From Candidatus Electrothrix aestuarii (GTDB lineage: Bacteria > Desulfobacterota > Desulfobulbia > Desulfobulbales > Desulfobulbaceae): a stretch of DNA of 64,000 nt. The notes below the pieces were generated by a model. The model was not told where the DNA came from, searched no databases, and saw only the letters and a list, made by a program, of their open reading frames with translations. Below, one piece after another: positions 1 through 64,000 of the stretch; position 1 is the stretch's first letter, and each line of letters opens with the position of its first letter. The stretch is from assembly GCA_032595685.2 (NCBI GenBank), contig CP159373.1, positions 393,001-457,000 of the forward strand. The letters are read 5' to 3'. Position numbers and translations under genes: made by a program.

Positions 1-629
1 CGGTGCGGGAAATCCTGAAATACCAAGATGTGGAGCGCATCACCTTGGTGGATATTGATCCAGCTATCACCAGGATCTGTTCCACCCTGGCCCCGATTAC
101 TCGCCTGAATCAAGGAGCCCTGCAAGATCCTCGGGTACGAATCCGCAATGAGGATGCCTTTGCCTTTCTTCGCCAAAGCAAAGAGGTCTTTGATCGGGTT
201 ATTATCGATCTACCAGACCCTCATAACGAGGCTTTGAGCAAGCTCTACAGCGTAGAATTCTATACTCTGCTGTCCCGGAGATTAGCACCGAGCGGTTTAG
301 CAGTCAGTCAGTCCACCTCTCCCCTGATGACGAAAGAAACCTTCTGGGCTGTCGGTGAAACCATGCATAGTGCGGGTTACGATGTCCTACGCTACCAGGT
401 CAATGTCCCCTCTTTTTCCGGGGACTGGGGCTTCACCCTTGCTGCCCGCCCAGGCTTTCTGCCAACCAGCTTTCTCATCCCGGAAAACAAAACCCGCTTC
501 CTCACCAGCCGACTCATGGAAGCGGCCACCGTTTTTGCCAAGGATGAACAGGTGCAATCAGCCCTGACCAATTCTATTTTTGAACCCAAACTCTATCTGA
601 CCTACAACCGGGAAGCAGCCCGTTGGTAA
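1..629 (+). CDS. speE: Spermidine synthase (polyamine aminopropyltransferase), 3' part
   Basis: C-terminal catalytic part of a SpeE-type aminopropyltransferase, which moves aminopropyl from decarboxylated AdoMet to putrescine. The gene enters from the left edge, so the N-terminus is missing. The visible VDIDPAI segment matches the nucleoside-binding strand, and IIDLPDPHNEALSKLYS followed by EFY matches the catalytic-Asp loop of the family. The ending KLYLTYNREAARW is typical of long SpeE proteins that carry an N-terminal membrane domain, so the full gene is probably of that type; this part is inference. It is followed after 25 nt by a DUF350 protein and then an AdoMet-decarboxylase homologue on the same strand, which forms a polyamine operon. 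Confidence 0.9.
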   Translation, partial: VREILKYQDVERITLVDIDPAITRICSTLAPITRLNQGALQDPRVRIRNEDAFAFLRQSKEVFDRVIIDLPDPHNEALSKLYSVEFYTLLSRRLAPSGLAVSQSTSPLMTKETFWAVGETMHSAGYDVLRYQVNVPSFSGDWGFTLAARPGFLPTSFLIPENKTRFLTSRLMEAATVFAKDEQVQSALTNSIFEPKLYLTYNREAARW

Positions 630-654
630 ATCATTTTACGAGGAGGAGCATGTC

Positions 655-1521
655 ATGATCAACTTCACAGAAACCGCTGAGCTCTATTACGGTATGCTGT
701 ATATCATCTTGGGAATTGCCGTCCTGGCACTCAGTAAAGTCATCGTCAACCTGATGAGCCCATATAAAATCAACAAGGAGCTGGTCCATTCCGATAACCA
801 GGCCCTGGGCGTGACCTTGGCTGGTTATTACGCAGGAGTAGTGATCATCTTCCTGGGGGCAGTTATCGGGGAGAACGAAGCGGAGACCGCAACTTTTGGG
901 AGTCTCTTTCTTGAAGCTGTGATTGATTTAGGCTACGCAGTGTTTGGCATCTTTGCTCTGAATCTCTGCCGTAAGGTGGTAGACATGGCCATCCTCTATA
1001 AATTCAGTACGGTGAAGGAGATTATCACTGATCGCAATATCGGTACCGGCGCAGTAGAGGCAGGAGCCATGATCGCAACGGCCCTGATGATTGCCGGTGC
1101 GATCAATGGTGCAGGATCTCTTCTCTCCACCCTGGTCTTCTTTGTCCTTGGTATGGGCCTGCTCATCCTGTTCAGCCATTTTCACGCCTTCCTTACGCCC
1201 TATGATGACCATGACGAGATTGAGAAGGACAACGTGGCTGCTGGCGCTTATCTCGGCTTTTCCCTGGTGGCCCTCGGTATTATCGTGCTCAAGGCTACAG
1301 CCGGGGACTTCATCAGCTGGGGCTATAACCTCTCCTGGTTTGCCGGTTATGCTATTATCGGTTTTCTCGGATTGGCGGTCTTACAGAAGCTGATCCTGAC
1401 CGTCTTCCTGCCTGGCGCCAATATTGAGGAAGAAATCAGCCGAGACCGCAACATGAACATCGCCTGGATAGGTGGTACCATGAGCATCGGTGTTGCGGCG
1501 CTGATTTTCTTTCTGCTGTAA
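655..1521 (+). CDS. DUF350 domain membrane protein (two tandem DUF350 units)
   Basis: A 288-residue integral membrane protein with about eight hydrophobic helices arranged as two similar halves, each resembling DUF350. Acidic loops follow the helices (GENEAETATFG near 83, DDHDEIEKDN near 184). A GAGGAGG ribosome-binding site lies just upstream of the ATG. DUF350 proteins are often found beside membrane-type spermidine synthases and AdoMet-decarboxylase homologues, as here. Their biochemical role is not known. Transport or membrane organisation of the polyamine pathway is only a guess from context. The next gene starts 5 nt after this stop codon, so the genes are almost certainly co-transcribed. 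Confidence 0.85.
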   Translation: MINFTETAELYYGMLYIILGIAVLALSKVIVNLMSPYKINKELVHSDNQALGVTLAGYYAGVVIIFLGAVIGENEAETATFGSLFLEAVIDLGYAVFGIFALNLCRKVVDMAILYKFSTVKEIITDRNIGTGAVEAGAMIATALMIAGAINGAGSLLSTLVFFVLGMGLLILFSHFHAFLTPYDDHDEIEKDNVAAGAYLGFSLVALGIIVLKATAGDFISWGYNLSWFAGYAIIGFLGLAVLQKLILTVFLPGANIEEEISRDRNMNIAWIGGTMSIGVAALIFFLL

Positions 1522-1526
1522 GAGAT

Positions 1527-1889
1527 ATGGAGTTAGGAAAAGACCTGCAAATGGCAGAAGGCACGGTGTTCCATGCCGCGCTCTCCTTCACTAATGTGGG
1601 AGCGGACCTCGGTGATAAGAAGCTCCTGCAAAAGGTGGCAGAACGTATCGTGGAGCATTTCCGTCTGGATGTGGTGGATGTACATTGGCATTATTACTCG
1701 CCTATCGGCATCACGGGAGTCTATGTGCTCCAGCAATCCAGCCTGACCCTCCATACCTGGCCGGAATTCAACAAGCTGGTGATTGACGTCACCACCTGTG
1801 GCGCTGAGGTGGATCTGGAGATTATTCTGCCAGAGTTAAAGGCAGAGCTGGCTACGGATACGGTGCGGCTTTCTGCTGAGGTCCTATAG
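1527..1889 (+). CDS. S-adenosylmethionine decarboxylase homologue (SpeD/SpeH type)
   Basis: A 120-residue pyruvoyl-enzyme homologue. In the family, self-cleavage before an active Ser creates the pyruvoyl group and a conserved His and Cys assist. Here the motif reads QSSLTLHTWPE: Ser71 (pyruvoyl donor), His76 and Cys91 (VTTCG) are kept. The residue before the Ser is Gln instead of the usual Glu, and the residue after it is Ser instead of the usual His. A second ATG at 1551 also has an upstream purine-rich stretch, so the protein may be 112 residues. It lies directly behind the DUF350 gene in the speE operon. Some SpeD-like paralogues have other decarboxylase specificities, so the substrate is not certain. 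Confidence 0.8.
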   Translation: MELGKDLQMAEGTVFHAALSFTNVGADLGDKKLLQKVAERIVEHFRLDVVDVHWHYYSPIGITGVYVLQQSSLTLHTWPEFNKLVIDVTTCGAEVDLEIILPELKAELATDTVRLSAEVL

Positions 1890-2099
1890 AACCGCCTGTT
1901 CCTTCAATGACCTCCATCACAGGAACCACCTTTATTGACAAAGGAATTTTCACCAATTATAATGTGCACTTAATTCTTCTTATAGAAGATCGGGATGCTC
2001 AATCTAGCACCAAAAAGGATCTACTTATTATCACTGGTAGTCCAAGATATGAATAAGAAATGTATTCAAAATGGATAATGCCATAGAAGGAGGCATATT

Positions 2100-2885
2100 G
2101 TGAGTATAAAGTTGACTACAATTAAAAGGCTCTTTGCAGCATCTTCTAATCAATGCGCATTTCCAAAATGTACCGCCCCGATCATTGTGGATGGAATTGT
2201 AGTCGGTGAAATGTGCCATATTAAAGCTCGCCGGAAAAATGGCCCTCGTTATGACGCAACCCTTTCGGCTGCCGATAAAGATGGTTATGACAATCTTCTG
2301 CTTCTTTGTGAAACTTGTCACAAACTCATAGACGCTAATCCTGAACGGTATTCATCCGAAGTTCTTACGAAATTAAAACATCAACACGAAGAAAGTGGAA
2401 TCTGTGAAATCACCCCTCAACAGGCTCATGATGCTCAGTTGCTTCTTCAAGCATTCACAAAACAATCCAGGACTTCCGCAAAAGCAACTGGCCAAGGGGT
2501 TGCAATTGCAATTAATGGTGATGTAAAGGCACCCATCACTGTTAACCAAGCAGCATCGCGAAAGCCACCAACCAGTAAATATCCAAAAAATGCAATCGGT
2601 GCAGATGCAAATATGGCTGGTTACGTAGATTATCTGTTTGGACTAGGAATCGACTACTGGAAAAACACGCCGAATATGACGGCTGGGCGTCTTGGGAAGA
2701 AAATAAAAACGAAATTTCGTCTCAAGACCAGAACAAGGAATCATATCTCGGTTGAGCGCTTTCAAGAATTGGTTAATTTCATAATCAACGACATTTTAAA
2801 GCCATCTCCTGTCGGAAAAAGACATTTGAGAGAAGGAACAAAGCTTTGTAGAACTTTCAGTGAATGGCGCTATGGCTCAATGTAG
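2100..2885 (+). CDS. HNH endonuclease-like protein with extra C-terminal domain
   Basis: A 261-residue protein starting at GTG, chosen because a strong GAAGGAGG sits 7-8 nt upstream. The first 100 residues hold an HNH/zinc-finger nuclease pattern: CAFPKC near residue 19, GEMCHIKARRKNG near 37, and NLLLLCETCHKLID near 67, so two CxxC-like pairs and the HI/NLLLLC..CH core are visible. The C-terminal 100 residues (from MAGYVDYLFGLG) form a second, helical domain that I do not recognise. The gene stands alone, with about 210 nt before it and a repeat region after it. DNA cleavage is inferred from the family; the role (defence, mobile element or repair) is open. Confidence 0.7.
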   Translation: MSIKLTTIKRLFAASSNQCAFPKCTAPIIVDGIVVGEMCHIKARRKNGPRYDATLSAADKDGYDNLLLLCETCHKLIDANPERYSSEVLTKLKHQHEESGICEITPQQAHDAQLLLQAFTKQSRTSAKATGQGVAIAINGDVKAPITVNQAASRKPPTSKYPKNAIGADANMAGYVDYLFGLGIDYWKNTPNMTAGRLGKKIKTKFRLKTRTRNHISVERFQELVNFIINDILKPSPVGKRHLREGTKLCRTFSEWRYGSM

Positions 2886-3051
2886 TCTATAAAATATTGT
2901 CAGCAACTAACTATCAACGAAAATGTCCGAACACGCTCAATCAGCCCTATAACTCCCTAGCACGAAACATCTTCCAACAATATTCTCTTGGTTGTAGGCA
3001 GTATTCCCTCAAACCCCACCACTTCCCCATAGCGTAACTGCACCGTTCAAC

Positions 3052-3168
3052 ATCGTCATAGGTATCACGAAAAATTCGTTATACGTATCACGGCAAGTTC
3101 GTTATTAGTATAACGGCAGATTCATTATACCTATAACGACCAAATCGCATCGAGTATCACGGCCCATC
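3052..3168. repeat. Degenerate 23-bp tandem array, five units
   Basis: The 2886-3410 stretch holds no convincing gene. It contains five consecutive units of 23-24 bp at 3052, 3075, 3098, 3121 and 3145. Each carries a TTCGTTAT-like start, then TA, then a TATCACGG or TATAACGG core, in the same orientation. Units 2 and 3 are the most alike. The spacing near two helical turns suggests binding sites for a protein (iteron-like), but no replication or regulator gene is adjacent. Confidence 0.6.
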
Positions 3169-3410
3169 TCCCTATAAAATCCGCGCTCAGCTCCCACTCC
3201 ACAGAGCGATTTTCCGGTGTCCGACACCAGCTTCATGATTACATCTCTGTATATCGACTGCTATTTTCCTATTTACTTTTATAATTAAGATGGTAAAAAG
3301 TTGACCGTATACAAAAATATGCAAAAATGTATTCGAGTCATCTACTCAAGTTTATCGTTTATTGTCCCCAACTGCCGATCCGGGATGAGGGCTTATGTGG
3401 AGCAACTATT

Positions 3411-4151
3411 ATGGAAGAAAGCAAAAGAAACACTGAGGATCTCCTTGCGGAAATACATTTCCTGAAGGGAAAACTTGCTGAGCTGGAAGCTGTCCAACAA
3501 GATAAACAAAGAATTGAGAAGGAGCTTCAGCGATCTAACGAAATTCTCAATATGTTGATCAACAACATACCCAGCCAGGTCTTCTGGAAGAACCGAGCCC
3601 TGATCTACACAGGGTGCAACAAAGCCTTTGCAGGTATAGTCGGCATGAACACCCCTGCTGAAGTGATAGGAAAGTCAGATTATGATCTTTCCAGGGATGC
3701 CACCCATGCAAACTCGTACAGGGAATGGGACAAGAGGATTATGGATAGCGGCGAACCTGTCCTTGATCTGGAGGAATCCTACCATAATTCAGACGGCAGT
3801 GAAGGAACCGTCCTGACCAGCAAAGTCCCGCTTCAGGACCATAAAGGTAATGTCTATGGAATCCTGGGGATCTGCACGGATATATCAGAGCGAAAAAAAA
3901 TTGAGCTGGAAAACGAGACGCTCATTGAGGGTCTCACCAAGGCGATTTCCGAGGTAAGAACCCTGGAGGGCTTGCTCCCCATCTGTTCAAACTGCAAAAA
4001 GATACGGGATGATCAGGGTTATTGGAATCAGATTGAACACTTCATCGCGGAGCACTCTGATGCGGAATTCAGCCACAGCATCTGCCAGGACTGCGCCTTA
4101 AAGCTCTACCCGGAGCTTGTCGATGAGCGTGGCAACTTTTTACGCCCTTGA
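3411..4151 (+). CDS. PAS domain protein with C-terminal CxxC...CxxC cluster
   Basis: A 246-residue cytoplasmic protein. I start it at 3411 (MEESKRNTED) because GGAG lies about 9 nt upstream; an upstream in-frame ATG at 3327 would add 28 atypical residues. Residues 5-45 form a coiled coil, followed by one PAS domain (about 50-165, ending GICTDISERKK), a short linker helix, and a C-terminal segment with LPICSNCKKIRDD, YWNQIE and SICQDC. This tail is common on PAS and response-regulator proteins of Deltaproteobacteria; its four Cys could bind metal. There is no kinase or GGDEF domain, so output must be through a partner. No promoter is evident. Confidence 0.8.
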   Translation: MEESKRNTEDLLAEIHFLKGKLAELEAVQQDKQRIEKELQRSNEILNMLINNIPSQVFWKNRALIYTGCNKAFAGIVGMNTPAEVIGKSDYDLSRDATHANSYREWDKRIMDSGEPVLDLEESYHNSDGSEGTVLTSKVPLQDHKGNVYGILGICTDISERKKIELENETLIEGLTKAISEVRTLEGLLPICSNCKKIRDDQGYWNQIEHFIAEHSDAEFSHSICQDCALKLYPELVDERGNFLRP

Positions 4152-4173
4152 GCTGTAGGTGAAAAACAAGAAA

Positions 4174-4200
4174 GGCAGACCTTGCGGCCTGCCCCTTCTT
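4174..4200 (+). terminator. Hairpin terminator after PAS gene
   Basis: GGCAGACC-TTGC-GGCCTGCC forms an 8-bp stem with one mismatch and a 4-nt loop, followed by a pyrimidine/T-rich run. It lies 22 nt after the PAS stop codon and before the convergent minus-strand gene. Confidence 0.55.
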
Positions 4201-4232
4201 CTTCCCCTGCATCGCCAAGGAAAGCAGATTTT

Positions 4233-5099
4233 TTACAAGCCCAAATCCTTATGTACCTTATCCAGGGCCTCGGGAAGGCAACGCAGGATTTCCTGCACCT
4301 GGGTTGCCGGGGTTGGTCGAGATAACTCACCCGCAGCCCGATTCGCCCGTCCGGCAATCCGGCAGGCCTGTACAGGGCTGACACCCGCATAAATCAAACC
4401 ACTGATCATCCCGGTGATGAGATCGCCAGTGCCACCAATGGGCTCCATCGTCTCGATACTGGGCTCGCTGATGGTATCAACGATCTCCCCGTCCTGGCAG
4501 ACATAATCAATCGCCCCTTTGACAAACATGGTCTTGGTGGCGTTCTTGCCCTCGTAGGCGCGACGAATCAACTCCGGTACATCTTCTTCCATATTAAAGA
4601 TAAAGCCCCGGGTAAAGCTGGGGTGATCGGCTTTATCATCGGCCAGAAAAGCAGTCTCTCCCAAGTCCGGGGTAAACACATCATAATAATGGGAATCCCC
4701 ACCGGCCTTAGCCACATACATGCTACCTGCATCAGCGATCAAAATTGGCTTCTGCTCCATTGTATCAATGGTGGCCAGGACCTTTTTGTTCAGCTTCAGA
4801 TCGGGCATGACATAATGCAGGGTCATAACCTTGGCGCCCATTTCCGGAAGATGCTCAGCAAGGTGCTTATAGATGGCTTCGCTTCCCTTGCGTTTCCCGA
4901 TATCTCCGGCCACAACGCCGATAGGGGCATCCACCCCGTATTTTTGACAGGTAATGCAGGCAGAGGTCATCATGGCCTCATTGCCGCGATTAATGGCAAG
5001 CTCGTGGCCATCAATAGTTATTCCCTTCTCATTATAGGCAACAGGTCCTATCAGAAGAGGCAGATCTTCGACAGGAACTGCTCCGGCTAACAACAACAT
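4233..5099 (-). CDS. Ribokinase-fold protein, NAD(P)H-hydrate dehydratase (YjeF-C)-like
   Basis: A 288-residue protein of the ribokinase/CARKD fold. The C-terminal motif EPIGGTGDLITGMISG is the anion-hole/ATP-site signature in which the Asp of GTGD is catalytic in relatives; LIADAGSMYVAK and the FTPDLGETAFL segment fit the nucleotide-binding core. The best guess is an ADP/ATP-dependent hydrate dehydratase or a small-molecule kinase, and the substrate cannot be read from sequence. Its ATG lies 2 nt after the stop of the upstream DUF3343 gene, and the ribosome-binding site (AGGAG) lies inside the end of that gene, so the two are translationally coupled. Confidence 0.65.
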   Translation of the reverse strand: MLLLAGAVPVEDLPLLIGPVAYNEKGITIDGHELAINRGNEAMMTSACITCQKYGVDAPIGVVAGDIGKRKGSEAIYKHLAEHLPEMGAKVMTLHYVMPDLKLNKKVLATIDTMEQKPILIADAGSMYVAKAGGDSHYYDVFTPDLGETAFLADDKADHPSFTRGFIFNMEEDVPELIRRAYEGKNATKTMFVKGAIDYVCQDGEIVDTISEPSIETMEPIGGTGDLITGMISGLIYAGVSPVQACRIAGRANRAAGELSRPTPATQVQEILRCLPEALDKVHKDLGL

Positions 5100-5101
5100 A
5101 A

Positions 5102-5671
5102 TTATGCTCCTATTTCCCGGACCAGCTCTTCCCGGGCAGTGTTCAATGAGTAGGCACAGAGAGAAAAACCCACCTCGGTGAGATCAGGGGCCTCGCTGAT
5201 ATGCTGACCGATGAGTGCTGTTGCCAGATAGGGCACATCAGGACAACCACCACCGGAAATATTGACGATAATCTTGGTCTCAACATCAACGGTAATCTTC
5301 ATATTCGCCGCCCTGACCATAAGATATTTATCACCGTACCATTTCTTGCGAACAAAATGGAGCGGCTCCATTCCCTCGCAGGTAATCGGAACCACATCCA
5401 GAGGCGTAAGGTGGGCGGTATTCAACAGCTCGGTAATGGCGGCTTCCGCTTCCATAGGGAATTCCACACTGAGGTCACAGCCAGTCCGGTAGGATGGCGG
5501 CGGGCTCACAACCCGAATTTCATACCCTTCGTCCCGCAGGATGTGTTCAACATCAATAACCGTTGTCGGATGGGCAAAGATAAGCAAACCACGGGTGACA
5601 GCTTGACTGTCTGTTTCCTCCTGAGCAGACTTCTCCTCAGAAGGTGTCTCCTTTTTTTTAAACCATTTCAT
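5102..5671 (-). CDS. DUF3343 (Se/S carrier-like) domain protein
   Basis: A 189-residue protein. After a charged N-terminus (residues 1-28, Lys/Glu rich) comes a DUF3343 domain: GLLIFAHPTTVIDVEHILRD, then SPPPSYRTGCDLSVEF with a Cys in the position proposed to carry Se or S. The C-terminal half (from about 95) has ITCEGMEPLHFVRKKW and the NISGGGCPDVPYLA segment with a second conserved-looking Cys. I do not have a name for this second domain. It forms a two-gene operon with the ribokinase-fold gene. Involvement in sulfur or selenium handling is inference from the DUF3343 family only. Confidence 0.7.
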   Translation of the reverse strand: MKWFKKKETPSEEKSAQEETDSQAVTRGLLIFAHPTTVIDVEHILRDEGYEIRVVSPPPSYRTGCDLSVEFPMEAEAAITELLNTAHLTPLDVVPITCEGMEPLHFVRKKWYGDKYLMVRAANMKITVDVETKIIVNISGGGCPDVPYLATALIGQHISEAPDLTEVGFSLCAYSLNTAREELVREIGA

Positions 5672-5693
5672 GGTGCTCTTTTGTACTGAGGGT

Positions 5694-5728
5694 GAAAGAA
5701 AAATATCCTGCTCCTCCTGGAACAGGAC
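5694..5728 (-). terminator. Rho-independent terminator of the glycan operon
   Basis: Read on the minus strand, CCTGTTCC-AGGA-GGAGCAGG forms an 8-bp stem (one G-U pair) followed by ATATTTTTC. It lies downstream of the last glycosyltransferase and just upstream of the DUF3343 gene, so it separates the two transcripts. Confidence 0.6.
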
Positions 5729-5887
5729 AAAAATTTATACCAGAGTGTTACATAAGCGCTGAGCCTTTGCAAATAAAAAATACCACAGACCGGATAACAA
5801 TCTAATATCCCAACATAAGCAGGGAGAAGATGCATACATCAGAGCATGTGATAACTTCTATATTCTGCGGATTTATTCTGGAAGAGA

Positions 5888-7009
5888 CTATCCCAAACGA
5901 AAAACACGAATGGTTGCCTGGGCTGACTTTTTCCAGGTAAATCCTTGGGCCCAGGCTCGTCCCTGAATAACCATCAATTCCCGTTCAGCTGGAGTTTTTT
6001 CGACAGTCGCGAGAATAGCCCTGGCAAAGGACTCAGGGGAGCTTTCTTGTACATAGACAGCACAATTCCCCCCAACTTCAGGTAAGGAGGCCTTCTTCAT
6101 GGTAACCACGGGCACTCCGGCTAGAAGCCCTTCCAGAACCGGCAGACCAAAGCCCTCATACTCCGACGGCAGCACAAAGACATCTGCCCCTTGATACAAG
6201 GAACGTAGGCCCGTGTATTCTAACCCGGCAAGACGGTGGACCCGCGCCCTTGCCGGACAGGCTGCAAGGCTCTCCTGCACCTGCGTCTCTCCTCGTCTTG
6301 CCTTCCCTACGATGACCAAATGATGAGGAACCTTGTCAGCAAGGAGAGAAAAGGCCTCGATCAGCAAATGCACCTGCTTATGCGGATAGGTGTGTGCCAC
6401 ACAAAGGATATACGGTTTCCCCTCGACTGGCAGCTCCACGACATCCTCTTCCTTGACAGGGCAGGCAAAATCCGGTTCTACTCCCTCAAGGACCGCTCGA
6501 ACCCTTTCCTTCCGAGCAAAACCGTAACGGAGTATTTCTTCTTTGGAGAATTCTGAAACAGCGATAACCGTCTCACATTGTCGACAAGCCACCCGCACCA
6601 GAGCATCCAGGGTGATACGCTCTAAAGAACTCAGATCATCAGGATGACTTTTGTACTGGAGATCATGAACCGTCACAACCTGCGGGCAAGGACTGAGGGC
6701 TGGTGCGGTATAACCGGGAGACCAAAGGATCATCACCTTGCTCTTCCAGACATACCAAGGCAAGAGCAGCTGTTCATAAATGATCCGTAGCGGCCTGATC
6801 GCGGCCCGCAAGGGCAACTGAATATACTCCACATTGGGGAAGCCCTTCAGTTCATCACGAAAAAGTTCTTCATTATCTCGTGTGGTAAACAGAACAAAGA
6901 CATCTCGGGGACTTTCTTCCACCATCGCAAAAAGATTACGGCGGAGATAAATTTCTGTGCCCCCTACATCCCCTGGCACAAGGAACAGGGTATTGATTCC
7001 AATACGCAT
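5888..7009 (-). CDS. Family 4 glycosyltransferase (GT-B)
   Basis: A 373-residue GT4-type glycosyltransferase. The N-terminal domain has the GDVGGTEIYLRRNL acceptor-side loop and TVHDLQYKSHP. The C-terminal domain has KPYILCVAHTYPHKQVHLLIEAF (start of the donor domain) and the EX7E motif in SEYEGFGLPVLEGLLAG, which binds the nucleotide-sugar. It is the last gene of a minus-strand operon with a GT2 enzyme, a large membrane protein and a COG5610 protein. This points to surface polysaccharide or glycan assembly. The sugar donor and acceptor are unknown. A terminator-like hairpin follows about 160 nt downstream. Confidence 0.88.
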   Translation of the reverse strand: MRIGINTLFLVPGDVGGTEIYLRRNLFAMVEESPRDVFVLFTTRDNEELFRDELKGFPNVEYIQLPLRAAIRPLRIIYEQLLLPWYVWKSKVMILWSPGYTAPALSPCPQVVTVHDLQYKSHPDDLSSLERITLDALVRVACRQCETVIAVSEFSKEEILRYGFARKERVRAVLEGVEPDFACPVKEEDVVELPVEGKPYILCVAHTYPHKQVHLLIEAFSLLADKVPHHLVIVGKARRGETQVQESLAACPARARVHRLAGLEYTGLRSLYQGADVFVLPSEYEGFGLPVLEGLLAGVPVVTMKKASLPEVGGNCAVYVQESSPESFARAILATVEKTPAERELMVIQGRAWAQGFTWKKSAQATIRVFRLG

Positions 7010-7018
7010 CCGCCCTTG

Positions 7019-7843
7019 CTACCCCTGATTTTTCTGAAAATCTTTTTGCTGCCCTCTTGCCCGCAACTGCGCCATTGCACTGTATGCCCCGACAATCCCC
7101 CAGCGCACAAAAAAATGCAGCACAGTCTGCAAGCTCAATACACCAGCATCGACCTGAGCAGCCAGGTATTCTTCCTGAAACTGGGTCTGAAAATTCTGCC
7201 CACTGATGGATCCCTCATGCCAACGAAAGGCAGATAAAGGTGCCCCTGCTACCTGAACCGCATCACCAAAATGCCAGAGACGGAGAATAAAATCGTAATC
7301 CCAGGCTGCTACCATGTTTTCCGACAACAACCCTGCTCTATCCACAGCCTGACGACGAAAAAACATGGCCGGTTGAGAGAGATAATTAATGCATTGATAG
7401 GTGAAACGAGAGGAAAATGGATAAAAGAACTCCTTAAAACGGGTAATACCTGCCCGAATTTCCTTTCCCTGTTCATCCACGATAGGACAAGCACCAAAAC
7501 AAAAGGCTGCTGCCGGGCGACATTCTAAAGCCTGACGAACCCGTTCTAAGGTACGGGGATAATAGAGGTCGTCGGCATTCAACCAGGCAATGACATCACC
7601 ACTTGCCAGCCGCAAGCCTTTATTAATCGCATTGGCCGGACCAGTATCAGGCTCGATTATCGTATGGGTGATGTACTCCGCATATTGGGCAATAATCTTC
7701 TGCGAACCGTCCGTACTCCCGCCATCCACCACTATATATTCCAGAGAAACGCCCTCCCCTTCCTGTTGTCGGAGGACACTCTCAATAGTCTGCTCCAGAT
7801 AGAGGGCACTATTATAGCTTGGAGTAATAATGGAAAAACGCAT
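7019..7843 (-). CDS. Family 2 glycosyltransferase
   Basis: A 274-residue GT-A glycosyltransferase. The opening MRFSIITPSYNSALYLEQTI, then VVDGGSTDGS and the metal-binding WLNADD (DxD-type) motif are clear, and AAWDYDFILRLW is the acceptor-side ED-like motif. There is no membrane segment, so it acts on the cytoplasmic side. It ends 9 nt upstream of the GT4 start, in the same operon. The 6-nt gap to the upstream membrane protein also supports co-transcription. Confidence 0.9.
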   Translation of the reverse strand: MRFSIITPSYNSALYLEQTIESVLRQQEGEGVSLEYIVVDGGSTDGSQKIIAQYAEYITHTIIEPDTGPANAINKGLRLASGDVIAWLNADDLYYPRTLERVRQALECRPAAAFCFGACPIVDEQGKEIRAGITRFKEFFYPFSSRFTYQCINYLSQPAMFFRRQAVDRAGLLSENMVAAWDYDFILRLWHFGDAVQVAGAPLSAFRWHEGSISGQNFQTQFQEEYLAAQVDAGVLSLQTVLHFFVRWGIVGAYSAMAQLRARGQQKDFQKNQG

Positions 7844-7849
7844 ACAATC

Positions 7850-9994
7850 TCAGCAACCGTTTCTTTTTTTCAGCAGGAGGAAACGGCCATCAAGCAATAA
7901 CAACGGAAGCAAAAAATATCCCCCCAGGACAACAAAATAGTAGTATCGCCAATTAACTGTTCCAATTAAAAAAAGCAGGGCTACAACCTGCACCAGGTGT
8001 ACGGAAGAAAACAGCGCAGAAAGTGGCAACAGCCGATAGAATAGCATACTCAGGGGAAAAAGATATAACAACCAAAAAGGGTTCCAGGAAAAATAGATCC
8101 AGGGATACTCTAAGGATGTGTCATACATCTTGCGCATGATTTTCCGTAAAGAGGGAAACAATAAATCTGTTTCTGGGGATGCGTACCTATGGGAATCATT
8201 CCAGCCGGTCTCCCGAAGAAAGTCGTGGGCATAACGATCACCAAGATAATAATGCCAAAGATCGCTCTGTTGCCGGTTCTTTTTCAAGTCCAACAAACGG
8301 GGATAACGAGAAACGCCCTCTTTGAAACGAGTAAGCAGCGAGTCCTGATCAAGTTGTTGCAGATAGGAACGAGTCAGATCCTGAAAATACGAGGCGCTCT
8401 TTATCGTTTTGGGAGGAAAAAAAACCAGCCAGAGGATAAGCACTCCAACACAACAGGAGAGAAGAGTGACAATCTTAGGAATCCTTACCAGACCTCCCAG
8501 GACAAACAGTAAAGGAATAAAAGCGAGGTAAATTATCCCATTATGACGAAAAAGAAGAAGGGCTAAGAATAAGAAAAGCAGAGCAAAGCCTGAGCCCAGC
8601 GTCAAATGCAGGGATGCCTTCTTCCCCGCATTCTCTGTTGTTTGATCCTCTCTTTTTCGTAAAAAGAAATAGGCTGGGACGAGCCCCCAGAAAACCACCA
8701 ACAAGGCAAAAGGGATATCCTTCCAGAGGGCAATCGTATAGCACCCTACAGGGACAGAAAAAAGCAGTAGGGCATAACATGGCAAGAGCAAAAGCAGGCT
8801 GACTTTCCGACGATGGCAATAAGAAAAAACCGTGGCGATGAGCAGTGCTAACAAAAAAATCTGTGTTATCGGCACCACAGCAGGATGATTCCAGATATGT
8901 TGGAGAAAGCTGTACCAGATCAGATTAATGACAGGATGGTCGTTGATCATCACATCAGGCAACCAGGCAGCACGCCATATATTCAAAGAATCAACGGACA
9001 TAACACCTGGCCAAAAAGCCAGCAAATACACTAAATAGACGGCACAGGCTCCCCAAAAAAAGCCCCAAAAAGAACGGTATTTTCTGCCTAAGAGAACGTC
9101 TTTCAGTCCTCCTTGTTGCTGAACAAAACTGCGCAGGGCACAGATCAGCCAAGTGAGCAGCCCAGCAAAAATAACCTGATAGAAGATCCGTTCTTTATGA
9201 AAAAAGTGTTTGAGATATCGGGTAGGATGAGCAATGATCACCTGCCCGTCTTTTTGCTCCTCAGGCAAAGGGAGTGGAATAATTCGGCCTGACTTTGTCC
9301 GCAAACTCAACGCAGAAAAGTGCATTCCTTGGGAAGGGGACATCTGCAAGGAATCCACCGCATATCGTGGCAACTTCATCCAGACAGAAAACCGCCCCTG
9401 TTCATCCAAAAGCCAATAATTGAACCTCGCCTGGATGATTGCCCAGTTCCCTCGATAGAGGTCATGGTTCGCTATAAAATCATTCATAGCGATCTGGACC
9501 TTACCAGAGTGAGCATTAGTGGCCAGTGAAAAATAGACCTGCTTTTCAGCTGGTACGTCTAAGGTGATCTCAGAGTTCTCTGACTCAAGAAGCCAGCCCT
9601 TTCCCTGAATACGACGAACCTCATGGAGATTTTTTTCCACAAGAGGTTGTCCTCTATCATCAACCCGGATTTCTGTCAGGACAACCCGTGTGCCCTTGGA
9701 CAGAGCATTCTTTTCACGGCCCCTGGAAACAACGACTTGTAAAGGCTCATGAGCGTTTCCTCGAAAAGGAAGAAAAGAAAAACGCTCCTTTTCGTAGCTG
9801 TTATAGCCATTCCCTGAGTCCCATTGTACCCCAAGAGCAGCCCCCGTATCGAGAGCGGTTCCCTCAATAAGCAGACGAGCAGGCTCATACCAGCCTGTGC
9901 TAAAAATAAAATAGGTAAGGAGAAGAGGAAAAAGCAGAATTGCCAGGCGGAGCCCGGATCTTCGATGGAAAAAATGGGATAGCTTATCAAACAA
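7850..9994 (-). CDS. Large polytopic membrane protein, GT-C/DUF6020-like
   Basis: A 714-residue membrane protein. One N-terminal helix (about 17-35) is followed by a roughly 220-residue soluble domain rich in beta pattern, and then about ten membrane helices. The loop after the second helix cluster contains PGVMSVDSLNIWRAAW and, later, NDHPVINLIWYSFLQ. An acidic residue followed by a conserved HP in this arrangement is seen in GT-C-type transferases and DUF6020 proteins. A lipid-linked sugar transferase or glycan-modifying role in the surrounding operon is inferred. The start codon is TTG at 9992-9994; no ATG occurs between it and the preceding in-frame stop, and the ribosome-binding site is weak. 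Confidence 0.65.
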   Translation of the reverse strand: MFDKLSHFFHRRSGLRLAILLFPLLLTYFIFSTGWYEPARLLIEGTALDTGAALGVQWDSGNGYNSYEKERFSFLPFRGNAHEPLQVVVSRGREKNALSKGTRVVLTEIRVDDRGQPLVEKNLHEVRRIQGKGWLLESENSEITLDVPAEKQVYFSLATNAHSGKVQIAMNDFIANHDLYRGNWAIIQARFNYWLLDEQGRFSVWMKLPRYAVDSLQMSPSQGMHFSALSLRTKSGRIIPLPLPEEQKDGQVIIAHPTRYLKHFFHKERIFYQVIFAGLLTWLICALRSFVQQQGGLKDVLLGRKYRSFWGFFWGACAVYLVYLLAFWPGVMSVDSLNIWRAAWLPDVMINDHPVINLIWYSFLQHIWNHPAVVPITQIFLLALLIATVFSYCHRRKVSLLLLLPCYALLLFSVPVGCYTIALWKDIPFALLVVFWGLVPAYFFLRKREDQTTENAGKKASLHLTLGSGFALLFLFLALLLFRHNGIIYLAFIPLLFVLGGLVRIPKIVTLLSCCVGVLILWLVFFPPKTIKSASYFQDLTRSYLQQLDQDSLLTRFKEGVSRYPRLLDLKKNRQQSDLWHYYLGDRYAHDFLRETGWNDSHRYASPETDLLFPSLRKIMRKMYDTSLEYPWIYFSWNPFWLLYLFPLSMLFYRLLPLSALFSSVHLVQVVALLFLIGTVNWRYYYFVVLGGYFLLPLLLLDGRFLLLKKRNGC

Positions 9995-10039
9995 AATAAA
10001 AGGCCTGCAAAGATTATAACGGTTCCTCCCCCAGCAGGT

Positions 10040-12187
10040 TTAAGAAGGAAACTCTCGGCGATAGCGCCTGTACCCGTTAATATGGCGATAGAAATCCAGG
10101 CCAAGACGACGCAGGATAATCGGAGGCCAGGTTCCCATTTCCAGGATGGCGGGGTTCTTCCGCATATTGATAAAATTACGATACCGATCTTTCAGGGTGA
10201 GATGGGTATCTGTGCAGAAGTCAGTATATTCAAAGACACCGAAATTTTCCAAATGATAAAGACGCTCAAAGAATTCTATTTCTTCATTGGTCGGAGTAAA
10301 AACCATGCGGGCATGACGGCGGGCAAACCACTCCGGGTCAGGAACAGTACAGCCTGAGCGTAAAAAGGCCTGATTCAACAGGCAGACATCTCCAAAAAAC
10401 TGCTCCTGCAAGGGCTGAATCTTCTCAGCAAAGAGCTTTCGCTCTTTAGGCAAATCCAGTGTAGCGACCAGCACTTCTTTGTTTTCAGGCTCCACAACTC
10501 CTGCCATCCCGACAGGCCCCACCCATCTCACACGCTCTCTGACTTCCCGTTGGTGGTCATCCGGCAATTGTGCAAACTGCTCTGGGGTGAAATAACCGTC
10601 CGCACTGCCGTGGGAGGCACCGAGCATCATCTCAAACAGAGAGCGATTATTATTATAGACATTAAAATGGGGGAGATGTCGGGTATTGTCGAACAGGAGA
10701 CCCTGCTTTTGATTCTTTTCCTGTGGCTCTGCTGCTCTCAAAAAGCCAGCAAAATAGCCCTGGAGAGCAACACGTCCTTCCAGGATATTATAGACATTAT
10801 CCTGAATAGAGCCCTTCCAGCCCACATCAACAATAGTCAGCCCCTCCTGTTCATAGGGGATCCCCAGAGAGTCAAGATAGACCAGGAAGTTACTCCGCTG
10901 CTGTAGCCTCCGTTCTTCGTAGACCTGCTGAAAGGAATCCGCAGCAAGCAGACGTGCAAACTCAGCGCTCCCGGCAAGATTGGGCACCCGAGCCTCATAA
11001 TCAATACCGATCTCAGCACAAAGTGAGCGGGCCAGGGACTCTTCAAAATTCAGACTCAGCAAAAAATCCCGAGGTGCTATATCTCGATAATAGGCGAACA
11101 GGCGCGCAAAATCCTCTCCTGCCAAGGGGCGCAAAGAGGCAAGGAAGGTGGCCTTGCGGGAAACCAGAAGATAATGGGAACGGATCACCCGAGAACCAAA
11201 GAGATCATCCTGCATCCGATCAAAGAGTTTTTTCAGAAACTCCCCTTCCTTGGAAAAGAAGACAACATCCTGGACTTTCTTCTCCAGTACGTTTTCCAGC
11301 AGCTTGTGGGTGAAATACCAAAGCGTTGTGCTGATCTCCTTAAACACCCCTTCCTGAGAAACAGCCTGACCAAAACGCTGCCGCACCCTGGTGGATTCGC
11401 TCAGCATCTCCGGCTTCCAGCACCGGTATAATGTCTTCTGCTGTGGGTTAACAAGATATAGAGACTGCATCCCCAGGTCATCAGGCCGTGTCACGTCGGA
11501 AGTGAGATTATCTCCGATCATCAGCATCTGCTTCGGCGTACATCCCAGCTCCGCACAGACCTTCTGATACAACCTCCCGGAGCTTTTGGCCACGCCATGA
11601 TCCGCCGAGATATAAAAATGATCAAAGTAGTTGCGAATGCCCATGCTTTCAAGCATGACGTGGAACCAGGGGCTAGGCAGATAAAAATCCGAGATGAGCA
11701 CGGTGGTCATTCCCTGATTCCGCAACCAGACAAGGACCTGGATGCTCTCCTCACAGGGCTGCTGTACTGCTCTCTCCACCACGGTTTCTATGGACAAAAT
11801 CCGTTGGGCAAAAAGGGCGGCATCTCGCAGCGGGGGGATATCTCCCAGTTCCTGCTGCAAGGCAGCACGATAGGGAGGAACAAAGGTGTGCAGATAGAAT
11901 TCCAGCTCGCCACCAGCGGCCTCGCTCTGCACACAGAGTTCTCGCTCTAACTGCTGACGCAGAGCATAGAGCTGTTCTGGGGAGATGAGATTATTCAGCA
12001 GCTGACTATGGAGCTTGGCAGCAAGCTGCTTGGTGTATTCCGGCTCAATTTCGCGGACGACCAAGGTATCGAAATAATCAAAGCAGAAATACCGGACCCC
12101 GGCATCCGCCTGTTGCAGGAGATATTCACCGACGGTCTCCGGACGGTCCTTTCCTATTGTCCAGGTAACGAGCCTATCTCTGCTCAT
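10040..12187 (-). CDS. COG5610-type HAD-superfamily protein
   Basis: A 715-residue protein. The first 250 residues are a HAD phosphatase-like domain: motif I FDYFDTLVVRE (Asp nucleophile and DxFDT variant), motif II LISDFYLP, a Lys in VAKSSGRLY, and motif IV GDNLTSDV. The remaining 460 residues, including a DVGWKGSIQDNVYN segment, resemble the C-terminal part of COG5610 predicted hydrolases, which occur in polysaccharide loci. It is the first gene of the minus-strand glycan operon. A role in glycan or glycerol-phosphate modification is inference. Its length fits the family. Confidence 0.75.
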   Translation of the reverse strand: MSRDRLVTWTIGKDRPETVGEYLLQQADAGVRYFCFDYFDTLVVREIEPEYTKQLAAKLHSQLLNNLISPEQLYALRQQLERELCVQSEAAGGELEFYLHTFVPPYRAALQQELGDIPPLRDAALFAQRILSIETVVERAVQQPCEESIQVLVWLRNQGMTTVLISDFYLPSPWFHVMLESMGIRNYFDHFYISADHGVAKSSGRLYQKVCAELGCTPKQMLMIGDNLTSDVTRPDDLGMQSLYLVNPQQKTLYRCWKPEMLSESTRVRQRFGQAVSQEGVFKEISTTLWYFTHKLLENVLEKKVQDVVFFSKEGEFLKKLFDRMQDDLFGSRVIRSHYLLVSRKATFLASLRPLAGEDFARLFAYYRDIAPRDFLLSLNFEESLARSLCAEIGIDYEARVPNLAGSAEFARLLAADSFQQVYEERRLQQRSNFLVYLDSLGIPYEQEGLTIVDVGWKGSIQDNVYNILEGRVALQGYFAGFLRAAEPQEKNQKQGLLFDNTRHLPHFNVYNNNRSLFEMMLGASHGSADGYFTPEQFAQLPDDHQREVRERVRWVGPVGMAGVVEPENKEVLVATLDLPKERKLFAEKIQPLQEQFFGDVCLLNQAFLRSGCTVPDPEWFARRHARMVFTPTNEEIEFFERLYHLENFGVFEYTDFCTDTHLTLKDRYRNFINMRKNPAILEMGTWPPIILRRLGLDFYRHINGYRRYRREFPS

Positions 12188-12300
12188 AATAAGCTCTCAC
12201 GGCTGTCACAGGCACCTTCCATACAGTCCGCTCTGCAACAGAGATTCTGCGGCGCACAAATCTTCCCCGCATGCCTCAATCCAGGCAGATACAGAGGGTT

Positions 12301-12641
12301 TCATACCAGAACTTCCCCCTTTTCCAGCACTTCTCTGGTGAAAGAGTTATCAGCTTTCATAAAATTATCCCATTCCTGCCTTGTATACACGATCAGATCC
12401 ATAGGAACCTTACGTTTTAAAAAAGTGAAATATTTTTTTACCGAAGAATAATTCGCGACTCTTTCGTCAAAATCCTTCGGTATACCGTCTTTATCCAGCA
12501 CCACGATTAAATCTATATCGCTGTCGTCGCCGACTTCTCCGTACGCATACGAACCGAACAGTACGGCTTTATACGGATTCAGCTCGGTCAGAATATTTTC
12601 AATTCAGTCAGGTAATTCCGCAACATGCTTTTATGCTCCAT
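12301..12641 (-). pseudogene. MNT-type nucleotidyltransferase, frameshifted
   Basis: Minus-strand remnant of a minimal nucleotidyltransferase. The start ATG at 12639-12641 encodes MEHKSMLRNYLTELKIF and stops; one frame over, the sequence continues as NILTELNPYKAVLFGSYAYG with the GSX10DXD catalytic motif (GSYAYG...DSDID) and runs to 12301. A single-base change near 12605 explains the break. Such proteins are usually antitoxins of HEPN partners. No intact HEPN gene precedes it, although a short WYDETHEQV-like stretch upstream could be a decayed partner. Confidence 0.65.
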
Positions 12642-12819
12642 AATATATTTCACAGAAGCTCTTTCATTTAAACCTGTTCATGCGTTTCATCATACCATGT
12701 ATCCCGGCTCTGCAAACATTATTTTTGCACCACACAGGAAAGACAGGGAGATGCTTTTGATATTAAAAAGCCCAGGCATTGCCGCGATGATCAGGGGGCA
12801 TTTTCCATAAGAGGGATAT

Positions 12820-12890
12820 TACCTGATGCGGGGAGAAGGGGCAAGGGGGATGGCCGAGAGTGCGAAGGAATGCCCTGAAACCGGGCGGTG
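12820..12890 (+). repeat. Dispersed hairpin repeat, copy 1
   Basis: Divergent member of a five-copy family with the pattern TTACCTGATG, a GGGCAAG-type box, a TGGC box and a GCCCTGAA...GGGC inverted pair. It lies directly after the hepT stop codon. Confidence 0.5.
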
Positions 12891-12892
12891 AT

Positions 12893-13210
12893 TTACTTTC
12901 CTTTTTTGTCCTCATCCTGCAACACCTTTTCAATGTTGCGTATATGCAGAAGCAGTTGCGGCAATTCTTTCTTTGCAACATCCCAGACGATATCAAGATT
13001 CACGCCGAAATACTGATGAATAAGCCGGTCTCTCATTCCGGCAAGATTTTTCGTGGCCTCTCCTATAATCTCAAGGTTTCGGCTAACGGCATCCTGTGTT
13101 TTTATATCCTCAAAGAAATCACTACTGCTCATTGTTTCAGTATAGGCAGTTATTCGCTGCAACGCCTCTCTGATATGACTCAAAAAGTCGCTGCCCGTTC
13201 TTTCAGACAT
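12893..13210 (-). CDS. hepT: HepT-like HEPN toxin (DUF86)
   Basis: A 105-residue all-helical HEPN RNase-type toxin, counted from the internal Met at 13210 (MSERTGSDF). An upstream in-frame Met at 13228 would lie deeper in mntA. The active-site/modification motif RX4HXY is present as RDRLIHQY, followed by FGVNLDIVWD. In the HepT/MntA family the motif Tyr is AMPylated by the partner nucleotidyltransferase to silence the toxin. The gene overlaps the end of mntA by 8 nt, so expression is coupled. It ends in Lys/Asp-rich residues against a dispersed repeat. Confidence 0.85.
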   Translation of the reverse strand: MSERTGSDFLSHIREALQRITAYTETMSSSDFFEDIKTQDAVSRNLEIIGEATKNLAGMRDRLIHQYFGVNLDIVWDVAKKELPQLLLHIRNIEKVLQDEDKKGK

Positions 13211-13505
13211 AAATAATGCTCCGCTCAATATCCCGGGCGATTCTTTTCACGGTTATCCTTCGTACACCTTCCAGCGTCAGAACGTCGGCCTTCTTTCCCA
13301 GAATATTCTCAAGATACTCTGTAAACTCGACGAATCGGAGACCGATCGGGCGTTCAAATTCCGCCACAAGGTCAACATCGCTTTCTTCTGTCTGCTCGCC
13401 CCTGGCATAAGAACCGAACAGGCCCAGCCTTTTTACGCCGTACTCTGCCATAAGATAGGGATATTTTCCTTGGAGAATTTCAGTAATCTTTTCTTTCGTC
13501 AGCAT
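13203..13505 (-). CDS. mntA: MntA-like minimal nucleotidyltransferase antitoxin
   Basis: A 100-residue antitoxin starting MLTKEKITEILQG at 13505, preferred over an upstream Met because it starts the family fold. It carries the GSX10DXD motif as GSYARGEQTEESDVD. In the characterised type VII HEPN/MNT systems this enzyme AMPylates the HepT Tyr. The order here is mntA then hepT, on the minus strand, with an 8-nt overlap. Bases 13274-13677, covering most of this gene and its upstream region, recur at 14354-14757. Confidence 0.85.
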   Translation of the reverse strand: MLTKEKITEILQGKYPYLMAEYGVKRLGLFGSYARGEQTEESDVDLVAEFERPIGLRFVEFTEYLENILGKKADVLTLEGVRRITVKRIARDIERSIIYV

Positions 13506-13677
13506 GATTCCGTTACAGTGTTCTATTTTTCCGTAGGATTTCCACAAAAGAATATTACCTGATGTATGCAGGCAGGGCAAGGATATGGCGGATATAAAGG
13601 CAAGACCCTGAATCGTGACGACTCAGGGCCTTGCCTGTCAACGAAGAGGAGAAAACCTATTTGTCCAACATCTCCTG
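13274..13677. repeat. 404-bp direct repeat, copy 1
   Basis: About 404 bp nearly identical to 14354-14757 (constant offset 1080, only a handful of substitutions). It covers most of mntA, its 5' region and the hairpin repeat. Between the copies sits the hicAB module. Confidence 0.9.
13556..13640 (+). repeat. Dispersed hairpin repeat, copy 2
   Basis: TTACCTGATG, GGGCAAGGAT and a 13-bp inverted pair GGCAAGACCCTGA / TCAGGGCCTTGCC around an 11-nt loop. It lies upstream of mntA, inside the 404-bp direct repeat. Confidence 0.6.
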
Positions 13678-13691
13678 TCCCGATTTTTTGT

Positions 13692-14021
13692 TCAGTTAAT
13701 AAGTCTTGAACTAACGAGTCTATTGATACTTACTCCTGACTCTGCAGCTTGTATTGCTAAATCTCTATGAACTTCCGGTGGAACACGAACCATAAATTTA
13801 CCACTGTAATTCTTTGAGGCAATTGGTCGTGGAATTTTTTCATTATTTGCTACCATATCATCAACAACAGATTTGACAGTTTTTCGAATACCTTTGAGTG
13901 CCGATTCCGGAGATGTAGCGAGCCAACTTAAGCTTGGAAACTCAGCACATAAACCGACATACTCTTCATCTTCTGCAGACCAAGTAACTCTATATGTATA
14001 ATGATCATTTTTTAACGCCAT
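13692..14021 (-). CDS. hicB: HicB-type antitoxin
   Basis: A 109-residue antitoxin. The N-terminal half has the HicB partial RNase-H-like fold (YRVTWSAEDEEYVGLCAEFP, LSWLATSPESALKGI), and the C-terminal half is a ribbon-helix-helix segment (SGKFMVRVPPEVHRDLAIQA, GVSINRLVSSRL) that would bind the operator. Its start overlaps the end of the hicA gene by 17 nt, giving the usual hicA-hicB order. The 3' end abuts the end of the 404-bp repeat, so no attC or terminator remains there. Confidence 0.88.
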   Translation of the reverse strand: MALKNDHYTYRVTWSAEDEEYVGLCAEFPSLSWLATSPESALKGIRKTVKSVVDDMVANNEKIPRPIASKNYSGKFMVRVPPEVHRDLAIQAAESGVSINRLVSSRLIN

Positions 14022-14265
14022 TTTTTACCTCCAACTTTTCAATAGCTTTCAGCACTTGCTTAACCTGGTATGCTTTTGCTTTACCTTTTTTATTCTGAAT
14101 ATTTACTCTAGGATCTCCTTGCCAAGGTGTTTTGTAGATCCGATGACTGCTACCAGATTGGCGTGCTTTACCAAAATAAAAATCACAAATTTTGCATAAA
14201 TCTGTGAACTTCACATCATTTGGATTTTTGTTAATATCAAACAGAATTTTTTCTATTTTGCTCAT
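14005..14265 (-). CDS. hicA: HicA-type mRNA interferase toxin
   Basis: An 86-residue toxin with the double-stranded-RNA-binding-like fold. The catalytic His lies in GSSHRIYKTPW, and VNIQNKKGKAKAYQVKQVLKAIEKL matches the C-terminal strand and helix. Members cleave mRNA and are neutralised by HicB. It is slightly longer than the shortest family members because of a helical N-terminus (KIEKILFDINKN, FTDLCKICDFYFG). The upstream region contains TTGACAATAGTATCAATAG, a likely promoter/operator, next to a truncated attC site at 14313. Confidence 0.88.
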   Translation of the reverse strand: MSKIEKILFDINKNPNDVKFTDLCKICDFYFGKARQSGSSHRIYKTPWQGDPRVNIQNKKGKAKAYQVKQVLKAIEKLEVKNGVKK

Positions 14266-14312
14266 GCTTAAACGATATCACTATTGATACTATTGTCAAG
14301 GTTCTTTATGAT

Positions 14313-14353
14313 GCCTAACGACCTGCATCACCAGCGGCTCACCAGAGCTTGCC
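14313..14353 (-). other. Truncated attC-like integron recombination site
   Basis: The plus strand reads GCCTAAC then a GC-rich arm with CACCAGCGGCTC. On the minus strand this ends in the core site GTTAGGC. The arm is cut off at 14354, where the 404-bp repeat starts, so only one half of the site remains. On the minus strand hicA starts about 50 nt after the core, as in a gene cassette. Confidence 0.45.
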
Positions 14354-14585
14354 GCGTCAGAACGTCGGCCTTCTTTCCCGGAATATCCTCAAGATACTCT
14401 GTAAACTCGACGAATCGGAGACCGATCAGGCGTTCAAATTCCGCCACAAGGTCAACATCGCTTTCTTCCGTCTGCTCGCCCCTGGCATAAGAACCGAACA
14501 GGCCCAGCCTTTTTACGCCGTACTCTGCCATAAGATAGGGATATTTTCCTTGGAGAATTTCAGTAATCTTTTCTTTCGTCAGCAT
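14328..14585 (-). pseudogene. Truncated duplicate of mntA
   Basis: Second copy of the MntA antitoxin, start at 14585. The first 77 residues match mntA, including GSX10DXD (differences: P to L after FER, N to D and L to P near EYLED-IPG). At 14354 the repeat ends and the reading frame runs into unrelated sequence (RQALVSRW), losing the last helices. It has no HEPN partner of its own. It could still modify HepT in trans, but is more likely a by-product of repeat duplication. Confidence 0.75.
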
Positions 14586-14757
14586 GATTCCGTTACAGTG
14601 TTCTATTTTTCCGTAGGATTTCCACAAAAGAATATTACCTGATGTATGCAGGCAGGGCAAGGATATGGCGGATATAAAGGCAAGGCCCTGAATCGTGACG
14701 ACTCAGGGTCTTGCCTGTCAACGAAGAGGAGAAAACCTATTTGTCCAACATCTCCTG
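14354..14757. repeat. 404-bp direct repeat, copy 2
   Basis: Match to 13274-13677. It carries the truncated mntA copy and leads into the 141-bp tandem repeat, with which it shares the GAAGAGGAGAAAACC start. Confidence 0.9.
14632..14720 (+). repeat. Dispersed hairpin repeat, copy 3
   Basis: As copy 2, but the two arms are GGCAAGGCCCTGA / TCAGGGTCTTGCC: the single arm differences seen in copy 2 appear on the opposite arms here. Confidence 0.6.
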
Positions 14758-15004
14758 CTCGGTATCAGCAGTGACGGAGGTCATTCGCATCTAGGGTAAA
14801 GGCGATGTCGTTGATGGGAGGTAATGCCGTAGAAGGATAAAAAATAAATCTGTCCCGATTTTTGAAGAGGAGAAAACCTATTTGTCCAACATCTCCTGCT
14901 CGGTATCAGCAGTGACGGAGGTCATTCGCATCTAGGGTAAAGGCGATGTCGTTGATGGGAGGTAATGCCGTAGAAGGATAAAAAATAAATCTGTCCCCAT
15001 TTTT
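14723..15004. repeat. 141-bp tandem repeat, two units
   Basis: Units 14723-14863 and 14864-15004 are almost identical and hold no gene. Each begins GAAGAGGAGAAAACC and ends AAATAAATCTGTCCC plus a T-run. On the minus strand this reads GGGACAGATTTATTTTT, a string common near repetitive extragenic elements in bacteria. A shortened form of the unit (internal deletion) ends the first 404-bp repeat at 13643-13690. Confidence 0.85.
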
Positions 15005-15016
15005 AGTTTTGTTGCA

Positions 15017-15090
15017 GCCTAACGTTTAAGCTCACCGGCAAATTTGAAGCGCAGCGAAAAATTTGTCCGAGTGGAGCGCATTGTTAGAGC
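15017..15090 (-). other. attC-like integron site of the restriction cassette
   Basis: A 74-bp imperfect palindrome bounded by GCCTAAC and GTTAGAG core-like sites. The inner arms CCGGCAAATTT and AAATTTGTCCG pair, as do GCTCA and TGGAGC. On the minus strand the site begins CTCTAAC right after the stop of the restriction gene and ends in GTTAGGC, which is the expected place and shape of an attC behind a cassette gene. Confidence 0.7.
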
Positions 15091-17787
15091 CTATTCTTCA
15101 ACAGTTGGCTCGTTATCGACTAAATCCGGTGTTTCCATGTCTTTACCATCTATAAGATGATCAAAGTCTTTTAATGCCTTCTTAAGCAAAATATTAGCAT
15201 CTTTCAATGATGCTCTTGAGGTTACAATGTCCGAGATAATATCTCGCTGCTGTTCTTTGCTTTCAGGAAAACAAATTTCTAACCTCTCAAAGTCAACAAC
15301 TTGCGTTCTTCTTCGATTGCTGTGTCCTGTTGTGATTGCTCTAAAAGCCCTTTGATAGTACCTACTTCTAAGTAAACAGGAGAGAAACACGGGATCAATT
15401 CGACTATCAGTAACTTCATATATTGGAAATTCTTTTGTAACAATTGCGCCATCAAATTCTTCAGGTACAACAGATATACAACCTTTCCACAAATCAATTC
15501 CAGAAAAAACAACGTCACCTGTACATGCGGAAAACCAAGTTGATGAGCTATCACCAAAATACATACCTAACCATTCAGGAGGGTTGTTTCCTTTACCTGC
15601 TTCTCTAGGTCTAATCTCACCTGTTTGTGCTAATGTCATTACAACAACTTCTTGTTCAGGGGTATTTTCGGGGTTAATTATGTTTTCCCGTTTCTTCATA
15701 ACTTGGGATATAGGTAGTCTTACCCACCCGTCTGGTACATGGCTTTGCTCTTCTTTTTTGAAGAGAAAATATTTTGGGTCCATCCTATTACTTTCATGAG
15801 ACAACCACATTTCAACAATATCAATAGCCATACAATCTGGTGAGTCAGTAGCCGTGTATAAGCCTGGATTATCTACAAATTTTAAATATTCACCATAGAT
15901 GGTTTCTTCTTGATTATCTGATAAACGACCATCCTCAACTTCTCGATATAGGTCGTTTTTATTTGAGAGTACTCCAGTTGTTGTATAACCTACAAAATTA
16001 GCCTCAGCCAAAAATACTTTATATCTTAGATTTTCCAATGCTTTTGAAATTGCTTCGCTTTCATTATTTGAACTCTCCATTTCGACTTCAAAAACTCTAT
16101 CAAATCTTGCTTTCTCTTCTCTAGTGTATTTCTTAAAGAAAAGGATAGATGTTTTATTTTGTGCTCCTGATTTTCTAAAGGCATAGTCAGGTAGAGATAT
16201 AATGGCCTCAATTCTACCGTTCTTTGCTAGATATCTACGTATTCTAGGACAGTTCGACAATTCGCCATGATTATTAAAAAAACCATCTGGTAAGATTAAG
16301 CCAAATTTTCCATTTGGTTCTAATAAGTCTACTGCTCTCTCCACTATAGCGTGCTCGGAAGGTACTTTGGTTCTACCATCTGCGATATGAAAGTTTTCAA
16401 GTGTATTACCACCTAAAAGGTCATCATCACCATCCGCAACTTCATCACCAAATGGTGGGTTACCAACAACTCGAGTAAACCTTTCTTCATAGGGTGACAA
16501 TCTTGTTAGATTAAATCTTGAATCGAGACAACTTCTGTCACCCTCAATATTTGTATGTCCATCATGATGTAGAAGGAGGTTTATCTTGCATATTCGAGCT
16601 AATATTTCATGTATTTCTATTCCAAATACTTTATGTAATGCAAAATCGTTTTTGTATCTATCTAATTCAGAACGACCTGCATAGCGTAGGTCTAGTGAAT
16701 GCCATACTTGGAGCAATACCTCCAACAAAAAGCCTCCACTACCAGCTGTTGGATCAATAACATAGTCTGTATGAGAAATGTCTAGCATTGCCACAGTAAA
16801 TCGGGCTAACTGTCGCATTGTAAAATATTGACCAAGCTCACCGCGAAATACTGAGCCGAAAAATCTTTCAAAGGCGGCACCGATACTATCAGCTGATGCA
16901 TCTGTGATACTTACATTTTGCAGTACTTTTACAACTTCTTGTATTTTTCCATCAGATAAATCTATTTTTATTCCATCTGGAAAAATTGTCCTATCGTTTT
17001 TACATGCTTGTTCAAATAAAGAATGAACTCTGGTTGCAACAGTAGCTGTAGTATCTTTACTACCTACTTGAAATCCACGAGGTTCATTATTGGGTGTAGT
17101 GCGTTCGTCTTCAACTTTTGCAAAAAGTAATTTACTCCATTGATCAAATGCTGTTAGAGGATCTCTTTTTCCTCCAGCCCATATAATTGAGTGTGCACGT
17201 TTGATTTTTGTTTCAAGTTGCTTCGCAGTTACTGGAGCAATATCATTATTTCCAGGCCCAGCAATAAAAGTAAATTCGGATACTTCACCGTATTGTTCTG
17301 GTACGACATCCCTTGTACCTTTTATATTGTCAGTTCTTTCCTCTGCTGGATAGTTCTCTATGTCGTAAAAAATTGACTCTTCATACTCTTCATAAAGAGC
17401 TAGTTCAGATCTTAGTGAATTCGAATTACCAAAAAGCTGCTCTACGCCTTGATTTTTATTAGTTTGGCTTTGACCTGAAGCTTTACATTCAACAACTATA
17501 TATGGTGTTTTGCATGCGTCATCACGATAGACAACGATGTCTGCCCAATCATTGGGGGTACGTCGAGGTACTTTAACTTCAGTTTTTATTCGATTGCTAG
17601 GGTAGCCCTTCTCTAAGACAAGGAAACTAATGCAATAAGCTCTTACCCATTCTTCAGGATCTGTCCATGTATAGCTCTTTTTTTGACGAATATTGTAGCT
17701 AATACGATCACCTCTGATTTCAATAATGCCACGAGATATCGCTTTTATAATAAATTCGTTACTTTCAGCTTCATTTCTTGAACGCAT
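15091..17787 (-). CDS. Fused restriction-methyltransferase-specificity protein (type I-like parts, type IIG-like layout)
   Basis: An 898-residue single-chain R-M candidate. Residues about 60-110 carry a PD-(D/E)xK nuclease pattern like HsdR-N (WADIVVYRDD... then IVVECKA). About 290-560 is an N6-adenine methyltransferase: GQYFTMRQLARF, DPTAGSGGFLLEVLL (AdoMet site) and NPPFGDE (catalytic NPPF). About 670-880 resembles a type I specificity target-recognition domain (YFLFKKEEQSHVPDGWVRL, FPESKEQQRDI). No helicase/translocase domain is present. The gene is AT-rich compared with its neighbours and fills a cassette-like unit between GTTAGAG and CTCTAAC. Two dyads just upstream may control it. Cleavage activity and site are unknown. 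Confidence 0.8.
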   Translation of the reverse strand: MRSRNEAESNEFIIKAISRGIIEIRGDRISYNIRQKKSYTWTDPEEWVRAYCISFLVLEKGYPSNRIKTEVKVPRRTPNDWADIVVYRDDACKTPYIVVECKASGQSQTNKNQGVEQLFGNSNSLRSELALYEEYEESIFYDIENYPAEERTDNIKGTRDVVPEQYGEVSEFTFIAGPGNNDIAPVTAKQLETKIKRAHSIIWAGGKRDPLTAFDQWSKLLFAKVEDERTTPNNEPRGFQVGSKDTTATVATRVHSLFEQACKNDRTIFPDGIKIDLSDGKIQEVVKVLQNVSITDASADSIGAAFERFFGSVFRGELGQYFTMRQLARFTVAMLDISHTDYVIDPTAGSGGFLLEVLLQVWHSLDLRYAGRSELDRYKNDFALHKVFGIEIHEILARICKINLLLHHDGHTNIEGDRSCLDSRFNLTRLSPYEERFTRVVGNPPFGDEVADGDDDLLGGNTLENFHIADGRTKVPSEHAIVERAVDLLEPNGKFGLILPDGFFNNHGELSNCPRIRRYLAKNGRIEAIISLPDYAFRKSGAQNKTSILFFKKYTREEKARFDRVFEVEMESSNNESEAISKALENLRYKVFLAEANFVGYTTTGVLSNKNDLYREVEDGRLSDNQEETIYGEYLKFVDNPGLYTATDSPDCMAIDIVEMWLSHESNRMDPKYFLFKKEEQSHVPDGWVRLPISQVMKKRENIINPENTPEQEVVVMTLAQTGEIRPREAGKGNNPPEWLGMYFGDSSSTWFSACTGDVVFSGIDLWKGCISVVPEEFDGAIVTKEFPIYEVTDSRIDPVFLSCLLRSRYYQRAFRAITTGHSNRRRTQVVDFERLEICFPESKEQQRDIISDIVTSRASLKDANILLKKALKDFDHLIDGKDMETPDLVDNEPTVEE

Positions 17788-17805
17788 AGATCCTCATTAG
17801 TTTTC

Positions 17806-17873
17806 AGAGTAGAGGACTCTAAAGTAACATTTACTCGGGAAAATGACAAGAATATATTAGAGTAGACTACTCT
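17806..17873 (-). promoter_or_regulatory. Two AGAGT-N5-ACTCT dyads upstream of the R-M gene
   Basis: AGAGTAGAGGACTCT at 17806-17820 and AGAGTAGACTACTCT at 17859-17873 share the same 15-bp dyad form and the first eight bases. They are 53 bp apart (about five turns) and start 19 nt before the start codon. They look like operators for an autoregulator or controller protein, but no controller gene is seen nearby. Confidence 0.5.
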
Positions 17874-17903
17874 GTTAATTACTTTGGACTGGTTTTTTGT
17901 GGG

Positions 17904-17995
17904 CTCTAACAGTGTTAATAAGTGGAAACTTTCCATGCTATTGACTGTAATAGTTCACGGCATTTTCCTCTTATCACGCTATACAGCGTCTAACA
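17904..17995 (-). other. Possible cassette boundary / degenerate attC
   Basis: CTCTAAC at 17904-17910 (minus: GTTAGAG) is the same core as at 15083 and would mark the 5' end of the restriction cassette. A second core-like GTCTAAC lies at 17989-17995. The sequence between does not form a clear attC stem, so the site is degenerate or only the boundary is real. Confidence 0.35.
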
Positions 17996-18005
17996 TGGAA
18001 AAGCC

Positions 18006-18389
18006 TTACCGACTCTCTCCCTCCCCCTCATCCTCCGGCTTGTTCCCGCCTTTACGCGGATGATGATTGATTTCACTCAATCGCTTACCGCCCGCCATCT
18101 CGTACTCATTACTATCCCTACCGAACTTCACCTTCACCCCGGAGAGCATCTGCGAAGACATATCGCGAAGATCCTTTTCATCCGTATCGAAGTTATTGCC
18201 CGCCGCATCAGCCTGGGCAAGTATCCCGTTATAGGTATCTTCGGATGTCTGTGTTTTGTTTATCCGGGCTTCAAAAGCCGCAACGGTGAGGCCATTGCCT
18301 AAATCCAGGTTCGGGTCGATTGCCTTGAGATTGGCGAGACGTTCAAGGGCTTCTGCGATGATGCGTGAGGATCTGCGACGAAATGCCAT
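18006..18389 (-). CDS. Hypothetical protein
   Basis: A 127-residue soluble protein that I do not recognise. A clean AGGAGG lies 7 nt before the ATG, which supports a real gene. It starts with a basic stretch (MAFRRRSSRIIAEALERL) and has a helical middle part with QTSEDTYNGILAQADAAGN. It ends in a charged tail (HHPRKGGNKPEDEGEGESR). It lies between the possible cassette boundary and the first 21-bp array, on the same strand as the other accessory genes. Nothing suggests its function. Confidence 0.65.
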   Translation of the reverse strand: MAFRRRSSRIIAEALERLANLKAIDPNLDLGNGLTVAAFEARINKTQTSEDTYNGILAQADAAGNNFDTDEKDLRDMSSQMLSGVKVKFGRDSNEYEMAGGKRLSEINHHPRKGGNKPEDEGEGESR

Positions 18390-18556
18390 GAGTGGGCCTC
18401 CTTTGGGAAGAATTATTCTTTTCAGGAAAGGGAGTTGCAGTGGAAAGTAAATAAGCTGTAAAATGTCTACTGTCTTTTGTCAATCGGAAAAAAACGTGAG
18501 CAAAGGAAATCCTGCCCGATCAGACTTCCTGAACGACAGACAACAAAGGAGCCTTG

Positions 18557-18787
18557 ATAAACAAAATTCCTTTGCTGTCTATCAAGACTCCTTCCCGGTT
18601 TAACAAAACTTCTTCCTTGGTAATCAACGTTCCTCTGTTGTTAAACAACGCTTCTTCGTTGTTTAACAAAACTCCTCCGTTGTTTATCAAGGTTCCTTCA
18701 TGGATAATCAGGACTCCTTGCTTGATAATCAACGCTTCTTCGTTGATGAGCAGGAATCCTTGGTTGTTTGATAAGACTTCGTTGACA
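18557..18787. repeat. 21-bp tandem array, 11 units
   Basis: Eleven consecutive units of exactly 21 bp, e.g. starting at 18599, 18620, 18641 and 18662. The conserved parts are a CAA near position 6, CTTCTT or CTCCTT near position 11, and a final TTG. No unit contains an indel. Because 21 is a multiple of three and the consensus lacks stops, both strands stay open and would encode seven-residue repeats: LINNGGV-like on the minus strand, LLNNASS-like on the plus strand. Whether it is translated is not known. A second array of the same type lies at 24463-24798. Confidence 0.85.
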
Positions 18788-18806
18788 GCGAACAGAACTC
18801 GCTGTC
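18784..18806. terminator. Perfect 8-bp hairpin at the end of array 1
   Basis: GACAGCGA-ACAGAAC-TCGCTGTC. It has no T-run on either side, so it may be a processing or boundary structure and not a classical terminator. It lies between the array and the gatA 3' end. Confidence 0.35.
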
Positions 18807-18866
18807 AGGCAGGACGATCTCTCTACGGGAATTTCCTCGACCTTTCTTTGAAAACCAAAACTCAGA

Positions 18867-20324
18867 TTATAACTCAGGACACTTCCCTTTCACCCCAGCC
18901 CGCAACTCCACATTCCAGGCAGCGCGCAACAGGGCCTCTTCCTGGAAATGGCTTGCCTGCAACTGCATTCCAATGGGCAGGCCATCAGCGGAGAATCCAC
19001 AGGGAACTGAAAGTCCTGGGATCCCGGCAAGGTTCGCAGAGATGGTGAGAATGTCCGAGAGGTACAGGGACAGCTGGTCTCCAGCCTTCTGACCGATCTG
19101 CCAAGCCGGGGTCGGGGCAACCGGTGAAGCAATCACATCACATTGGGTAAAGGCCTTGGCAAAATCATCCTTGATCAGGGTGCGAACCTGGGAGGCTTTT
19201 TTATAATAGGCATCATAATACCCGGCTGACAGGGCATAGGTCCCGATGAGGATACGCCGCTTCACCTCTTCACCAAAGCCCTGGGAACGAGTCTGCTTAT
19301 ACATATCAATCAGACTGTCCGCATCAAGATCGCGCATACCGTAGCGCACCCCATCAAAACGGGCCAGGTTAGAGCTGGCCTCAGCCGGGGCGATGAGGTA
19401 GTACACAGCCACGCAGTACGGGGTGTGGGGCAAGGAAACCTCGACAATCTCTGCTCCAGCCTCTTTGAGCATAGCAATACCAGCACGGACCGACTTATCC
19501 ACCTCGGGATCCAGTCCTTCCCCAAAATATTCCTTGGGAATACCCACCCGGACGCCCTGCATATCATTCTGGAGGGCAGTGGTATAATCCGGTACACCCT
19601 GTTTGATGGAGGTGGAATCACGGGCATCATGACCGGCAATGACGTTCATCATCAGGGCGCAATCCGCAACATCCTTGGTCAGCGGTCCGATCTGATCCAG
19701 CGAGGAGGCAAAGGCGATCAGCCCGTAGCGGGATACCCGACCATAGGTGGGTTTCATCCCCACAACGCCGCAAAGCGAAGAGGGCTGACGAATGGAACCA
19801 CCTGTATCTGAACCGAGCGAGCCCAGACATTCTCCAGCAGCAACCGAGGCCGCAGAGCCACCACTGGAGCCACCAGCCACATAGCCAGCCTTCCAGGGAT
19901 TTTCAGGAACACTATAGGCACAGTTTTCATTAGTGGAGCCCATTGCAAACTCATCCATGCTCACCTTACCCAGCAAGACCGCACCGGCATCACGCAGCTT
20001 CTCGACCACGGTGGCATCATAAGGGGGCACAAAGCCTTCCAGCATCTTTGAACCGCAGGTGGTGGGCATGGTCGAGGTGCAGAGTACATCCTTGACGGAG
20101 AGCGGCAGCCCGCAGAGCATCCCCCCCTGCCCTGCCTGCAATTTCTTATCCGCCTCTTGTGCGGCAGCCATTGCCTGATCCTTATGCAGGCTCAGGTAGG
20201 CCTTGACCTTGCCCTCGACCTGATCAATACGATGCAATATGGATTCGGTTAAGGCAACCGAGGTAATTTCACGCGCAAGCAGTTTGTCTTTTGCCTGTTG
20301 CAGGGTAAGGTTATATAAATCCAT
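18867..20324 (-). CDS. gatA: Asp/Glu-tRNA amidotransferase subunit A
   Basis: A 485-residue amidase-family subunit of GatCAB, which converts Glu-tRNA(Gln) or Asp-tRNA(Asn) to the amide form. The Ser-cisSer-Lys triad is visible: Lys in GLPLSVKDVLCT, and the Ser residues in GGSSGGSAASVAAGE and LGSDTGGSIRQPSS. The length is normal for GatA. gatC and gatB are not adjacent in this window. The gene is GC-richer than the accessory genes on both sides, so it looks like an original chromosomal gene surrounded by later insertions. The region 20325-20690 upstream holds no gene, only a dispersed repeat. Confidence 0.97.
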   Translation of the reverse strand: MDLYNLTLQQAKDKLLAREITSVALTESILHRIDQVEGKVKAYLSLHKDQAMAAAQEADKKLQAGQGGMLCGLPLSVKDVLCTSTMPTTCGSKMLEGFVPPYDATVVEKLRDAGAVLLGKVSMDEFAMGSTNENCAYSVPENPWKAGYVAGGSSGGSAASVAAGECLGSLGSDTGGSIRQPSSLCGVVGMKPTYGRVSRYGLIAFASSLDQIGPLTKDVADCALMMNVIAGHDARDSTSIKQGVPDYTTALQNDMQGVRVGIPKEYFGEGLDPEVDKSVRAGIAMLKEAGAEIVEVSLPHTPYCVAVYYLIAPAEASSNLARFDGVRYGMRDLDADSLIDMYKQTRSQGFGEEVKRRILIGTYALSAGYYDAYYKKASQVRTLIKDDFAKAFTQCDVIASPVAPTPAWQIGQKAGDQLSLYLSDILTISANLAGIPGLSVPCGFSADGLPIGMQLQASHFQEEALLRAAWNVELRAGVKGKCPEL

Positions 20325-20534
20325 GTCGTCTTTATTATGTATTCTCAGCTTTGGGAGCTGTTCTTGTGCAAGAAAAAATTAGGCCCCGGAAATATCTCTC
20401 TCACGGGTTGTTGAACAAGCCGCTCCTACAATACCAGCACCTTGCTGTCAACACAACCTCTTTGCTGCAAGTTTTTGTCCCTGGTGATCTTTGCCAAGCA
20501 GGCAGAGAGGGATGTGAAAAAAAGTTGCGCCCCC

Positions 20535-20607
20535 TACCTGACGAGAACAGGGCGGGCAAGATGAATGGGCGGACATAAAAACACCCTGAATTATGCGAGA
20601 TCCAGGG
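20535..20607 (+). repeat. Dispersed hairpin repeat, copy 4
   Basis: TACCTGACG, GGGCAAGATGAATGG and CCCTGAATTATG...CCAGGG. It lies in the gene-free stretch upstream of gatA. Confidence 0.5.
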
Positions 20608-20690
20608 CATTATTGCTCAGTACAAAATTGACAGGCTCATCTCTCTTGGCAGCAAACAGCCGGAGCGGTAAGCCTCTACTCTTTTTATTC

Positions 20691-21023
20691 CTACTCTTCT
20701 ATATGCGCTTGCGCAACGTGGAGAGCATGCTCCTTATCTTTTGTAAAGAGCCGCCACTTCATTTTTGCGGAATGAATACCTGCCTTCTTCTCCTGGCCTT
20801 GACAATAATACCAGTGCCCAAAGCGTTCGACCTTAGAAAAGGGGTGATTTTCAGTGCAAAGAAAACTGCAAGGACGGACCTCTTTGAAGTAGATCATTTC
20901 ATCAGGATCTTCATCAAAGGCCATATTTTCGGGCAATTCGATCTGAGATACATCTACGCCAGCTGCTTCCTTTTTATCCAACCAATCAGAAACAGACAGA
21001 TGTTGTTCTTCTTTAAAGCTCAA
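20691..21023 (-). CDS. Hypothetical protein
   Basis: A 110-residue acidic cytoplasmic protein I do not recognise. The start is TTG at 21023, because no in-frame ATG precedes the coding-like sequence. The sequence is well mixed and gene-like (SVSDWLDKKEAAGVDVSQIE, then HPFSKVERFGHWYYCQGQEK with two Trp/Tyr-rich strands, and HALHVAQAHIEE at the end). Three Cys are present but form no known motif. It stands alone between repeats. Confidence 0.5.
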   Translation of the reverse strand: MSFKEEQHLSVSDWLDKKEAAGVDVSQIELPENMAFDEDPDEMIYFKEVRPCSFLCTENHPFSKVERFGHWYYCQGQEKKAGIHSAKMKWRLFTKDKEHALHVAQAHIEE

Positions 21024-21145
21024 GGAAGGAAACCTCTCATGGCTGGGATGATTTTATCGGGAATAGAGGCCACAGCCACCAGGAGAATGTGAGTCTGCAT
21101 TGCAACAGACCCACACAATACCTTGCCGAACCCCTTGCCGAAACG

Positions 21146-21394
21146 TTATTTCTTTATAACACGATACAAGGCCAAAAGGACGACACCACCGCCAGTAGCC
21201 AAGAGGAGACTGCCAAGATTAAATCCGGTCACCCTTCCAAGCCCCAGAAAGGTCCCGATGTACCCACCCACAAAAGCACCGGCTATGCCTATCAGGATAG
21301 TGACAATAATTCCTCCAGGATCTTTTCCTGGCATGATGAATTTTGCGAGCGCACCAACAATCAGCCCCATTATGATCCACGATAGAATTCCCAC
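21146..21394 (-). CDS. GlsB/YeaQ/YmgE family small membrane protein
   Basis: An 82-residue protein with three predicted membrane helices and glycine-rich packing. It reads ILSWIIMGLIVGALAKFIMP, then GGIIVTILIGIAGAFVGGYIG and LGSLLLATGGGVVLLALYR. This is the transglycosylase-associated/stress-response family of the inner membrane. The start is GTG at 21392-21394, chosen because AGGAGA lies 6 nt upstream and the family starts at this point; the longer open frame upstream is not family-like. The gene is monocistronic. Confidence 0.85.
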   Translation of the reverse strand: MGILSWIIMGLIVGALAKFIMPGKDPGGIIVTILIGIAGAFVGGYIGTFLGLGRVTGFNLGSLLLATGGGVVLLALYRVIKK

Positions 21395-21608
21395 GGTTCG
21401 TCTCCTTTTTTGCTGTTCAGCTTTACTTCCCGCTGAACTCTTTATAAGCAGCCTGTAGCAGCACAAGTGAATACAGGCTGTGGTACTGAATATTGCTGAT
21501 TACAACTCTTCCTGCTCAATATCTTCCGTGACAGATGCGTCAGTCATCGAAGATGTATCTGACATCATCATTTTGCTCTGTTCTCTCTTAATTTTCGACA
21601 AAAGAAGG

Positions 21609-21684
21609 TTACCTTATGTGAGCAAGGAGGGCAAGATGAATGACGGAGAGACAAGAAAGGCCCTGAATCATGCTCAACTCAGGG
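21609..21684 (+). repeat. Dispersed hairpin repeat, copy 5
   Basis: TTACCTTATG, GGGCAAGATGAATGACGG and GGCCCTGAATCATG...ACTCAGGG. The rest of the gene-free stretch 21395-21825 holds only this and the 64-bp repeat that follows at once. Confidence 0.55.
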
Positions 21685-21748
21685 ATCGCCCAGAAGGAAT
21701 TTGAAAACAACGTTGTATATGGGGTTGGCTACTCGCATGGTTGATCGG
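21685..21748. repeat. 64-bp direct repeat, left copy
   Basis: ATCGCCCAGAAGG to GATCGG; matches 22713-22776 with about two mismatches (offset 1028). The two copies bracket the UPF0175/DUF3368 module. Confidence 0.85.
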
Positions 21749-21825
21749 CTTGTTCGGAGTATCTTGGGGAAGCATGACGTCGTAATGTCAAGGTTGGAGA
21801 CGCGAACACAAAGCACACCTGCCGC

Positions 21826-22310
21826 CTATTTCGCAGCTTCGTTTGCCATTTTCAGAGCATGGTCAAGCAAAGCTGAACTGAAATAAATAGAGGATGCTCT
21901 CAAAATTTCGACATGGTGTTTGATGGATGGAACGATACCCTTTTTCTTCGCTTCAATCAGTACGCCGAGGCTGCCGATCACTTTGATGTTGTTTAATTTC
22001 GCAATTTTTCTCCCAAGTTTTTCATCTATCAACAGAAAGTCAGCCCCAATTTTTTTATATAAAATCATCGAACTCAACTCTCCTCTGTCCAAAGAGCCAC
22101 CCTCAATGACCAACGTGGTCGGTTCATCATCGACGACTTTTCCTTGCAGATATTTCAGGAGTTGAGCCGAACCTGATCTGTTTTTGATGGTGACCTCTTC
22201 GTATATACAGTTGCGGATACTTTAACTTCACCGAAAAGTTTTTCTAAAATATGCAGGCAATCACAGCAGGCCAAAGCTATGAGAGGAGACGCATCAGCCA
22301 CCAGTATCAT
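21826..22310 (-). pseudogene. DUF3368 (VapC/PIN-like) toxin, frameshifted
   Basis: Toxin half of a UPF0175/DUF3368 pair. From the ATG at 22310 the frame reads MILVADASPLIALACCDCLH (PIN-like first Asp). It then loses the frame near GTATATACGAAG (about 22200) and would stop at RLNS. In the next frame it continues as EEVTIKNRSGSAQLLKYLQG, through GGSLDRGE and ADFLLIDEKLGRKIA, to the normal DUF3368 end. One lost or two gained bases explain this. The ATG overlaps the antitoxin stop as ATGA. The toxin is probably inactive unless the frameshift is a sequencing error. Confidence 0.75.
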
Positions 22311-22570
22311 AATAATTCCCGATCAAGCATAGCTACTTCAGCTTCCAACTCTTCAGTGTTTTCATAGCTTTGTGGTTCAACGCCTCTTTTTTTGCATTCA
22401 TAAAGAAATTCAGCGCGGTCTATTTCTCCTATGAATTCAACGGCGGCTCCGGAAGAAATCTGTCCTGACCTATACATGTCTATGGCTGTATTCAGTTTGA
22501 GCAGTAATCTCAACTCGTCGGGGGAGCGGCTGATAGTGTATTTCTCCGGGATATTCACAGTTAATTCCAT
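22307..22570 (-). CDS. UPF0175 family antitoxin
   Basis: An 87-residue antitoxin-like protein. I start it at MELTVNIPEKY (22570), which has AGGAGC just upstream; a Met eight codons earlier is less likely. MYRSGQISSGAAVEFIGEIDRAEFLYECKKRGV is the characteristic UPF0175 helix-turn-helix-like block. It is paired with the DUF3368 gene through a 4-nt ATGA overlap. Members are thought to neutralise PIN-like toxins. Confidence 0.85.
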   Translation of the reverse strand: MELTVNIPEKYTISRSPDELRLLLKLNTAIDMYRSGQISSGAAVEFIGEIDRAEFLYECKKRGVEPQSYENTEELEAEVAMLDRELL

Positions 22571-22712
22571 TGCGGTGCTCCTGTTTTTGATCAATATGAT
22601 AACTGATATTCTATCAGTAGGATAGGCGTTACGTCAATCGGTTCCGAAGCAGCACAAAAAACGGGATAATCAAGTACCAGAAGAGTTAAAAGGTCAGCTT
22701 AGCGATGCGCAT

Positions 22713-22776
22713 ATCGCCCAGAAGGAATTTGAAAACAACGTCGTATATGGGGTTGGCTACTCGCATGGTCGATCGG
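22713..22776. repeat. 64-bp direct repeat, right copy
   Basis: Partner of 21685-21748. The gene-free stretch 22571-22967 otherwise ends in AAAATAAATCCGTCCCC at about 22891-22908, a variant of the string that ends the 141-bp repeats. Confidence 0.85.
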
Positions 22777-22967
22777 GTTATCTGGTCTGTCTTGGAGATC
22801 GGGGACGGTAGAGTTGACGAAGCATCAGGCCGACGCAGTATACTCGGTAATGGGGAAGGGGGCAATTGGGAGTTGGGCTACGAGGGATTGTAAAATAAAT
22901 CCGTCCCCTTTTACACTATTTGTTAGCCATTTCACAGTTAAAACCAAATAGTAGCTATTTTAAATTT

Positions 22968-23213
22968 TCATGCATGATAGCCAGTATTATCTGGATACTC
23001 ACCCTTTTCGTGGTGTCTAATCAATGCCTTAACAACAGCGGGTAGTATATATTTCCTATACTTGTCATGTTCAATATCAATTAAATTGACCTGCCCGTCT
23101 GATTTGTAAATGATCACATTGCCTATAATTCTTGTGGGGGGACCACCAAAAGCATATTTCACCCATTCATCAGTTTCATCCGTTTTTTGTATTCCGACGG
23201 AAATCACGGTCAT
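22968..23213 (-). CDS. Hypothetical cassette protein
   Basis: An 81-residue soluble protein I do not recognise: MTVISVGIQKTDETDEWVKY, a FGGPPTRIIGNVIIYKSDGQ strand pair, and an ending ALIRHHEKGEYPDNTGYHA. AGAGAC lies about 9 nt upstream of the ATG. It fills a unit of about 330 bp between GTTAGCC (22922) and GGCTAAC (23252), the size and layout of a one-gene integron cassette. It is the unit closest to the integrase. Integron cassettes often carry such orphan proteins. Confidence 0.55.
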   Translation of the reverse strand: MTVISVGIQKTDETDEWVKYAFGGPPTRIIGNVIIYKSDGQVNLIDIEHDKYRKYILPAVVKALIRHHEKGEYPDNTGYHA

Positions 23214-23251
23214 ATCAATATGTCTCTTTTAAAATGTCTTCAGTAATTAAT

Positions 23252-23307
23252 GGCTAACGATAAGCGCAGCGGAGCAAAACCGAATCCGCTGGAGCGTTTG
23301 GTTCGGC
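23252..23307 (-). other. attC-like site next to the integron integrase
   Basis: A 56-bp imperfect palindrome from GGCTAAC to GTTCGGC. The inner arms GCAGCGGA and TCCGCTGG pair around an 11-nt loop, and the outer arms GGCTAACG / CGTTTGGT... are core-like. It lies 62 nt before the integrase start, so it could be the first attC or part of attI. Confidence 0.6.
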
Positions 23308-23368
23308 TTCTTTTTTAGAGGTATATGAATATTTGTTTTACCTATTCGCTATATATATAGCAGCTAAC

Positions 23369-24373
23369 ATGGAACATGATAAAAGTAAACAAAAATTCCG
23401 TCCCGATCCGAGACTGAAATTGATGGAACAAGTCCATGAAGTTCTTCGCTATCATCACTATGCTTATAAGACAGAGCAGACATACAGTCAGTGGATACTC
23501 CGGTATATTCATTTTTTTGAATGTAAAATTCATCCGGCACAACTGGGTGCCCGTGATATTGAGCGATTTCTCTCTTATCTTGCTGTTGAGCGAAAAGTCT
23601 CGACATCTACCCAACGTCAGGCATTAAATGCCTTAATTTTCCTTTACCGGGATGTGCTTGACATCTCGTTGACGGAAAAGATTCAGCCAATCCGTTCAAA
23701 AAGAAAACCCAATCTGCCCACTGTCCTCGGCAAAGAAGAGATCCAACGCCTTTTTCATTATATCAATGGAACACATGCCCTGATGGCCAAATTGCTCTAT
23801 GGTTCTGGATTGCGCCTTATGGAATGTGTGCGGTTGCGTATTATGGACGTTGACTTTGACCGAAAACGAATTCATATCCTGGGGAAAGGAGAGAAGCGAA
23901 GAAGTACTATCCTTGCAGATCCTGTTGTTGAGGAACTGCAGGAGCATATTAGTCGGGTCAAGGCGCTTCATCATGCCGATCTTGAAGAAGGTTTCGGTGA
24001 AGTCTATATACCTGAGGCATTGGCGCGGAAATATCCCGCAGCTGCCAAGGAAACCCGCTGGCAGTATGTTTTTCCTTCCAGAAAACGGTCCGCTGATCCG
24101 CGCTCAGGTCAAATACGACGCCACCATGTTATGGAGTCAGGTTTACAGAAGGCTGTCAGGCGGGCGGCATCCAGAGCCGGGATTGACAAGCGGGTCACCT
24201 GTCATACCCTGCGACATAGTTTTGCCACCGCCATGCTGGAAAACGGTACGAACATCCGGGTGCTTCAGGAACTCATGGGCCATGCCGATGTGAAGACCAC
24301 TGAACGATACACCCATGTGATGGATAAAGACATCTCCCGACTGACAAGTCCACTGGAGAACTTGAACATATAA
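23369..24373 (+). CDS. intI: Integron integrase (IntI-type tyrosine recombinase)
   Basis: A 334-residue tyrosine recombinase, start chosen at MEHDKSKQKF. Catalytic residues are visible: Arg in LLYGSGLRLMECVRLR, HTLRHSF (His, Arg), GHADVKTTERYTHV (His and the Tyr nucleophile). Between the two catalytic Arg boxes lies the extra segment unique to integron integrases: EEGFGEVYIPEALARKYP, WQYVFPSRKRS and DPRSGQIRRHHVMES. These integrases recombine attI and folded attC sites to insert gene cassettes. The gene points away from the accessory genes at 12.9-23.2 kb, which is the normal divergent layout. The frame is intact, so it may be active. Confidence 0.93.
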   Translation: MEHDKSKQKFRPDPRLKLMEQVHEVLRYHHYAYKTEQTYSQWILRYIHFFECKIHPAQLGARDIERFLSYLAVERKVSTSTQRQALNALIFLYRDVLDISLTEKIQPIRSKRKPNLPTVLGKEEIQRLFHYINGTHALMAKLLYGSGLRLMECVRLRIMDVDFDRKRIHILGKGEKRRSTILADPVVEELQEHISRVKALHHADLEEGFGEVYIPEALARKYPAAAKETRWQYVFPSRKRSADPRSGQIRRHHVMESGLQKAVRRAASRAGIDKRVTCHTLRHSFATAMLENGTNIRVLQELMGHADVKTTERYTHVMDKDISRLTSPLENLNI

Positions 24374-24462
24374 ACAGCCTTTGCTGTCTTGCTCGGTAGG
24401 AAACAAGATATCTTCTTTTTGCCAGTCACATCTCCCTGCCACTCAATATCAAGCATCTGCAA

Positions 24463-24798
24463 GCAAATAAAACTCTTCTCTTGCTCACCAACAACTCTTT
24501 GTCACCTCCCAAAAGGTTCCTGTTAAAAGCAGCAAACCTTTTACCAGAAGAAAACGACCTTCTCTTGATAACTACGAACCTTTTGCCAGCAATTAACAAC
24601 CTTCTATTCAGAGCAAACACTTCCTTGTTGATTACAAACAACCTTCTTCGGATAGCTAACATCTCTTTGTTTGCTCTTGCGAACCTTCTTTTAGCTGCAA
24701 ACAACTCTTTGTCAAGAGCTGACAACCTTCCGTTAGCTACCAACAACCTTCCGTTAGCTACCAACAACCTTTTGTCAGCAGATAACATCTCCTTGCCA
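24463..24798. repeat. 21-bp tandem array, 16 units
   Basis: Sixteen exact 21-bp units, e.g. at 24484, 24589, 24694, 24736 and 24757. The common core is AACAACCTTCTT, close to the core of the array at 18557-18787. Units 24736 and 24757 differ by only a few bases at the end. It starts 90 nt after the integrase stop. Both strands are open for more than 100 codons, giving heptads such as LLVANGR (minus) or NLPLATN (plus). There is no convincing ribosome-binding site, so translation is doubtful. 24799-25146 holds no gene. Confidence 0.88.
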
Positions 24799-25146
24799 GC
24801 AAGGAACAAAAAACACCTATCAATTGAATATCAGAGAAAAAGTACAACCAAAACCTGCCGAAACGACAAAAGAAGAACCTCCCGAACGGGACAGATAGAA
24901 AAGAGAGCCGCGTTGCAAGGCCGGAACAGATAAAATTCTTCTCGAACCTCCTTGCAGGACATTTTGTTGCTATTCTGTCTTCAGGGGCAATACGAGGAAT
25001 ATCCTCCTTCTTTTTTCTGCCCGGAAGTCCTCACCTTTTTCGATGAAAAGTTGCATTGTTGCTGAAGGATATAAATGGTATCATGAGGAGATGGGGTATC
25101 AGAGCAGATGCAAGAAGATTGAAAATCACGAGGTGAAATAACGACT

Positions 25147-25401
25147 ATGAAAAAAGAAAAAAGACAACGGGGGCAACACCGCATCCAGAGAGATAATCGT
25201 ATGCTGAATCTGCTTGCCCTGCCTGAGGAAGCTCAGGAGGAGCTTTTCACGTTTTACGAATTCCTTCTCTTTAAGTATCAGGCTCAGGCTGAGACAGTCC
25301 CATCAAAAAAGCAGCGTATTCTCTCCGGTATCTTTAAAGAAGCGCAGGGGGTTCTGCCGGATCAATATACGTTTGACCGTGAGGAACTGCATGAGCGATA
25401 G
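25147..25401 (+). CDS. DUF2281-like VapB-type antitoxin
   Basis: An 84-residue antitoxin-like protein. The middle reads LPEEAQEELFTFYEFLLFKY and the end is a FKEAQGVLPDQYTFDREELHER tail; this pattern (short helix, then toxin-wrapping tail ending in HER) is typical of DUF2281-type antitoxins. The basic N-terminus (KKEKRQRGQHRIQR) is less usual. It overlaps the PIN toxin gene by 11 nt. GAGGTG lies about 12 nt before the ATG. Confidence 0.75.
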   Translation: MKKEKRQRGQHRIQRDNRMLNLLALPEEAQEELFTFYEFLLFKYQAQAETVPSKKQRILSGIFKEAQGVLPDQYTFDREELHER

Positions 25402-25822
25402 AATTTTTGCAGACACCAACGTGCTGGTCTATTCCATTGCCGATGATCAGCAAAAGCGAACCACTGCGGAACTGATATTGCTCGATAATGATATCGTCGT
25501 AAGCCCCCAGGTGATCAATGAGTTTATCTCCGTCACCCTGCGGAAACGCATTCTTCCGCCGGAGCAGGTCGTCAGATATGCGGCTAAATTCATGCAAGTC
25601 TTCGAGGTGACCGCCATGACGAAGCAAACTATTACAGCGGCCCTTGATGTGATGAACCGATACCAGCTTTCCTATTGGGACAGCCTTATTGTGGCTGCGG
25701 CCTTGGAAAGCGACTGCCCGTACCTTTACACGGAAGACTTACAGCATGGTCAGAAGATTGAAAAACAGCTTATGATTTTCAATCCGTTCATCCCTGTATC
25801 AGATCGGCCAGATGGAATATGA
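25391..25822 (+). CDS. vapC: PIN-domain (VapC-type) RNase toxin
   Basis: A 143-residue PIN nuclease. The acidic active-site residues are seen in FADTNVLVYSI (first Asp), VINEFISV (Glu) and LSYWDSLIVAAAL (third Asp), with a final Asp in YTEDLQHG. The start is ATG AGC GAT at 25391, inside the end of the antitoxin gene; the longer open frame upstream is only the shifted antitoxin. The toxin appears intact. A hairpin between it and the convergent acyl-CoA synthetase gene may end both transcripts. Confidence 0.9.
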   Translation: MSDRIFADTNVLVYSIADDQQKRTTAELILLDNDIVVSPQVINEFISVTLRKRILPPEQVVRYAAKFMQVFEVTAMTKQTITAALDVMNRYQLSYWDSLIVAAALESDCPYLYTEDLQHGQKIEKQLMIFNPFIPVSDRPDGI

Positions 25823-25895
25823 GCTCAAGAAGAGAAAGGTTCATGCCTGGAGGGATCATCAAGAATAAGGATCAATTCTTCAGCAGGGTGGCCCC

Positions 25896-25939
25896 GACCG
25901 CCGATCATTTACCAAAACACAACAAGTTCATCGGCGGTC
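25896..25939. terminator. Inverted repeat between convergent genes
   Basis: GACCGCCGAT at 25896-25905 and ATCGGCGGTC at 25930-25939 form a perfect 10-bp stem with a 24-nt loop, extended by GGCCCC / GGGGC nearby. There is no T-run, so a role as bidirectional terminator is only likely from position. Confidence 0.4.
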
Positions 25940-26014
25940 AGGAAGGGGCAAGACAGTTCGGTATATAGACAACAGGGGAATTTCTCAATCCCCCTGCGCT
26001 GACAGCTTACCTTT

Positions 26015-28690
26015 CTACATCCGCAAAATCACATGCTCCAAATCAGGATCGACCCGAACAGGACTGATACTGAAGCCCAGCTTGGTCACCAGCCGCAGCA
26101 TTTCATTATTATTACGGAGTACATCTCCTTCCATCGTCTGCATACCATGACTCCGAGCTGTATCAATAAGATGACGCATCAGGAGATGAGCGATACCCTG
26201 CCGCTGCCATTGATCAGAGATAACAATAGCGAATTCGCAGCTCCTGCCGTCCGGGTTAATGATATAGCGGGCAACCCCGATCTCAACCTCCTTGCCGTCC
26301 TCCTCCACCACCGCGATCAGGGCCATCTCCCGGTTATAGTCGATCTGAGTGAAGCTGGTCAGCATCTGCGGACTGAGCTCGGTCAGGGACTGCATAAAAC
26401 GGAAATACCTGGCCTGCTCAGAAAGATTACGGACAAAGGCCTGCTCAATCTCCGCATCCTCCGGTCGGATGGGCCGGATCACCATATCCCTGCCGTTGGG
26501 CAGCTGACGCTTGGTCACCAGATGGGCCGGATAAGGATAAATCGCCATATGACTGTAGCGATCTCCGGTCTGGACATGATAATCCACCACAATTCGGGCA
26601 TCCACGGCAATGGCCCCGTTTTCATCCACGATCAGGGGGTTAATATCCAGTTCCTTAACCATAGGTAATTCACAGGCGATCTCGGAAACCCGCAAAAGGA
26701 TCTGTTCCAGCGCTTCAATATCAACCGCAGGCATATGCCGAAAGGCTCCGAGCAGCTTGGAAACCCTGGTTCGACTAATCACATCCTGCACCAGGCGCCG
26801 GTTCAGAGGCGGTAGAGTAACGGCCCTATCGCCCATCACCTCAACAGCGGTACCGCCCGCACCAAAGGTGATGACCGGCCCAAAGACCGGGTCTGTGACC
26901 AATCCCACCAAGAGTTCCCGGCCATTGGGACGCAGAAGCATAGGTTCAATGGTTACCCCATCGATCCTCGCCTCCGGGCGATTTTTCTTCACCTCTTCCA
27001 GCATCTCGTTATAGGCGCTCCGGGCAGCCTGGGCATTAGAGATCCCCAGCCGGACCCCACCGGCATCAGATTTATGGGTGATATCCGGGGAATTGATTTT
27101 CAGGGCAATGGGAAAACCGATGGTTTCTGCCTGCACTAAGGCCTCATTGGGCGAGCGAACAATACTGGCACTGGCAGTGGGAATACGGAAGGCATGGAGC
27201 ACGGCCTTGGATTCCGCCTCACTGAGAACTTTGCGCCCCTCACCAAGAACGCTCTCAATGATCAGGCGCGCTCCTTCCACATCAGGGACCTTACCTCGTG
27301 ATATTGGCCCAGGGGTTTCCAGAAGCAATTTCTGGTTACGGCTATAATTAACCAAATAGGAAAAGGCATCTACCGCTGTTTCCGGGGTGTTAAAGGTGGG
27401 TACATCTGCATCGCGAAAAATACGACGTCCCTCAGCCACCTGAATTTCTCCCATCCAGCAGGTGAGTAGCGGTTTTCCTTTGGTCTTCAAGCCAACCAGG
27501 GACTGGGCCACCGCAGCCGGGTCCGTCATAGCCTGAGGGGTGAGGAGAACCAGCAGACCATCCACACCTGGATCTTTCAGGCAGATCTCCACGGCCTGGG
27601 TATAACGCTCCGGAGTTGCATCTCCGATGATGTCCACCGGATTGCCCTTGGACCAGGTAGCTGGCAGAACTGCGTCCAGCTTCTTCATGGTTGCCTCGCT
27701 CAATTCGGCCAAAGGCAGACCCAAATCTGCAAGACGATCGGTGGCCATCACACCGGGGCCTCCCCCGTTGGTGATGATCGCCAGATGTTCACCAGATGCC
27801 TTAATGGGAAAGGTCAGGGTTCCAGCAGCTGAGAAGAGGTTGGCAATACGAATCCCACGCAGCACACCAGCTCGACGCAAGGCGCTGTCAAAGACATCAT
27901 CAGATCCTACCAGGGCACCGGTATGCGACATAGCGGCCTTAGAGCCTGTGGCATGCCGACCAACCTTCAAGGCAATAACTGGCTTGATGCGTGCTGCTGC
28001 CCGCAACCCACTCATAAAAGAAAGGGCATTATGAATTCCCTCAATATAAAGCAGGATACTTTTGGTCTTGGGATCATTCACCAAATAATCAAGGATATCA
28101 CCGAAATCAATATCCGCTGAAATACCCGTTGAAACCACAGAGGAGAAGCCTATACCATTGGCGGCAGCCCAGTCCAAAATGGCGGTACACAAGGCACCGG
28201 ATTGTGAGACCAAAGCAATACTGCCCTCACTGGCAGTCCCCTTATTGAAGGTGCAGTTAAGGCCGGTGCTCGGCCGCATAAGGCCCAGACAGTTGGGCCC
28301 CATAATCCGCATGCCGTAGCGGCGGGCATTCTCAACAACAGCGCGCTCCAGCTTCAGCCCCCTTGGTCCGACCTCACGAAAACCTGCGGAAATAACTACG
28401 GCGTCCTTGATTCCGTAAACCCCGCATTCCTCCACTATACCGGGAACCGTTGCAGCTGGGGTTGTTATGACTGCCAGATCAACCGGTTTACCGATAGACT
28501 TCAGATCAGGATAGGCCTTACGCCCTTGCACCTTTTTATGCTTTGGATTAACAGGAAAAACATCGCCTTTAAAACCGCCTTCGATCATATTCTTAAAGAC
28601 CAGGGCACCCACCGCACCCTCGCGGTCGCTGGCACCGAAGACAGCAACGGCGTCCGGTTCAAACAGTTTGTTCAGATAATGCTTACCCAT
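26015..28690 (-). CDS. ADP-forming acyl-CoA synthetase fused to GNAT acetyltransferase (Pat-like)
   Basis: A 891-residue fusion. Residues 1-450 are the CoA-binding/ligase part (AVFGASDREGAVG nucleotide loop; VSQSGALCTAILDW; SHTGALVGSDDVFDSA with the likely catalytic His). 470-700 is the ATP-grasp part (FPIALKINSPDITHKSDAGG, GRELLVGL). 730-890 is a GNAT domain (REMALIAVVEEDG, DQWQRQGIAHLLMRHL with the acetyl-CoA loop). Fusions of this shape include the protein lysine acetyltransferase Pat/YfiQ and some true acyl-CoA synthetases. The start is placed at MGKHYLNKLFEP; 18 more residues are possible upstream. No gene was found between it and the divergent Sel1 gene. Confidence 0.88.
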   Translation of the reverse strand: MGKHYLNKLFEPDAVAVFGASDREGAVGALVFKNMIEGGFKGDVFPVNPKHKKVQGRKAYPDLKSIGKPVDLAVITTPAATVPGIVEECGVYGIKDAVVISAGFREVGPRGLKLERAVVENARRYGMRIMGPNCLGLMRPSTGLNCTFNKGTASEGSIALVSQSGALCTAILDWAAANGIGFSSVVSTGISADIDFGDILDYLVNDPKTKSILLYIEGIHNALSFMSGLRAAARIKPVIALKVGRHATGSKAAMSHTGALVGSDDVFDSALRRAGVLRGIRIANLFSAAGTLTFPIKASGEHLAIITNGGGPGVMATDRLADLGLPLAELSEATMKKLDAVLPATWSKGNPVDIIGDATPERYTQAVEICLKDPGVDGLLVLLTPQAMTDPAAVAQSLVGLKTKGKPLLTCWMGEIQVAEGRRIFRDADVPTFNTPETAVDAFSYLVNYSRNQKLLLETPGPISRGKVPDVEGARLIIESVLGEGRKVLSEAESKAVLHAFRIPTASASIVRSPNEALVQAETIGFPIALKINSPDITHKSDAGGVRLGISNAQAARSAYNEMLEEVKKNRPEARIDGVTIEPMLLRPNGRELLVGLVTDPVFGPVITFGAGGTAVEVMGDRAVTLPPLNRRLVQDVISRTRVSKLLGAFRHMPAVDIEALEQILLRVSEIACELPMVKELDINPLIVDENGAIAVDARIVVDYHVQTGDRYSHMAIYPYPAHLVTKRQLPNGRDMVIRPIRPEDAEIEQAFVRNLSEQARYFRFMQSLTELSPQMLTSFTQIDYNREMALIAVVEEDGKEVEIGVARYIINPDGRSCEFAIVISDQWQRQGIAHLLMRHLIDTARSHGMQTMEGDVLRNNNEMLRLVTKLGFSISPVRVDPDLEHVILRM

Positions 28691-29052
28691 GATTGCTCGC
28701 TGGTTGAATTTTTCTTTTTCAAGTACTCTTATACGAAAGTACAACCTGACTCCCTGGAGTCAGTCGACCATCTTTCATGCTTTGTTGTCTCGGCCCAAAG
28801 GACCGAGATAGAAATACTGTACTGCGTGCTCCAGAGAACTCAAGAAGAGAAGCAGAAAAAAAATTTCCTTACCGTATGCTAAAAAAATACATTATACTCA
28901 AAGGGCTTCTGGACCTGCTCAGGATTGAGCGCAACATTTTAAAATCCATTATGATAGATTGACATCTCCCGACTTACACCCTACATTGTCCCAATTAATC
29001 CCTTAGAATACTTTCTCACGAGAATCTCATTCAATTTCCTTACCAGATAAGG

Positions 29053-30738
29053 ATGACTATGTCTTTTGCAAAACAACACGGGGTAGTTAAAAACATTAAG
29101 ACTTTCTTCGCAAGCCTCTTTCGGTCGCAGCAGGAAAACCCAGCGCCTGAAGAACAGAATCAGTACCGACAGAAGACACAGGCCGCAGGAAAAAACGAGC
29201 CATCCTCCCAGGAGGCTTCAAGCCCGAAGAAGACATCATACTCTTCCAGATCTGCCCCCTCCTTGGGAGCAGATCTGGAAGATATGGACCAATGGTTTCC
29301 TTCCTCCAGAGAGAAGGACCAAGAGTCTGAGGGGGAACCGGAGCCGCCGCAAGAGCAGGAAGTCATCCCAGACGATGACCTTATGGCAGGTGGAATCTAC
29401 GCCCTACAGGAACAGGAAGATGGTCCGTACTGGCTTACCAAGGTTATTTACGTGGAAGAACAGGTTGTGCATGTTGTTTGCTATGCACAACGCCCGGAGC
29501 AGCTGCCTTCTGAAATTGTCGAACAGCAACTGACCATCGCCCTCAACAAGGAGGATAGCTCTTTCGGCATTGAGCACCTCCCGCTTCCTCGGACTGATTT
29601 TGCGGCCAATGCGGTATTGCTCGGCCAACGTTCCTTATCTGAAAATGATTTTACAGGATATCGGCTATATGTCGATTCGGTCTTTGATTGTCTTGATGAA
29701 CAAGCCCCTGACTGGCTGAAAAAAGCAGGCTCCTATGCGGCCTGGCGCTACGATCATAATGCAATGGCAGCCCTTGCTGACCGCTATCTTATCGGCGTTG
29801 ATCTCCCCAGAGACAGTAGCAAATCCCTCTACTGGCTCAACCGGCTTGTCCATGCTGGCAAAGATCTTGTCCAGCCTGAAACGCCCATAGAAAGCGAAAA
29901 ACAAATTCTCACCGGAGGTGTCTATGCCTGTCCGCAAGAGGACGATAGATATCGTATCTGCAAGGTTGTATTAAAAGATAAGCACGGACTCCAGCTGATT
30001 AATTTCCCCGCACATTTAGGGCAACTTCCCGAGTCTCTTCATCTGGCCCAGTCTGTTGAACAGGCAGCAGCACGGCGCACGGGGAAGCCTCCGGTGCTCA
30101 GCCATGTTGCTCTTGAGGCCTCAGGTTTTCTCGAACAGTCCCCAATTTTTCTGGGATTACTGCCAGTGACTGTTCATGAACTCCACTGCTACCGCTCTCA
30201 TCTCCGCAAAATGTTTGAAGGTGCTGAATTCCAAAAAAGCGCCTGGGAAAGCCTCCAGAAAAGGGCGGCAGACGGTGATCTCCAGGCACAACTGGATGTT
30301 GCCTACCGCTATATTGACGGTGATTCGGCCTGGGAAGTCAAACGAAATATCCCAGAGGCTATTCCCTGGCTCACAGAGGCTGCAAATCAGGGCCACGCCC
30401 TTGCTGCCTATAATCTGGCAATGCTTTTTCAGCAGGGGGAAGAAGGGGTTGCACCGGATCCGCAGCTCGGCCTTGAGTGGTTAGCCTACGCAGCCCAACT
30501 GAACTACGGACCAGCTCAGCTCCACACCGCAGACTGCTACCGCCAGGGAAAAGGTTGCACAGAAAATATCGCCATTGCCCATGCCTGGTACACCCTGGCC
30601 CTTCAGACTGAAAATGGCCTCCCTGAAGAGGCACGGCAACGAGCCAAACAAGGAAGACGAGAAATAGAGAGAAACTGTACCCCGGAGCAACTCACAGAAG
30701 CACAAGACTATCTCCAACAACTGCAAGCTCCCTCTTAA
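29053..30738 (+). CDS. Sel1-repeat protein
   Basis: A 561-residue protein. The N-terminal 100 residues are low-complexity, rich in Gln, Glu and Ser (PAPEEQNQYRQKTQAAG, EGEPEPPQEQE). Two related middle segments follow (YALQEQEDGPYWLTKVIYVE and YACPQEDDRYRICKVVLKDK). The C-terminal 150 residues hold Sel1-like TPR repeats: DLQAQLDVAYRYIDGD, PWLTEAANQGHALAAYNLAM, EWLAYAAQLNYGPAQLHTAD and AHAWYTLALQTENG. Sel1 repeats mediate protein contacts. No signal peptide is seen. An alternative ATG lies two codons further on. The two middle segments look like an internal duplication of a small domain I cannot name. Confidence 0.8.
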   Translation: MTMSFAKQHGVVKNIKTFFASLFRSQQENPAPEEQNQYRQKTQAAGKNEPSSQEASSPKKTSYSSRSAPSLGADLEDMDQWFPSSREKDQESEGEPEPPQEQEVIPDDDLMAGGIYALQEQEDGPYWLTKVIYVEEQVVHVVCYAQRPEQLPSEIVEQQLTIALNKEDSSFGIEHLPLPRTDFAANAVLLGQRSLSENDFTGYRLYVDSVFDCLDEQAPDWLKKAGSYAAWRYDHNAMAALADRYLIGVDLPRDSSKSLYWLNRLVHAGKDLVQPETPIESEKQILTGGVYACPQEDDRYRICKVVLKDKHGLQLINFPAHLGQLPESLHLAQSVEQAAARRTGKPPVLSHVALEASGFLEQSPIFLGLLPVTVHELHCYRSHLRKMFEGAEFQKSAWESLQKRAADGDLQAQLDVAYRYIDGDSAWEVKRNIPEAIPWLTEAANQGHALAAYNLAMLFQQGEEGVAPDPQLGLEWLAYAAQLNYGPAQLHTADCYRQGKGCTENIAIAHAWYTLALQTENGLPEEARQRAKQGRREIERNCTPEQLTEAQDYLQQLQAPS

Positions 30739-30778
30739 ATCTTCTGCAAACGAATAAACCCTCAACCTGAACACCCCT

Positions 30779-31975
30779 ATGCCCGAAACACCTTTTCCAA
30801 GCAAAGAGTATTCCGATGATGTTGCTGTTATTCAGCATGAGGACAAAACTATCCTTCTGGTTGGAACGGCTCATATCTCCCAACAGTCTGCCGATCTGGT
30901 CAAAGAGGTTATTGAGCAGGAAACCCCGGATACCGTCTGCATCGAACTGGACGAGAAGCGCTATGCCGCCTTGTCCAATCCCCAGCAATGGGAAAACCTG
31001 GACCTGAAGCAGATTATCCGTAAAAAACAGCTTTCCACCCTGCTGGTCAATCTGGTTCTGGCCTCTTACCAGAAAAAACTGGGGGGCAAGCTCGGCATCC
31101 AACCGGGAACTGAGCTACTCACAGCAGCAAAGACAGCAGAAATCCACGAAATTCCGGTTGAGCTCTGTGACCGGGATGTACGCATCACCTTGCGCCGGGC
31201 CTGGAAAGCGACTTCCTGGTGGAAAAAATTCTACATGATGGCAACCTTGCTGGCTTCGCTTTTTGATGATACCGAGCTGGATGAAGAGAAGCTCGCAGAA
31301 CTACGCCGCAACGATGTCCTCTCCGAGCTGATGAATGAGATCGGTACAGCCCTGCCAGCTGCCAAAGAGGCCCTGATTGATGAGCGGGATATCTTTATGG
31401 CGGAAAAAATCAAGCAGGCAGAGGGAAAACGGATCGTCGCTGTTGTCGGCGCAGGTCATATGGGGGGAATTAAGCGGGTCTTCCCGGAAGATAATAAGGG
31501 CAGAATGGAAGAGATCAACACAATTCCACCGATCTCTAAGGGCTGGAAGACCCTTGGCTGGTCTATTCCTGCGGCAATCCTGCTCTCCCTGGGAATCATC
31601 GGCTTTCGCCAGGGCGCAGGTGAGGCTGGAGCCAATGCCCTGTACTGGATTCTGGCCAACGGTATTCCTTCCGCCATTGGCGGCATGATCGCCCTTGCCC
31701 ATCCTGCCACGATCCTTGCCGCCTTTGTCGGGGCTCCAATCACCAGTCTGACGCCGGTCATCGGGGCGGGGTATGTCTGTGCCTTTGTTCAGGTGATGAC
31801 CTGTCCACCGGTGGTCAAAGAATTTGAAGGGGTATCCGGCGATATTATGACCTTCCGTGGTTGGTGGCGTAACAAACTGCTTCGCATCTTTCTGGTCTTT
31901 ATCATGACTGGCTTCGGATCATCTATAGGCACCTGGGTCGGCGGATACCGGATTTTCACTAACCTCTTCGCCTAA
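30779..31975 (+). CDS. TraB/PrgY-family membrane protein
   Basis: A 398-residue protein. The N-terminal domain has the TraB signature: ILLVGTAHISQQSADLVKEV (GTAH motif) and DTVCIELDEKRYAAL (ELD), with VVGAGHMGGI (GxxH) near residue 225. About five membrane helices follow in the C-terminal 150 residues. Related proteins include PrgY/TraB, which reduce peptide pheromone activity in enterococci, and Tiki-like proteases; the GxxH and Glu/Asp residues are thought to bind metal. It starts 40 nt after the Sel1 gene and is likely in its operon. Confidence 0.88.
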   Translation: MPETPFPSKEYSDDVAVIQHEDKTILLVGTAHISQQSADLVKEVIEQETPDTVCIELDEKRYAALSNPQQWENLDLKQIIRKKQLSTLLVNLVLASYQKKLGGKLGIQPGTELLTAAKTAEIHEIPVELCDRDVRITLRRAWKATSWWKKFYMMATLLASLFDDTELDEEKLAELRRNDVLSELMNEIGTALPAAKEALIDERDIFMAEKIKQAEGKRIVAVVGAGHMGGIKRVFPEDNKGRMEEINTIPPISKGWKTLGWSIPAAILLSLGIIGFRQGAGEAGANALYWILANGIPSAIGGMIALAHPATILAAFVGAPITSLTPVIGAGYVCAFVQVMTCPPVVKEFEGVSGDIMTFRGWWRNKLLRIFLVFIMTGFGSSIGTWVGGYRIFTNLFA

Positions 31976-32024
31976 ACAAAGCTCTCATTCCCTCTCATCT
32001 CTTCCGCGTATCCGATCATCCCGC

Positions 32025-32046
32025 ATCCCGCCCTCTTGGGCGGGAT
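32025..32046. terminator. Bidirectional hairpin terminator candidate
   Basis: ATCCCGCCC-TCTT-GGGCGGGAT is a perfect 9-bp stem with a 4-nt loop, between the TraB-family gene and the convergent cytochrome gene. The T-run is poor on both sides. Confidence 0.5.
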
Positions 32047-32076
32047 ATCAACCGGCAGGAAGAATAAAACCACAAC

Positions 32077-33504
32077 TCACTCCTCCGGCTTTTCGTCCTT
32101 TTTCTCCTGCGATCCCCATGCACTGATAATATTAATAATCTTTTCTTTCTCCTGCACTGAAAGGTAATTAGGATCACCTGTACTCTCAACCATACTATTG
32201 ACGATATCCGCCCACTCCTCCTTATTCCTTGTAACCCGTTGGATTCTCTCCAGATCATGGCAGACATTGCACTTATTATCAAGCAGGGGGTCAATGTTCT
32301 CTATATCAACAGGATGCTGTACACCATTCCTTCCTGTGTTCTCCAACTTGCGGGTACTGAGAAAATGAGCGATATCAGCCTTCTCCTGTTGGGAAAGAAA
32401 ATTTGGGTCACCTGTTATCTCTACCATACTGTTCACAGTTTCAAGCCATTCCTTCTCTTCTTTATGAACACGTAATACTCTGTCCAAGGCATGACAACCG
32501 GCACTGCATTTCACCTCAATAAGCTTTTTAATTGCATTCGGCTCTTCCTGAGAGTCAGCAATCGTGCCGCCTTGCCCTTCTTTTCCAACCTTCTCCTCTA
32601 CTTCCTGTTCTGCTTCCTGCTCTTGAGAATCGCCTTTCCTTATATTCGTCAAAAAATAAACAATATCATCAGCTTCCAAGTCCGTGAGATAATCAGCATC
32701 CCCATTAGTTCTGGTCATCCTGCTGACCGTCTCACGCCACTCCTGACGACTCTTCTTGGCTCCGAAGATTCTATCCAAATTATGACAGATACTGCATTTC
32801 TGACTGACTAAGCTCCGCCCGATTTCCATACGAAGCTTGTCTTTTTCTTCTCCCTGTCGCTTCTGCTGCTGCTGCACCAAATAACCGACAATCTGCTTCA
32901 CATCAAAATTGGTAATATTAGGATAATCCAGCTCCGCCATTTTATGAATGGTCTGAGTCCAGGCGATATCAGACTTATAGCTCTGATATACTCGCTCAAG
33001 ACTATGGCATTTACTGCATTTTCTGTTGGTAATTTTCTGCCCGATCTCCACGTTTAGGATATCGTCATCCACATCAGAGAGAATCGCATACTTATAATCC
33101 GCACGATGCAGGGCATAATAACCAGCGGTTATACCGGTCAGGCCAAAAGACAAACCGAAGATTGCCAGCCCCAGCATAATCAGCTTGGTACTAAGCTGAG
33201 CATGCCGTCTGGCAATCACGATTTTTATCATAATTAAGGGAACAAGGAGCAAGGCAAGAACGATATGAATCATAGCCCGAGCCGGGAGCTCCTCCTGAAA
33301 ACCACCTGCCTTGATCACCATAAAGACCAGCATTGAGGCAAAAAGAGCAAGAAACAGATACCCAAGGATGCGGTGAAGAAGAATCCAGCCCTTTCTCCTG
33401 GGACTATCCCGGACTTTTCCGGTCATTTCCAGCATAATAAGGACGGTTACTCCGCCGATAACAACCAATAAGGTCGCTAACATGGATGAAAAATGGGGAT
33501 GCAT
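32077..33504 (-). CDS. Membrane-anchored tetraheme cytochrome c
   Basis: A 475-residue protein. Four membrane helices (about 8-27, 40-65, 78-97, 108-130) have positive loops between 1-2 and 3-4, which puts both ends in the periplasm. Four similar c-type heme domains follow: CSKCH at 163, CSICH at 237, CSAGCH at 333 (a CX3CH site) and CNVCH at 412. Each is followed by a Leu/Asp-Arg pair and, 10-20 residues later, an EW-T-VNSM-like helix, as in the heme domains of quinohemoprotein amine dehydrogenases. A Glu/Gln-rich linker separates domains 2 and 3. The likely role is electron transfer between the quinone pool or membrane and periplasm; this is inference. The next gene is a paralogue. Confidence 0.85.
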   Translation of the reverse strand: MHPHFSSMLATLLVVIGGVTVLIMLEMTGKVRDSPRRKGWILLHRILGYLFLALFASMLVFMVIKAGGFQEELPARAMIHIVLALLLVPLIMIKIVIARRHAQLSTKLIMLGLAIFGLSFGLTGITAGYYALHRADYKYAILSDVDDDILNVEIGQKITNRKCSKCHSLERVYQSYKSDIAWTQTIHKMAELDYPNITNFDVKQIVGYLVQQQQKRQGEEKDKLRMEIGRSLVSQKCSICHNLDRIFGAKKSRQEWRETVSRMTRTNGDADYLTDLEADDIVYFLTNIRKGDSQEQEAEQEVEEKVGKEGQGGTIADSQEEPNAIKKLIEVKCSAGCHALDRVLRVHKEEKEWLETVNSMVEITGDPNFLSQQEKADIAHFLSTRKLENTGRNGVQHPVDIENIDPLLDNKCNVCHDLERIQRVTRNKEEWADIVNSMVESTGDPNYLSVQEKEKIINIISAWGSQEKKDEKPEE

Positions 33505-33688
33505 AACACCTACCTTGTTCTTTCCTTTTCGATCAACCCGAGTGATTTGCCAGCAAGGCTGAAGCAGAGACTCCCTGTCCTGGGAAAGCCCGTATAATCC
33601 GGCACAAATTGCATTCTATTTTGTTTCCCCTGAGTTTCCTGAGGAGTTGACGCTCTCGTTACTCTGCCCCTGAAAAAGCGTCTCCACA

Positions 33689-34882
33689 TTATGGCATATT
33701 ATGGCATGCTTTACATTTATTAGAAACAAGTGCATGCATAGCTTCCGGTGAATCCAAGCCTGCTTCGGCTTCCTGCGATGACGAATGTTTTTGCTGCAAC
33801 AGCCATTCAACGATCATTTTTTCTTCGCTCTCAGAGAGGAAATCTGGATCACCGGACATGGCTTCCATACTCTCTACCGTCTCCATCCACTGCTGCGGAG
33901 TCTTTTGCACCCGTAATACCCTATCTAAGGCATGACATCCAGCGCTGCATTTACGGGCAACAAGGGCACGGGCGATTTTTTCTTCACCGGAAATGCTTGT
34001 TGCTTTCATTGTACTGCTCTGCCGAGTACTGAGGAAGATGATAATATCGTTTTTTTCCTGCAAGGAAAGAAAGTTTGAAACGCCGAGAAACCCAACCATG
34101 GTATCGATCGTCTTTGTCCATTCCTGAGTAGTCTTCTTTGCCCTGAAGACTCTCTCCAAATCATGACATATAACGCATTTTCTGGCGATCAGGTTCTTAC
34201 CATTTTTACGATGATCTCTCTTCTTTCCCCGTTGCTGCTGATTGACAATCAGGTAGGAGGTGATCTGTTCAACATCGCCCTGACTGATATTAGGATAATC
34301 AAGGTCTGCCATCCTTTGAACAGTTTCCCGCCAATCGTTTTCATTTTTATCAGCTAAAAAAACCCTCTCCAGCGAATGGCATTTACTGCATTTTTTGGCC
34401 ATCCCCCCCTGCCCTGTGGTCACACGCAAAGGATTCCATAGCAGCTGTTGCAACCCGGCAACCGAGCGAGCTTCTGATGAATTAAACAGACAATATCCTA
34501 TTGTAACGCCGATCAGGGTGAAAATAAAAGCAAATAGTATTCTCCCTATAAAAAGCAACCAAAAGCCTTTTTGGACCTGTAGCTTGATAAGCAACAGTTT
34601 AATAAGGATAAAAGTCACTACCAGCAAGGCCAGGACTATATGCACAGGCTCCCAGCCAGCCATCATCCCCTGATAATTAAATCCCCCGTCCTTATTAAGC
34701 ACGAAGACCACCACCAGAGCAAAAAGAAAGAAAAAAAGGTATGCAAGGACCCGAGGGATCTTCTTTTTTCTCTCCTGTTGCCCCTTTTCTCGCTGGCCGG
34801 TCATTTCAATCATCACCAGAAGAGTGGCCCCGGCAATAATCAGGAGTAAGGCCACCAACATAGATGAGACCTGAGAAAGCAT
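33689..34882 (-). CDS. Paralogous membrane multiheme cytochrome c, truncated at the fourth heme
   Basis: A 397-residue paralogue of the next gene, with the same four N-terminal helices and heme sites CSKCH, CVICH, CSAGCH (again CX3CH) and CKACH. The protein stops two residues after the fourth motif (CHNMP). At 33689-33710 an imperfect 10-bp tandem duplication (minus: TGCCATAATA TGCCATAATG) shifts the frame. Without it the sequence would go on as CHNVETLFQGQSNESVNSSG to a stop at 33616. The fourth heme could still be attached, but its partner helix is missing; even the restored tail is shorter than in the paralogue. Confidence 0.82.
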   Translation of the reverse strand: MLSQVSSMLVALLLIIAGATLLVMIEMTGQREKGQQERKKKIPRVLAYLFFFLFALVVVFVLNKDGGFNYQGMMAGWEPVHIVLALLVVTFILIKLLLIKLQVQKGFWLLFIGRILFAFIFTLIGVTIGYCLFNSSEARSVAGLQQLLWNPLRVTTGQGGMAKKCSKCHSLERVFLADKNENDWRETVQRMADLDYPNISQGDVEQITSYLIVNQQQRGKKRDHRKNGKNLIARKCVICHDLERVFRAKKTTQEWTKTIDTMVGFLGVSNFLSLQEKNDIIIFLSTRQSSTMKATSISGEEKIARALVARKCSAGCHALDRVLRVQKTPQQWMETVESMEAMSGDPDFLSESEEKMIVEWLLQQKHSSSQEAEAGLDSPEAMHALVSNKCKACHNMP

Positions 34883-34989
34883 AAATATACGTCGGTAAAA
34901 TTATGCAGATCCGGGAAAAAATTCTGCTATCTATTCCTTATCATTACCATGCCGAAAAAAAAAGAACAGGAATCGCTCTCCCTTCTTGC

Positions 34990-36322
34990 TCAGGCCATTT
35001 CCACACCGGCAATGCATGCCAGATCTGGATGCAAGGCAGCCAAGTCGCTTCGATCAAGGGCATGGACTGAATCCTTACCGCAGCTCCGGGCTATATCCTG
35101 TACCTCTTCTGTTGCTGCCTTGATAAACCGAGCAATACGCTGTGCGCCCTGCTCCACATCAAGCTGCTTACGCAATTTTTTATCCTGGGTAGCAATACCA
35201 TGCGGACAATTACCAAGATGGCACTGCCGTAGATAGGTACACCCGAGGGCAATCTTCAAGGCTCCGCCCATGTAGACTCCTTCAGCTCCCAAAGCAAGAG
35301 CCTTGGCCACATCTCCGGCATGGCGGATTCCTCCAGCTGCGATCAGGGTCACCCGGTGCGAGAGTTCTTCCCTCCGCAGGAAATCAGCGACTTTAGGCAG
35401 GGCATAAACCAAAGGAAGCCCCACATGATCTTTCATGATAACCGAGGCAGAACCAGTTCCCCTCCCCCCCATCAATAACCAGGACATCAGGGATATACTG
35501 CTGGCTAAAGATAGCCTTGAGGTCTTCCTCGACATGACCTCCAGCTATTTTCAAGGCAATGGGTTTTCCCTGAGTGAGCTCCCGCAACTCAAGGATCTTT
35601 TCTGACAGTTCGCCTGCCCCCCGTATGTCCACATGTACCGCAGGCGAGCTGGCTGCCTCTCCAATGGGGATTCTCCGGGTGGCCGCTATATCCACACTGA
35701 CATTTGCTGCTGGCAAGAGGGCACCTGTGCCAGGATGCGCACCCTGGGCCAATTTTATCTCCACCATATCCGCCAGCAGTAAACGCTCCCGTTTCACCCC
35801 AAAACGGCCAGGGGCATATTGCAGGGTGATATACTCAGCAAGCTCCCGTTCCTCATCCAGCATCCCCCCCTCTCCGGTATTGGCTATGGTTCCGGCGTGG
35901 GACGAGGCCAAGGCCAAGGCCATCTTGGCTTCTCTGCTCAGGGCTCCATAGGACATCGCAGCATTGAGAATCGGCGTTTTGAGGATAATAGGCTGCTGGG
36001 CTATTTTTCCAAGGACCACTTCTGTGCTCACCGAAACAGTCTCCGCAAGAGGTAAGCGGGCAATCAGGGCAGGACGAAAAAGCAGATTATCCATATTCAG
36101 GAAAACCCGCGAGCTCCCCTTCCCTTCCCGGCACGGCTCCCCGGTTTCAGCCATCTCCTTAATCATTCGCACGGTCCTGACATCCCAGTTTCCCGGTTTA
36201 TCCCGATCAAGGGTCGTATAATCCATAAAGAGATCAGCTGTGGCATTACAGCGCGGACAAAAATAAAAATCAAGGCCTCCTGAATGCAGATAACCACAGA
36301 CCGAGCAGCGATAGGTCTTCAT
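34990..36322 (-). pseudogene. Rubredoxin-fused glutamate-synthase-like FMN protein, frameshifted
   Basis: A gene of about 440 codons in two frames. Part 1 starts MKTYRCSVCGYLHSGG, a rubredoxin-like domain with CSVC and CPRC. It continues into the FMN-binding glutamate synthase fold (AAMSYGALSREAKMALA, NTGEGGMLDEE, GAHPGTGALLP, KIAGGHVEEDL, LVIDGGEG). Part 2, in the next frame, resumes GTGSASVIMKDHVGLP, then AAGGIRHAGDVAKALALGAEG and CHLGNCPHGIAT (FeS-type Cys). The break lies at a run of seven Gs plus four Gs (35459-35473, minus strand), where two bases are missing or one is extra. This may be a real mutation or an assembly error in the homopolymer. Confidence 0.8.
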
Positions 36323-36388
36323 CAGCAACATCCTCCCAAGCCGCTCAGGGCGAAGCATATCAACGACAAAAGCATAATTCTTCCTTTC

Positions 36389-38374
36389 TCACCTCTCTTT
36401 TTTTCTCTTCCGTGCTGCTGCATCAGGAAATAGGGCCAAATCCGTATGGGGCAAGAACATAGAAGCCATGTACTGGTCCTTAAAACCAGGAACTTCGGAG
36501 AGCTCAAAACTGGTCATCTTGCGCACCACCTCGACCACATCCCGGCGAATATGATTGGAAAGTTCGCACATCCAACTTCCTGTCAGCGAACCATTGCCCA
36601 GGTAGAGAATCTTCTCCGGGTCCACCTCCGGCAGCAAGCCGACACTCATGGCACTATCAAGGTCAATATAGGAACCAAAGCCGCCTGCAAGAATAATTCG
36701 TTCCAAGTCACTGACCTGCAAGCCAACCTGCTCAAGAACCGTCGTAATCCCGGCAAAAATAGCGCCCTTGGCCCGAATAAAATTCTCTATATCCACCTCG
36801 TTGATCACGATATCATGATCCGCAGCGCATTCATTCTCCCAGGCCAGCACATACTCTCGCCCGCTTCGTCCTTCCCGAATACGGGGATGCGCCAACGGAT
36901 TGAATTTTCCGCTCTGATTCAGCACACCATGCTCAAACAGAGTGGCCACAATGATCAGCAGACCGGAGCCGCAGATGCCTATGGGAGCCTTGCCTCCTTC
37001 AGTGACATTCATAGGCTCCAGAGTTTCGGGATGGAGACTGAAATCACTGATTGCCCCTTCCACGGCCCTGATTCCGTGGGTAATACCACCGCCTTCAAAG
37101 GCTGGGCCAGCAGAACAGGCAGCACAGGCTAACCAGTCCCGGTTACCGATCACGATTTCCGCATTAGTGCCTACATCAATGAATAAGGTCAGGAGTTCTG
37201 AGCTGTACATACCTGAGGCCATAACTCCGGCCACGATGTCTCCACCCACATAGCTGGAAATAGTAGGATAAACCAAAGAGGCGCAGGTTTCAGAAAGCTG
37301 CAGACCTATCTCACGAGCGCGAAACGAAGGGAAAAAAGTTGTGGTCGGCACATAGGGAGAACGGCGGATACTGCTCGGATCCATATGCAGGAGCAGATGG
37401 GTCATGGTGGTATTGCCTGCAATGGAAACAGAATTGATCTCATCCCGTGCCACAGGAGCTTCACCGATTCGCTCCGAGGGAATGGCCTTTTCCAGCATCT
37501 CGGCAATGAGCTGATTCATGGCATCTATCACCAGCTTTTGCATCAGCTCCAGACCATCGGGCTTTTCTGCACAGATAATCCTGGATATTACATCCTCTCC
37601 ATAGCTCATCTGCGGATTATAACAGGAGGCCTCGGCAAGGAATTTCCCGGTCTCCAGGTCAATCAGCACTCCGTAAACCGTTGTGGTCCCGATATCAAAG
37701 GCCAGCCCAAAATTCCGGTGACATTGATAGCCCGGCTGGATGTCCAAAAATCGATATCGGGCAGTCGACTTAGCCGGAATAACCGGAACCTCAAGGGTGG
37801 CGGTGGCCCGAAAATTTTCCTGCCGCAGGGCCTTGCTCATTTTCTGCAAGAGGGTCAGGCTCTTGATCTCACATTTCCTTCCATATTGTGCAGACAGGGC
37901 CTGCAACAGACGCCCGGCATCAGCCCGATTATCCTGCTCTGTTGGTGGCAGGAGCTCTATGCAGACCTTTTCCACCGAGGGCGCCCAACCACCTCCCTGC
38001 TTGAGCTCATCCATGTCAAAGACATGCCTGCGGGCATAATTCCGCTGGGGAATATCCGTGCCCAACCCACCTTTCTCCCGACTACTGGACTCAGGAACAC
38101 GTACCGTGACATCTTCACAGACTTGAGCACTACAGGCCTGCCGATATCCCTGGGCAAATAACTCAGCCGATATTTTTTCACTTTTCCCGCCAAGAATAGA
38201 ACCTTCCTCGATAATAACCTGGCATTTACCGCAGACTCCTGCACCGCCGCAGGAGGCATTTACGTGCAAACCGACCTTTCGTGCAGCATGCAGCAGCTCG
38301 GTTCCTGCTGGCACTTTGCTTGTTCTGCCACTTGGTAGAAAGGTAACTGTATACTCCTGCTGCTCGCCGTTCAT
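36389..38374 (-). CDS. RACE-type ASKHA ATPase with 2Fe-2S domain (DUF4445)
   Basis: A 661-residue protein, start at MNGEQQEYTV because GGAGA lies 7 nt upstream. Residues 1-95 form a plant-type ferredoxin: NASCGGAGVCGKCQVI with a fourth Cys in QACSAQ. A linker leads to an ASKHA fold: FGLAFDIGTTTVYGVL (phosphate loop 1), SIAGNTTMTHLLL, LFIDVGTNAEIVIG (loop 2) and RIILAGGFGSYIDL. Such proteins use ATP to reductively activate cob(II)alamin in methyltransferases. The target corrinoid enzyme is not in this window. The gene is divergent from tetR. Confidence 0.88.
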   Translation of the reverse strand: MNGEQQEYTVTFLPSGRTSKVPAGTELLHAARKVGLHVNASCGGAGVCGKCQVIIEEGSILGGKSEKISAELFAQGYRQACSAQVCEDVTVRVPESSSREKGGLGTDIPQRNYARRHVFDMDELKQGGGWAPSVEKVCIELLPPTEQDNRADAGRLLQALSAQYGRKCEIKSLTLLQKMSKALRQENFRATATLEVPVIPAKSTARYRFLDIQPGYQCHRNFGLAFDIGTTTVYGVLIDLETGKFLAEASCYNPQMSYGEDVISRIICAEKPDGLELMQKLVIDAMNQLIAEMLEKAIPSERIGEAPVARDEINSVSIAGNTTMTHLLLHMDPSSIRRSPYVPTTTFFPSFRAREIGLQLSETCASLVYPTISSYVGGDIVAGVMASGMYSSELLTLFIDVGTNAEIVIGNRDWLACAACSAGPAFEGGGITHGIRAVEGAISDFSLHPETLEPMNVTEGGKAPIGICGSGLLIIVATLFEHGVLNQSGKFNPLAHPRIREGRSGREYVLAWENECAADHDIVINEVDIENFIRAKGAIFAGITTVLEQVGLQVSDLERIILAGGFGSYIDLDSAMSVGLLPEVDPEKILYLGNGSLTGSWMCELSNHIRRDVVEVVRKMTSFELSEVPGFKDQYMASMFLPHTDLALFPDAAARKRKKER

Positions 38375-38461
38375 CACTTCGTCTCCGCTGCCTACACCCT
38401 GTTCTTTAAGAAAAAATTCAACATCAATCAAGACATGATGCGTAATAATTATACATCTTTC

Positions 38462-38536
38462 TTTGGAAATTCCAAAGGATGTTATCAAACAATCCGAATT
38501 CTTTACAATCCGAGTTTTTTACAATCCGAGTTTTCT
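38462..38536. promoter_or_regulatory. Palindrome plus three 16-bp direct repeats
   Basis: TTTGGAA-A-TTCCAAA at 38462-38476 is a near-perfect dyad. It is followed by three exact 16-bp units starting ACAATCCGA at 38489, 38505 and 38521. The block lies upstream of the RACE gene in the 379-bp divergent region and looks like a regulator binding area. Confidence 0.45.
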
Positions 38537-38607
38537 CTCATACCACGCTGCATCACTCTTAAAAAGCCTCATTCCGGCCAACTACATATTTTCCCTTCCG
38601 ACAGAAC

Positions 38608-38670
38608 TTGACCCGAGTCATTTTCTCCTTGACCTTTTGCTCAGCCGCGCTTAAATTTCGACCAGAGTCA
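38608..38670 (+). promoter_or_regulatory. Predicted tetR promoter flanked by two GAC-N4-GTC dyads
   Basis: TTGACC at 38629, a 17-nt spacer and TAAATT at 38652 form a sigma70-like promoter. TGACCCGAGTCA (38609-38620) lies upstream of the -35, and GACCAGAGTC (38660-38669) overlaps the expected transcription start. The arrangement suits autorepression of the TetR-MFP-RND operon. Confidence 0.45.
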
Positions 38671-38752
38671 AGATTAAAAATACGGATCTCAACATACCCA
38701 AAACTTTTTCACTCAAGCCCAGCAGGAACGAAAATATTCCTCAGATAAAATT

Positions 38753-39376
38753 ATGGCAGGATTACGGGAACAAAAGAAAAAGGCAACCAGAGCCGCAATC
38801 ATGGAGGCGGCAATCACGCTGTTCGGTGAGCGAGGCTACGAAAGCACCAGTGTTTCCGCCTTGGCAAAAGCCGCAGGTATAGGAAAAGGCACTATTTATT
38901 CGTACTTTACCTCGAAGAATGAAATCCTTCTGGCCTTCTGCGAAGAAGAGTTGGCCTTTATCCATGATGAGATCCGGGAAAAACTCGACCCCAATGCACC
39001 TTTGGCAGAAAAAATGCTACTGGTCCTGATGAGCGAATTCCGTTTTGTAACAAAAAACAAAGAATTCGGGCGTACCCTACTCAGGGAGTTAACTTTTCCG
39101 AAAGAAATTACTATCGAGAAATCAAGGCTTATTGAAGATCGCTTTCTTGACCTCTTTATCAATATTTTCAAAGAAGGGCAGAAAAAGGGCCAACTGCGCA
39201 ACGACATAGAACTGATCGTCACCAGCGGCCATTTCTACGCCCTGTACCTCATGGCTCTTTCAGCCTGGTACTCTGGTCGCCTGCATACTGAAGAAGATGT
39301 CAACGAATCTCTGGCCTTGTTGATTGAACAGACCCTGATCGGGCTCACGCCACGTTCAGTAGCGCCTTCCTCCTAA
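38753..39376 (+). CDS. TetR/AcrR family regulator
   Basis: A 207-residue repressor-type regulator. The N-terminal helix-turn-helix reads AAITLFGERGYESTSVSALAKAAGIGKGTIYSYFTSKNEIL; the C-terminal ligand domain is helical and diverse. It starts the efflux operon, 11 nt before the membrane-fusion gene. It most likely represses its own operon until a toxic compound binds. The ligand cannot be predicted. Two dyads around the predicted promoter are candidate operators. Confidence 0.93.
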   Translation: MAGLREQKKKATRAAIMEAAITLFGERGYESTSVSALAKAAGIGKGTIYSYFTSKNEILLAFCEEELAFIHDEIREKLDPNAPLAEKMLLVLMSEFRFVTKNKEFGRTLLRELTFPKEITIEKSRLIEDRFLDLFINIFKEGQKKGQLRNDIELIVTSGHFYALYLMALSAWYSGRLHTEEDVNESLALLIEQTLIGLTPRSVAPSS

Positions 39377-39387
39377 AAAACGGCCCC

Positions 39388-40545
39388 ATGACCTCACCCC
39401 AACCAAAGACCCTGCGAGGAAAAATCGTCTGGTTCATCCTGAAAAGCCTGCCGGGTATCTTCTTCGTCATGATTCTGCTCGTTGCAGCTCTTCTGCTCCA
39501 GCAACGGGTTAACGAGCAAAAGGAGGCCCGGAAAGAGGAACTGAAAAATTCCACCGCAGTGGAGGCGCCACCAACGAACGTTATTACCTTGGAACTCCGA
39601 CCAACGGCTCTACGAGATAAAATAACCCTGCCCGGCATGATTGAACCTTGGGCTGAGCTGGACCTGATGTCGAAAATCGGTGGCACCATTGAAGATATCG
39701 AGGTGAAGGAAGGAGATCATGTACACAAGGGGCAGCTGATTGCCCGAGCTGAAAGCAATGATTATCGCATCGCCTTAGACTCGGCCAAAGCCGCCTATGC
39801 CCTGGCCAAGGCCGATTACTCGCGCAATAAGACCTTGCGCAGCAAGGGGATATCCACCCAAGCCAATCTGGATGAGCAGCAATCAACCCTGATTCAGGCC
39901 AAGGCCGCAGTGGAAAATGCCGAATTAGCCCTGTCCCGTTGCCGAATTACGGCCCCTATTGCAGGGCTTATCAGCGAGCTGAATGCAGAAATAGGAATGG
40001 TCGTCAACCAGATGATGCCCGAACCTGTTGCGAAAATCATCCAAATCGACCGGGTTAAGGCAGTGGTTGCAGTTCCTGAGGCGGATGTCAGCGCTGTACG
40101 CCAACTCAAACAGGTGGGCGTGCAAATTCGTTCATTAAATAATGTTCGTTTTCAGGCCAAGGTTCATTTCCTGGCTCCGGCACCGGAAACCCTGGCCCAT
40201 GCCTACCGCCTGGAACTCGCCCTGGATAACCCGGAAGAACAGATCCTTCCTGGCATGTTCCTCCAGGCGGATATCGTCAAGCAGACCGAAGAACAGATTA
40301 TCGCGGTGCCTCTGTACACGGTTATCTCCCGCAACGACGACGAGCAATTTGTTTATGTTGTGGAAGACGGCGTTGCTCGCAAGCGGCCAGTAGAAACCGG
40401 CTTTACCGAAGGGTGGCAGATTCTGATCCGTAGCGGCCTTGAGCAGGGCGAAAAAGTCATTATTCAGGGACACCGGACCGTGGAAGATGGACAGAAGGTC
40501 CGCGTTGTCAAAGAACTCACTGATCTCAGCGGGTTCATGCCCTGA
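39388..40545 (+). CDS. RND efflux periplasmic adaptor (MFP/HlyD-like)
   Basis: A 385-residue periplasmic adaptor. A signal anchor (IFFVMILLVAALLLQQ) is followed by the lipoyl half-motif (GGTIEDIEVKEGDHVHKGQLIA), an alpha-hairpin (SAKAAYALAKADYSRNK, NLDEQQSTLIQAKAAVENAE), the second lipoyl half (CRITAPIAGLISEL) and beta-barrel/MP domains. It would link the inner-membrane RND pump to an outer-membrane channel. The intended RND partner now lies 7 kb downstream, behind the inserted cargo. No TolC-like gene is present. Confidence 0.92.
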   Translation: MTSPQPKTLRGKIVWFILKSLPGIFFVMILLVAALLLQQRVNEQKEARKEELKNSTAVEAPPTNVITLELRPTALRDKITLPGMIEPWAELDLMSKIGGTIEDIEVKEGDHVHKGQLIARAESNDYRIALDSAKAAYALAKADYSRNKTLRSKGISTQANLDEQQSTLIQAKAAVENAELALSRCRITAPIAGLISELNAEIGMVVNQMMPEPVAKIIQIDRVKAVVAVPEADVSAVRQLKQVGVQIRSLNNVRFQAKVHFLAPAPETLAHAYRLELALDNPEEQILPGMFLQADIVKQTEEQIIAVPLYTVISRNDDEQFVYVVEDGVARKRPVETGFTEGWQILIRSGLEQGEKVIIQGHRTVEDGQKVRVVKELTDLSGFMP

Positions 40546-40650
40546 TTTTCACAGATCTCTCCTTGACCAAAAGCCTGCGTCACAGCGTCGATCTCCTCCG
40601 TCGACACTTCTCCTGTGGCGCGGGCAATGGTCATTTTCGACCTCACTCCC

Positions 40651-40790
40651 CCCTTGACGCCTCCCTTCTCACCCTGTAAAATCGACCACGGTCATCATTT
40701 ATTTTCTCCAACAACTCAAGGAAATTTACTCCATGATCATCTCCGACCTTGCCGTCAAAAAAAGCATCTCTGTCCTGGTTCTGGCCGCCC
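40651..40790. repeat. 140-bp direct repeat, left copy (RND leader and first 56 nt)
   Basis: Identical to 47495-47634 as far as I can read (offset 6844), with one mismatch and a few more matching bases to the left. It contains the intergenic leader of the RND gene, its ribosome-binding site and its first 56 coding bases. The inserted cargo lies between the copies. The intergenic DNA 40546-40650 before it shows no gene. Confidence 0.92.
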
Positions 40791-40818
40791 CTGTTGAAAT
40801 AAGTAGGTCACCTTGAAT
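40735..40818 (+). pseudogene. 5' stub of the RND permease gene
   Basis: Encodes MIISDLAVKKSISVLVLAA, identical to the intact RND start, then diverges at 40791 into the inserted DNA (PVEISRSP) and stops at 40818. It is the leftover of the duplicated target. Confidence 0.9.
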
Positions 40819-40891
40819 AATCCGACACTTCTTGTGGTGTAACATGCCGACAGGTCAGCTTGGGAGCCAAACAGGAGTGTCGATTATATAT
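40799..40891 (+). repeat. Palindromic element A (inverted partner at 60563-60655)
   Basis: About 93 bp starting TAAGTAGGTCACCTTGAATAAT. It has an inner inverted pair CGACACTT / AGTGTCG with flanking ATAAT / ATTAT, and TGCCGACA in the middle. The same sequence occurs in opposite orientation at 60563-60655. It sits 8 bp inside the left junction of the cargo. It looks like a small hairpin mobile element or an IS end. Confidence 0.75.
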
Positions 40892-41050
40892 GGTTGAGTA
40901 CTTACATTGAAATAACGGTTGCGTCGTTGAATTATGAACTGCCTATAGATCTGCACACCGGATGAATTGACTGGAGATGAGGATGATAAAGAAAGACTCT
41001 CTTGTTGCGGAAATAAAAAAATCGATCTACAAAAAATTTCTGTATTTTTC

Positions 41051-41080
41051 TTGACATTTATTATCAACCCTGCATACACT
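41051..41080 (+). promoter_or_regulatory. Predicted promoter of the cargo genes
   Basis: TTGACA, an 18-nt spacer and TACACT (4 of 6 to TATAAT), about 117 nt upstream of the first cargo start codon. The 40892-41196 stretch has no other supported feature. Confidence 0.45.
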
Positions 41081-41196
41081 TTTCAATATGACTCTGAACG
41101 CAAAACTTCAGACATCCTACCTGATACATTTGCTGAAAAACATTCACTTGCACTACTCCACCAAAGACAACTCTGTGACCAAACAGGAGGAGATCA

Positions 41197-42309
41197 ATGA
41201 CTACATTAAAACGTACTACAAGTTTATTTAAATATACAAATATACTGCCATACGCGAGTGAACTCTTCGGCGTTCACCAGCCGCTTCTCGGTTGGAATTC
41301 AAAGCGGTTAGAAAAACGTTTTAATAAAGGGTTTAAAAATGACAGAACACTTCTTCTGAAAAAATTAAGGGAACAATTTTCAGGCATTGTTGATGTTCGA
41401 TTTGATGATCACGATAACCTCTTGGGCGATGTTGATATCCAACCGGGCATATTAAAAAAAAGCAGTCTTCGAACAACTGGCGGGCAGGTAGTTCAAAAAA
41501 TTTCGTCACATCTCCCACCAATTGACCTCTATGAACAATCCGTTTGGAATAAGGTAATTACCCCTGAAACTATTAAGACAATACTGCAGGAAGTATCTGT
41601 TGAACTTCATAAAAATATCAGCAGTGAAATAGATGTCGATAAAATCCAGGATATAATTTTACGTCGTAACAAACTGTTGGAACACGAATCATCTCTTGCT
41701 GGCGCGCTCCTTTTCCTTGTTGAGAAGGAGAGTTACGATATTTTAAAAAAAATATTTTATACCTCAATGGATAGAACCGACCAAGCAAGCGCATTATTAA
41801 AAATAATTTCTGCCAAGGACAGCAGTGAAGCCTTTCTGGACATTGAGAACTTTGATCCGACCGAGAAAGAACAACTTAAAGGCGTGACGCTGTCACCGAT
41901 CAGTGTTGTGCATTTGTTCAGGCAGTATTTCTTTGAGTTGGACACCTTTTTAGGCATGCCGGAGAGCCATGTCTGGCTTAGTCCGGGATCAAGTGTTGAG
42001 ATCATTGAAGAGCACACCAGAAGAAACCGCACAGAAAAAACCTTTGAAAGCACTTTGGATATTTTCACAAAGTCAGAAACGGAAACTACTGTGCAGGATG
42101 AAATTTCAGATGCAGTGAGCGAGGAGAATTCAAGAAATTTGAATTTCGGTGCCAGTGTAACTGCTACATATACAAGTATCAGTGCGACTTCCAGCTTTGA
42201 CTATGCAAGTTCCCAGAATAATGCCCGTGAAAAAATGCACAAGAGTATGCGGGAACAAACCCGGAAGCTGTCGTCCGAGATTCGAAAGAATTATAAAAGT
42301 ACATTTAAA
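41197..42309 (+). pseudogene. Unrecognised large cargo gene, 5' part (split by IS)
   Basis: First 371 codons of a protein of about 950 residues. The start is ATG at 41197 with AGGAGG 7 nt upstream. It begins MTTLKRTTSLFKYTNILPYA and LFGVHQPLLGW, and it has helical middle parts. Near residue 275 a Thr/Glu-rich segment (EEHTRRNRTEKTFESTLDIF) leads into a Ser/Ala-rich stretch and a coiled coil (AREKMHKSMREQTRKLSSEI). At 42309 the IS4-type element begins; the frame runs on into it and stops at 42396. Removing the element and one TTTAAA restores the frame to the part at 43676. No signal peptide or known enzyme motif is visible. Base composition is AT-rich compared with the efflux genes. I do not know the function. 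Confidence 0.7.
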
Positions 42310-43675
42310 CAATGGTTCGGTAAATTTTGCTTCAGATTATGCAAGTGCTGCCGCTGTATTCAACAGATCTTCATAATCGAAGTCGAATTTATCTGAAACC
42401 AGCTCAATATCCAGTTTGGATAAAATTCGGTCAAGAAATAATTTTGCGGAATAATAGTCAGTTATATCTCTCATTGAGAAAGGAGTTCCCTGGTTTTCAA
42501 CACTGTCATAAAAATTGGCTTTAGCGATTGAAACGGCGGTTAGTGAAGAGTTGAAGTGAAAATACAGTTTGTTTTCACTTCTTGCCTGACAATGCGTGAG
42601 GCCGGTATATTGTTTCGCATCCCGAAAGAGAAACTCTATCTGAAATCGAGCCTTGTAATACTTGTAAATCAAGAATCCGTCCAGATTCAAATCGGTAGAG
42701 AAAAGAATAGCATAACTGTCGGAGCATTTCTTGTAGATATAGGCGATACGAACATTGCACTTCAGCAGCACGCTATTGACGACAGCAGTATATATAATGA
42801 TTTCATCATCTTCATAACAGGTGTCGAAACGGTACGTCTCGAGTTTTTTCCATCGGATTTTTCCGTCATATTGCCTCGGTCGCCCCGGTCCCGGCATTCT
42901 TGGCCCTGTATACAAATAGCGCATATTCGCATTTTTGGGAAATTTACTGACAAGATGCAACCCGGTATTTTCAGTTATGCCATCGACAAACTTTTTCTTT
43001 GCCGCAGCACCGTCGTAAACAAAATAGTCAGCGATTTTATCAAGTTCTGGGGCACGGTTGATCACTTGATTAACATAAAAATCAATTCGGCTTTCATTAT
43101 CTGGGAGAGTTCCCGGAGTTTGCTCACATTCAAGATGAAAGGCTGTATTCGCTTTAAGGTCGATAACCGCAAGAGAGCTTATTTCAAGTCCAGGCAACGA
43201 CTTGGAAGCGCATCCACTCCAGAACTTGGCAACATGTGGAGTTTTTATTCCTGCCTTCGGGATGAAGGAGCAGTCTCCGGCAAGAATTCTGTGAGGAGAA
43301 CAGAACCTCTCCACAAGTTGCTTGTTAAAATTGAAAAAATCAAATTCTTTCTCAAAATGACTCCGGTATGTTTTCTCGGAGAAGCGACCATGTCGGGCCA
43401 TCGCAAGAAAATTGATACGGCCCGGCAGAGCGATGAAGAGAATAAAAATATGGATCAGGGCATTTTTTCTGACAGCTTTGATTCCCTCTATTTCGCTTAA
43501 AATACTTCTTATTTTTTGTTTCAACACTCTGTATGTCCAGTAATAATTTCAAGAAAGTCTCTGGACAACAGAGAGACAAGATAAAGATAAGGTTGTTTTT
43601 ATTCAAGCTTTTTTAGCCCTAAGAGGCTCTAAGTATCATTTGCCTCGCTGCTGAAAAAAAATTACCGAACCATTG
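42310..43675 (-). mobile_element. IS4-type insertion sequence (1366 bp)
   Basis: Terminal inverted repeats CAATGGTTCGGTAA (42310-42323) and TTACCGAACCATTG (43662-43675). TTTAAA occurs on both sides (42304-42309 and 43676-43681) as the target duplication; because the ends are A/T-rich, TTAA is also possible. It contains one transposase gene on the minus strand and no passenger. It splits the first cargo gene in frame. Confidence 0.88.
42337..43527 (-). CDS. IS4-family DDE transposase
   Basis: A 396-residue transposase that seems intact. Catalytic acidic residues are likely in LAGDCSFIPKAG (Asp), DYFVYDGAAAKK (Asp) and the YREK motif YKARFQIEFLFRDAK (Glu), with the spacing Y-2-R-3-E-6-K typical of IS4. 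The C-terminal HCQARSENKLYFHFN segment also fits. It lies within the inverted repeats with only short margins. The enzyme inserts by cut-and-paste in its family. Confidence 0.9.
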   Translation of the reverse strand: MLKQKIRSILSEIEGIKAVRKNALIHIFILFIALPGRINFLAMARHGRFSEKTYRSHFEKEFDFFNFNKQLVERFCSPHRILAGDCSFIPKAGIKTPHVAKFWSGCASKSLPGLEISSLAVIDLKANTAFHLECEQTPGTLPDNESRIDFYVNQVINRAPELDKIADYFVYDGAAAKKKFVDGITENTGLHLVSKFPKNANMRYLYTGPRMPGPGRPRQYDGKIRWKKLETYRFDTCYEDDEIIIYTAVVNSVLLKCNVRIAYIYKKCSDSYAILFSTDLNLDGFLIYKYYKARFQIEFLFRDAKQYTGLTHCQARSENKLYFHFNSSLTAVSIAKANFYDSVENQGTPFSMRDITDYYSAKLFLDRILSKLDIELVSDKFDFDYEDLLNTAAALA

Positions 43676-45409
43676 TTTAAAACGGTTAATGAAATAACCG
43701 AGTTCAGCAGCACCAAGCATCTGCTGAACAACAGTACCGACAAGTTGATTAACTATGAATTACGCAGAAAGATGAGACAAGTCGGAGTTCAGGTGCAGGA
43801 TATCGGCACATATCTTTGCTGGCAAACCTATGTGGACGATCCTGCGAGAGAGCTGGGGTTGGCAAAACTTGTTCATATTGCCGAATCTCCTGAACTGGGC
43901 GGACTGCAACATCCAGAAGAGATACCACGGTTTAAAAAATTCATTGAAAACCGCACCATCAGAATCCCTTTTATTTCAGAAAATAAGGAAGGCGCAGATA
44001 ATGATGAAATATATTATAAAGGAGTAGAAAATGATGGAAATAAAGAAGGAGTGATTTTTGACGGTCATCTGGAAAAGATTAAAGTTAAACACGAGATAAA
44101 AGATATTATCTCACCAAAATCACACTATGAATTAACTGGTGTAGAATTTGAGCCGCATGGCAATGCAGTTGTTTCCTTAGTTCCAAATTCCTTAATTCCA
44201 AAAAGATCGCCGGGTGACGAGGGACAGAAGAAAACATCATTCAAATTCATGCTACAGCTGGAGTATGCTGCCTTTGAGGGACAGAACAGTATACAAGTAG
44301 AACTGAAACTGCACTGGACACCGACAGAGGAGATAAATGCAGAGATTGACGAGAAGAATAAAGCTAACATAGAAAATTTTAAAGCCGAAGAAAAAGCAGC
44401 CTATGAAAGTGCATTTCTTGAAACAGTAAAAGACCGGATAAATGCTGTCAGTAATATTAAAACTCGAAATCAAGAGGATCTACGCGCGGAAGAACGTATC
44501 GTTATTTACAGAAAATTAATACAAGATTTTCTTCAGAACAAAATTTCATTTCTGGATGACAATCTTGATCCTGATGACAAAACTCGACATGTTGTGGCGG
44601 AGCTGATCAATTCAATTTTTGATGTAGAAAAAATGCTGTATTTTGTCGCCCCGGAGTGGTGGCGTCCAAGACTCTACAAAAGTTCTCAACAGCTCTATTC
44701 AGCTGCAAAAGAAAAAAATAACTCCGATGGCTCTGCAACATCGTCAAACGAAATCGACAGTTCAGATGTTGATCCCGGCATCTTGGATTCTCATACCACC
44801 GGGTGGGGAGATATAGACAATACTACGCGAGACAGTTATTATATCACGGAAGACTCATCCCCGGCAAAATTCGGCAGTTCTCTCGGCTGGTTGATGCAAA
44901 TGGACGGAGACAACAGGAGAAACGCCTTCTTGAACGCGCCTTGGGTGAAGGCGGTAATACCGATCAGGCCCGGTAAAGAAAAAGCCGCCCTGAACTGGTT
45001 AAAAGCCGTTGAAGGGATGAACGGGATAACAGATGAGGTTGTTTATCATTCAGACAACCCGGATGAAAAAGATATCAACGGCAATCCGTTAGACGGTCAG
45101 CCTATGCTTGATGTGTTGATGGACCTTGCTGCGAAAATTGAAAAGAAACACAAAGAAGGGTTAAAGGCGGGAAAATATCCTAATGACAGTGAAGTGTCTT
45201 CTCCTTTACTTGTTGATGAAGAAAATACGGTGACATCAACCCCTATTGATCGTGTTTATGAACACGGTTTTTTTCCGTTGGAAAATAGTTTCAGAGCAAA
45301 TATCGGCGATAACTATGAGATATTTGATCAGTGGGTTGAAATATTGCCGACTGATCAGACTGTTCCTGTGGAGGTTGAGTATCATCCTAGGACTGGAAGG
45401 CAGGTTTAA
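43676..45409 (+). pseudogene. Unrecognised large cargo gene, 3' part
   Basis: The last 577 codons of the split gene, continuing in frame as FKTVNEITEFSSTKHLLNNS. Notable segments: RRKMRQVGVQVQDIGTYLCW, a Lys/Glu-rich coiled coil (EEINAEIDEKNKANIENFKA), FDVEKMLYFVAPEWWRPRLY, and a well-ordered block GDNRRNAFLNAPWVKAVIPI followed by RPGKEKAALNWL. The end is acidic. The gene-like composition and lack of further stops suggest the IS arrived recently. The 3' piece has no good start of its own. The second cargo gene begins 73 nt later. Confidence 0.7.
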
Positions 45410-45482
45410 CCGGAGCTTGACAGACACTACAATTCAAACAGTTATTTCGTATCGGTCACAGGACGGATGACAGGTAAAACCG

Positions 45483-46940
45483 ATGAAATTTGAGTACCCC
45501 AGAGATAGGGTATGTATTTATCACCTCATAAACTCCACTCAAAAAATGAAAAAAGGACTTAGGACAAAAAAAGGGGAATTAATCCATGACATTGATGACG
45601 CCTGCAAGAAAATTTTAGAGTTATATTATGCTGTGGATGATAATAATTCCGAATACCAAAATATCCACAAAAGCATCTATATTAAAAGACTAGAAGGTGT
45701 AGATAGGTGGTATTTGCCATCAACGGTGGATGAGACTACTTCTCCGGAAAATTATGACGAAAAAATTATAGGAGCGGCTATTATTTTCGCTGTATCTGCA
45801 GCTCTATCAGGTTTTGCTTCGCTACTCACATCAAGTGTCGTCGCATACCTAATAAAAAAAGAAAAAAATAAACTAAAAGATAGAGCAGTGGCTATTATGG
45901 CGGCTGTTACCGATGCTGGTAAAAATGCAATAAAAAATAATCTTAACAAGTTAATTCGAGAAGAACAACAAATTAATGATACTGATCCCGGTAAGCATTC
46001 CATACCCATAATAGGTAATAATGGTGACCTGCGTACTGCTTATATGTTTAAACTTAGAGAAGGTATTGCTACTGCTATGGATGCGGAATCTAAGGAATTA
46101 AACACTACATTAAAACAAATGGCTTCAAAACCTGAAGAAGAGAAATGGTCAATGTTGCAGGCTTGGTATAATTCTATCAATGAGGCGCGAGAATATGCTA
46201 AGAATTTTCAATATGCCACAACTGTTGAAGGGTGGGTACGACATGTAGCACATAACCAATTTGGCACAGAATTCAAAATTGGAAATATGACTCTCACTGA
46301 ATTATATCGAGAGAAAAAAATAACTTTACCGAAAATGCAGGCCATATCCAACTGCTTAAAAATAACAGGATTTGAAAGGCTACCTGTGCATCACCAACAC
46401 TATCTATCAAGAATTTACGGTGTTAAATTCAAAGAATTAGAAATCGAATCAGTCACTAATTGCGTATCGTTAGCTGACAAAAAGTTTCTCAGCATCTCAT
46501 CCTCATCCATCGGAGTAATTGAGTTTAACATTATTATCCGTCATCCTCCTGAGAGGATGAATGATTTCTCAAGTTATATTGACTCTTGTACGATAGACAC
46601 AGGTGAAAACAAGACACATAAAATAACTTCTCAAAACTACTTCTTGATAAACCAGTATAAAGTGAGCCAATTTAAGGTACCTAAACGTGTGATCATTACA
46701 GCACTCCGTACACCGTATCGAAATGCTCATGTTGTATTGGCCTTTGATGAAGATAATAGAATGGAAATCAGAGAGGACGGAGCATTTCTTTCTCAATATG
46801 CTCTTTATAGAACGTATGGAAGGAACGCTCCGCGAGGACTAGTAAATTCAAACGCATTCACAACACTTGGAGCTTTTTATGTAAAAACGAATATTCTTGA
46901 TTGTACATTAAAAGAATTAGGACTATACTCTATTGGTTGA
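45483..46940 (+). CDS. Unrecognised cargo protein with one membrane segment
   Basis: A 485-residue intact protein. Residues about 91-120 (IIGAAIIFAVSAALSGFASL and on to VVAYLI) are one long hydrophobic segment; a lysine-rich stretch follows (KKEKNKLKDR). The rest is soluble: a helical part (TAMDAESKELNTTLKQMASK) and a C-terminal part rich in beta strands (KKFLSISSSSIGVIEFNIII, VVLAFDEDNRMEIREDG). The start at 45483 lies 6 nt from the downstream end of a GACAGGTAAAACC stretch, a weak ribosome site. It forms a two-gene unit with the split gene. A membrane-inserting effector or a scaffold are both possible; nothing decides. Confidence 0.65.
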   Translation: MKFEYPRDRVCIYHLINSTQKMKKGLRTKKGELIHDIDDACKKILELYYAVDDNNSEYQNIHKSIYIKRLEGVDRWYLPSTVDETTSPENYDEKIIGAAIIFAVSAALSGFASLLTSSVVAYLIKKEKNKLKDRAVAIMAAVTDAGKNAIKNNLNKLIREEQQINDTDPGKHSIPIIGNNGDLRTAYMFKLREGIATAMDAESKELNTTLKQMASKPEEEKWSMLQAWYNSINEAREYAKNFQYATTVEGWVRHVAHNQFGTEFKIGNMTLTELYREKKITLPKMQAISNCLKITGFERLPVHHQHYLSRIYGVKFKELEIESVTNCVSLADKKFLSISSSSIGVIEFNIIIRHPPERMNDFSSYIDSCTIDTGENKTHKITSQNYFLINQYKVSQFKVPKRVIITALRTPYRNAHVVLAFDEDNRMEIREDGAFLSQYALYRTYGRNAPRGLVNSNAFTTLGAFYVKTNILDCTLKELGLYSIG

Positions 46941-47494
46941 TATTTCAGGACCTTCCAGCCGTCTCTTTTAAAAGAACAAAACTAATATGTTGTGTTCCAT
47001 TCAATTTTTTTACATCACGTCATTGATTCGTCCCGATCTTTTTTTCGCCTCTGTCCATCATCACGCGACGCCGATGATACCGGCAAGACCCAACTGATAA
47101 ACAAAATTTACAACGCAGAAAAAAAGGAACGGATTTATTTTCTTAATCCATCCATCTCATTCGACCTGAAATTCCTTCTCACGTCGGCGGTCTATAGTAT
47201 TCACATCGGTATCACAGGGCAAAATCAAACCGCGCATCTATACAGGTTATAGGGCGGGGACTATAAATGAAGAACTTCCCCCTTGACCGTATTCTTTCGC
47301 ACCTGCTAAATGCGTGCGTATCGAATAAAATTTTCATGCATCTTCACCCAGCCAGAATTCATCCGAAAGCGAGTCATCAAAATCATCCGTGGTTTCAACT
47401 GCACCCGTATGCAATCCAGGGATACGCCCCCCTTTAGACCGAGAAAGGGGCACCAGTCGGGCCAAAGGAACACTTCACAATCAAGCCCACTCCT
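46941..47494. other. Gene-free right end of the cargo
   Basis: About 550 bases without a gene I can support. Short open frames exist on the plus strand (for instance 46992-47252) but lack ribosome sites and family-like sequence. The composition becomes GC-richer towards 47494, where the 140-bp repeat begins. Confidence 0.5.
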
Positions 47495-47634
47495 CCCTTG
47501 ACGCCTCCCTTCTCACCCTGTAAAATCGACCACGGTCATCATTTATTTTCTCCAACAACTCAAGGAAATTTACTCCATGATCATCTCCGACCTTGCCGTC
47601 AAAAAAAGCATCTCTGTCCTGGTTCTGGCCGCCC
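47495..47634. repeat. 140-bp direct repeat, right copy
   Basis: Partner of 40651-40790. It restores leader and start codon for the intact RND gene. Confidence 0.92.
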
Positions 47635-50600
47635 TTATCCTGGTCATGGGTACCTACAGCTACCTCACCCTGCCCCGCGAGGCTGAGCCGGACATCAGCA
47701 TCCCTCATATCTTTGTCTCCACCGCCTATCGCGGCGTGGCACCGGGTGATATAGAGAACTCCATCACCATTGAGATAGAAAATAAGCTCAAAAGCCTGGA
47801 TGGGGTAAAAAACGTCAAATCAATCAGCTCAGAAGGCGAGTCACTGATTGATGTGGAATTCATCACCGGCATAGATATCGACGATGCCCTGCGCAAGGTC
47901 AAGGATAAGGTGGATGAGGCCAAAGGGGAACTCCCCACAGACCTGGAAGATGATCCCTATGTCTTTGAGGTCAATATCTCGGAGATGCCTATCCTGATCT
48001 TCTCCCTGGCCGGGACCTGCGGAGAAGGCTGCCTGAAAGAAATAGCCGACGATCTGGAGGACGAGATCGAAGGCGTGCCCGGAGTACTGGAAGTGGAGAT
48101 CACCGGCGCCCGGGAACGAGAAATCCGGGTTGAATACTTCCCGGAAAAGCTGGCCTATTACGGCCTAAGTATCCCTGAAGTCCAGGCAGCAGTTCAGGGA
48201 GAAAACAGCAACACCTCGGGCGGTGCCCTTCATATGGGCGACGGCAAATTCCAGGTCCGCGTGCCCGGCGAATTCAAGACCCCGGAAGAGCTCTACGGTC
48301 TTGTCATCGGAACCCACGACGGGCAGCCTGTCTACGCACGGGATGTTGCGCGGGTGCTGGACACCTTTAAGGAAGAGACCAGCCGTTCCCGGCTTAATGG
48401 ACTCCCAGCCATCAATATCGTGGTCAAAAAACGTTCCGGTGAAAACATCATCGCCATTGCCGATGCCGTCGATGCCATCCTCCAACAAAGTCAACCTATC
48501 TGGCCTAAAGGAACCACAATTACCAAGGTATTAGATAAGGCCAAGGACACAAAAGCCAATGTTGCTGATCTGGAAAATAATATTCTCAGTGGCTTGGTTC
48601 TGGTTGTGGTGGTTATCTTCTTTGCTATGGGCATCCGCAATGCCCTGCTGGTCAGCATGGCTATCCCCTTTTCCATGCTGCTCTCCTTCACGGTGCTTCA
48701 GTTTTTGGGGATCACCCTGAATATGATCGTCCTGTTCAGCCTGACCCTGGCCCTGGGTATGCTGGTGGATAATGCTATCGTCATCATTGAAAACATCTAC
48801 CGCTTCATGGAACAGGGCGTGGGCCGGGTTGAAGCGGCTATGAAGGGAACCTCGGAGGTGGCTATGCCGGTGATTGGGTCCACCCTGACCACCTTGGCCG
48901 TGTTCTCGCCCATGCTTTTCTGGCCCGGCATCATGGGTGAATTTATGGGATACCTGCCCCTGACCCTGATCGTCACTCTGTCCTCCAGCCTGTTCGTGGC
49001 CCTGGTGATCAATCCGGCCCTGGCCTCCCTGTTCATGAAGAGCGCCAAACAGGGGCGCTCGGTCTCTTCCGCCGAGGTGGAAGCGGCCGGAGAACAGCCC
49101 GTGACCATCCAGGGGCCGCTACTGCGCCCCTATGCCGGGCTGCTCAGATTCAGCCTGGCCCATCCCTTTGCCCTGATTGCGGCGGCGGTCTTTCTCCTGG
49201 TCTTCATGATCCAGGGCTGGCTTTTGGTGGTGGGCATTAAAAAGCCTGTGGAATTTTTCCCGGATATTCACCCCAAGGGCATCTATGTTAATACGGACAT
49301 GCCGGAGGGCGCAGATCTGAACTATATTGACGGTATTCTCCGCCAGATTGAGGAGGCCGTGGCCGGGAAAGGAGGCAATAGCAACACGTCAGATTCAGGT
49401 AAGGACACAAAATCCTCCGGTCCCAGCGACCTGCCGTATGTCAAAATCATCTACAGCAAGGCCGTCACCGCCACCGGCGGCGGATCTGCATTCGAACCCA
49501 ATACCCCTAACCATGTGGGGATCCGCTTTATTGATCTGGAAGACCGCACTCCCCCCCGTACCACCTATGATACGGTGGACGATATCCGTAAACGGATCAA
49601 GGATATTGCCGGAGCCAGGGTCACCGTGGCAATGGAGGCGGAAGGCCCGCCCACGGGTGATGCAATTAATATTGAAATCAGCGGCGACAACTTTGATGTA
49701 CTCAGCAGCATTACCAAAGAAATTCGTGCTGCCCTGGAAAAAATTCCCCATGTGGTGGATATTCGCGATAACTTTGTGGAAGGAACTCCCTCGGTACGAA
49801 TCAAGATTGATCGCCAGAAGGCAGCCCTGTTCGGCCTCAACACCCTTGCTATCGCTTCGGCCATCAAGACCTCCTATAACGGTCTGGTCATTTCCTCCTT
49901 TCGGGAGGGCAATGAGGACTACGACATTACGGCGCAGCTGCCGGAAGAGGACCGCCGGGTCGATAATGTCCTGCGTGAGTTTATGATCCCGACACCGTCC
50001 GGGGTTATCGTACCACTGTCCACCTTGGCAACAATAGACTACACCGGTTCCCTGGGCAATATCAACCGGATCAATAACCAACGGACCATTACGATCAAGG
50101 CCAATGTGGATGAAACAAAGATCACCGGCCCGGTTGTCCGGGAACAGGCGGAGAAGCTATTGGCGCAAATGCATTTGCCCCCAGGCTACACTGTCCGCTT
50201 TACCGGAGAAAACCAAGAACAGGAGGAGTCCCAGGGATTCCTCAGCAAGGCCTTTGTCATTGCTCTTTTTTTCATTTTCCTGATTTTGGTCACTCAGTTC
50301 AACTCAGTGAGCCAGCCCTTTATCATTATGAGCTCAGTGATACTATCAATGGGTGGAGCCTTTTTCGGCCTAATGCTCTATCGTCAACCCTTTGGCGTCA
50401 TCATGACCGGTATCGGGGTCATCTCACTGGCCGGGGTCGTGGTCAATAACGCCATCGTCCTGATTGATTACACCAATAAGCTGCGCGAGAACGGCTTTGC
50501 CCTGCTGGATGCTGTGGTCTCTGCTGGTGCCACCCGCCTGCGCCCGGTTCTGCTCACCGCCGTGACCACGGTCCTGGGCCTGATCCCTATGGTCACCGGA

Positions 50601-50861
50601 GTCTCCTACGACTTCCGCAACCTGCGCATCTCCTGGGTCAGTGAGTCCAGCCAGTGGTGGCAATCTATGGCCGTGGTGGTTATCTTTGGCCTGCTGGTCG
50701 CCACTTTCCTGACCCTGGTGGTGGTGCCGGTGCTATATTTTCTAATAGAGCGGAGCAAGAAGCTTTTTGCAGCGGGAAGAGAGCAGTATGAACAGCAGAG
50801 GTTAAAGCTCTATTGGGAGCTTTCAGGAGAAAAAGAAAGGATTCAACTGGACGAGAGATAA
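47577..50861 (+). CDS. RND efflux permease (AcrB/HAE1-like)
   Basis: A 1094-residue inner-membrane pump of the RND family. The typical plan is complete: TM1 at the N-terminus (VLVLAALILVMGTYSYLTLP), a periplasmic porter domain, TM2-6 with GMLVDNAIVIIENIYRF (the proton-relay Asp region), a second periplasmic domain (MEAEGPPTGDAINIEISGDN), and TM8-12 with GVISLAGVVVNNAIVLIDYT. A CGEGC pair near residue 144 and a Ser/Gly-rich insertion near 600 are unusual details. AAGGAA lies 12 nt before the ATG. The pump should work with the adaptor at 39388, but the cargo now separates them, so its transcription may depend on other promoters. Confidence 0.95.
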   Translation: MIISDLAVKKSISVLVLAALILVMGTYSYLTLPREAEPDISIPHIFVSTAYRGVAPGDIENSITIEIENKLKSLDGVKNVKSISSEGESLIDVEFITGIDIDDALRKVKDKVDEAKGELPTDLEDDPYVFEVNISEMPILIFSLAGTCGEGCLKEIADDLEDEIEGVPGVLEVEITGAREREIRVEYFPEKLAYYGLSIPEVQAAVQGENSNTSGGALHMGDGKFQVRVPGEFKTPEELYGLVIGTHDGQPVYARDVARVLDTFKEETSRSRLNGLPAINIVVKKRSGENIIAIADAVDAILQQSQPIWPKGTTITKVLDKAKDTKANVADLENNILSGLVLVVVVIFFAMGIRNALLVSMAIPFSMLLSFTVLQFLGITLNMIVLFSLTLALGMLVDNAIVIIENIYRFMEQGVGRVEAAMKGTSEVAMPVIGSTLTTLAVFSPMLFWPGIMGEFMGYLPLTLIVTLSSSLFVALVINPALASLFMKSAKQGRSVSSAEVEAAGEQPVTIQGPLLRPYAGLLRFSLAHPFALIAAAVFLLVFMIQGWLLVVGIKKPVEFFPDIHPKGIYVNTDMPEGADLNYIDGILRQIEEAVAGKGGNSNTSDSGKDTKSSGPSDLPYVKIIYSKAVTATGGGSAFEPNTPNHVGIRFIDLEDRTPPRTTYDTVDDIRKRIKDIAGARVTVAMEAEGPPTGDAINIEISGDNFDVLSSITKEIRAALEKIPHVVDIRDNFVEGTPSVRIKIDRQKAALFGLNTLAIASAIKTSYNGLVISSFREGNEDYDITAQLPEEDRRVDNVLREFMIPTPSGVIVPLSTLATIDYTGSLGNINRINNQRTITIKANVDETKITGPVVREQAEKLLAQMHLPPGYTVRFTGENQEQEESQGFLSKAFVIALFFIFLILVTQFNSVSQPFIIMSSVILSMGGAFFGLMLYRQPFGVIMTGIGVISLAGVVVNNAIVLIDYTNKLRENGFALLDAVVSAGATRLRPVLLTAVTTVLGLIPMVTGVSYDFRNLRISWVSESSQWWQSMAVVVIFGLLVATFLTLVVVPVLYFLIERSKKLFAAGREQYEQQRLKLYWELSGEKERIQLDER

Positions 50862-50911
50862 CTCTCCCGTCCAGTTACAACATGCGAGTAGCGAGTATTC
50901 GCTCCCGAAAA

Positions 50912-52129
50912 TTATGCCCCTGGGGGAGGAGGAGGAGGAACTGTCCCGGCTCCGCCTGCCGCAGCAACAGTACTGGCCCGACGTGCCTTACCCGCTTTCA
51001 CCTTACCGCCAATCAGTACGACCAAGCCAACCGCCGCAACGAGCAGGATAATAGCCAACAAAGGTCGGAAGACAATCCAGGCTATTGCAATAGTGATCAG
51101 GGACAGGACAGCAGCCAGCAGGAAGGCAATGAAGCCGGTGCCAGCTTCAACAATATTACCCAGGAAGGGGAGAACATCTGCCAGAACAGAGAAAACTTTA
51201 AAGATCAAACCGAGTCCGATCATCATCAGAATGAAGCCCACAGCACGCAATGCCCAGGTCAAAATGGTGTTGTCGGTCTGAGCCTTCTGAAACATGGCCT
51301 CAGCGCTGTGCTGCCCAACCTGGAGAAGTTCGATATCACCACCGGCCTGCGCATGATACGCCTGAAGTCTGCTGCCGTTCTGTTGTGCAACCATGCTCAC
51401 CTGGACAGGCGGAACGAACTCAAAACGAATCCGGACATCACCAATCTGCGGAGAAGCAGGATCATCACCAACATAGAAGCCACCATTCCAGCGTTCCACT
51501 CTTCCTGACATGCCCTCGGATAACGGCGTATCCTCACTGACAGCAAGGGATTGAAACTGGTTGATCCGCTGGACCTGGGAGGTAGACAACTGAAAAGCCC
51601 CCAGGGTAACCTGCTGGGCAGTCTGTTCCTCTGAGTTATAGGGCATGGCACCAGGGTTTTCATGACCTCCTGACTTTTTAAAGCTGGAAGAGCGAATCAC
51701 ATCATCAGACCAGGTCTTGCTGTAGGAGTAGGTCGTCACGGTTTCTGTGCCTCCGCCGAGTTTCTTTTGTGTCTCACTCTTCGAGCTTTCCTTCCACTGA
51801 TACATCTCAACCTTGCGGCGCAGACGCAAAGCATTCTCCGCAACCCCAAATACCGGGTCTGTCAGGATCTCTTCAGTGTAGGCCCTATCACTCAGGTGGA
51901 TGAGCTTGCCTTCATTGGCCGGATCGACCTGATCCGGGGCAACGCTGATTACGGCTCCACCGCCCTCCTTCAGGGTTTTATAGGTCTTTACAGCCCGTCC
52001 TTCGTTCCAAAACAAGAGTGGAAAAGCGCCAAGAAAGAGAATAAAACCGAAAATGATACCCTTCAATGCTCCGCCGATCCTGCCGAACCAGGATTCGCTC
52101 GTGACTTCTGTATAACTGTCGTCTGACAT
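50912..52129 (-). CDS. TMEM43-family membrane protein
   Basis: A 405-residue protein, start at MSDDSYTEVTSESWFG with GAGGAA upstream. One N-terminal helix (GIIFGFILFLGAFPLLFWNE) is followed by a large non-cytoplasmic domain with the family-typical EGKLIHLSDRA, LTDPVFGVAENALRLRRKVE and MYQWKE pieces. Four closely spaced C-terminal helices and a Pro-rich tail (TVPPPPPPGA) end the protein. Bacterial relatives of human TMEM43 have no assigned activity. The gene is single and convergent with the RND gene. Confidence 0.88.
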   Translation of the reverse strand: MSDDSYTEVTSESWFGRIGGALKGIIFGFILFLGAFPLLFWNEGRAVKTYKTLKEGGGAVISVAPDQVDPANEGKLIHLSDRAYTEEILTDPVFGVAENALRLRRKVEMYQWKESSKSETQKKLGGGTETVTTYSYSKTWSDDVIRSSSFKKSGGHENPGAMPYNSEEQTAQQVTLGAFQLSTSQVQRINQFQSLAVSEDTPLSEGMSGRVERWNGGFYVGDDPASPQIGDVRIRFEFVPPVQVSMVAQQNGSRLQAYHAQAGGDIELLQVGQHSAEAMFQKAQTDNTILTWALRAVGFILMMIGLGLIFKVFSVLADVLPFLGNIVEAGTGFIAFLLAAVLSLITIAIAWIVFRPLLAIILLVAAVGLVVLIGGKVKAGKARRASTVAAAGGAGTVPPPPPPGA

Positions 52130-52234
52130 GATGCATTCCTCCCTGAAAAAATGGGTTAGTTGATGGCCCATTGTAAAACAGAGCATTACAATTCTGCAAT
52201 AACTGTTTACAGAAACTAGGGAATTTCAGCCAGG

Positions 52235-52645
52235 TCAGCTCAACCAATTTTCTACGACTAAACCGGGTACCCGTGAAAACTCACGCAAATTCGCAGTAAC
52301 GATGGTTAATTGAAGGGAACGGGCATGAGCTGCGATCAACAGATCATTCCCGCCAATAGGCAGCCCTGCTTGTTCCAGGGAGGTTCTGATTTCACCGTAA
52401 TGCTGGGGAATATTTCTCTCAAGAGAAAGCACAGGTAAGGCCTGAAGCAGCTGCTCTACACGCGAGGTCAGACGGGCAGAGCCTTTTTTATACGTTCCAT
52501 AACGCAACTCGCAGGCAACAATCAGGCTGGTACAGCACAGGGGCTCAATATCAGGAGCGGTAATCTTACGAGCAGCACTTCCTGTTGGATTTTTTATAAG
52601 GTCAGAGAGGATATTGGTGTCCAGCAAGTAACGATACAAAGACAT
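52235..52645 (-). CDS. vapC: VapC-type PIN toxin
   Basis: A 136-residue PIN RNase. Active-site acids are in YLLDTNILSDLI, VACELRYG and GGNDLLIAAHA, with a fourth in TANLREF. Such toxins cleave tRNA or rRNA. The ATG lies one base after the antitoxin stop (TGA-G-ATG), so translation is coupled. Length and motifs are normal; the toxin appears active. Confidence 0.93.
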   Translation of the reverse strand: MSLYRYLLDTNILSDLIKNPTGSAARKITAPDIEPLCCTSLIVACELRYGTYKKGSARLTSRVEQLLQALPVLSLERNIPQHYGEIRTSLEQAGLPIGGNDLLIAAHARSLQLTIVTANLREFSRVPGLVVENWLS

Positions 52646-52646
52646 C

Positions 52647-52883
52647 TCAGAATATATCCTCCGGTGTGACTCCTGAATCCTCTATTTCTGGAAAATCATC
52701 GTTAATAGGCTCCCAGGAGGATAAGAGAGCTGCTAAGCCTTTTTTCACAACAGGCTCTATGATTAAGCATTCACCCTCTTTACGGATAATAGCTTCATTT
52801 CCTTCCAACTCAAATTCACGCGGGATACGAAGTGCTTGGTTGCGCCCATTACGGAACAGGCGGACATGACGTTCTGTCTGCAT
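52647..52883 (-). CDS. vapB: VapB-type antitoxin (AbrB/MazE-like)
   Basis: A 78-residue antitoxin, start at MQTERHVRLFRNGRNQALRI, chosen because AGGAG lies upstream and the fold starts here; the longer frame is not family-like. The swapped-hairpin DNA-binding domain is RNGRNQALRIPREFELEGNE. The acidic C-terminal tail (INDDFPEIEDSGVTPEDIF) would block the toxin. It likely autoregulates the pair. Confidence 0.9.
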   Translation of the reverse strand: MQTERHVRLFRNGRNQALRIPREFELEGNEAIIRKEGECLIIEPVVKKGLAALLSSWEPINDDFPEIEDSGVTPEDIF

Positions 52884-53063
52884 AATTTTCTCCTCTTTCA
52901 ATCTCTTGCCATATACCGTAGCATATGCCTGCATTTCCCCATTGTCAAGCAACCAAGAAAGCAGTGCTGCAATTTTTACTAAAATCAGGTATAATGCTCC
53001 TTTTTTGCAGTACAGCAGAAAAAATCCCCGCAATAAATCAACTCATAGACTCCTGGACTCTGC

Positions 53064-53639
53064 ATGAAAACGGAAGAGACACGAACAATCAAAGAACTTA
53101 TCCAATCCTATAATGCAGGGCATCGGCTGGAATACGTTTTTTTCTGGGGCCATACTCCACCTGAGGAAGGTTTTATCAATCAATCCTGCCTGAGTCAATG
53201 GTATGCAGCGCCCTTTAAAGTTGACGGAATTAAATTTCTCACAGCCGAGCATTACATGATGTATCACAAGGCGAGGCTCTTTGGTGACATCGACGCTGCC
53301 GCAAAGGTGGTGCAAGCGGAGAATCCTGGTGAGGCCAAGAAGATTGGCAGAACGGTGCAGGGATTCCAGCAGGAGGAATGGGATAAACACTGCACAGAAA
53401 TAGCTATCCAGGGGAACATCGCCAAGTTCGGGCAGAACAACGCAATATTAACCTACCTCCTTGCCACGAAAAACAAGGTACTGGTTGAGGCCAGTCCCTA
53501 TGATAAAGTCTGGGGAATCGGTTTGGGCTACGATGCAAAGGGAATTGGCAACCCCTTAGCATGGAGAGGAAAAAACCTGCTGGGCTTTGCCTTGATGGAG
53601 GTAAGGGCAAGGTTAGTGAAAGACAGCTCGCTGACTTGA
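53064..53639 (+). CDS. NADAR-domain protein (YbiA-like)
   Basis: A 191-residue single-domain NADAR (DUF1768) protein. It shows FFWGHTPP, SQWYAAPFKVDGIKFLTAEH followed by YMMYHKARLF, the Glu-rich pocket, and VEASPYDKVWGIGLGYDAKG. Relatives are N-glycosidases acting on riboflavin intermediates (YbiA) or removing ADP-ribose from guanine in DNA as antitoxins. Here no ADP-ribosyl transferase is adjacent, so a role in riboflavin-damage control or NAD-related defence is open. It is divergent from vapBC. Confidence 0.88.
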   Translation: MKTEETRTIKELIQSYNAGHRLEYVFFWGHTPPEEGFINQSCLSQWYAAPFKVDGIKFLTAEHYMMYHKARLFGDIDAAAKVVQAENPGEAKKIGRTVQGFQQEEWDKHCTEIAIQGNIAKFGQNNAILTYLLATKNKVLVEASPYDKVWGIGLGYDAKGIGNPLAWRGKNLLGFALMEVRARLVKDSSLT

Positions 53640-53843
53640 CAGGTTCCAGCCCTCCAAAGTAAAGAACACTCATACTTCAGATCTCAATACATTAAAAGAA
53701 CAAGCCCCCCTTTGCAAAGACGGCATTGCAGGGACACAGCCCTACCTTTCTGCCCGCAATAACAGGGCGAACACAGAGGTTTGCCCCTACAGCACCCGGC
53801 AAGGGGTGGAAAAAATCCTGCTAACCCCCTCAACATATTTCCC

Positions 53844-55823
53844 ATGCTCACAATAAACAACCTCAGCCTGCAATACGGCTCAAAGCATCTCTTTCGTGAA
53901 GTCTCCTCCCAGATCCATGCCGATGACCGCATCGGACTGGCAGGCGTCAACGGCACTGGAAAATCCACCCTAATGAAGATTATCAGCGGGTCCCTGGAGA
54001 CTGATCCCGGTGTGATCAACCGCGCATCCTGGTTTACAGTGGCCTACCTACCCCAGGAAATCTCCATTGAGCTGGGCCAACGCTCGCTCTTTGACGAGGC
54101 GGAAAACGCCTTTGATGAGGCCTTACAGCAGCAGCAGGAATTTGACGAGATCAACCATAAACTGGCTGAGCTGGATCAGGACAGCCCGGAGCTGGAGCCG
54201 CTCCTGGAACGGCAGGGCGAGTTGCAGCACCTGCTGGAAGGACATGATATCTTCCGTATCCGTCCCCAGATCGAGCGCATCCTCTTTGGCCTGGGTTTTT
54301 CCAAGGACGATCTGGACCGACCCGTGGCCGAGTTCTCCGGCGGCTGGATCATGCGCCTGCTTTTAGCCAAGCTGCTCCTGCGCAGACCTGCCCTGCTCCT
54401 GATGGATGAGCCGACCAACCATCTTGATCTGGATTCCCTGACCTGGCTGGAAGAATTCCTTCAGCAATACCAGGGAGCCATGATGATTATTTCCCATGAC
54501 CGTTCTTTTCTTGATCGGGTGACGACCAAGACCTGGGAACTCAGCCTGGGCCGCTTAACCACCTACAAGGGCAATTACTCCAAGTATCTGGTGGACAAAG
54601 AAGAGCGCATGGAGCTGGAGCGGGCTGCCTATGAGAATCAGCAGGCCATGATCAAGCAGGCCGAGCAGTTCATTACCCGTTTTCGGGCCAAGTCCACCAA
54701 GGCCAAGCAGGTCCAGAGCCGGGTCAAGCAGCTGGAAAAGCTGGAGCGCCTGGAGCTCTCTGAAACCGAGCGCACCATCCACTTTTCCTTTCCGCCTGCC
54801 ATGCCTTCGGGCCGGGATATCCTCAACCTGGATAAAGTGAATAAGTCCTTTGACGGCAAGCAGATCTTTAAAAATGTTAACCTGAACCTGCAACGGGGCG
54901 ATAAGCTGGGGGTTGTCGGGGTGAACGGGGCTGGTAAAACCACCCTGCTCAAGATTATGGCCGGGCTGGAAGCGGCTGAAGGTGAGATCAGTCTGGGACA
55001 TAATGTCATCCTGACCTATTTTGGCCAGCACCAGGCCCAGGAACTCTACGGCGAATCAAGCATTTTGGACACGGTGTACCATGCAGCCCAGGACATGACC
55101 GTGACCAAGGTGCGCTCGTTGCTCGGGGCCTTTCTCTTTACCGGCGACGAGGTAGACAAGCATGTGCAGGTGCTGTCCGGCGGAGAAAAGAGCCGGGTGG
55201 CCCTGGCCAAGATGCTGGTCAAGCCTGCCAATCTCATGCTCCTGGACGAGCCCACCAACCATCTTGATATTACCTCCCAGGAGGTGCTTCAGGAAGCAAT
55301 GGCCCAGTACGAGGGCAGCATCATTGTGGTTTCCCATAACCGGGCCTTTGTCAATTCCTTTGTCAATAAGGTCCTGGAAATCCGGGATGGCCGGGCGATT
55401 TTGCATGAAGGCAATATTGACGATTACCTTGCAGCCCGTCAACAACTGGACGAAGAACAGCTTGCAGTAAAAAAACAGGAGAAGCAGCAACAGAAGGCCC
55501 CTGCGGAGGCCAAACAAGATGCCTCCAGCTCAGTTGATCGCAAGGAAGAGCGCCGCCTGCGGGCGCAACGGCGGCAGCAGCTCAGTTCTCAGCTCAAGCC
55601 CTGGAAAAAAAAGGCGAAGGCAGCGGAGAAAGAGATAGAGACGCTGGAGGAACGCAAGGGCGAGCTGGAGGGTCTTATGGCCGATCCTGAGCTCTATGCG
55701 GATCAGCCCCGCTGGAATAAAACCAGCAAGGAGTATAACGAGGTATCCAAGCAGCTGGAGCGTCAGTATGCGGTTTGGGAGGAAGCGCAGGGCAAGATTG
55801 AGGAAATTGAGGGGGAAGAATGA
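53844..55823 (+). CDS. ABC-F family ATPase
   Basis: A 659-residue soluble ABC-F protein, start at MLTINNLSLQYG (53844), the usual family start. It has two ATPase domains: Walker A GVNGTGKSTL and GVNGAGKTTLL, signatures FSGGWIMRLLLAKLLL and LSGGEKSRVALAKML, and Walker B LLLMDEPTNHLDLD and LMLLDEPTNHLDIT. A charged linker (EERMELERAAYENQQ) joins them, and a Lys/Glu-rich coiled coil forms the C-terminus, as in Uup/YheS-type proteins. These bind ribosomes or nucleic acid. The last 146 bp occur again as a decayed copy at 57015. The next gene overlaps by 4 nt. Confidence 0.94.
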   Translation: MLTINNLSLQYGSKHLFREVSSQIHADDRIGLAGVNGTGKSTLMKIISGSLETDPGVINRASWFTVAYLPQEISIELGQRSLFDEAENAFDEALQQQQEFDEINHKLAELDQDSPELEPLLERQGELQHLLEGHDIFRIRPQIERILFGLGFSKDDLDRPVAEFSGGWIMRLLLAKLLLRRPALLLMDEPTNHLDLDSLTWLEEFLQQYQGAMMIISHDRSFLDRVTTKTWELSLGRLTTYKGNYSKYLVDKEERMELERAAYENQQAMIKQAEQFITRFRAKSTKAKQVQSRVKQLEKLERLELSETERTIHFSFPPAMPSGRDILNLDKVNKSFDGKQIFKNVNLNLQRGDKLGVVGVNGAGKTTLLKIMAGLEAAEGEISLGHNVILTYFGQHQAQELYGESSILDTVYHAAQDMTVTKVRSLLGAFLFTGDEVDKHVQVLSGGEKSRVALAKMLVKPANLMLLDEPTNHLDITSQEVLQEAMAQYEGSIIVVSHNRAFVNSFVNKVLEIRDGRAILHEGNIDDYLAARQQLDEEQLAVKKQEKQQQKAPAEAKQDASSSVDRKEERRLRAQRRQQLSSQLKPWKKKAKAAEKEIETLEERKGELEGLMADPELYADQPRWNKTSKEYNEVSKQLERQYAVWEEAQGKIEEIEGEE

Positions 55824-56395
55824 GCCTCCTGAAAGAGAAGATAAAAAAGTGCAAAATGCCAATAATCCTGTTCGTTTTGGGATTATTGACCAGCCCGCTC
55901 GTATATAAGGCATGGGTTGAGCATCAGGCCAAAACAAAAGAGGTTGTGCAACGGGAAACAGGCCTTGAACTCCCTGCCGGGGTGGAGATAGAAGATGCAC
56001 AGGTCCAGCTTTTTTCATCAGCAGGTAAGGTCAATCATGACTGGCTCCTTAAGGGATCGACCTCTCTTCTTCCTTGGGTACGCTCTGTAGGGGGGAATGA
56101 AACGCTACATGGCGCTGCATGGGAAAAAATTACAACCTTTCAACAGATCTGTCCCTTTAGCAAGTCAGCATTTAAGGAGATGGGGCTGCACAGTGCGTGG
56201 CGGATTATTGGTGCTCTTCCTGATAAGAAAGCAACGTGCTTTTTGTATCTTGCGGAGGATGAGAAGACAGGGCTGTTGAGTACGTTTAATCCGTAAAGTG
56301 GGCTTGGCAAAGCGGAACGACTCGCTTGAACGTAAAAGCACAGGGGCGGCTTAAGGAGATTGAGCAGGAGCAGGTGGCAGAACCAGCCCGGAAAC
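55677..56395. repeat. Segmental duplication, left copy
   Basis: ABC-F 3' end, the small membrane-anchored gene and about 80 bp after it. It recurs at 57015-57715 at a constant offset of 1338. Confidence 0.85.
55820..56296 (+). CDS. Small membrane-anchored protein, copy 1
   Basis: A 158-residue protein I do not recognise. A basic start (MSLLKEKIKKCK) and one helix (MPIILFVLGLLTSPLVYKAW) suggest an N-terminal anchor with the rest outside the cytoplasm. The middle GVEIEDAQVQLFSSAGKVNH and an ending shared fully with copy 2 (IIGALPDKKATCFLYLAEDE and on) are the best-ordered parts. It overlaps the ABC-F stop by 4 nt (ATGA), so it is coupled to it. It has a paralogue at 57158. Confidence 0.75.
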   Translation: MSLLKEKIKKCKMPIILFVLGLLTSPLVYKAWVEHQAKTKEVVQRETGLELPAGVEIEDAQVQLFSSAGKVNHDWLLKGSTSLLPWVRSVGGNETLHGAAWEKITTFQQICPFSKSAFKEMGLHSAWRIIGALPDKKATCFLYLAEDEKTGLLSTFNP

Positions 56396-56570
56396 GCCCT
56401 CTCATCCTGAGCATTCCCAAGGAGCAGGTGGGCTGAACTGCAAGAAAAATCGTCTTTTTCCCTATGATGGATAAGTATATCGTGTTACCGTGATTTGTCA
56501 GACTTTGCGCCGTGGTCAACTTCCAAGTAAAGATGCTTGGCATATCCAAAGAAACAAAGGAGCAAGTAAC

Positions 56571-56924
56571 ATGAAGAAACTATTTGTTGTGCCGTTAAGT
56601 GTAGCATGTGCCGTCTTGAGTCTTTCAGCAGCCCAGGCAGGTAACGTAGAAAACGGCAAAAAACTTTTTGAAAGCCCGACCTTTGGCGGCGGCACCAGTG
56701 GTAAGACCTGTGCGAGCTGCCATGCTGACGGCGCGAAACTGAGTGCGGACCTTTTTGAACGGGAAAAGCACATGGTTATGGGAAATGAAATGGCTTCCGT
56801 GGCGGACACCGTCAATGTCTGCATTGAAATGGCGCTAAAAGGAAAGGCTATTAAGACGGACAGTGACGAGATGAAGGATGTCCTTGCTTATATGCAGGCT
56901 TTGGTGAAAGAGAAAAAAGAGTAG
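56571..56924 (+). CDS. Monoheme cytochrome c, periplasmic
   Basis: A 117-residue protein. A Sec signal (MKKLFVVPLSVACAVLSLSA, ending AAQA-GN) is followed by a class I-like heme domain: GKTCASCHADG binds heme. MVMGNEM supplies a likely distal Met, and DEMKDVLAYMQALVKE is the C-terminal helix. AAAGGAG lies 8 nt before the ATG. It would carry electrons in the periplasm. It lies between the two copies of the small membrane-anchored gene. Confidence 0.9.
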   Translation: MKKLFVVPLSVACAVLSLSAAQAGNVENGKKLFESPTFGGGTSGKTCASCHADGAKLSADLFEREKHMVMGNEMASVADTVNVCIEMALKGKAIKTDSDEMKDVLAYMQALVKEKKE

Positions 56925-57014
56925 AAAAGGCAGGATGCCCTAGTACGTCCCAAGGCGGACAAAGTCTGGCAACTGGTTGAGCCTTGGTGGAACAAGGATG
57001 AATCCGAGGTTTTA

Positions 57015-57160
57015 ATGGCCGACTCTAAGCTGTATACAGATCAGCCCCATTGGCTGAAGGTCAGCAAGGAGTAGATTGTGGTGGCGCAACGGCTGGAGCG
57101 GCAGTACGGGGCTTGAGAGGAAGCGCAAGGGCGAATTGAAGAGGTTGAGGGCGGGGAATG
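57015..57160 (+). pseudogene. Decayed copy of the ABC-F 3' end
   Basis: Matches 55677-55822 without gaps. The copy has in-frame stops (KE-TAG, AY-type GCT-TGA) and changed codons, and ends in the same GGGGAATGAGC junction that starts the next gene. It proves the duplication included the ABC-F tail. Confidence 0.85.
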
Positions 57161-57634
57161 AGCAGCTTCAAAGGAAAGATGAAAAAGTGCCGGTTACCAA
57201 TAATTCTGCTCGTTCTGGGATTATTTACAAGTCCGCTCATTTATAAAGCATGGGTCAAGCATCAAGCCAAAACGAAAGAGGCTGTTGCGCGGGAAACGGG
57301 CCTTCAACTTCCTTCAGGGGTGGAGGTGCAGGCTGCGCAGGTCCAGCTTTTTTCCTTAGCAGATGGAATAAATTACGATTGGCTCCTGTCGGGATCAACC
57401 TCTCTGATTCCTTGGGCACGTTCTGTTGGACGTAATGAAACCCAATATGGAACCGGATGGAAAAAGATTAAAACTTTTCAGCAGATCTGTCCTTTTATAA
57501 ACGCAGCATTTGAGGAGGTTTCGCTGCACAGTGTGTGGCGGATTATTGGTGCTCTTCCTGATAAAAAAGCAACGTGCTTTTTGTATCTTGCCGAGGATGA
57601 GAAGACAGGGCTGTTGAGTACGTTTAATCCGTAA
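57158..57634 (+). CDS. Small membrane-anchored protein, copy 2
   Basis: A 158-residue paralogue of 55820-56296, same length and no gaps. Changes are spread through the middle (QAAQVQLFSLADGINYDWLL; GRNETQYGTGWKKIKTF), while the last 33 residues are identical apart from few positions. The reading frame is intact although the ABC-F tail in front of it has decayed, so selection has probably kept it. It has an AT-rich gap after it. Confidence 0.75.
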   Translation: MSSFKGKMKKCRLPIILLVLGLFTSPLIYKAWVKHQAKTKEAVARETGLQLPSGVEVQAAQVQLFSLADGINYDWLLSGSTSLIPWARSVGRNETQYGTGWKKIKTFQQICPFINAAFEEVSLHSVWRIIGALPDKKATCFLYLAEDEKTGLLSTFNP

Positions 57635-57791
57635 GTGGGCTTGGCAAAGCGGAACGACTCGCTTGAACGTAAAAGCGCAGGGGCGGATTGAGGAGGAGCG
57701 GGTAGGATATGGCATTTCTGCATTGAGGTAATTATACAAACCTAGTATGGTTCCTTAAAAACAATGTTTTTTCAAGGAGGAGTGAATAAAA

Positions 57792-60401
57792 ATGACACTG
57801 AAAAAAGTAAAAAGTTTTTTATTGGACTTATATAGACCGAAAGGTATTCTAGTTACTTTTGTAATTTCATTTAATGTGTTAACCTGTCTCGGACAATCAG
57901 TATACAATGGATTTTTTTATAAAATTTTTCTATCAAGAGGTGTAGCGTATGCAGCCAGTATATCGACTACGAATACAACAACGTCTCAACTGACATTAGA
58001 TTACCCGCCTTATGTACTACCAACTAATTTAGTTAATATATTTTCCTCTCCAACACCACCAGGCGAAATACTCCCCCCTGCCCCTCCACTGGACATAGAT
58101 TATAATTTCCAACCCTGGCTACCTTCTCAGCCTGATTTAGTTTTTCAGGTACCTGATATTTCTTTTTTAGGGGCCGTTCGCCCTGTTCCTCCTTTTGATT
58201 TGTTAATCATTACAGATGAAGCTTTTGTTGAAGAACTTTTACCATTAAAAACTCATAAAAATTATTCTGATATGCCAACTCAAATATACAGTTGGCAATA
58301 TCTTGTTGAACGTTACCAGAGTGAGGGCCGAGATGACCCCGAACGGATCAAAAAAGCAATTGCTTCTTTTCAACAATCTTTCGGAATCAAATATGTAATG
58401 CTAGTCGGAGACTCTGATCGTTTGCCTGTGCGTTATTGTAAGATTTATGATCCAACATCTTGGGGAGATGGTTATTCACCCGCTGACTTGTATTATGCTG
58501 ATCTTTATGATCAAAATAATGTATTTGACAATTGGGACGGAGATGGTGATGGAGTTTTTTGTGAAATGCAGGGAGGTGCCTGGACAGCAGGTTCAACTCT
58601 GGCTGATATTAATCTTGACGGGATGGATCTTTATCCAGACATTGCAGTGGGCCGTGTCCCCGCTTCTTCTGAAGCCGAAGTAACAACGTATGTTAATAAA
58701 GTTATCAATTATGAATTTTCAGCCTATAAAGCTGCTTGGCAAAACAGAGCATTACTAGTTATACCTGGCTACGAAACCGATGGAAAATATTATGATTATC
58801 CTGGAAGTTGGGAAGCAGCAGAAGCAATCAGTGCATCTTTGAATAACATTGATAGCAACCCAATTATCTATCCAATGAATATGGAGTTAGTCAAGCTGTA
58901 TGATCAGCGTATTGAGGATTTACCTAGCGGGCTGAGTGATAATGATCCAACTCCTAACAATGTGCGTAACGAAATTAATGCCGGGGTTGGATTTACCGTT
59001 TTTTCAGGGCATGGAGCTCGAACCCTCTGGGGTAATTCTACAACCACCAACGACATTGGAATGCTCAACAATACAGGAAGGTTGCCGATAATATTCGCAG
59101 CTGCCTGCAGCACAGCTCGATTTCATTACGATGGTAGCTACCTTGATGTTCAAGGTAATACCTTTGTAAACGACCTTGAATGTCCCATCTATAACGATGC
59201 GCACCGTTGCTGGCCTGTTAATCCTGATGCTGCTGTGAGACCTGAACCTGCAGCCATCCAACGCAATAGCCAGCAAAACTTTGATGTAGAATCCATGGCT
59301 GAAGAATTTTTGGTAAAACAAGATAGCGGAGGTATTGGATACATCGGAGCATACACGGGTACCCAAGGTGGTTCTCAATACTTAATGAAATATTTTTTTG
59401 ATATTCATGCTAATAGTTACAAACGGTTTCAACCACTGGGATTTCTATGGAACTACGCTGTAGAGCGTTATATTAACAACAACTTTCACATTGATTTTAA
59501 TACAACGTCTCAATGGGTTCCACAGGCTATGTTTCATCACATTCAAAAATATATGCTTTTTGGAGATCCTTCTCTTCGAGTAGGCGGTATTTCCAGCATA
59601 CAACGCACCGATTTTGTCTCCCGTTATACGATGAAGCACGATGGATGGCAAGGAGTGTTACAATTAATACGAGTCAATGGTGAATTTTACAATTCTGAAT
59701 TTAGACAGATACCCAATATGGGAGGAACGTACGGGGAACACGATGTACGGGGATACGTACGAACAGCAATATACCCTTTGAGTTCCGATTGGGGGCCTGA
59801 TCACAAAATAGAATTCTATGTTGATTTTGCAGACACCGCAAATCAAGATGATGATCAAAAATTCGAGGGTTATTTATTTACTCAAACAAAAGATGCAATG
59901 GCAGGAATTACCTGGTGGAATGATATTCCATTTGGTTTTTATGCAAATAAAGATGGGACGTTTGCCGGTGGTCCAAACTTGGTTTCGGGAAAGGTTTCTA
60001 CCGCTGACTTTCTGGGTGAATACGCTATGAACCATGATGGATGGGAGGGCACGCTGAAACTTTGGGAAGCTAACAATGGAGAAGTTGCAGGAACATATAC
60101 ATCCATCGATGGCTCATCACAACATAGTGTTCGAACTGTGTTGAGAACTGCAACTAATATCCGTTTGCCAAGTGATTGGGGGCCTGTACATAAAATAGAA
60201 TTGTATATCGATTTTGCGGATACAGCAAATCAAGATGATGATCAAAAATTTGAGGGATATTTATTTACTCAAACCAAAGATGCAATGGCAGGAATTACTT
60301 GGTGGAATAATACACCATTTGGCTTTTATGCTCAAAAAAAGACCAACAAGAATAAAAGCAATATATTTCTCTTTCTAAACGCGTTTATCAAACAGCGTTA
60401 G
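57792..60401 (+). CDS. Gingipain-like C25 cysteine peptidase with two C-terminal beta domains
   Basis: An 869-residue predicted exported protein, AT-rich against its neighbours, with AAGGAGGAG before the ATG. A hydrophobic N-terminal stretch ([17 protein letters not shown]) is the likely signal. Residues about 130-590 are a C25 peptidase: [17 protein letters not shown], a Ca-type loop [20 protein letters not shown], catalytic His in [13 protein letters not shown] and catalytic Cys in [12 protein letters not shown], then [12 protein letters not shown]. Two repeats of about 110 residues follow (from 600 and from 735), each with HDGW-G-L-L, HKIE and [19 protein letters not shown], likely beta barrels. 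No type IX secretion or sortase tail is seen. Confidence 0.88.
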
Positions 60402-60562
60402 ACAGTATGAACTTCAGGTAAACCAATTTATCGGGGCTTAGTCATAATGTCGACCACAAACTTTTTGGTTAATATACCAAAGGATGAGTTTAAATGGGTT
60501 ACTGATGTTACGCGCGAAAATGAACGACTCCGCCCCAAGGGACGGGGTATTAAGTACCCGGC

Positions 60563-60655
60563 TAAATATAATCGACACTCCAGCTTAGCTGCCGACCTGA
60601 TTTGTCGGCATATTGGAACATAAGAAGTGTCGATTATTCAAGGTGACCTACTTAG
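60563..60655 (-). repeat. Palindromic element B (inverted partner of 40799-40891)
   Basis: Reverse complement of element A with about 15 differences in the middle and near-identical ends (AAGTAGGTCACCTTGAATAA, GGAGTGTCGATTAT). Just before it, CCGCCCC-AAG-GGACGGGG (60531-60548) forms a hairpin similar to those near IS200/IS605 ends. The 60402-60736 region otherwise has only a 58-codon open frame that runs into the element. Confidence 0.75.
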
Positions 60656-60736
60656 ACCCGCAACTTCGCAATAAAAGATTAAGAAGTTACGGGGAAACCA
60701 AAACAAGAACCTGACTTAATTACTATTAACCGACTG

Positions 60737-61315
60737 ATGTCAGTAAATTGCCATCAAAGACCAAGGAAGAAAAAAGAGTCCCGGGTCTTTGAGCTCTGCA
60801 CCCTGGCCTTCTTTGGCCTCTTTATAGCAGCCCTCACCTCCGTACTCTTGTACGCATATCCGATCTCTATCCTGACTTGTGCCTATGTGGAACCGAATCA
60901 GGTTGACTGCCGCTTGCAGGAACGGGCGGTCGGCCTGATCCCGATAAAGGAACAGGGTATTTTCGACCTCAAGGATGCCTTTGTGACCAGGGAATCCTCA
61001 GAGGTACGGCGGTCCGGCAGAACAGAACGTCTGGTCAATGACAGGGTCGTGCTCCAGACCAGCTCGGATAAAATTCCACTGAACAGCTTTGATGAAACCG
61101 GCGGCTTTCTCGCCAAAGACACCGCTCACACAATAAAAGACTTTCTCCAATCCCACACCACCGAGCCCTTGCGGGTCTGGCAGGCCACCTGGCTTCCGCT
61201 GGGACTCAGCCTTTTTTTCTTTCCCCTTTCCCTGGTGATGCTCTATGTTGTACTAGAGAATCTGCTCTGTGGCTGGCGAAGAAACAAATCAGAGCATCAT
61301 AGGCGAAGGACATAA
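60737..61315 (+). CDS. Membrane protein with two helices and a central domain
   Basis: A 192-residue protein of unknown function. TM1 (CTLAFFGLFIAALTSVLLYA) and TM2 (LPLGLSLFFFPLSLVMLYVV) enclose a domain of about 105 residues with mixed strands (CRLQERAVGLIPIKEQGIFD; TERLVNDRVVLQTSSDKIPL). Both termini are basic, so they face the cytoplasm and the domain is outside or PH-like near the membrane. It is followed after 21 nt by a second small membrane protein. Confidence 0.65.
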   Translation: MSVNCHQRPRKKKESRVFELCTLAFFGLFIAALTSVLLYAYPISILTCAYVEPNQVDCRLQERAVGLIPIKEQGIFDLKDAFVTRESSEVRRSGRTERLVNDRVVLQTSSDKIPLNSFDETGGFLAKDTAHTIKDFLQSHTTEPLRVWQATWLPLGLSLFFFPLSLVMLYVVLENLLCGWRRNKSEHHRRRT

Positions 61316-61336
61316 GCACAAAAACGTTACGGAACT

Positions 61337-61894
61337 ATGGATAAACTTATTGCGATCTTATTTGGATCTCCTGTTCATACTTTGCTCATAGTTGCAGGAC
61401 TCTTTTTTCTCCTGCTGGCTATTGTCTCGAAAGTGGGAAACACGATTACTGTCTCACCGGGAAGACAGAAGGCCGCCGTCCTTATTGGTTCAATCCTGCT
61501 GGGCCTAGGTCTTTTTCTCCAATTTCAAGATTCTTTTTCGCCTCCCCCTCCTTCTCCTCAGGGAGTGGTTGCTAATTATATTCATCTGATAGACAGCCAG
61601 CAATTCACTGAGGCCAAAAAACTATATCCAAACCTGAATATTGAGGCAGCTACTAGCTGGATGAAGTCTGAAAACAATCCAGAACGAGCAATCCACTCAA
61701 TCAATTTAGTTGATTTTCTTGACGAAGACATTTCAACATCCACTGCTTCTCTGGCAGCGAAAATCAGATATTGCCGAGAAGACGGTAGCGGTACGGATGA
61801 AGAAAAAATTTTCCTTTTGGAACAGACTGAAAACCAATGGATCATTCAGAGTGCAAATCAGCCTCGTTCAGTCAAGATGATCAGATGTTTTTAA
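61337..61894 (+). CDS. Membrane protein with two helices and a soluble C-terminal domain
   Basis: A 185-residue protein I do not recognise. Helices at 9-31 (FGSPVHTLLIVAGLFFLLLA) and 46-62 (AAVLIGSILLGLGLFLQF) are followed by a Pro-rich linker (FSPPPPSPQG) and a soluble domain with a VANYIHLIDSQQFTEAKKLY helix and a FLLEQTENQWIIQSA strand pair, an NTF2/DUF4878-like pattern. Probably co-transcribed with the gene before it. Confidence 0.6.
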   Translation: MDKLIAILFGSPVHTLLIVAGLFFLLLAIVSKVGNTITVSPGRQKAAVLIGSILLGLGLFLQFQDSFSPPPPSPQGVVANYIHLIDSQQFTEAKKLYPNLNIEAATSWMKSENNPERAIHSINLVDFLDEDISTSTASLAAKIRYCREDGSGTDEEKIFLLEQTENQWIIQSANQPRSVKMIRCF

Positions 61895-62015
61895 TCAAGC
61901 CAGCATGATATTCTCTTATATCCTTATATTGTTTACATACTGATGAGGAATTTTAACAACCAAACAGCACATTTGTGGCAGAATAAAGCCATTTTCTCCT
62001 CTTGAAGAGAATGAA

Positions 62016-62875
62016 ATGCTCAAAAGAGACTACAAAAAAGAGCTGAAGCATCTCTATAAACCCTCAGCAAAAAAGGTCGTTCTGGTTGATGTCCCGGCAA
62101 TGAACTTTCTTATGATTGATGGCCAGGGTGATCCCAACAGCTCGCAGGCCTTTCAGGAGGCCGTCGCTGCCTTATATCCCCTCGCCTATACTTTGAAGTT
62201 CATGGTCAAGAAAGGAGAGACAGGCGTTGATTACGGTGTCATGCCCCTGGAAGGCCTGTGGTGGTCAGATGATATGGCTACATTCAGCGTGGACAAGAAA
62301 GAAGATTGGCAATGGACGCTCATGATCATGCAGCCGGAGTATATTAGCGAGGACATGGTGGCAACAGCCAGAGAAGAGGTTGCCCGGAAAAAGAACCCTT
62401 CTGCCTTATCCCAGGTGCGCTTTGCCTCATTCCAGGAAGGCAGGGCTGCCCAGACCCTGCACGTCGGCCCCTTTACAGAAGGGTGCGGCTCTTCTGTTTT
62501 GATGTTAACATATTTATAATATATCAATTGTAGATTTCAAATTGAGTGTTACTCGCTCGAACTGCTCTACTTTTAATCCGGTAAAAATAGACCCCATAAT
62601 TACCACCACATTAACAGGAGCAGTTTAGACAAATAGCACTTAAAGTGAAATGAAGTATTGGCACTTTTTCAATACCCTAGCTTTGATTTAGAAGAGCCGC
62701 ACCCTTTACAGAAGAAGGCCCAACTGTGGCAAAGGTTCATAGCTTCATCGAAGAAACGGGTGAGCAACGAACAGGTAAGCATCATGAAATTTATCTCAGC
62801 GATATCCGCAAAGCCGCCCCTGCAAACTGGAAAACCGTGATCCGGCAGCCTTGCTGCAAGGCCTCCTCATTGTAA
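62016..62875 (+). pseudogene. GyrI-like small-molecule-binding protein, split by a MITE
   Basis: A gene of 209 codons when 62472-62704 style inserted DNA is removed: 62016-62480 joins 62714-62875 in frame. The first part (KKVVLVDVPAMNFLMIDGQG, YTLKFMVKKGETGVDYGVMP) and the joined part (LHVGPFTE then EGPTVAKVHSFIEETG, GKHHEIYLSDIRKAAPANWK) give a complete GyrI-like fold. As it stands, translation from the start stops at 62519 in the MITE, leaving the last quarter unmade. These proteins bind small ligands; the role here is unknown. Confidence 0.88.
62481..62704. mobile_element. 224-bp MITE with 15-bp inverted ends and 9-bp target duplication
   Basis: Perfect terminal repeats GGGTGCGGCTCTTCT at 62481-62495 and its complement at 62690-62704, with weaker pairing further in. 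TTTACAGAA occurs at 62472-62480 and 62705-62713. The inside is AT-rich and has no gene, so it must have been moved by a transposase elsewhere. The GGCTCTTC string is like ISL3-type ends, but a 9-bp duplication is not typical of them. Confidence 0.9.
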
Positions 62876-62886
62876 CGCGACCCATC

Positions 62887-64000
62887 GTGCAGAAACCAAG
62901 CAAAACCCCCAGAGAAAGCTTCAAGCGATTGCGGAAAGGAGCGCAGCAGCTTTTGACCGCCCCGCAAAAAAAGCTGAGCAAGAGAAAGCGCCGCTCCAAA
63001 GACTCCCTGACCAATCCCTCGGAAAAAACCGGCCTGCCTCCTGGCTCCCTGATCCATGTGGGTGATTTCTGCCAACTAGAGACTGCTATTCATACCGTCA
63101 CCTATAATAGAGAAACTGTTGAGCAGCAACGCATTGGCTCATCAAAAGAACTTACTGGCTTTGATGATAACGAAAGCGTGGCCTGGATAACAGTGGAAGG
63201 GCTTTCTGATGTTGATCTTATCGAGGAAATAGGGATTATGGCAGGCATTCACCCGCTTGTTATCGAAGACATCCTCACCACCCACCAACGCCCCAAGTTT
63301 GAGGTCTACGACTCCTACCTCTTTATAGTCACCAGCAACCTCACCGCAATCCAAAATGAGGAAACACAAGAGATGGTGGTTGAGCATGAGCAGATCAGCC
63401 TGCTTATTCTTGCCAATGCGGTGTTTGTTTTTCGGGAAAGGACGGATGATCTCTTTCAGCCGCTAATACGGCGGATCAAAACCCGGAGAGGAAAGATACG
63501 GAGTATGGGCTCAGATTATCTGGCCTATGCCTTGATCGACATCCTGGTTGACCAGCTCTTTCATCTGACCGACACGATGGATGATACCATCACCCTGCTG
63601 GAAGACCGGCTCCTTTTTTCTGAGCCCACCAAGGACATGCCCGTCACCATTCAGCAGCTCAAGCGAGAGGCAATCTTTATTAACAAGCATGTTGTGCCGA
63701 TTAAAGAACTGACCGGAGCAATCATGCGCAGTGATTCCAAGCTGATTCACGAACGGACCAAGATCTATTTCCGGGATGTCTCTGACCATGCCCTACGCCT
63801 CAGCGAGGCTGTGGAGTCCTACCGGGAGCTGCTGGCAGGCCTGTCCTCGCTCTATATCTCTGGCCTGAGCAACAGAATGAACGAGGTCATGAAGGTACTC
63901 ACCCTGTTTGCCTCGGTGTTTATTCCCCTGACCTTTTTAGCAGGAATCTACGGCATGAATTTCGAGCACATGCCTGAGCTGCACTGGAAATGGGCCTATC
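62887..64000 (+). CDS. corA: CorA magnesium/cobalt transporter, 5' part
   Basis: About 371 codons up to the window edge. The start is GTG at 62887; the basic N-terminus (VQKPSKTPRESFKRLRKGAQ) is followed by the CorA soluble domain (SLIHVGDFCQLETAIHTVTY, VAWITVEGLSDVDLIEEIG, HPLVIEDILTTHQRPKFEVY) and the long stalk helix. The pore motif GMN is in LAGIYGMNFEHMPEL at the end of TM1. Only the last helix is missing. It carries Mg2+ or Co2+ across the inner membrane. It starts 11 nt after the restored stop of the GyrI-like gene. Confidence 0.93.
   Translation, partial: MQKPSKTPRESFKRLRKGAQQLLTAPQKKLSKRKRRSKDSLTNPSEKTGLPPGSLIHVGDFCQLETAIHTVTYNRETVEQQRIGSSKELTGFDDNESVAWITVEGLSDVDLIEEIGIMAGIHPLVIEDILTTHQRPKFEVYDSYLFIVTSNLTAIQNEETQEMVVEHEQISLLILANAVFVFRERTDDLFQPLIRRIKTRRGKIRSMGSDYLAYALIDILVDQLFHLTDTMDDTITLLEDRLLFSEPTKDMPVTIQQLKREAIFINKHVVPIKELTGAIMRSDSKLIHERTKIYFRDVSDHALRLSEAVESYRELLAGLSSLYISGLSNRMNEVMKVLTLFASVFIPLTFLAGIYGMNFEHMPELHWKWAY

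Follow-up and report, generated by a model that had tools for sequence, protein, structure and literature searches.

The analysed window is a stretch of 64,000 nt of the Candidatus Electrothrix aestuarii genome (contig CP159373.1), and all positions given here refer to it. An intact open reading frame on its minus strand, with an ATG start and no internal stops, encodes a protein of 898 aa that combines nuclease, methylase and specificity parts. The frame fills most of an integron gene cassette, and its leader contains promoter-like hexamers and two copies of a palindrome (Table 1).

Table 1. Features of the cassette and its surroundings, with positions in the 64,000-nt window.
Feature	Position	Strand	Basis
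Integron gene cassette of 2,887 bp; a single long ORF preceded by a leader that holds two operators and promoter-like hexamers and followed by attC	15023..17909	-	terminal cores, attC match, sequence reading
attC recombination site	15017..15089	-	catB2 attC matches, position after catB2 stop
5'-end cassette core, G followed by TTAGAGCC	17902..17910	-	core match
Single-chain nuclease-methylase-specificity protein (P0001), 898 aa	15091..17787	-	ORF call, domain profiles, structure model
PD-(D/E)XK nuclease domain, residues 1-168; D83, E100, K102	17284..17787	-	HSDR_N_2, fold match to BsaXI, invariant residues
N6-adenine methylase domain, residues 296-577 (DPTAGSGG, NPPF)	16057..16902	-	N6_Mtase, motif residues
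Single target recognition domain, residues 688-830	15298..15726	-	PADLOC Specificity_I, 3okg/5ybb S subunits, conservation test
Long C-terminal helix, residues 844-880, HsdS conserved-region-like	15148..15258	-	structure model
Putative operator O1, AGAGTAGACTACTCT, 86 nt before start codon	17859..17873	.	palindrome scan
Putative operator O2, AGAGTAGAGGACTCT, 33 nt before start codon	17806..17820	.	palindrome scan
-35 like hexamer TTGTCA	17844..17849	-	with -10: 8/12 consensus positions
-10 like hexamer TACTTT, 17 nt from -35, adjoining O2	17821..17826	-	promoter scoring
Integron integrase gene intI, divergent from cassette	23333..24373	+	TIGR02249, Phage_integrase
Neighbouring hicAB, from a cassette-like core	13692..14318	-	HicA-like 14005-14265 (under Pfam cut-off), HicB 13692-14021

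At the sequence level the cassette shows an attC site at its 3' end, a core at its 5' end and a conserved operator in its leader, and an integrase gene is present in the genome within the same window. The 9-mer core GTTAGAGCC / GGCTCTAAC has just two copies in the 64 kb, at 15083 and at 17902, one on each side of the ORF. When the flanks were shuffled with their composition kept, 0.35% of trials produced a 9-mer core match. The segment 15017-15087 matches 69 plasmid records at 80-90% identity. The best ten of them are 84.5-88% identical, nine being annotated as catB2, and all ten hit the attC end only; the position of the site 3' of the catB2 stop was confirmed in one plasmid record. The site folds as a stem with extrahelical bases, folding alone being not significant (z -1.66). 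The site was missed by a strict attC scan, and a relaxed scan found it with a score of 24.0, a value below the 30.0 reached by shuffled sequence; its assignment as attC is accordingly based on the catB2 match and the cores, and not on the scans. BLAST detected no second copy of this attC in the genome, hence the array is not uniform. Searches with the flanking DNA gave gatA-region and hicAB-region matches and no additional attC (best 12 of 30 and best 12 of 115), no attC was seen for hicAB itself, and the only two Rfam matches in 12000-19000 were far under their gathering scores. The integrase matches TIGR02249 with 425.4 bits (cut-off 265) over 23423-24364, and gatA lies between it and the cassette ORF. 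The nearest relative (77%) is cyanobacterial and is likewise an integron cassette, located beside an integrase and carrying its own cores; further relatives were found in phage genomes and on a gut megaplasmid, and family members also occur in Ciceribacter lividus DSM 25528 and Pelagibacterium limicola.

A chromosomal gene that merely adjoins an old integron is scarcely credible here: the intervening gatA, a site 5' of the cassette that is unlike an attC, and the non-significant stem-loop and naive scan would fit it, but the similarity of the 3' end to catB2 attC sites, the exact repetition of the core at the opposite end and the cyanobacterial relative with its integrase and cores argue against it. 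The first-pass annotation had proposed a cassette of about 2.8 kb flanked by matching cores. The core-to-core length of 2,887 bp and the restriction of the core to the two ends agree with this, and the catB2-like attC and the integrase make the cassette firmer than originally stated.

None of the five Pfam matches in the chain is a helicase or translocase domain; they include HSDR_N_2 (residues 43-143, E 2.1e-15) and N6_Mtase (residues 298-577, E 5.3e-30). Residues 1-190, folded alone, have a pLDDT of 85.4, with 92-97 in 13 of the 14 leading ten-residue blocks; their model aligns with the BsaXI nuclease domain over 160 residues at 2.5 Angstrom (Z 15.5) and with the HsdR fragment 3h1t at Z 10.4. 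Residues D83, E100, K102 and Q117 are unchanged in all 21 rows of the family alignment, as are the tested methylase motif residues. The 33 outer relatives retain D83 and E100 in 32 cases and K102 in 31. The first-pass annotation had regarded the lack of a nuclease fold in structure prediction as the result that would leave an orphan methylase, and the fold is present in the prediction. A silent nuclease, in a protein serving as a lone methylase or a regulator, is quite improbable. The nuclease is indeed the least conserved of the three domains in the family alignment (mean 59%; methylase 69%, recognition part 67%), but the invariant residues, their retention in the outer relatives and the close fold match to BsaXI all speak against this reading.

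The single recognition domain is matched by the PADLOC profile Specificity_I (PDLC03187, E 1.9e-17), which also matches all 20 other family members, and weakly by solved S subunits in phmmer searches (3okg_A, E 0.0006). Pfam gave no family at E 0.1 on residues 640-884, and Methylase_S was thus not matched. The type I-kind domains of the first-pass annotation were recovered by Pfam for the nuclease and methylase and by PADLOC and phmmer for the HsdS-like part, which Pfam did not detect; its placement of all parts in one chain and its lack of a translocase were borne out by the intact frame and the Pfam search. Related recognition domains include the GAG-reading ones of EcoAI and EcoEI. In the structure model it is followed by the long helix, a possible dimer contact, and since each chain has one recognition domain, the protein probably works as a dimer.

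Thus, as judged from profiles, motifs and models, the chain shows a nuclease fold with an intact D-ExK, methylase motifs and one HsdS-like domain and no translocase domain, and it resembles type IIB and type IIG enzymes. Its single-chain nuclease and N6 methylase (by domains, motifs and fold) and its fused recognition domain (by Specificity_I and S-subunit matches, not by Pfam Methylase_S) correspond to type IIG, whereas the assignment to type IIB extends to relatedness with BsaXI only, in sequence and model. Four other assignments were rejected: type I restriction-modification (the chain is without an HsdR translocase domain and the cassette has one long ORF), MADS MAD2 (NCBIfam NF047738, 181.8 bits against a cut-off of 720), BREX PglX (NF033452, 15.4 bits against 500) and a C-protein controlled system (the cassette fits one gene only and has no small HTH controller).

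The nearest solved relative is RM.BsaXI, the top PDB sequence match (E 2.7e-28), which aligns with the whole-chain model over 606 residues (Z 29.3, rmsd 15.1). This type IIB enzyme (PDB 8w0p, 8w2p, 8w2q), as described in PMC11997821, has the same nuclease-connector-methylase order; its two recognition domains sit on a separate S subunit and its site is asymmetric, in contrast to the one fused domain of the 898-aa protein. Eight of the 16 type IIB enzymes modelled in that paper are presented as RM plus S, the others being encoded differently. A fusion of the three parts in one chain is of a kind already known, from the single-chain RMS type IIB and the type IIG enzymes that the paper describes. 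The former share the nuclease, methylase and specificity parts on one chain and, according to the same source, have a TRD1-CR1-TRD2-CR2 arrangement in all but RdeGBIII (PMC11997821), whereas the 898-aa protein combines one recognition domain with one long helix. The whole model aligns over residues 4-851 with DrdV (7lo5) and over 186-858 with BpuSI (3s1s), which also aligns with residues 18-175 of the nuclease model; fold-aligned sequence identity to the two is about 11-17%. Both are type IIG enzymes that, like the 898-aa protein, carry one recognition domain on a single chain. Overall, we are fairly confident that this is an integron cassette encoding, in one chain, a complete type IIB/IIG-like restriction-modification enzyme, of which the dimer and the self-reading steps discussed below would be inferred parts.

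Within the single-chain family, conservation of the recognition domain equals that of the methylase. In pairs at 55-65% enzyme identity, its mean identity is 69.1% (minimum 56.6, n=102), whereas the S subunits of sister two-gene enzymes in the same bin have a mean of 32.3% (maximum 47.1, n=65). The two sets do not overlap in any of four bins from 45 to 90% enzyme identity. The control comprises those outer loci, 21 of 26, that have an adjacent ORF of 300 aa or more, compared as whole two-domain S proteins, and Methylase_S was matched in all 21. The broken gene L046 was kept out of alignments A3-A5 and of the pair statistics, L032 out of the matched identity test as close to L031, and L029 out of the structure alignments. 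This level of conservation suggests that the scattered family keeps one frozen target. The domain may instead be held by structural constraint, through folding or dimer contacts imposed by the fusion, which we regard as unlikely. Fusion may add contacts, the family may descend from few and possibly recent transfers, and the control consists of entire two-domain proteins; however, the control is matched by identity and separates from the family in all four bins, and single-chain type IIG enzymes generally vary their targets.

The cassette likely carries its own promoter between two AGAG-N7-CTCT palindromes. Promoter-like pairs were scored by matching consensus positions of 12, an uncontrolled score by which a second pair, TTAACA-16-TATATT, enclosing O1, reaches 10/12 against 8/12 for the pair that abuts O2. 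Eight loci (the window, L033, L034, L035-L038 and L047) have a -10-like hexamer whose end is separated by 0-3 nt from the start-proximal site downstream of it. Of 21 loci (with L093 in place of L032), 10 have an exact AGAG-N7-CTCT in the 300 nt upstream of the gene, a raw count inflated by near-identical loci (L035/L047, L039/L085). The palindrome was found upstream of relatives in cyanobacteria, Clostridia and Alphaproteobacteria, three phyla in which the surrounding promoters have diverged, and the operator-bearing rows form three groups in the tree. A second alphaproteobacterial site (-82; L039, L040, L085) was set aside, because the reading frame continues through it, with a likely start 144 nt upstream.

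The palindrome was noticed in the window, L033 and L034 and tested afterwards. The stricter form AGAGYRN3YRCTCT has 10 sites in 6.2 kb of upstream sequence and none in the other 307 kb; without the exact copy of L040, which is probably coding, the strict upstream sites number 9 rather than 10 and the loose ones 12 rather than 13. When 3,328 palindromes were scanned without reference to the motif in 13 representatives, hand-picked one per group, AGAG-N7-CTCT came first by number of loci (5/13) and third by enrichment, after two shifted readings of itself. Conservation widens to about TTTYAGAGYRN3YRCTCTRAA. The extended palindrome exceeds the usual length for an enzyme of this sort and resembles a repressor site more closely. 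With at most one mismatch, TTYAGAGYRN3YRCTCTRAA has 12 sites in eight genomes picked because they bear the operator; 11 lie just upstream of the family gene, one of these probably inside an extended reading frame, and the twelfth precedes a Nostoc WecG/TagA family gene. At two mismatches the count in the eight genomes is 35 sites against 17. The 15-mer core by itself is not private to the family gene: 16 family genomes contain 49 copies of it and 54 of the reversed pattern, and the Ca. E. aestuarii genome 6 and 3, respectively; the 3 sites with up to one mismatch in the window, against 1.37 expected, are unremarkable. Scanning IMG/VR for TCAGAGTANNNTACTCTGA turned up 5 contig stretches. None of them contains the family gene, and their number is not above estimated chance.

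We tentatively propose, with slightly less than even confidence, that the frozen recognition domain reads AGAG-N7-CTCT both as restriction target and as its own operator, which would make the cassette a one-gene defence unit able to spread among distant hosts by way of integrons, phages and plasmids. Two chains would pair via their C-terminal helices, and the two copies of the recognition domain would read a two-part palindrome. The enzyme would methylate an adenine in each half-site of host DNA and cut incoming unmethylated DNA at a set distance from the site. With chances about balanced, the target would be the AGAG-N7-CTCT found around the enzyme's own likely promoter, and, about as probably as not, enzyme bound there would repress transcription. 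The cassette would then carry its own expression control and work on arrival in an unrelated host. Coupling of target and operator would help to stop drift of the recognition domain, as a changed target would break the enzyme's own switch and the cassette would be kept to one target. The motif fits the layout of type IIB targets, two halves of 2-4 bp with 5-7 bases between them, as given in PMC11997821. The operator is missing in 11 of the 21 loci, including L038 with a degenerate copy and the broken L046; the intact loci without it keep the recognition domain, so the frozen domain and the operator are not strictly coupled.

It is possible, if rather doubtful, that the protein is an ordinary single-chain type IIG/IIB cassette enzyme with its target elsewhere and that a host transcription factor binds the operators. 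The length of the palindrome and its TTTC/GAAA flanks are typical of dimeric repressor sites, and the absence of the operator from about half of the loci would fit this explanation, as would the control of some restriction-modification systems by separate C proteins, reported in PMC6237814. Against it, the same operator occurs in the window and in three distant lineages, and among the neighbour ORFs compared (8 cross-lineage pairs) no regulator gene travels with the palindrome. The only neighbours common across lineages are the integrase (window, L033), CinA (L033, L035, L036) and an IS21-like transposase pair (L029, L048); the neighbour shared by L033, L035 and L036 was considered as a transposase and identified as CinA by Pfam. 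In the eight operator-bearing genomes the long form is nearly private to the family gene, which is not what a general host regulator predicts.

A mobile restriction enzyme must not attack a new host whose DNA is still unprotected. In two-gene systems this is often the task of a separate controller protein, and, to our knowledge, how one-chain enzymes handle this timing is largely open; we know of no conserved promoter operator for BpuSI or DrdV. By title and abstract start, the literature had nothing on point on type IIG autoregulation and no description of the single-chain family, and no published mention of the AGAG-N7-CTCT motif was found. The new elements here are the conserved recognition domain and the shared promoter palindromes. 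Their co-occurrence in one family offers a direct test of one-chain control, with a recognition sequence predicted from promoter conservation alone. Integron cassettes with defence or restriction-modification genes exist as attC-bounded mobile defence genes; the one described here differs in its promoter-like hexamers, operator pair and 898-residue enzyme. A large defence cassette with an apparent promoter of its own is thus found in the integrons of two hosts, the bacterium of the window and a cyanobacterium. The self-reading proposal has a parallel in M.SsoII, described in PMC6100179 as a modification enzyme that regulates the promoter of its own system, whereas the reader proposed here is an HsdS-like recognition domain, perhaps acting on the enzyme's own target.

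The enzyme is of a kind already known. Its single chain joins nuclease, methylase and recognition parts, as the first-pass annotation had proposed: Pfam places HSDR_N_2 at residues 43-143 and N6_Mtase at 298-577, Specificity_I (PADLOC) covers residues 750-850, and residues 676-880 retrieve solved S subunits by phmmer (3okg_A, E 0.0006; 5ybb_D, E 0.0007); a search of the recognition part with Methylase_S (Pfam) gave no match. In the PDB, RM.BsaXI matches best by sequence (E 2.7e-28, residues 35-565). When the whole-chain AlphaFold2 model (19 family rows; pLDDT 81.6, pTM 0.71) was searched with Foldseek, BsaXI chains took ranks 1-3, followed by a Vibrio methylase (7eew), with the type IIG enzyme BpuSI seventh. 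VIA-align matched the model to BsaXI over 606 residues (Z 29.3) with an rmsd of 15.1, which indicates that the domains shift, and aligned 7eew over residues 193-883 and DrdV over 4-851. The proposed nuclease end has a nuclease fold in structure prediction: residues 1-190 modelled alone (pLDDT 85.4) align by VIA-align with BsaXI (Z 15.5, 2.5 Angstrom, 160 residues) and an HsdR fragment (Z 10.4). Plain Foldseek matches of this model are weak, the best being a Cas4 nuclease (E 0.0046).

On the minus strand, the order after the enzyme stop is GGCTCTAAC, a stem, AACGTTAGGC, and a complementary core, GTTAGAGCC, lies about 123 nt upstream of the start codon. Each core 9-mer occurs once in the 64 kb, in agreement with the matching flanks described in the first-pass annotation. 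A BLAST search of 15010-17930 in a set of 72,556 plasmids found 69 matching records, each at 80-90% identity; the ten matches listed cover the 3' end only (84.5-87.9%), nine of them annotated catB2, and in pJR1 the matched DNA begins at the catB2 stop and extends beyond it. At the sequence level, homology and cores together show a cassette. Positions 17900-18000, upstream of it, bear no resemblance to attC or to any described attI, and insertion may therefore have taken place at a secondary site. The integron array looks old and rearranged, since gatA and small genes lie between the cassette and the integrase.

The closest row on the tree is the locus of Vasconcelosia minhoensis (L033; 77%, support 100/100). 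There, GTTCTAAC stands immediately 3' of the stop and GTTAGAAC upstream, an attC-like stem and a GNAT gene precede the member, and an integrase interrupted by a stop lies about 1 kb away; judged by these features, this member is also a cassette. The core pair was absent from the 19 other loci tested.

A single scan covering 84,980 species genomes yielded 60 loci. In 17 of them the single-chain relative is whole or nearly so: 16 are intact (53-77% identity) and one is broken (L046). Record titles place these 17 in Cyanobacteriota, Bacillota, Pseudomonadota, Myxococcota, Nitrospirota, Planctomycetota, an acidobacterial bin and a Thermoplasmata bin. L087 matches at 58% over residues 5-93, up to its contig end. 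IMG/VR contributed two further members (63%; L031:2046-4772 and L032:4983-7706), each flanked by phage terminase and portal genes (Pfam), and the plasmid collection one, on a Collinsella megaplasmid (L029:5752-8607, 48%). A ParE-like gene lies immediately upstream of the L032 member, with a similar ORF in L031, and the Collinsella member immediately follows a RelB/DinJ antitoxin gene amid transposase genes. Among 257 genomes of the window's class (E 1e-60), a full member was found in the window's genome only; two others match at 34-37%, in residues up to 560. The remaining loci of the scan are 27-37% relatives, and no fused recognition domain was found in those examined. Twenty-six outer loci encode a chain of 640-780 aa; in 21 of them the ORF next to it on the downstream side is 300 aa or longer, and all 21 such ORFs match Methylase_S.

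Recognition domains usually diverge quickly. Over 190 family pairs, mean identity is 69.4% for the methylase part, 67.4% for the recognition part and 59.3% for the nuclease. The matched control, binned by enzyme identity, consisted of the sister two-gene enzymes with their S subunits; it is imperfect in that the S proteins, which have two domains, are compared whole. At 55-65% enzyme identity, recognition identity is 69.1% in the family (n=102, minimum 56.6) versus 32.3% in the control (n=65, maximum 47.1); at 65-75% it is 71.1% (n=28, minimum 65.7) versus 33.6% (n=32, maximum 51.1). The ranges likewise do not overlap in the 45-55 and 75-90 bins. By these comparisons the recognition domain is fixed in the family, contrary to the usual rapid change.

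The leader carries two putative operators, O1 and O2, with the palindrome AGAG-N7-CTCT. Of 21 loci, 10 have an exact copy no more than 300 nt upstream. Both cyanobacteria resemble the window, with sites at -87/-31 (the second with one core mismatch) and -84/-28; Clostridia have a single copy at -31 in four loci and a degenerate one in a fifth, and three Alphaproteobacteria a single copy at -206 from the start used here, about -62 from the likelier start. Sites of the strict form AGAGYRNNNYRCTCT number 10 in 6.2 kb of upstream sequence (9 if one that is probably coding is discounted) and 0 in the remaining 307 kb. When 3,328 palindromes were scanned motif-blind in 13 representatives, AGAG-N7-CTCT ranked first by loci (5/13); ranks 2-4 are the same site read in a shifted register, and no unrelated motif exceeds 2 loci. 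The stretches from O1 to the -10 hexamer in the window, L033, L034 and L035 are pairwise identical at just 9-14 of 38 positions. In these four loci, L036-L038 and L047, the gene-proximal site is preceded, at a distance of 0-3 nt, by a -10-like hexamer, so a protein bound to the site would cover the transcription start. In the window a better-scoring promoter-like pair encloses O1 (10 versus 8 of 12); whichever pair is used, an operator would overlap the likely promoter.

Coordinates of features in the window
Feature	Position	Strand or direction	Details
Cassette	15023-17909	minus	
Enzyme ORF	15091-17787	minus	898 residues, intact
O1	17859-17873		-86 from start codon; AGAGTAGTCTACTCT
O2	17806-17820		-33 from start codon; AGAGTCCTCTACTCT
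Integron integrase	23333-24373	directed away from cassette	425 bits, cut-off 265
MntA-like gene, two copies	13203-13580, 14328-14660		98% over 300 nt, spacing 1,080
Hairpin, two copies	13598-13636, 14678-14716		39 nt, mutually 92% complementary
Tandem duplication of 141-bp unit	14723-15004		99%; ends CTGTCCCGATTTTT
Partial copies of 141-bp unit	13643-13688		
Run of degenerate 21-bp repeats	18552-18782		adjoining gatA
UPF0175 and DUF3368 genes	21826-22594		near integron integrase

ORFs within about 6 kb of the loci form eight cross-lineage pairs, namely integrase (window, L033), CinA (L033 with L035 and L036) and an IS21-like pair (L029, L048); no regulator gene is among them. Eight operator-bearing genomes contain 12 sites within one mismatch of TTYAGAGYRNNNYRCTCTRAA, 11 of them just upstream of the enzyme gene (positions assigned by hand to the contig ranges of the loci); relaxing this to two mismatches gives 35 sites, and 17 with the reversed control. 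By itself the 15-mer core is not private, with 49 sites across 16 genomes and 54 for its reversed form. On these counts the enzyme appears as the common factor travelling with the site. A near-perfect copy in Nostoc (G258:C13:14277-14297, L106), possibly a chance one, precedes a glycosyltransferase gene of the WecG/TagA family by 15 nt.

We consider the overall finding real; what is new is that the recognition domain is fixed and the operator conserved, and together these give a sharp prediction. We infer that the enzyme itself reads AGAG-N7-CTCT. Each half of the motif offers an adenine, on opposite strands, as would be needed by one recognition domain used twice, and the motif fits the type IIB rule of two halves of 2-4 bp with 5-7 bases between them (PMC11997821). 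Against this reading, 11 of the 21 loci lack the operator, most of them while retaining the same recognition domain, and the palindrome is conserved over a greater length than a type IIB-like target would have.

Beyond the 3' end of the cassette, the second MntA-like nucleotidyltransferase gene is truncated at a cassette-like junction beside hicAB, and a HepT-like gene follows the intact copy. The hairpins lie within the duplicated segment. We read the UPF0175 and DUF3368 genes as a toxin-antitoxin-like pair.
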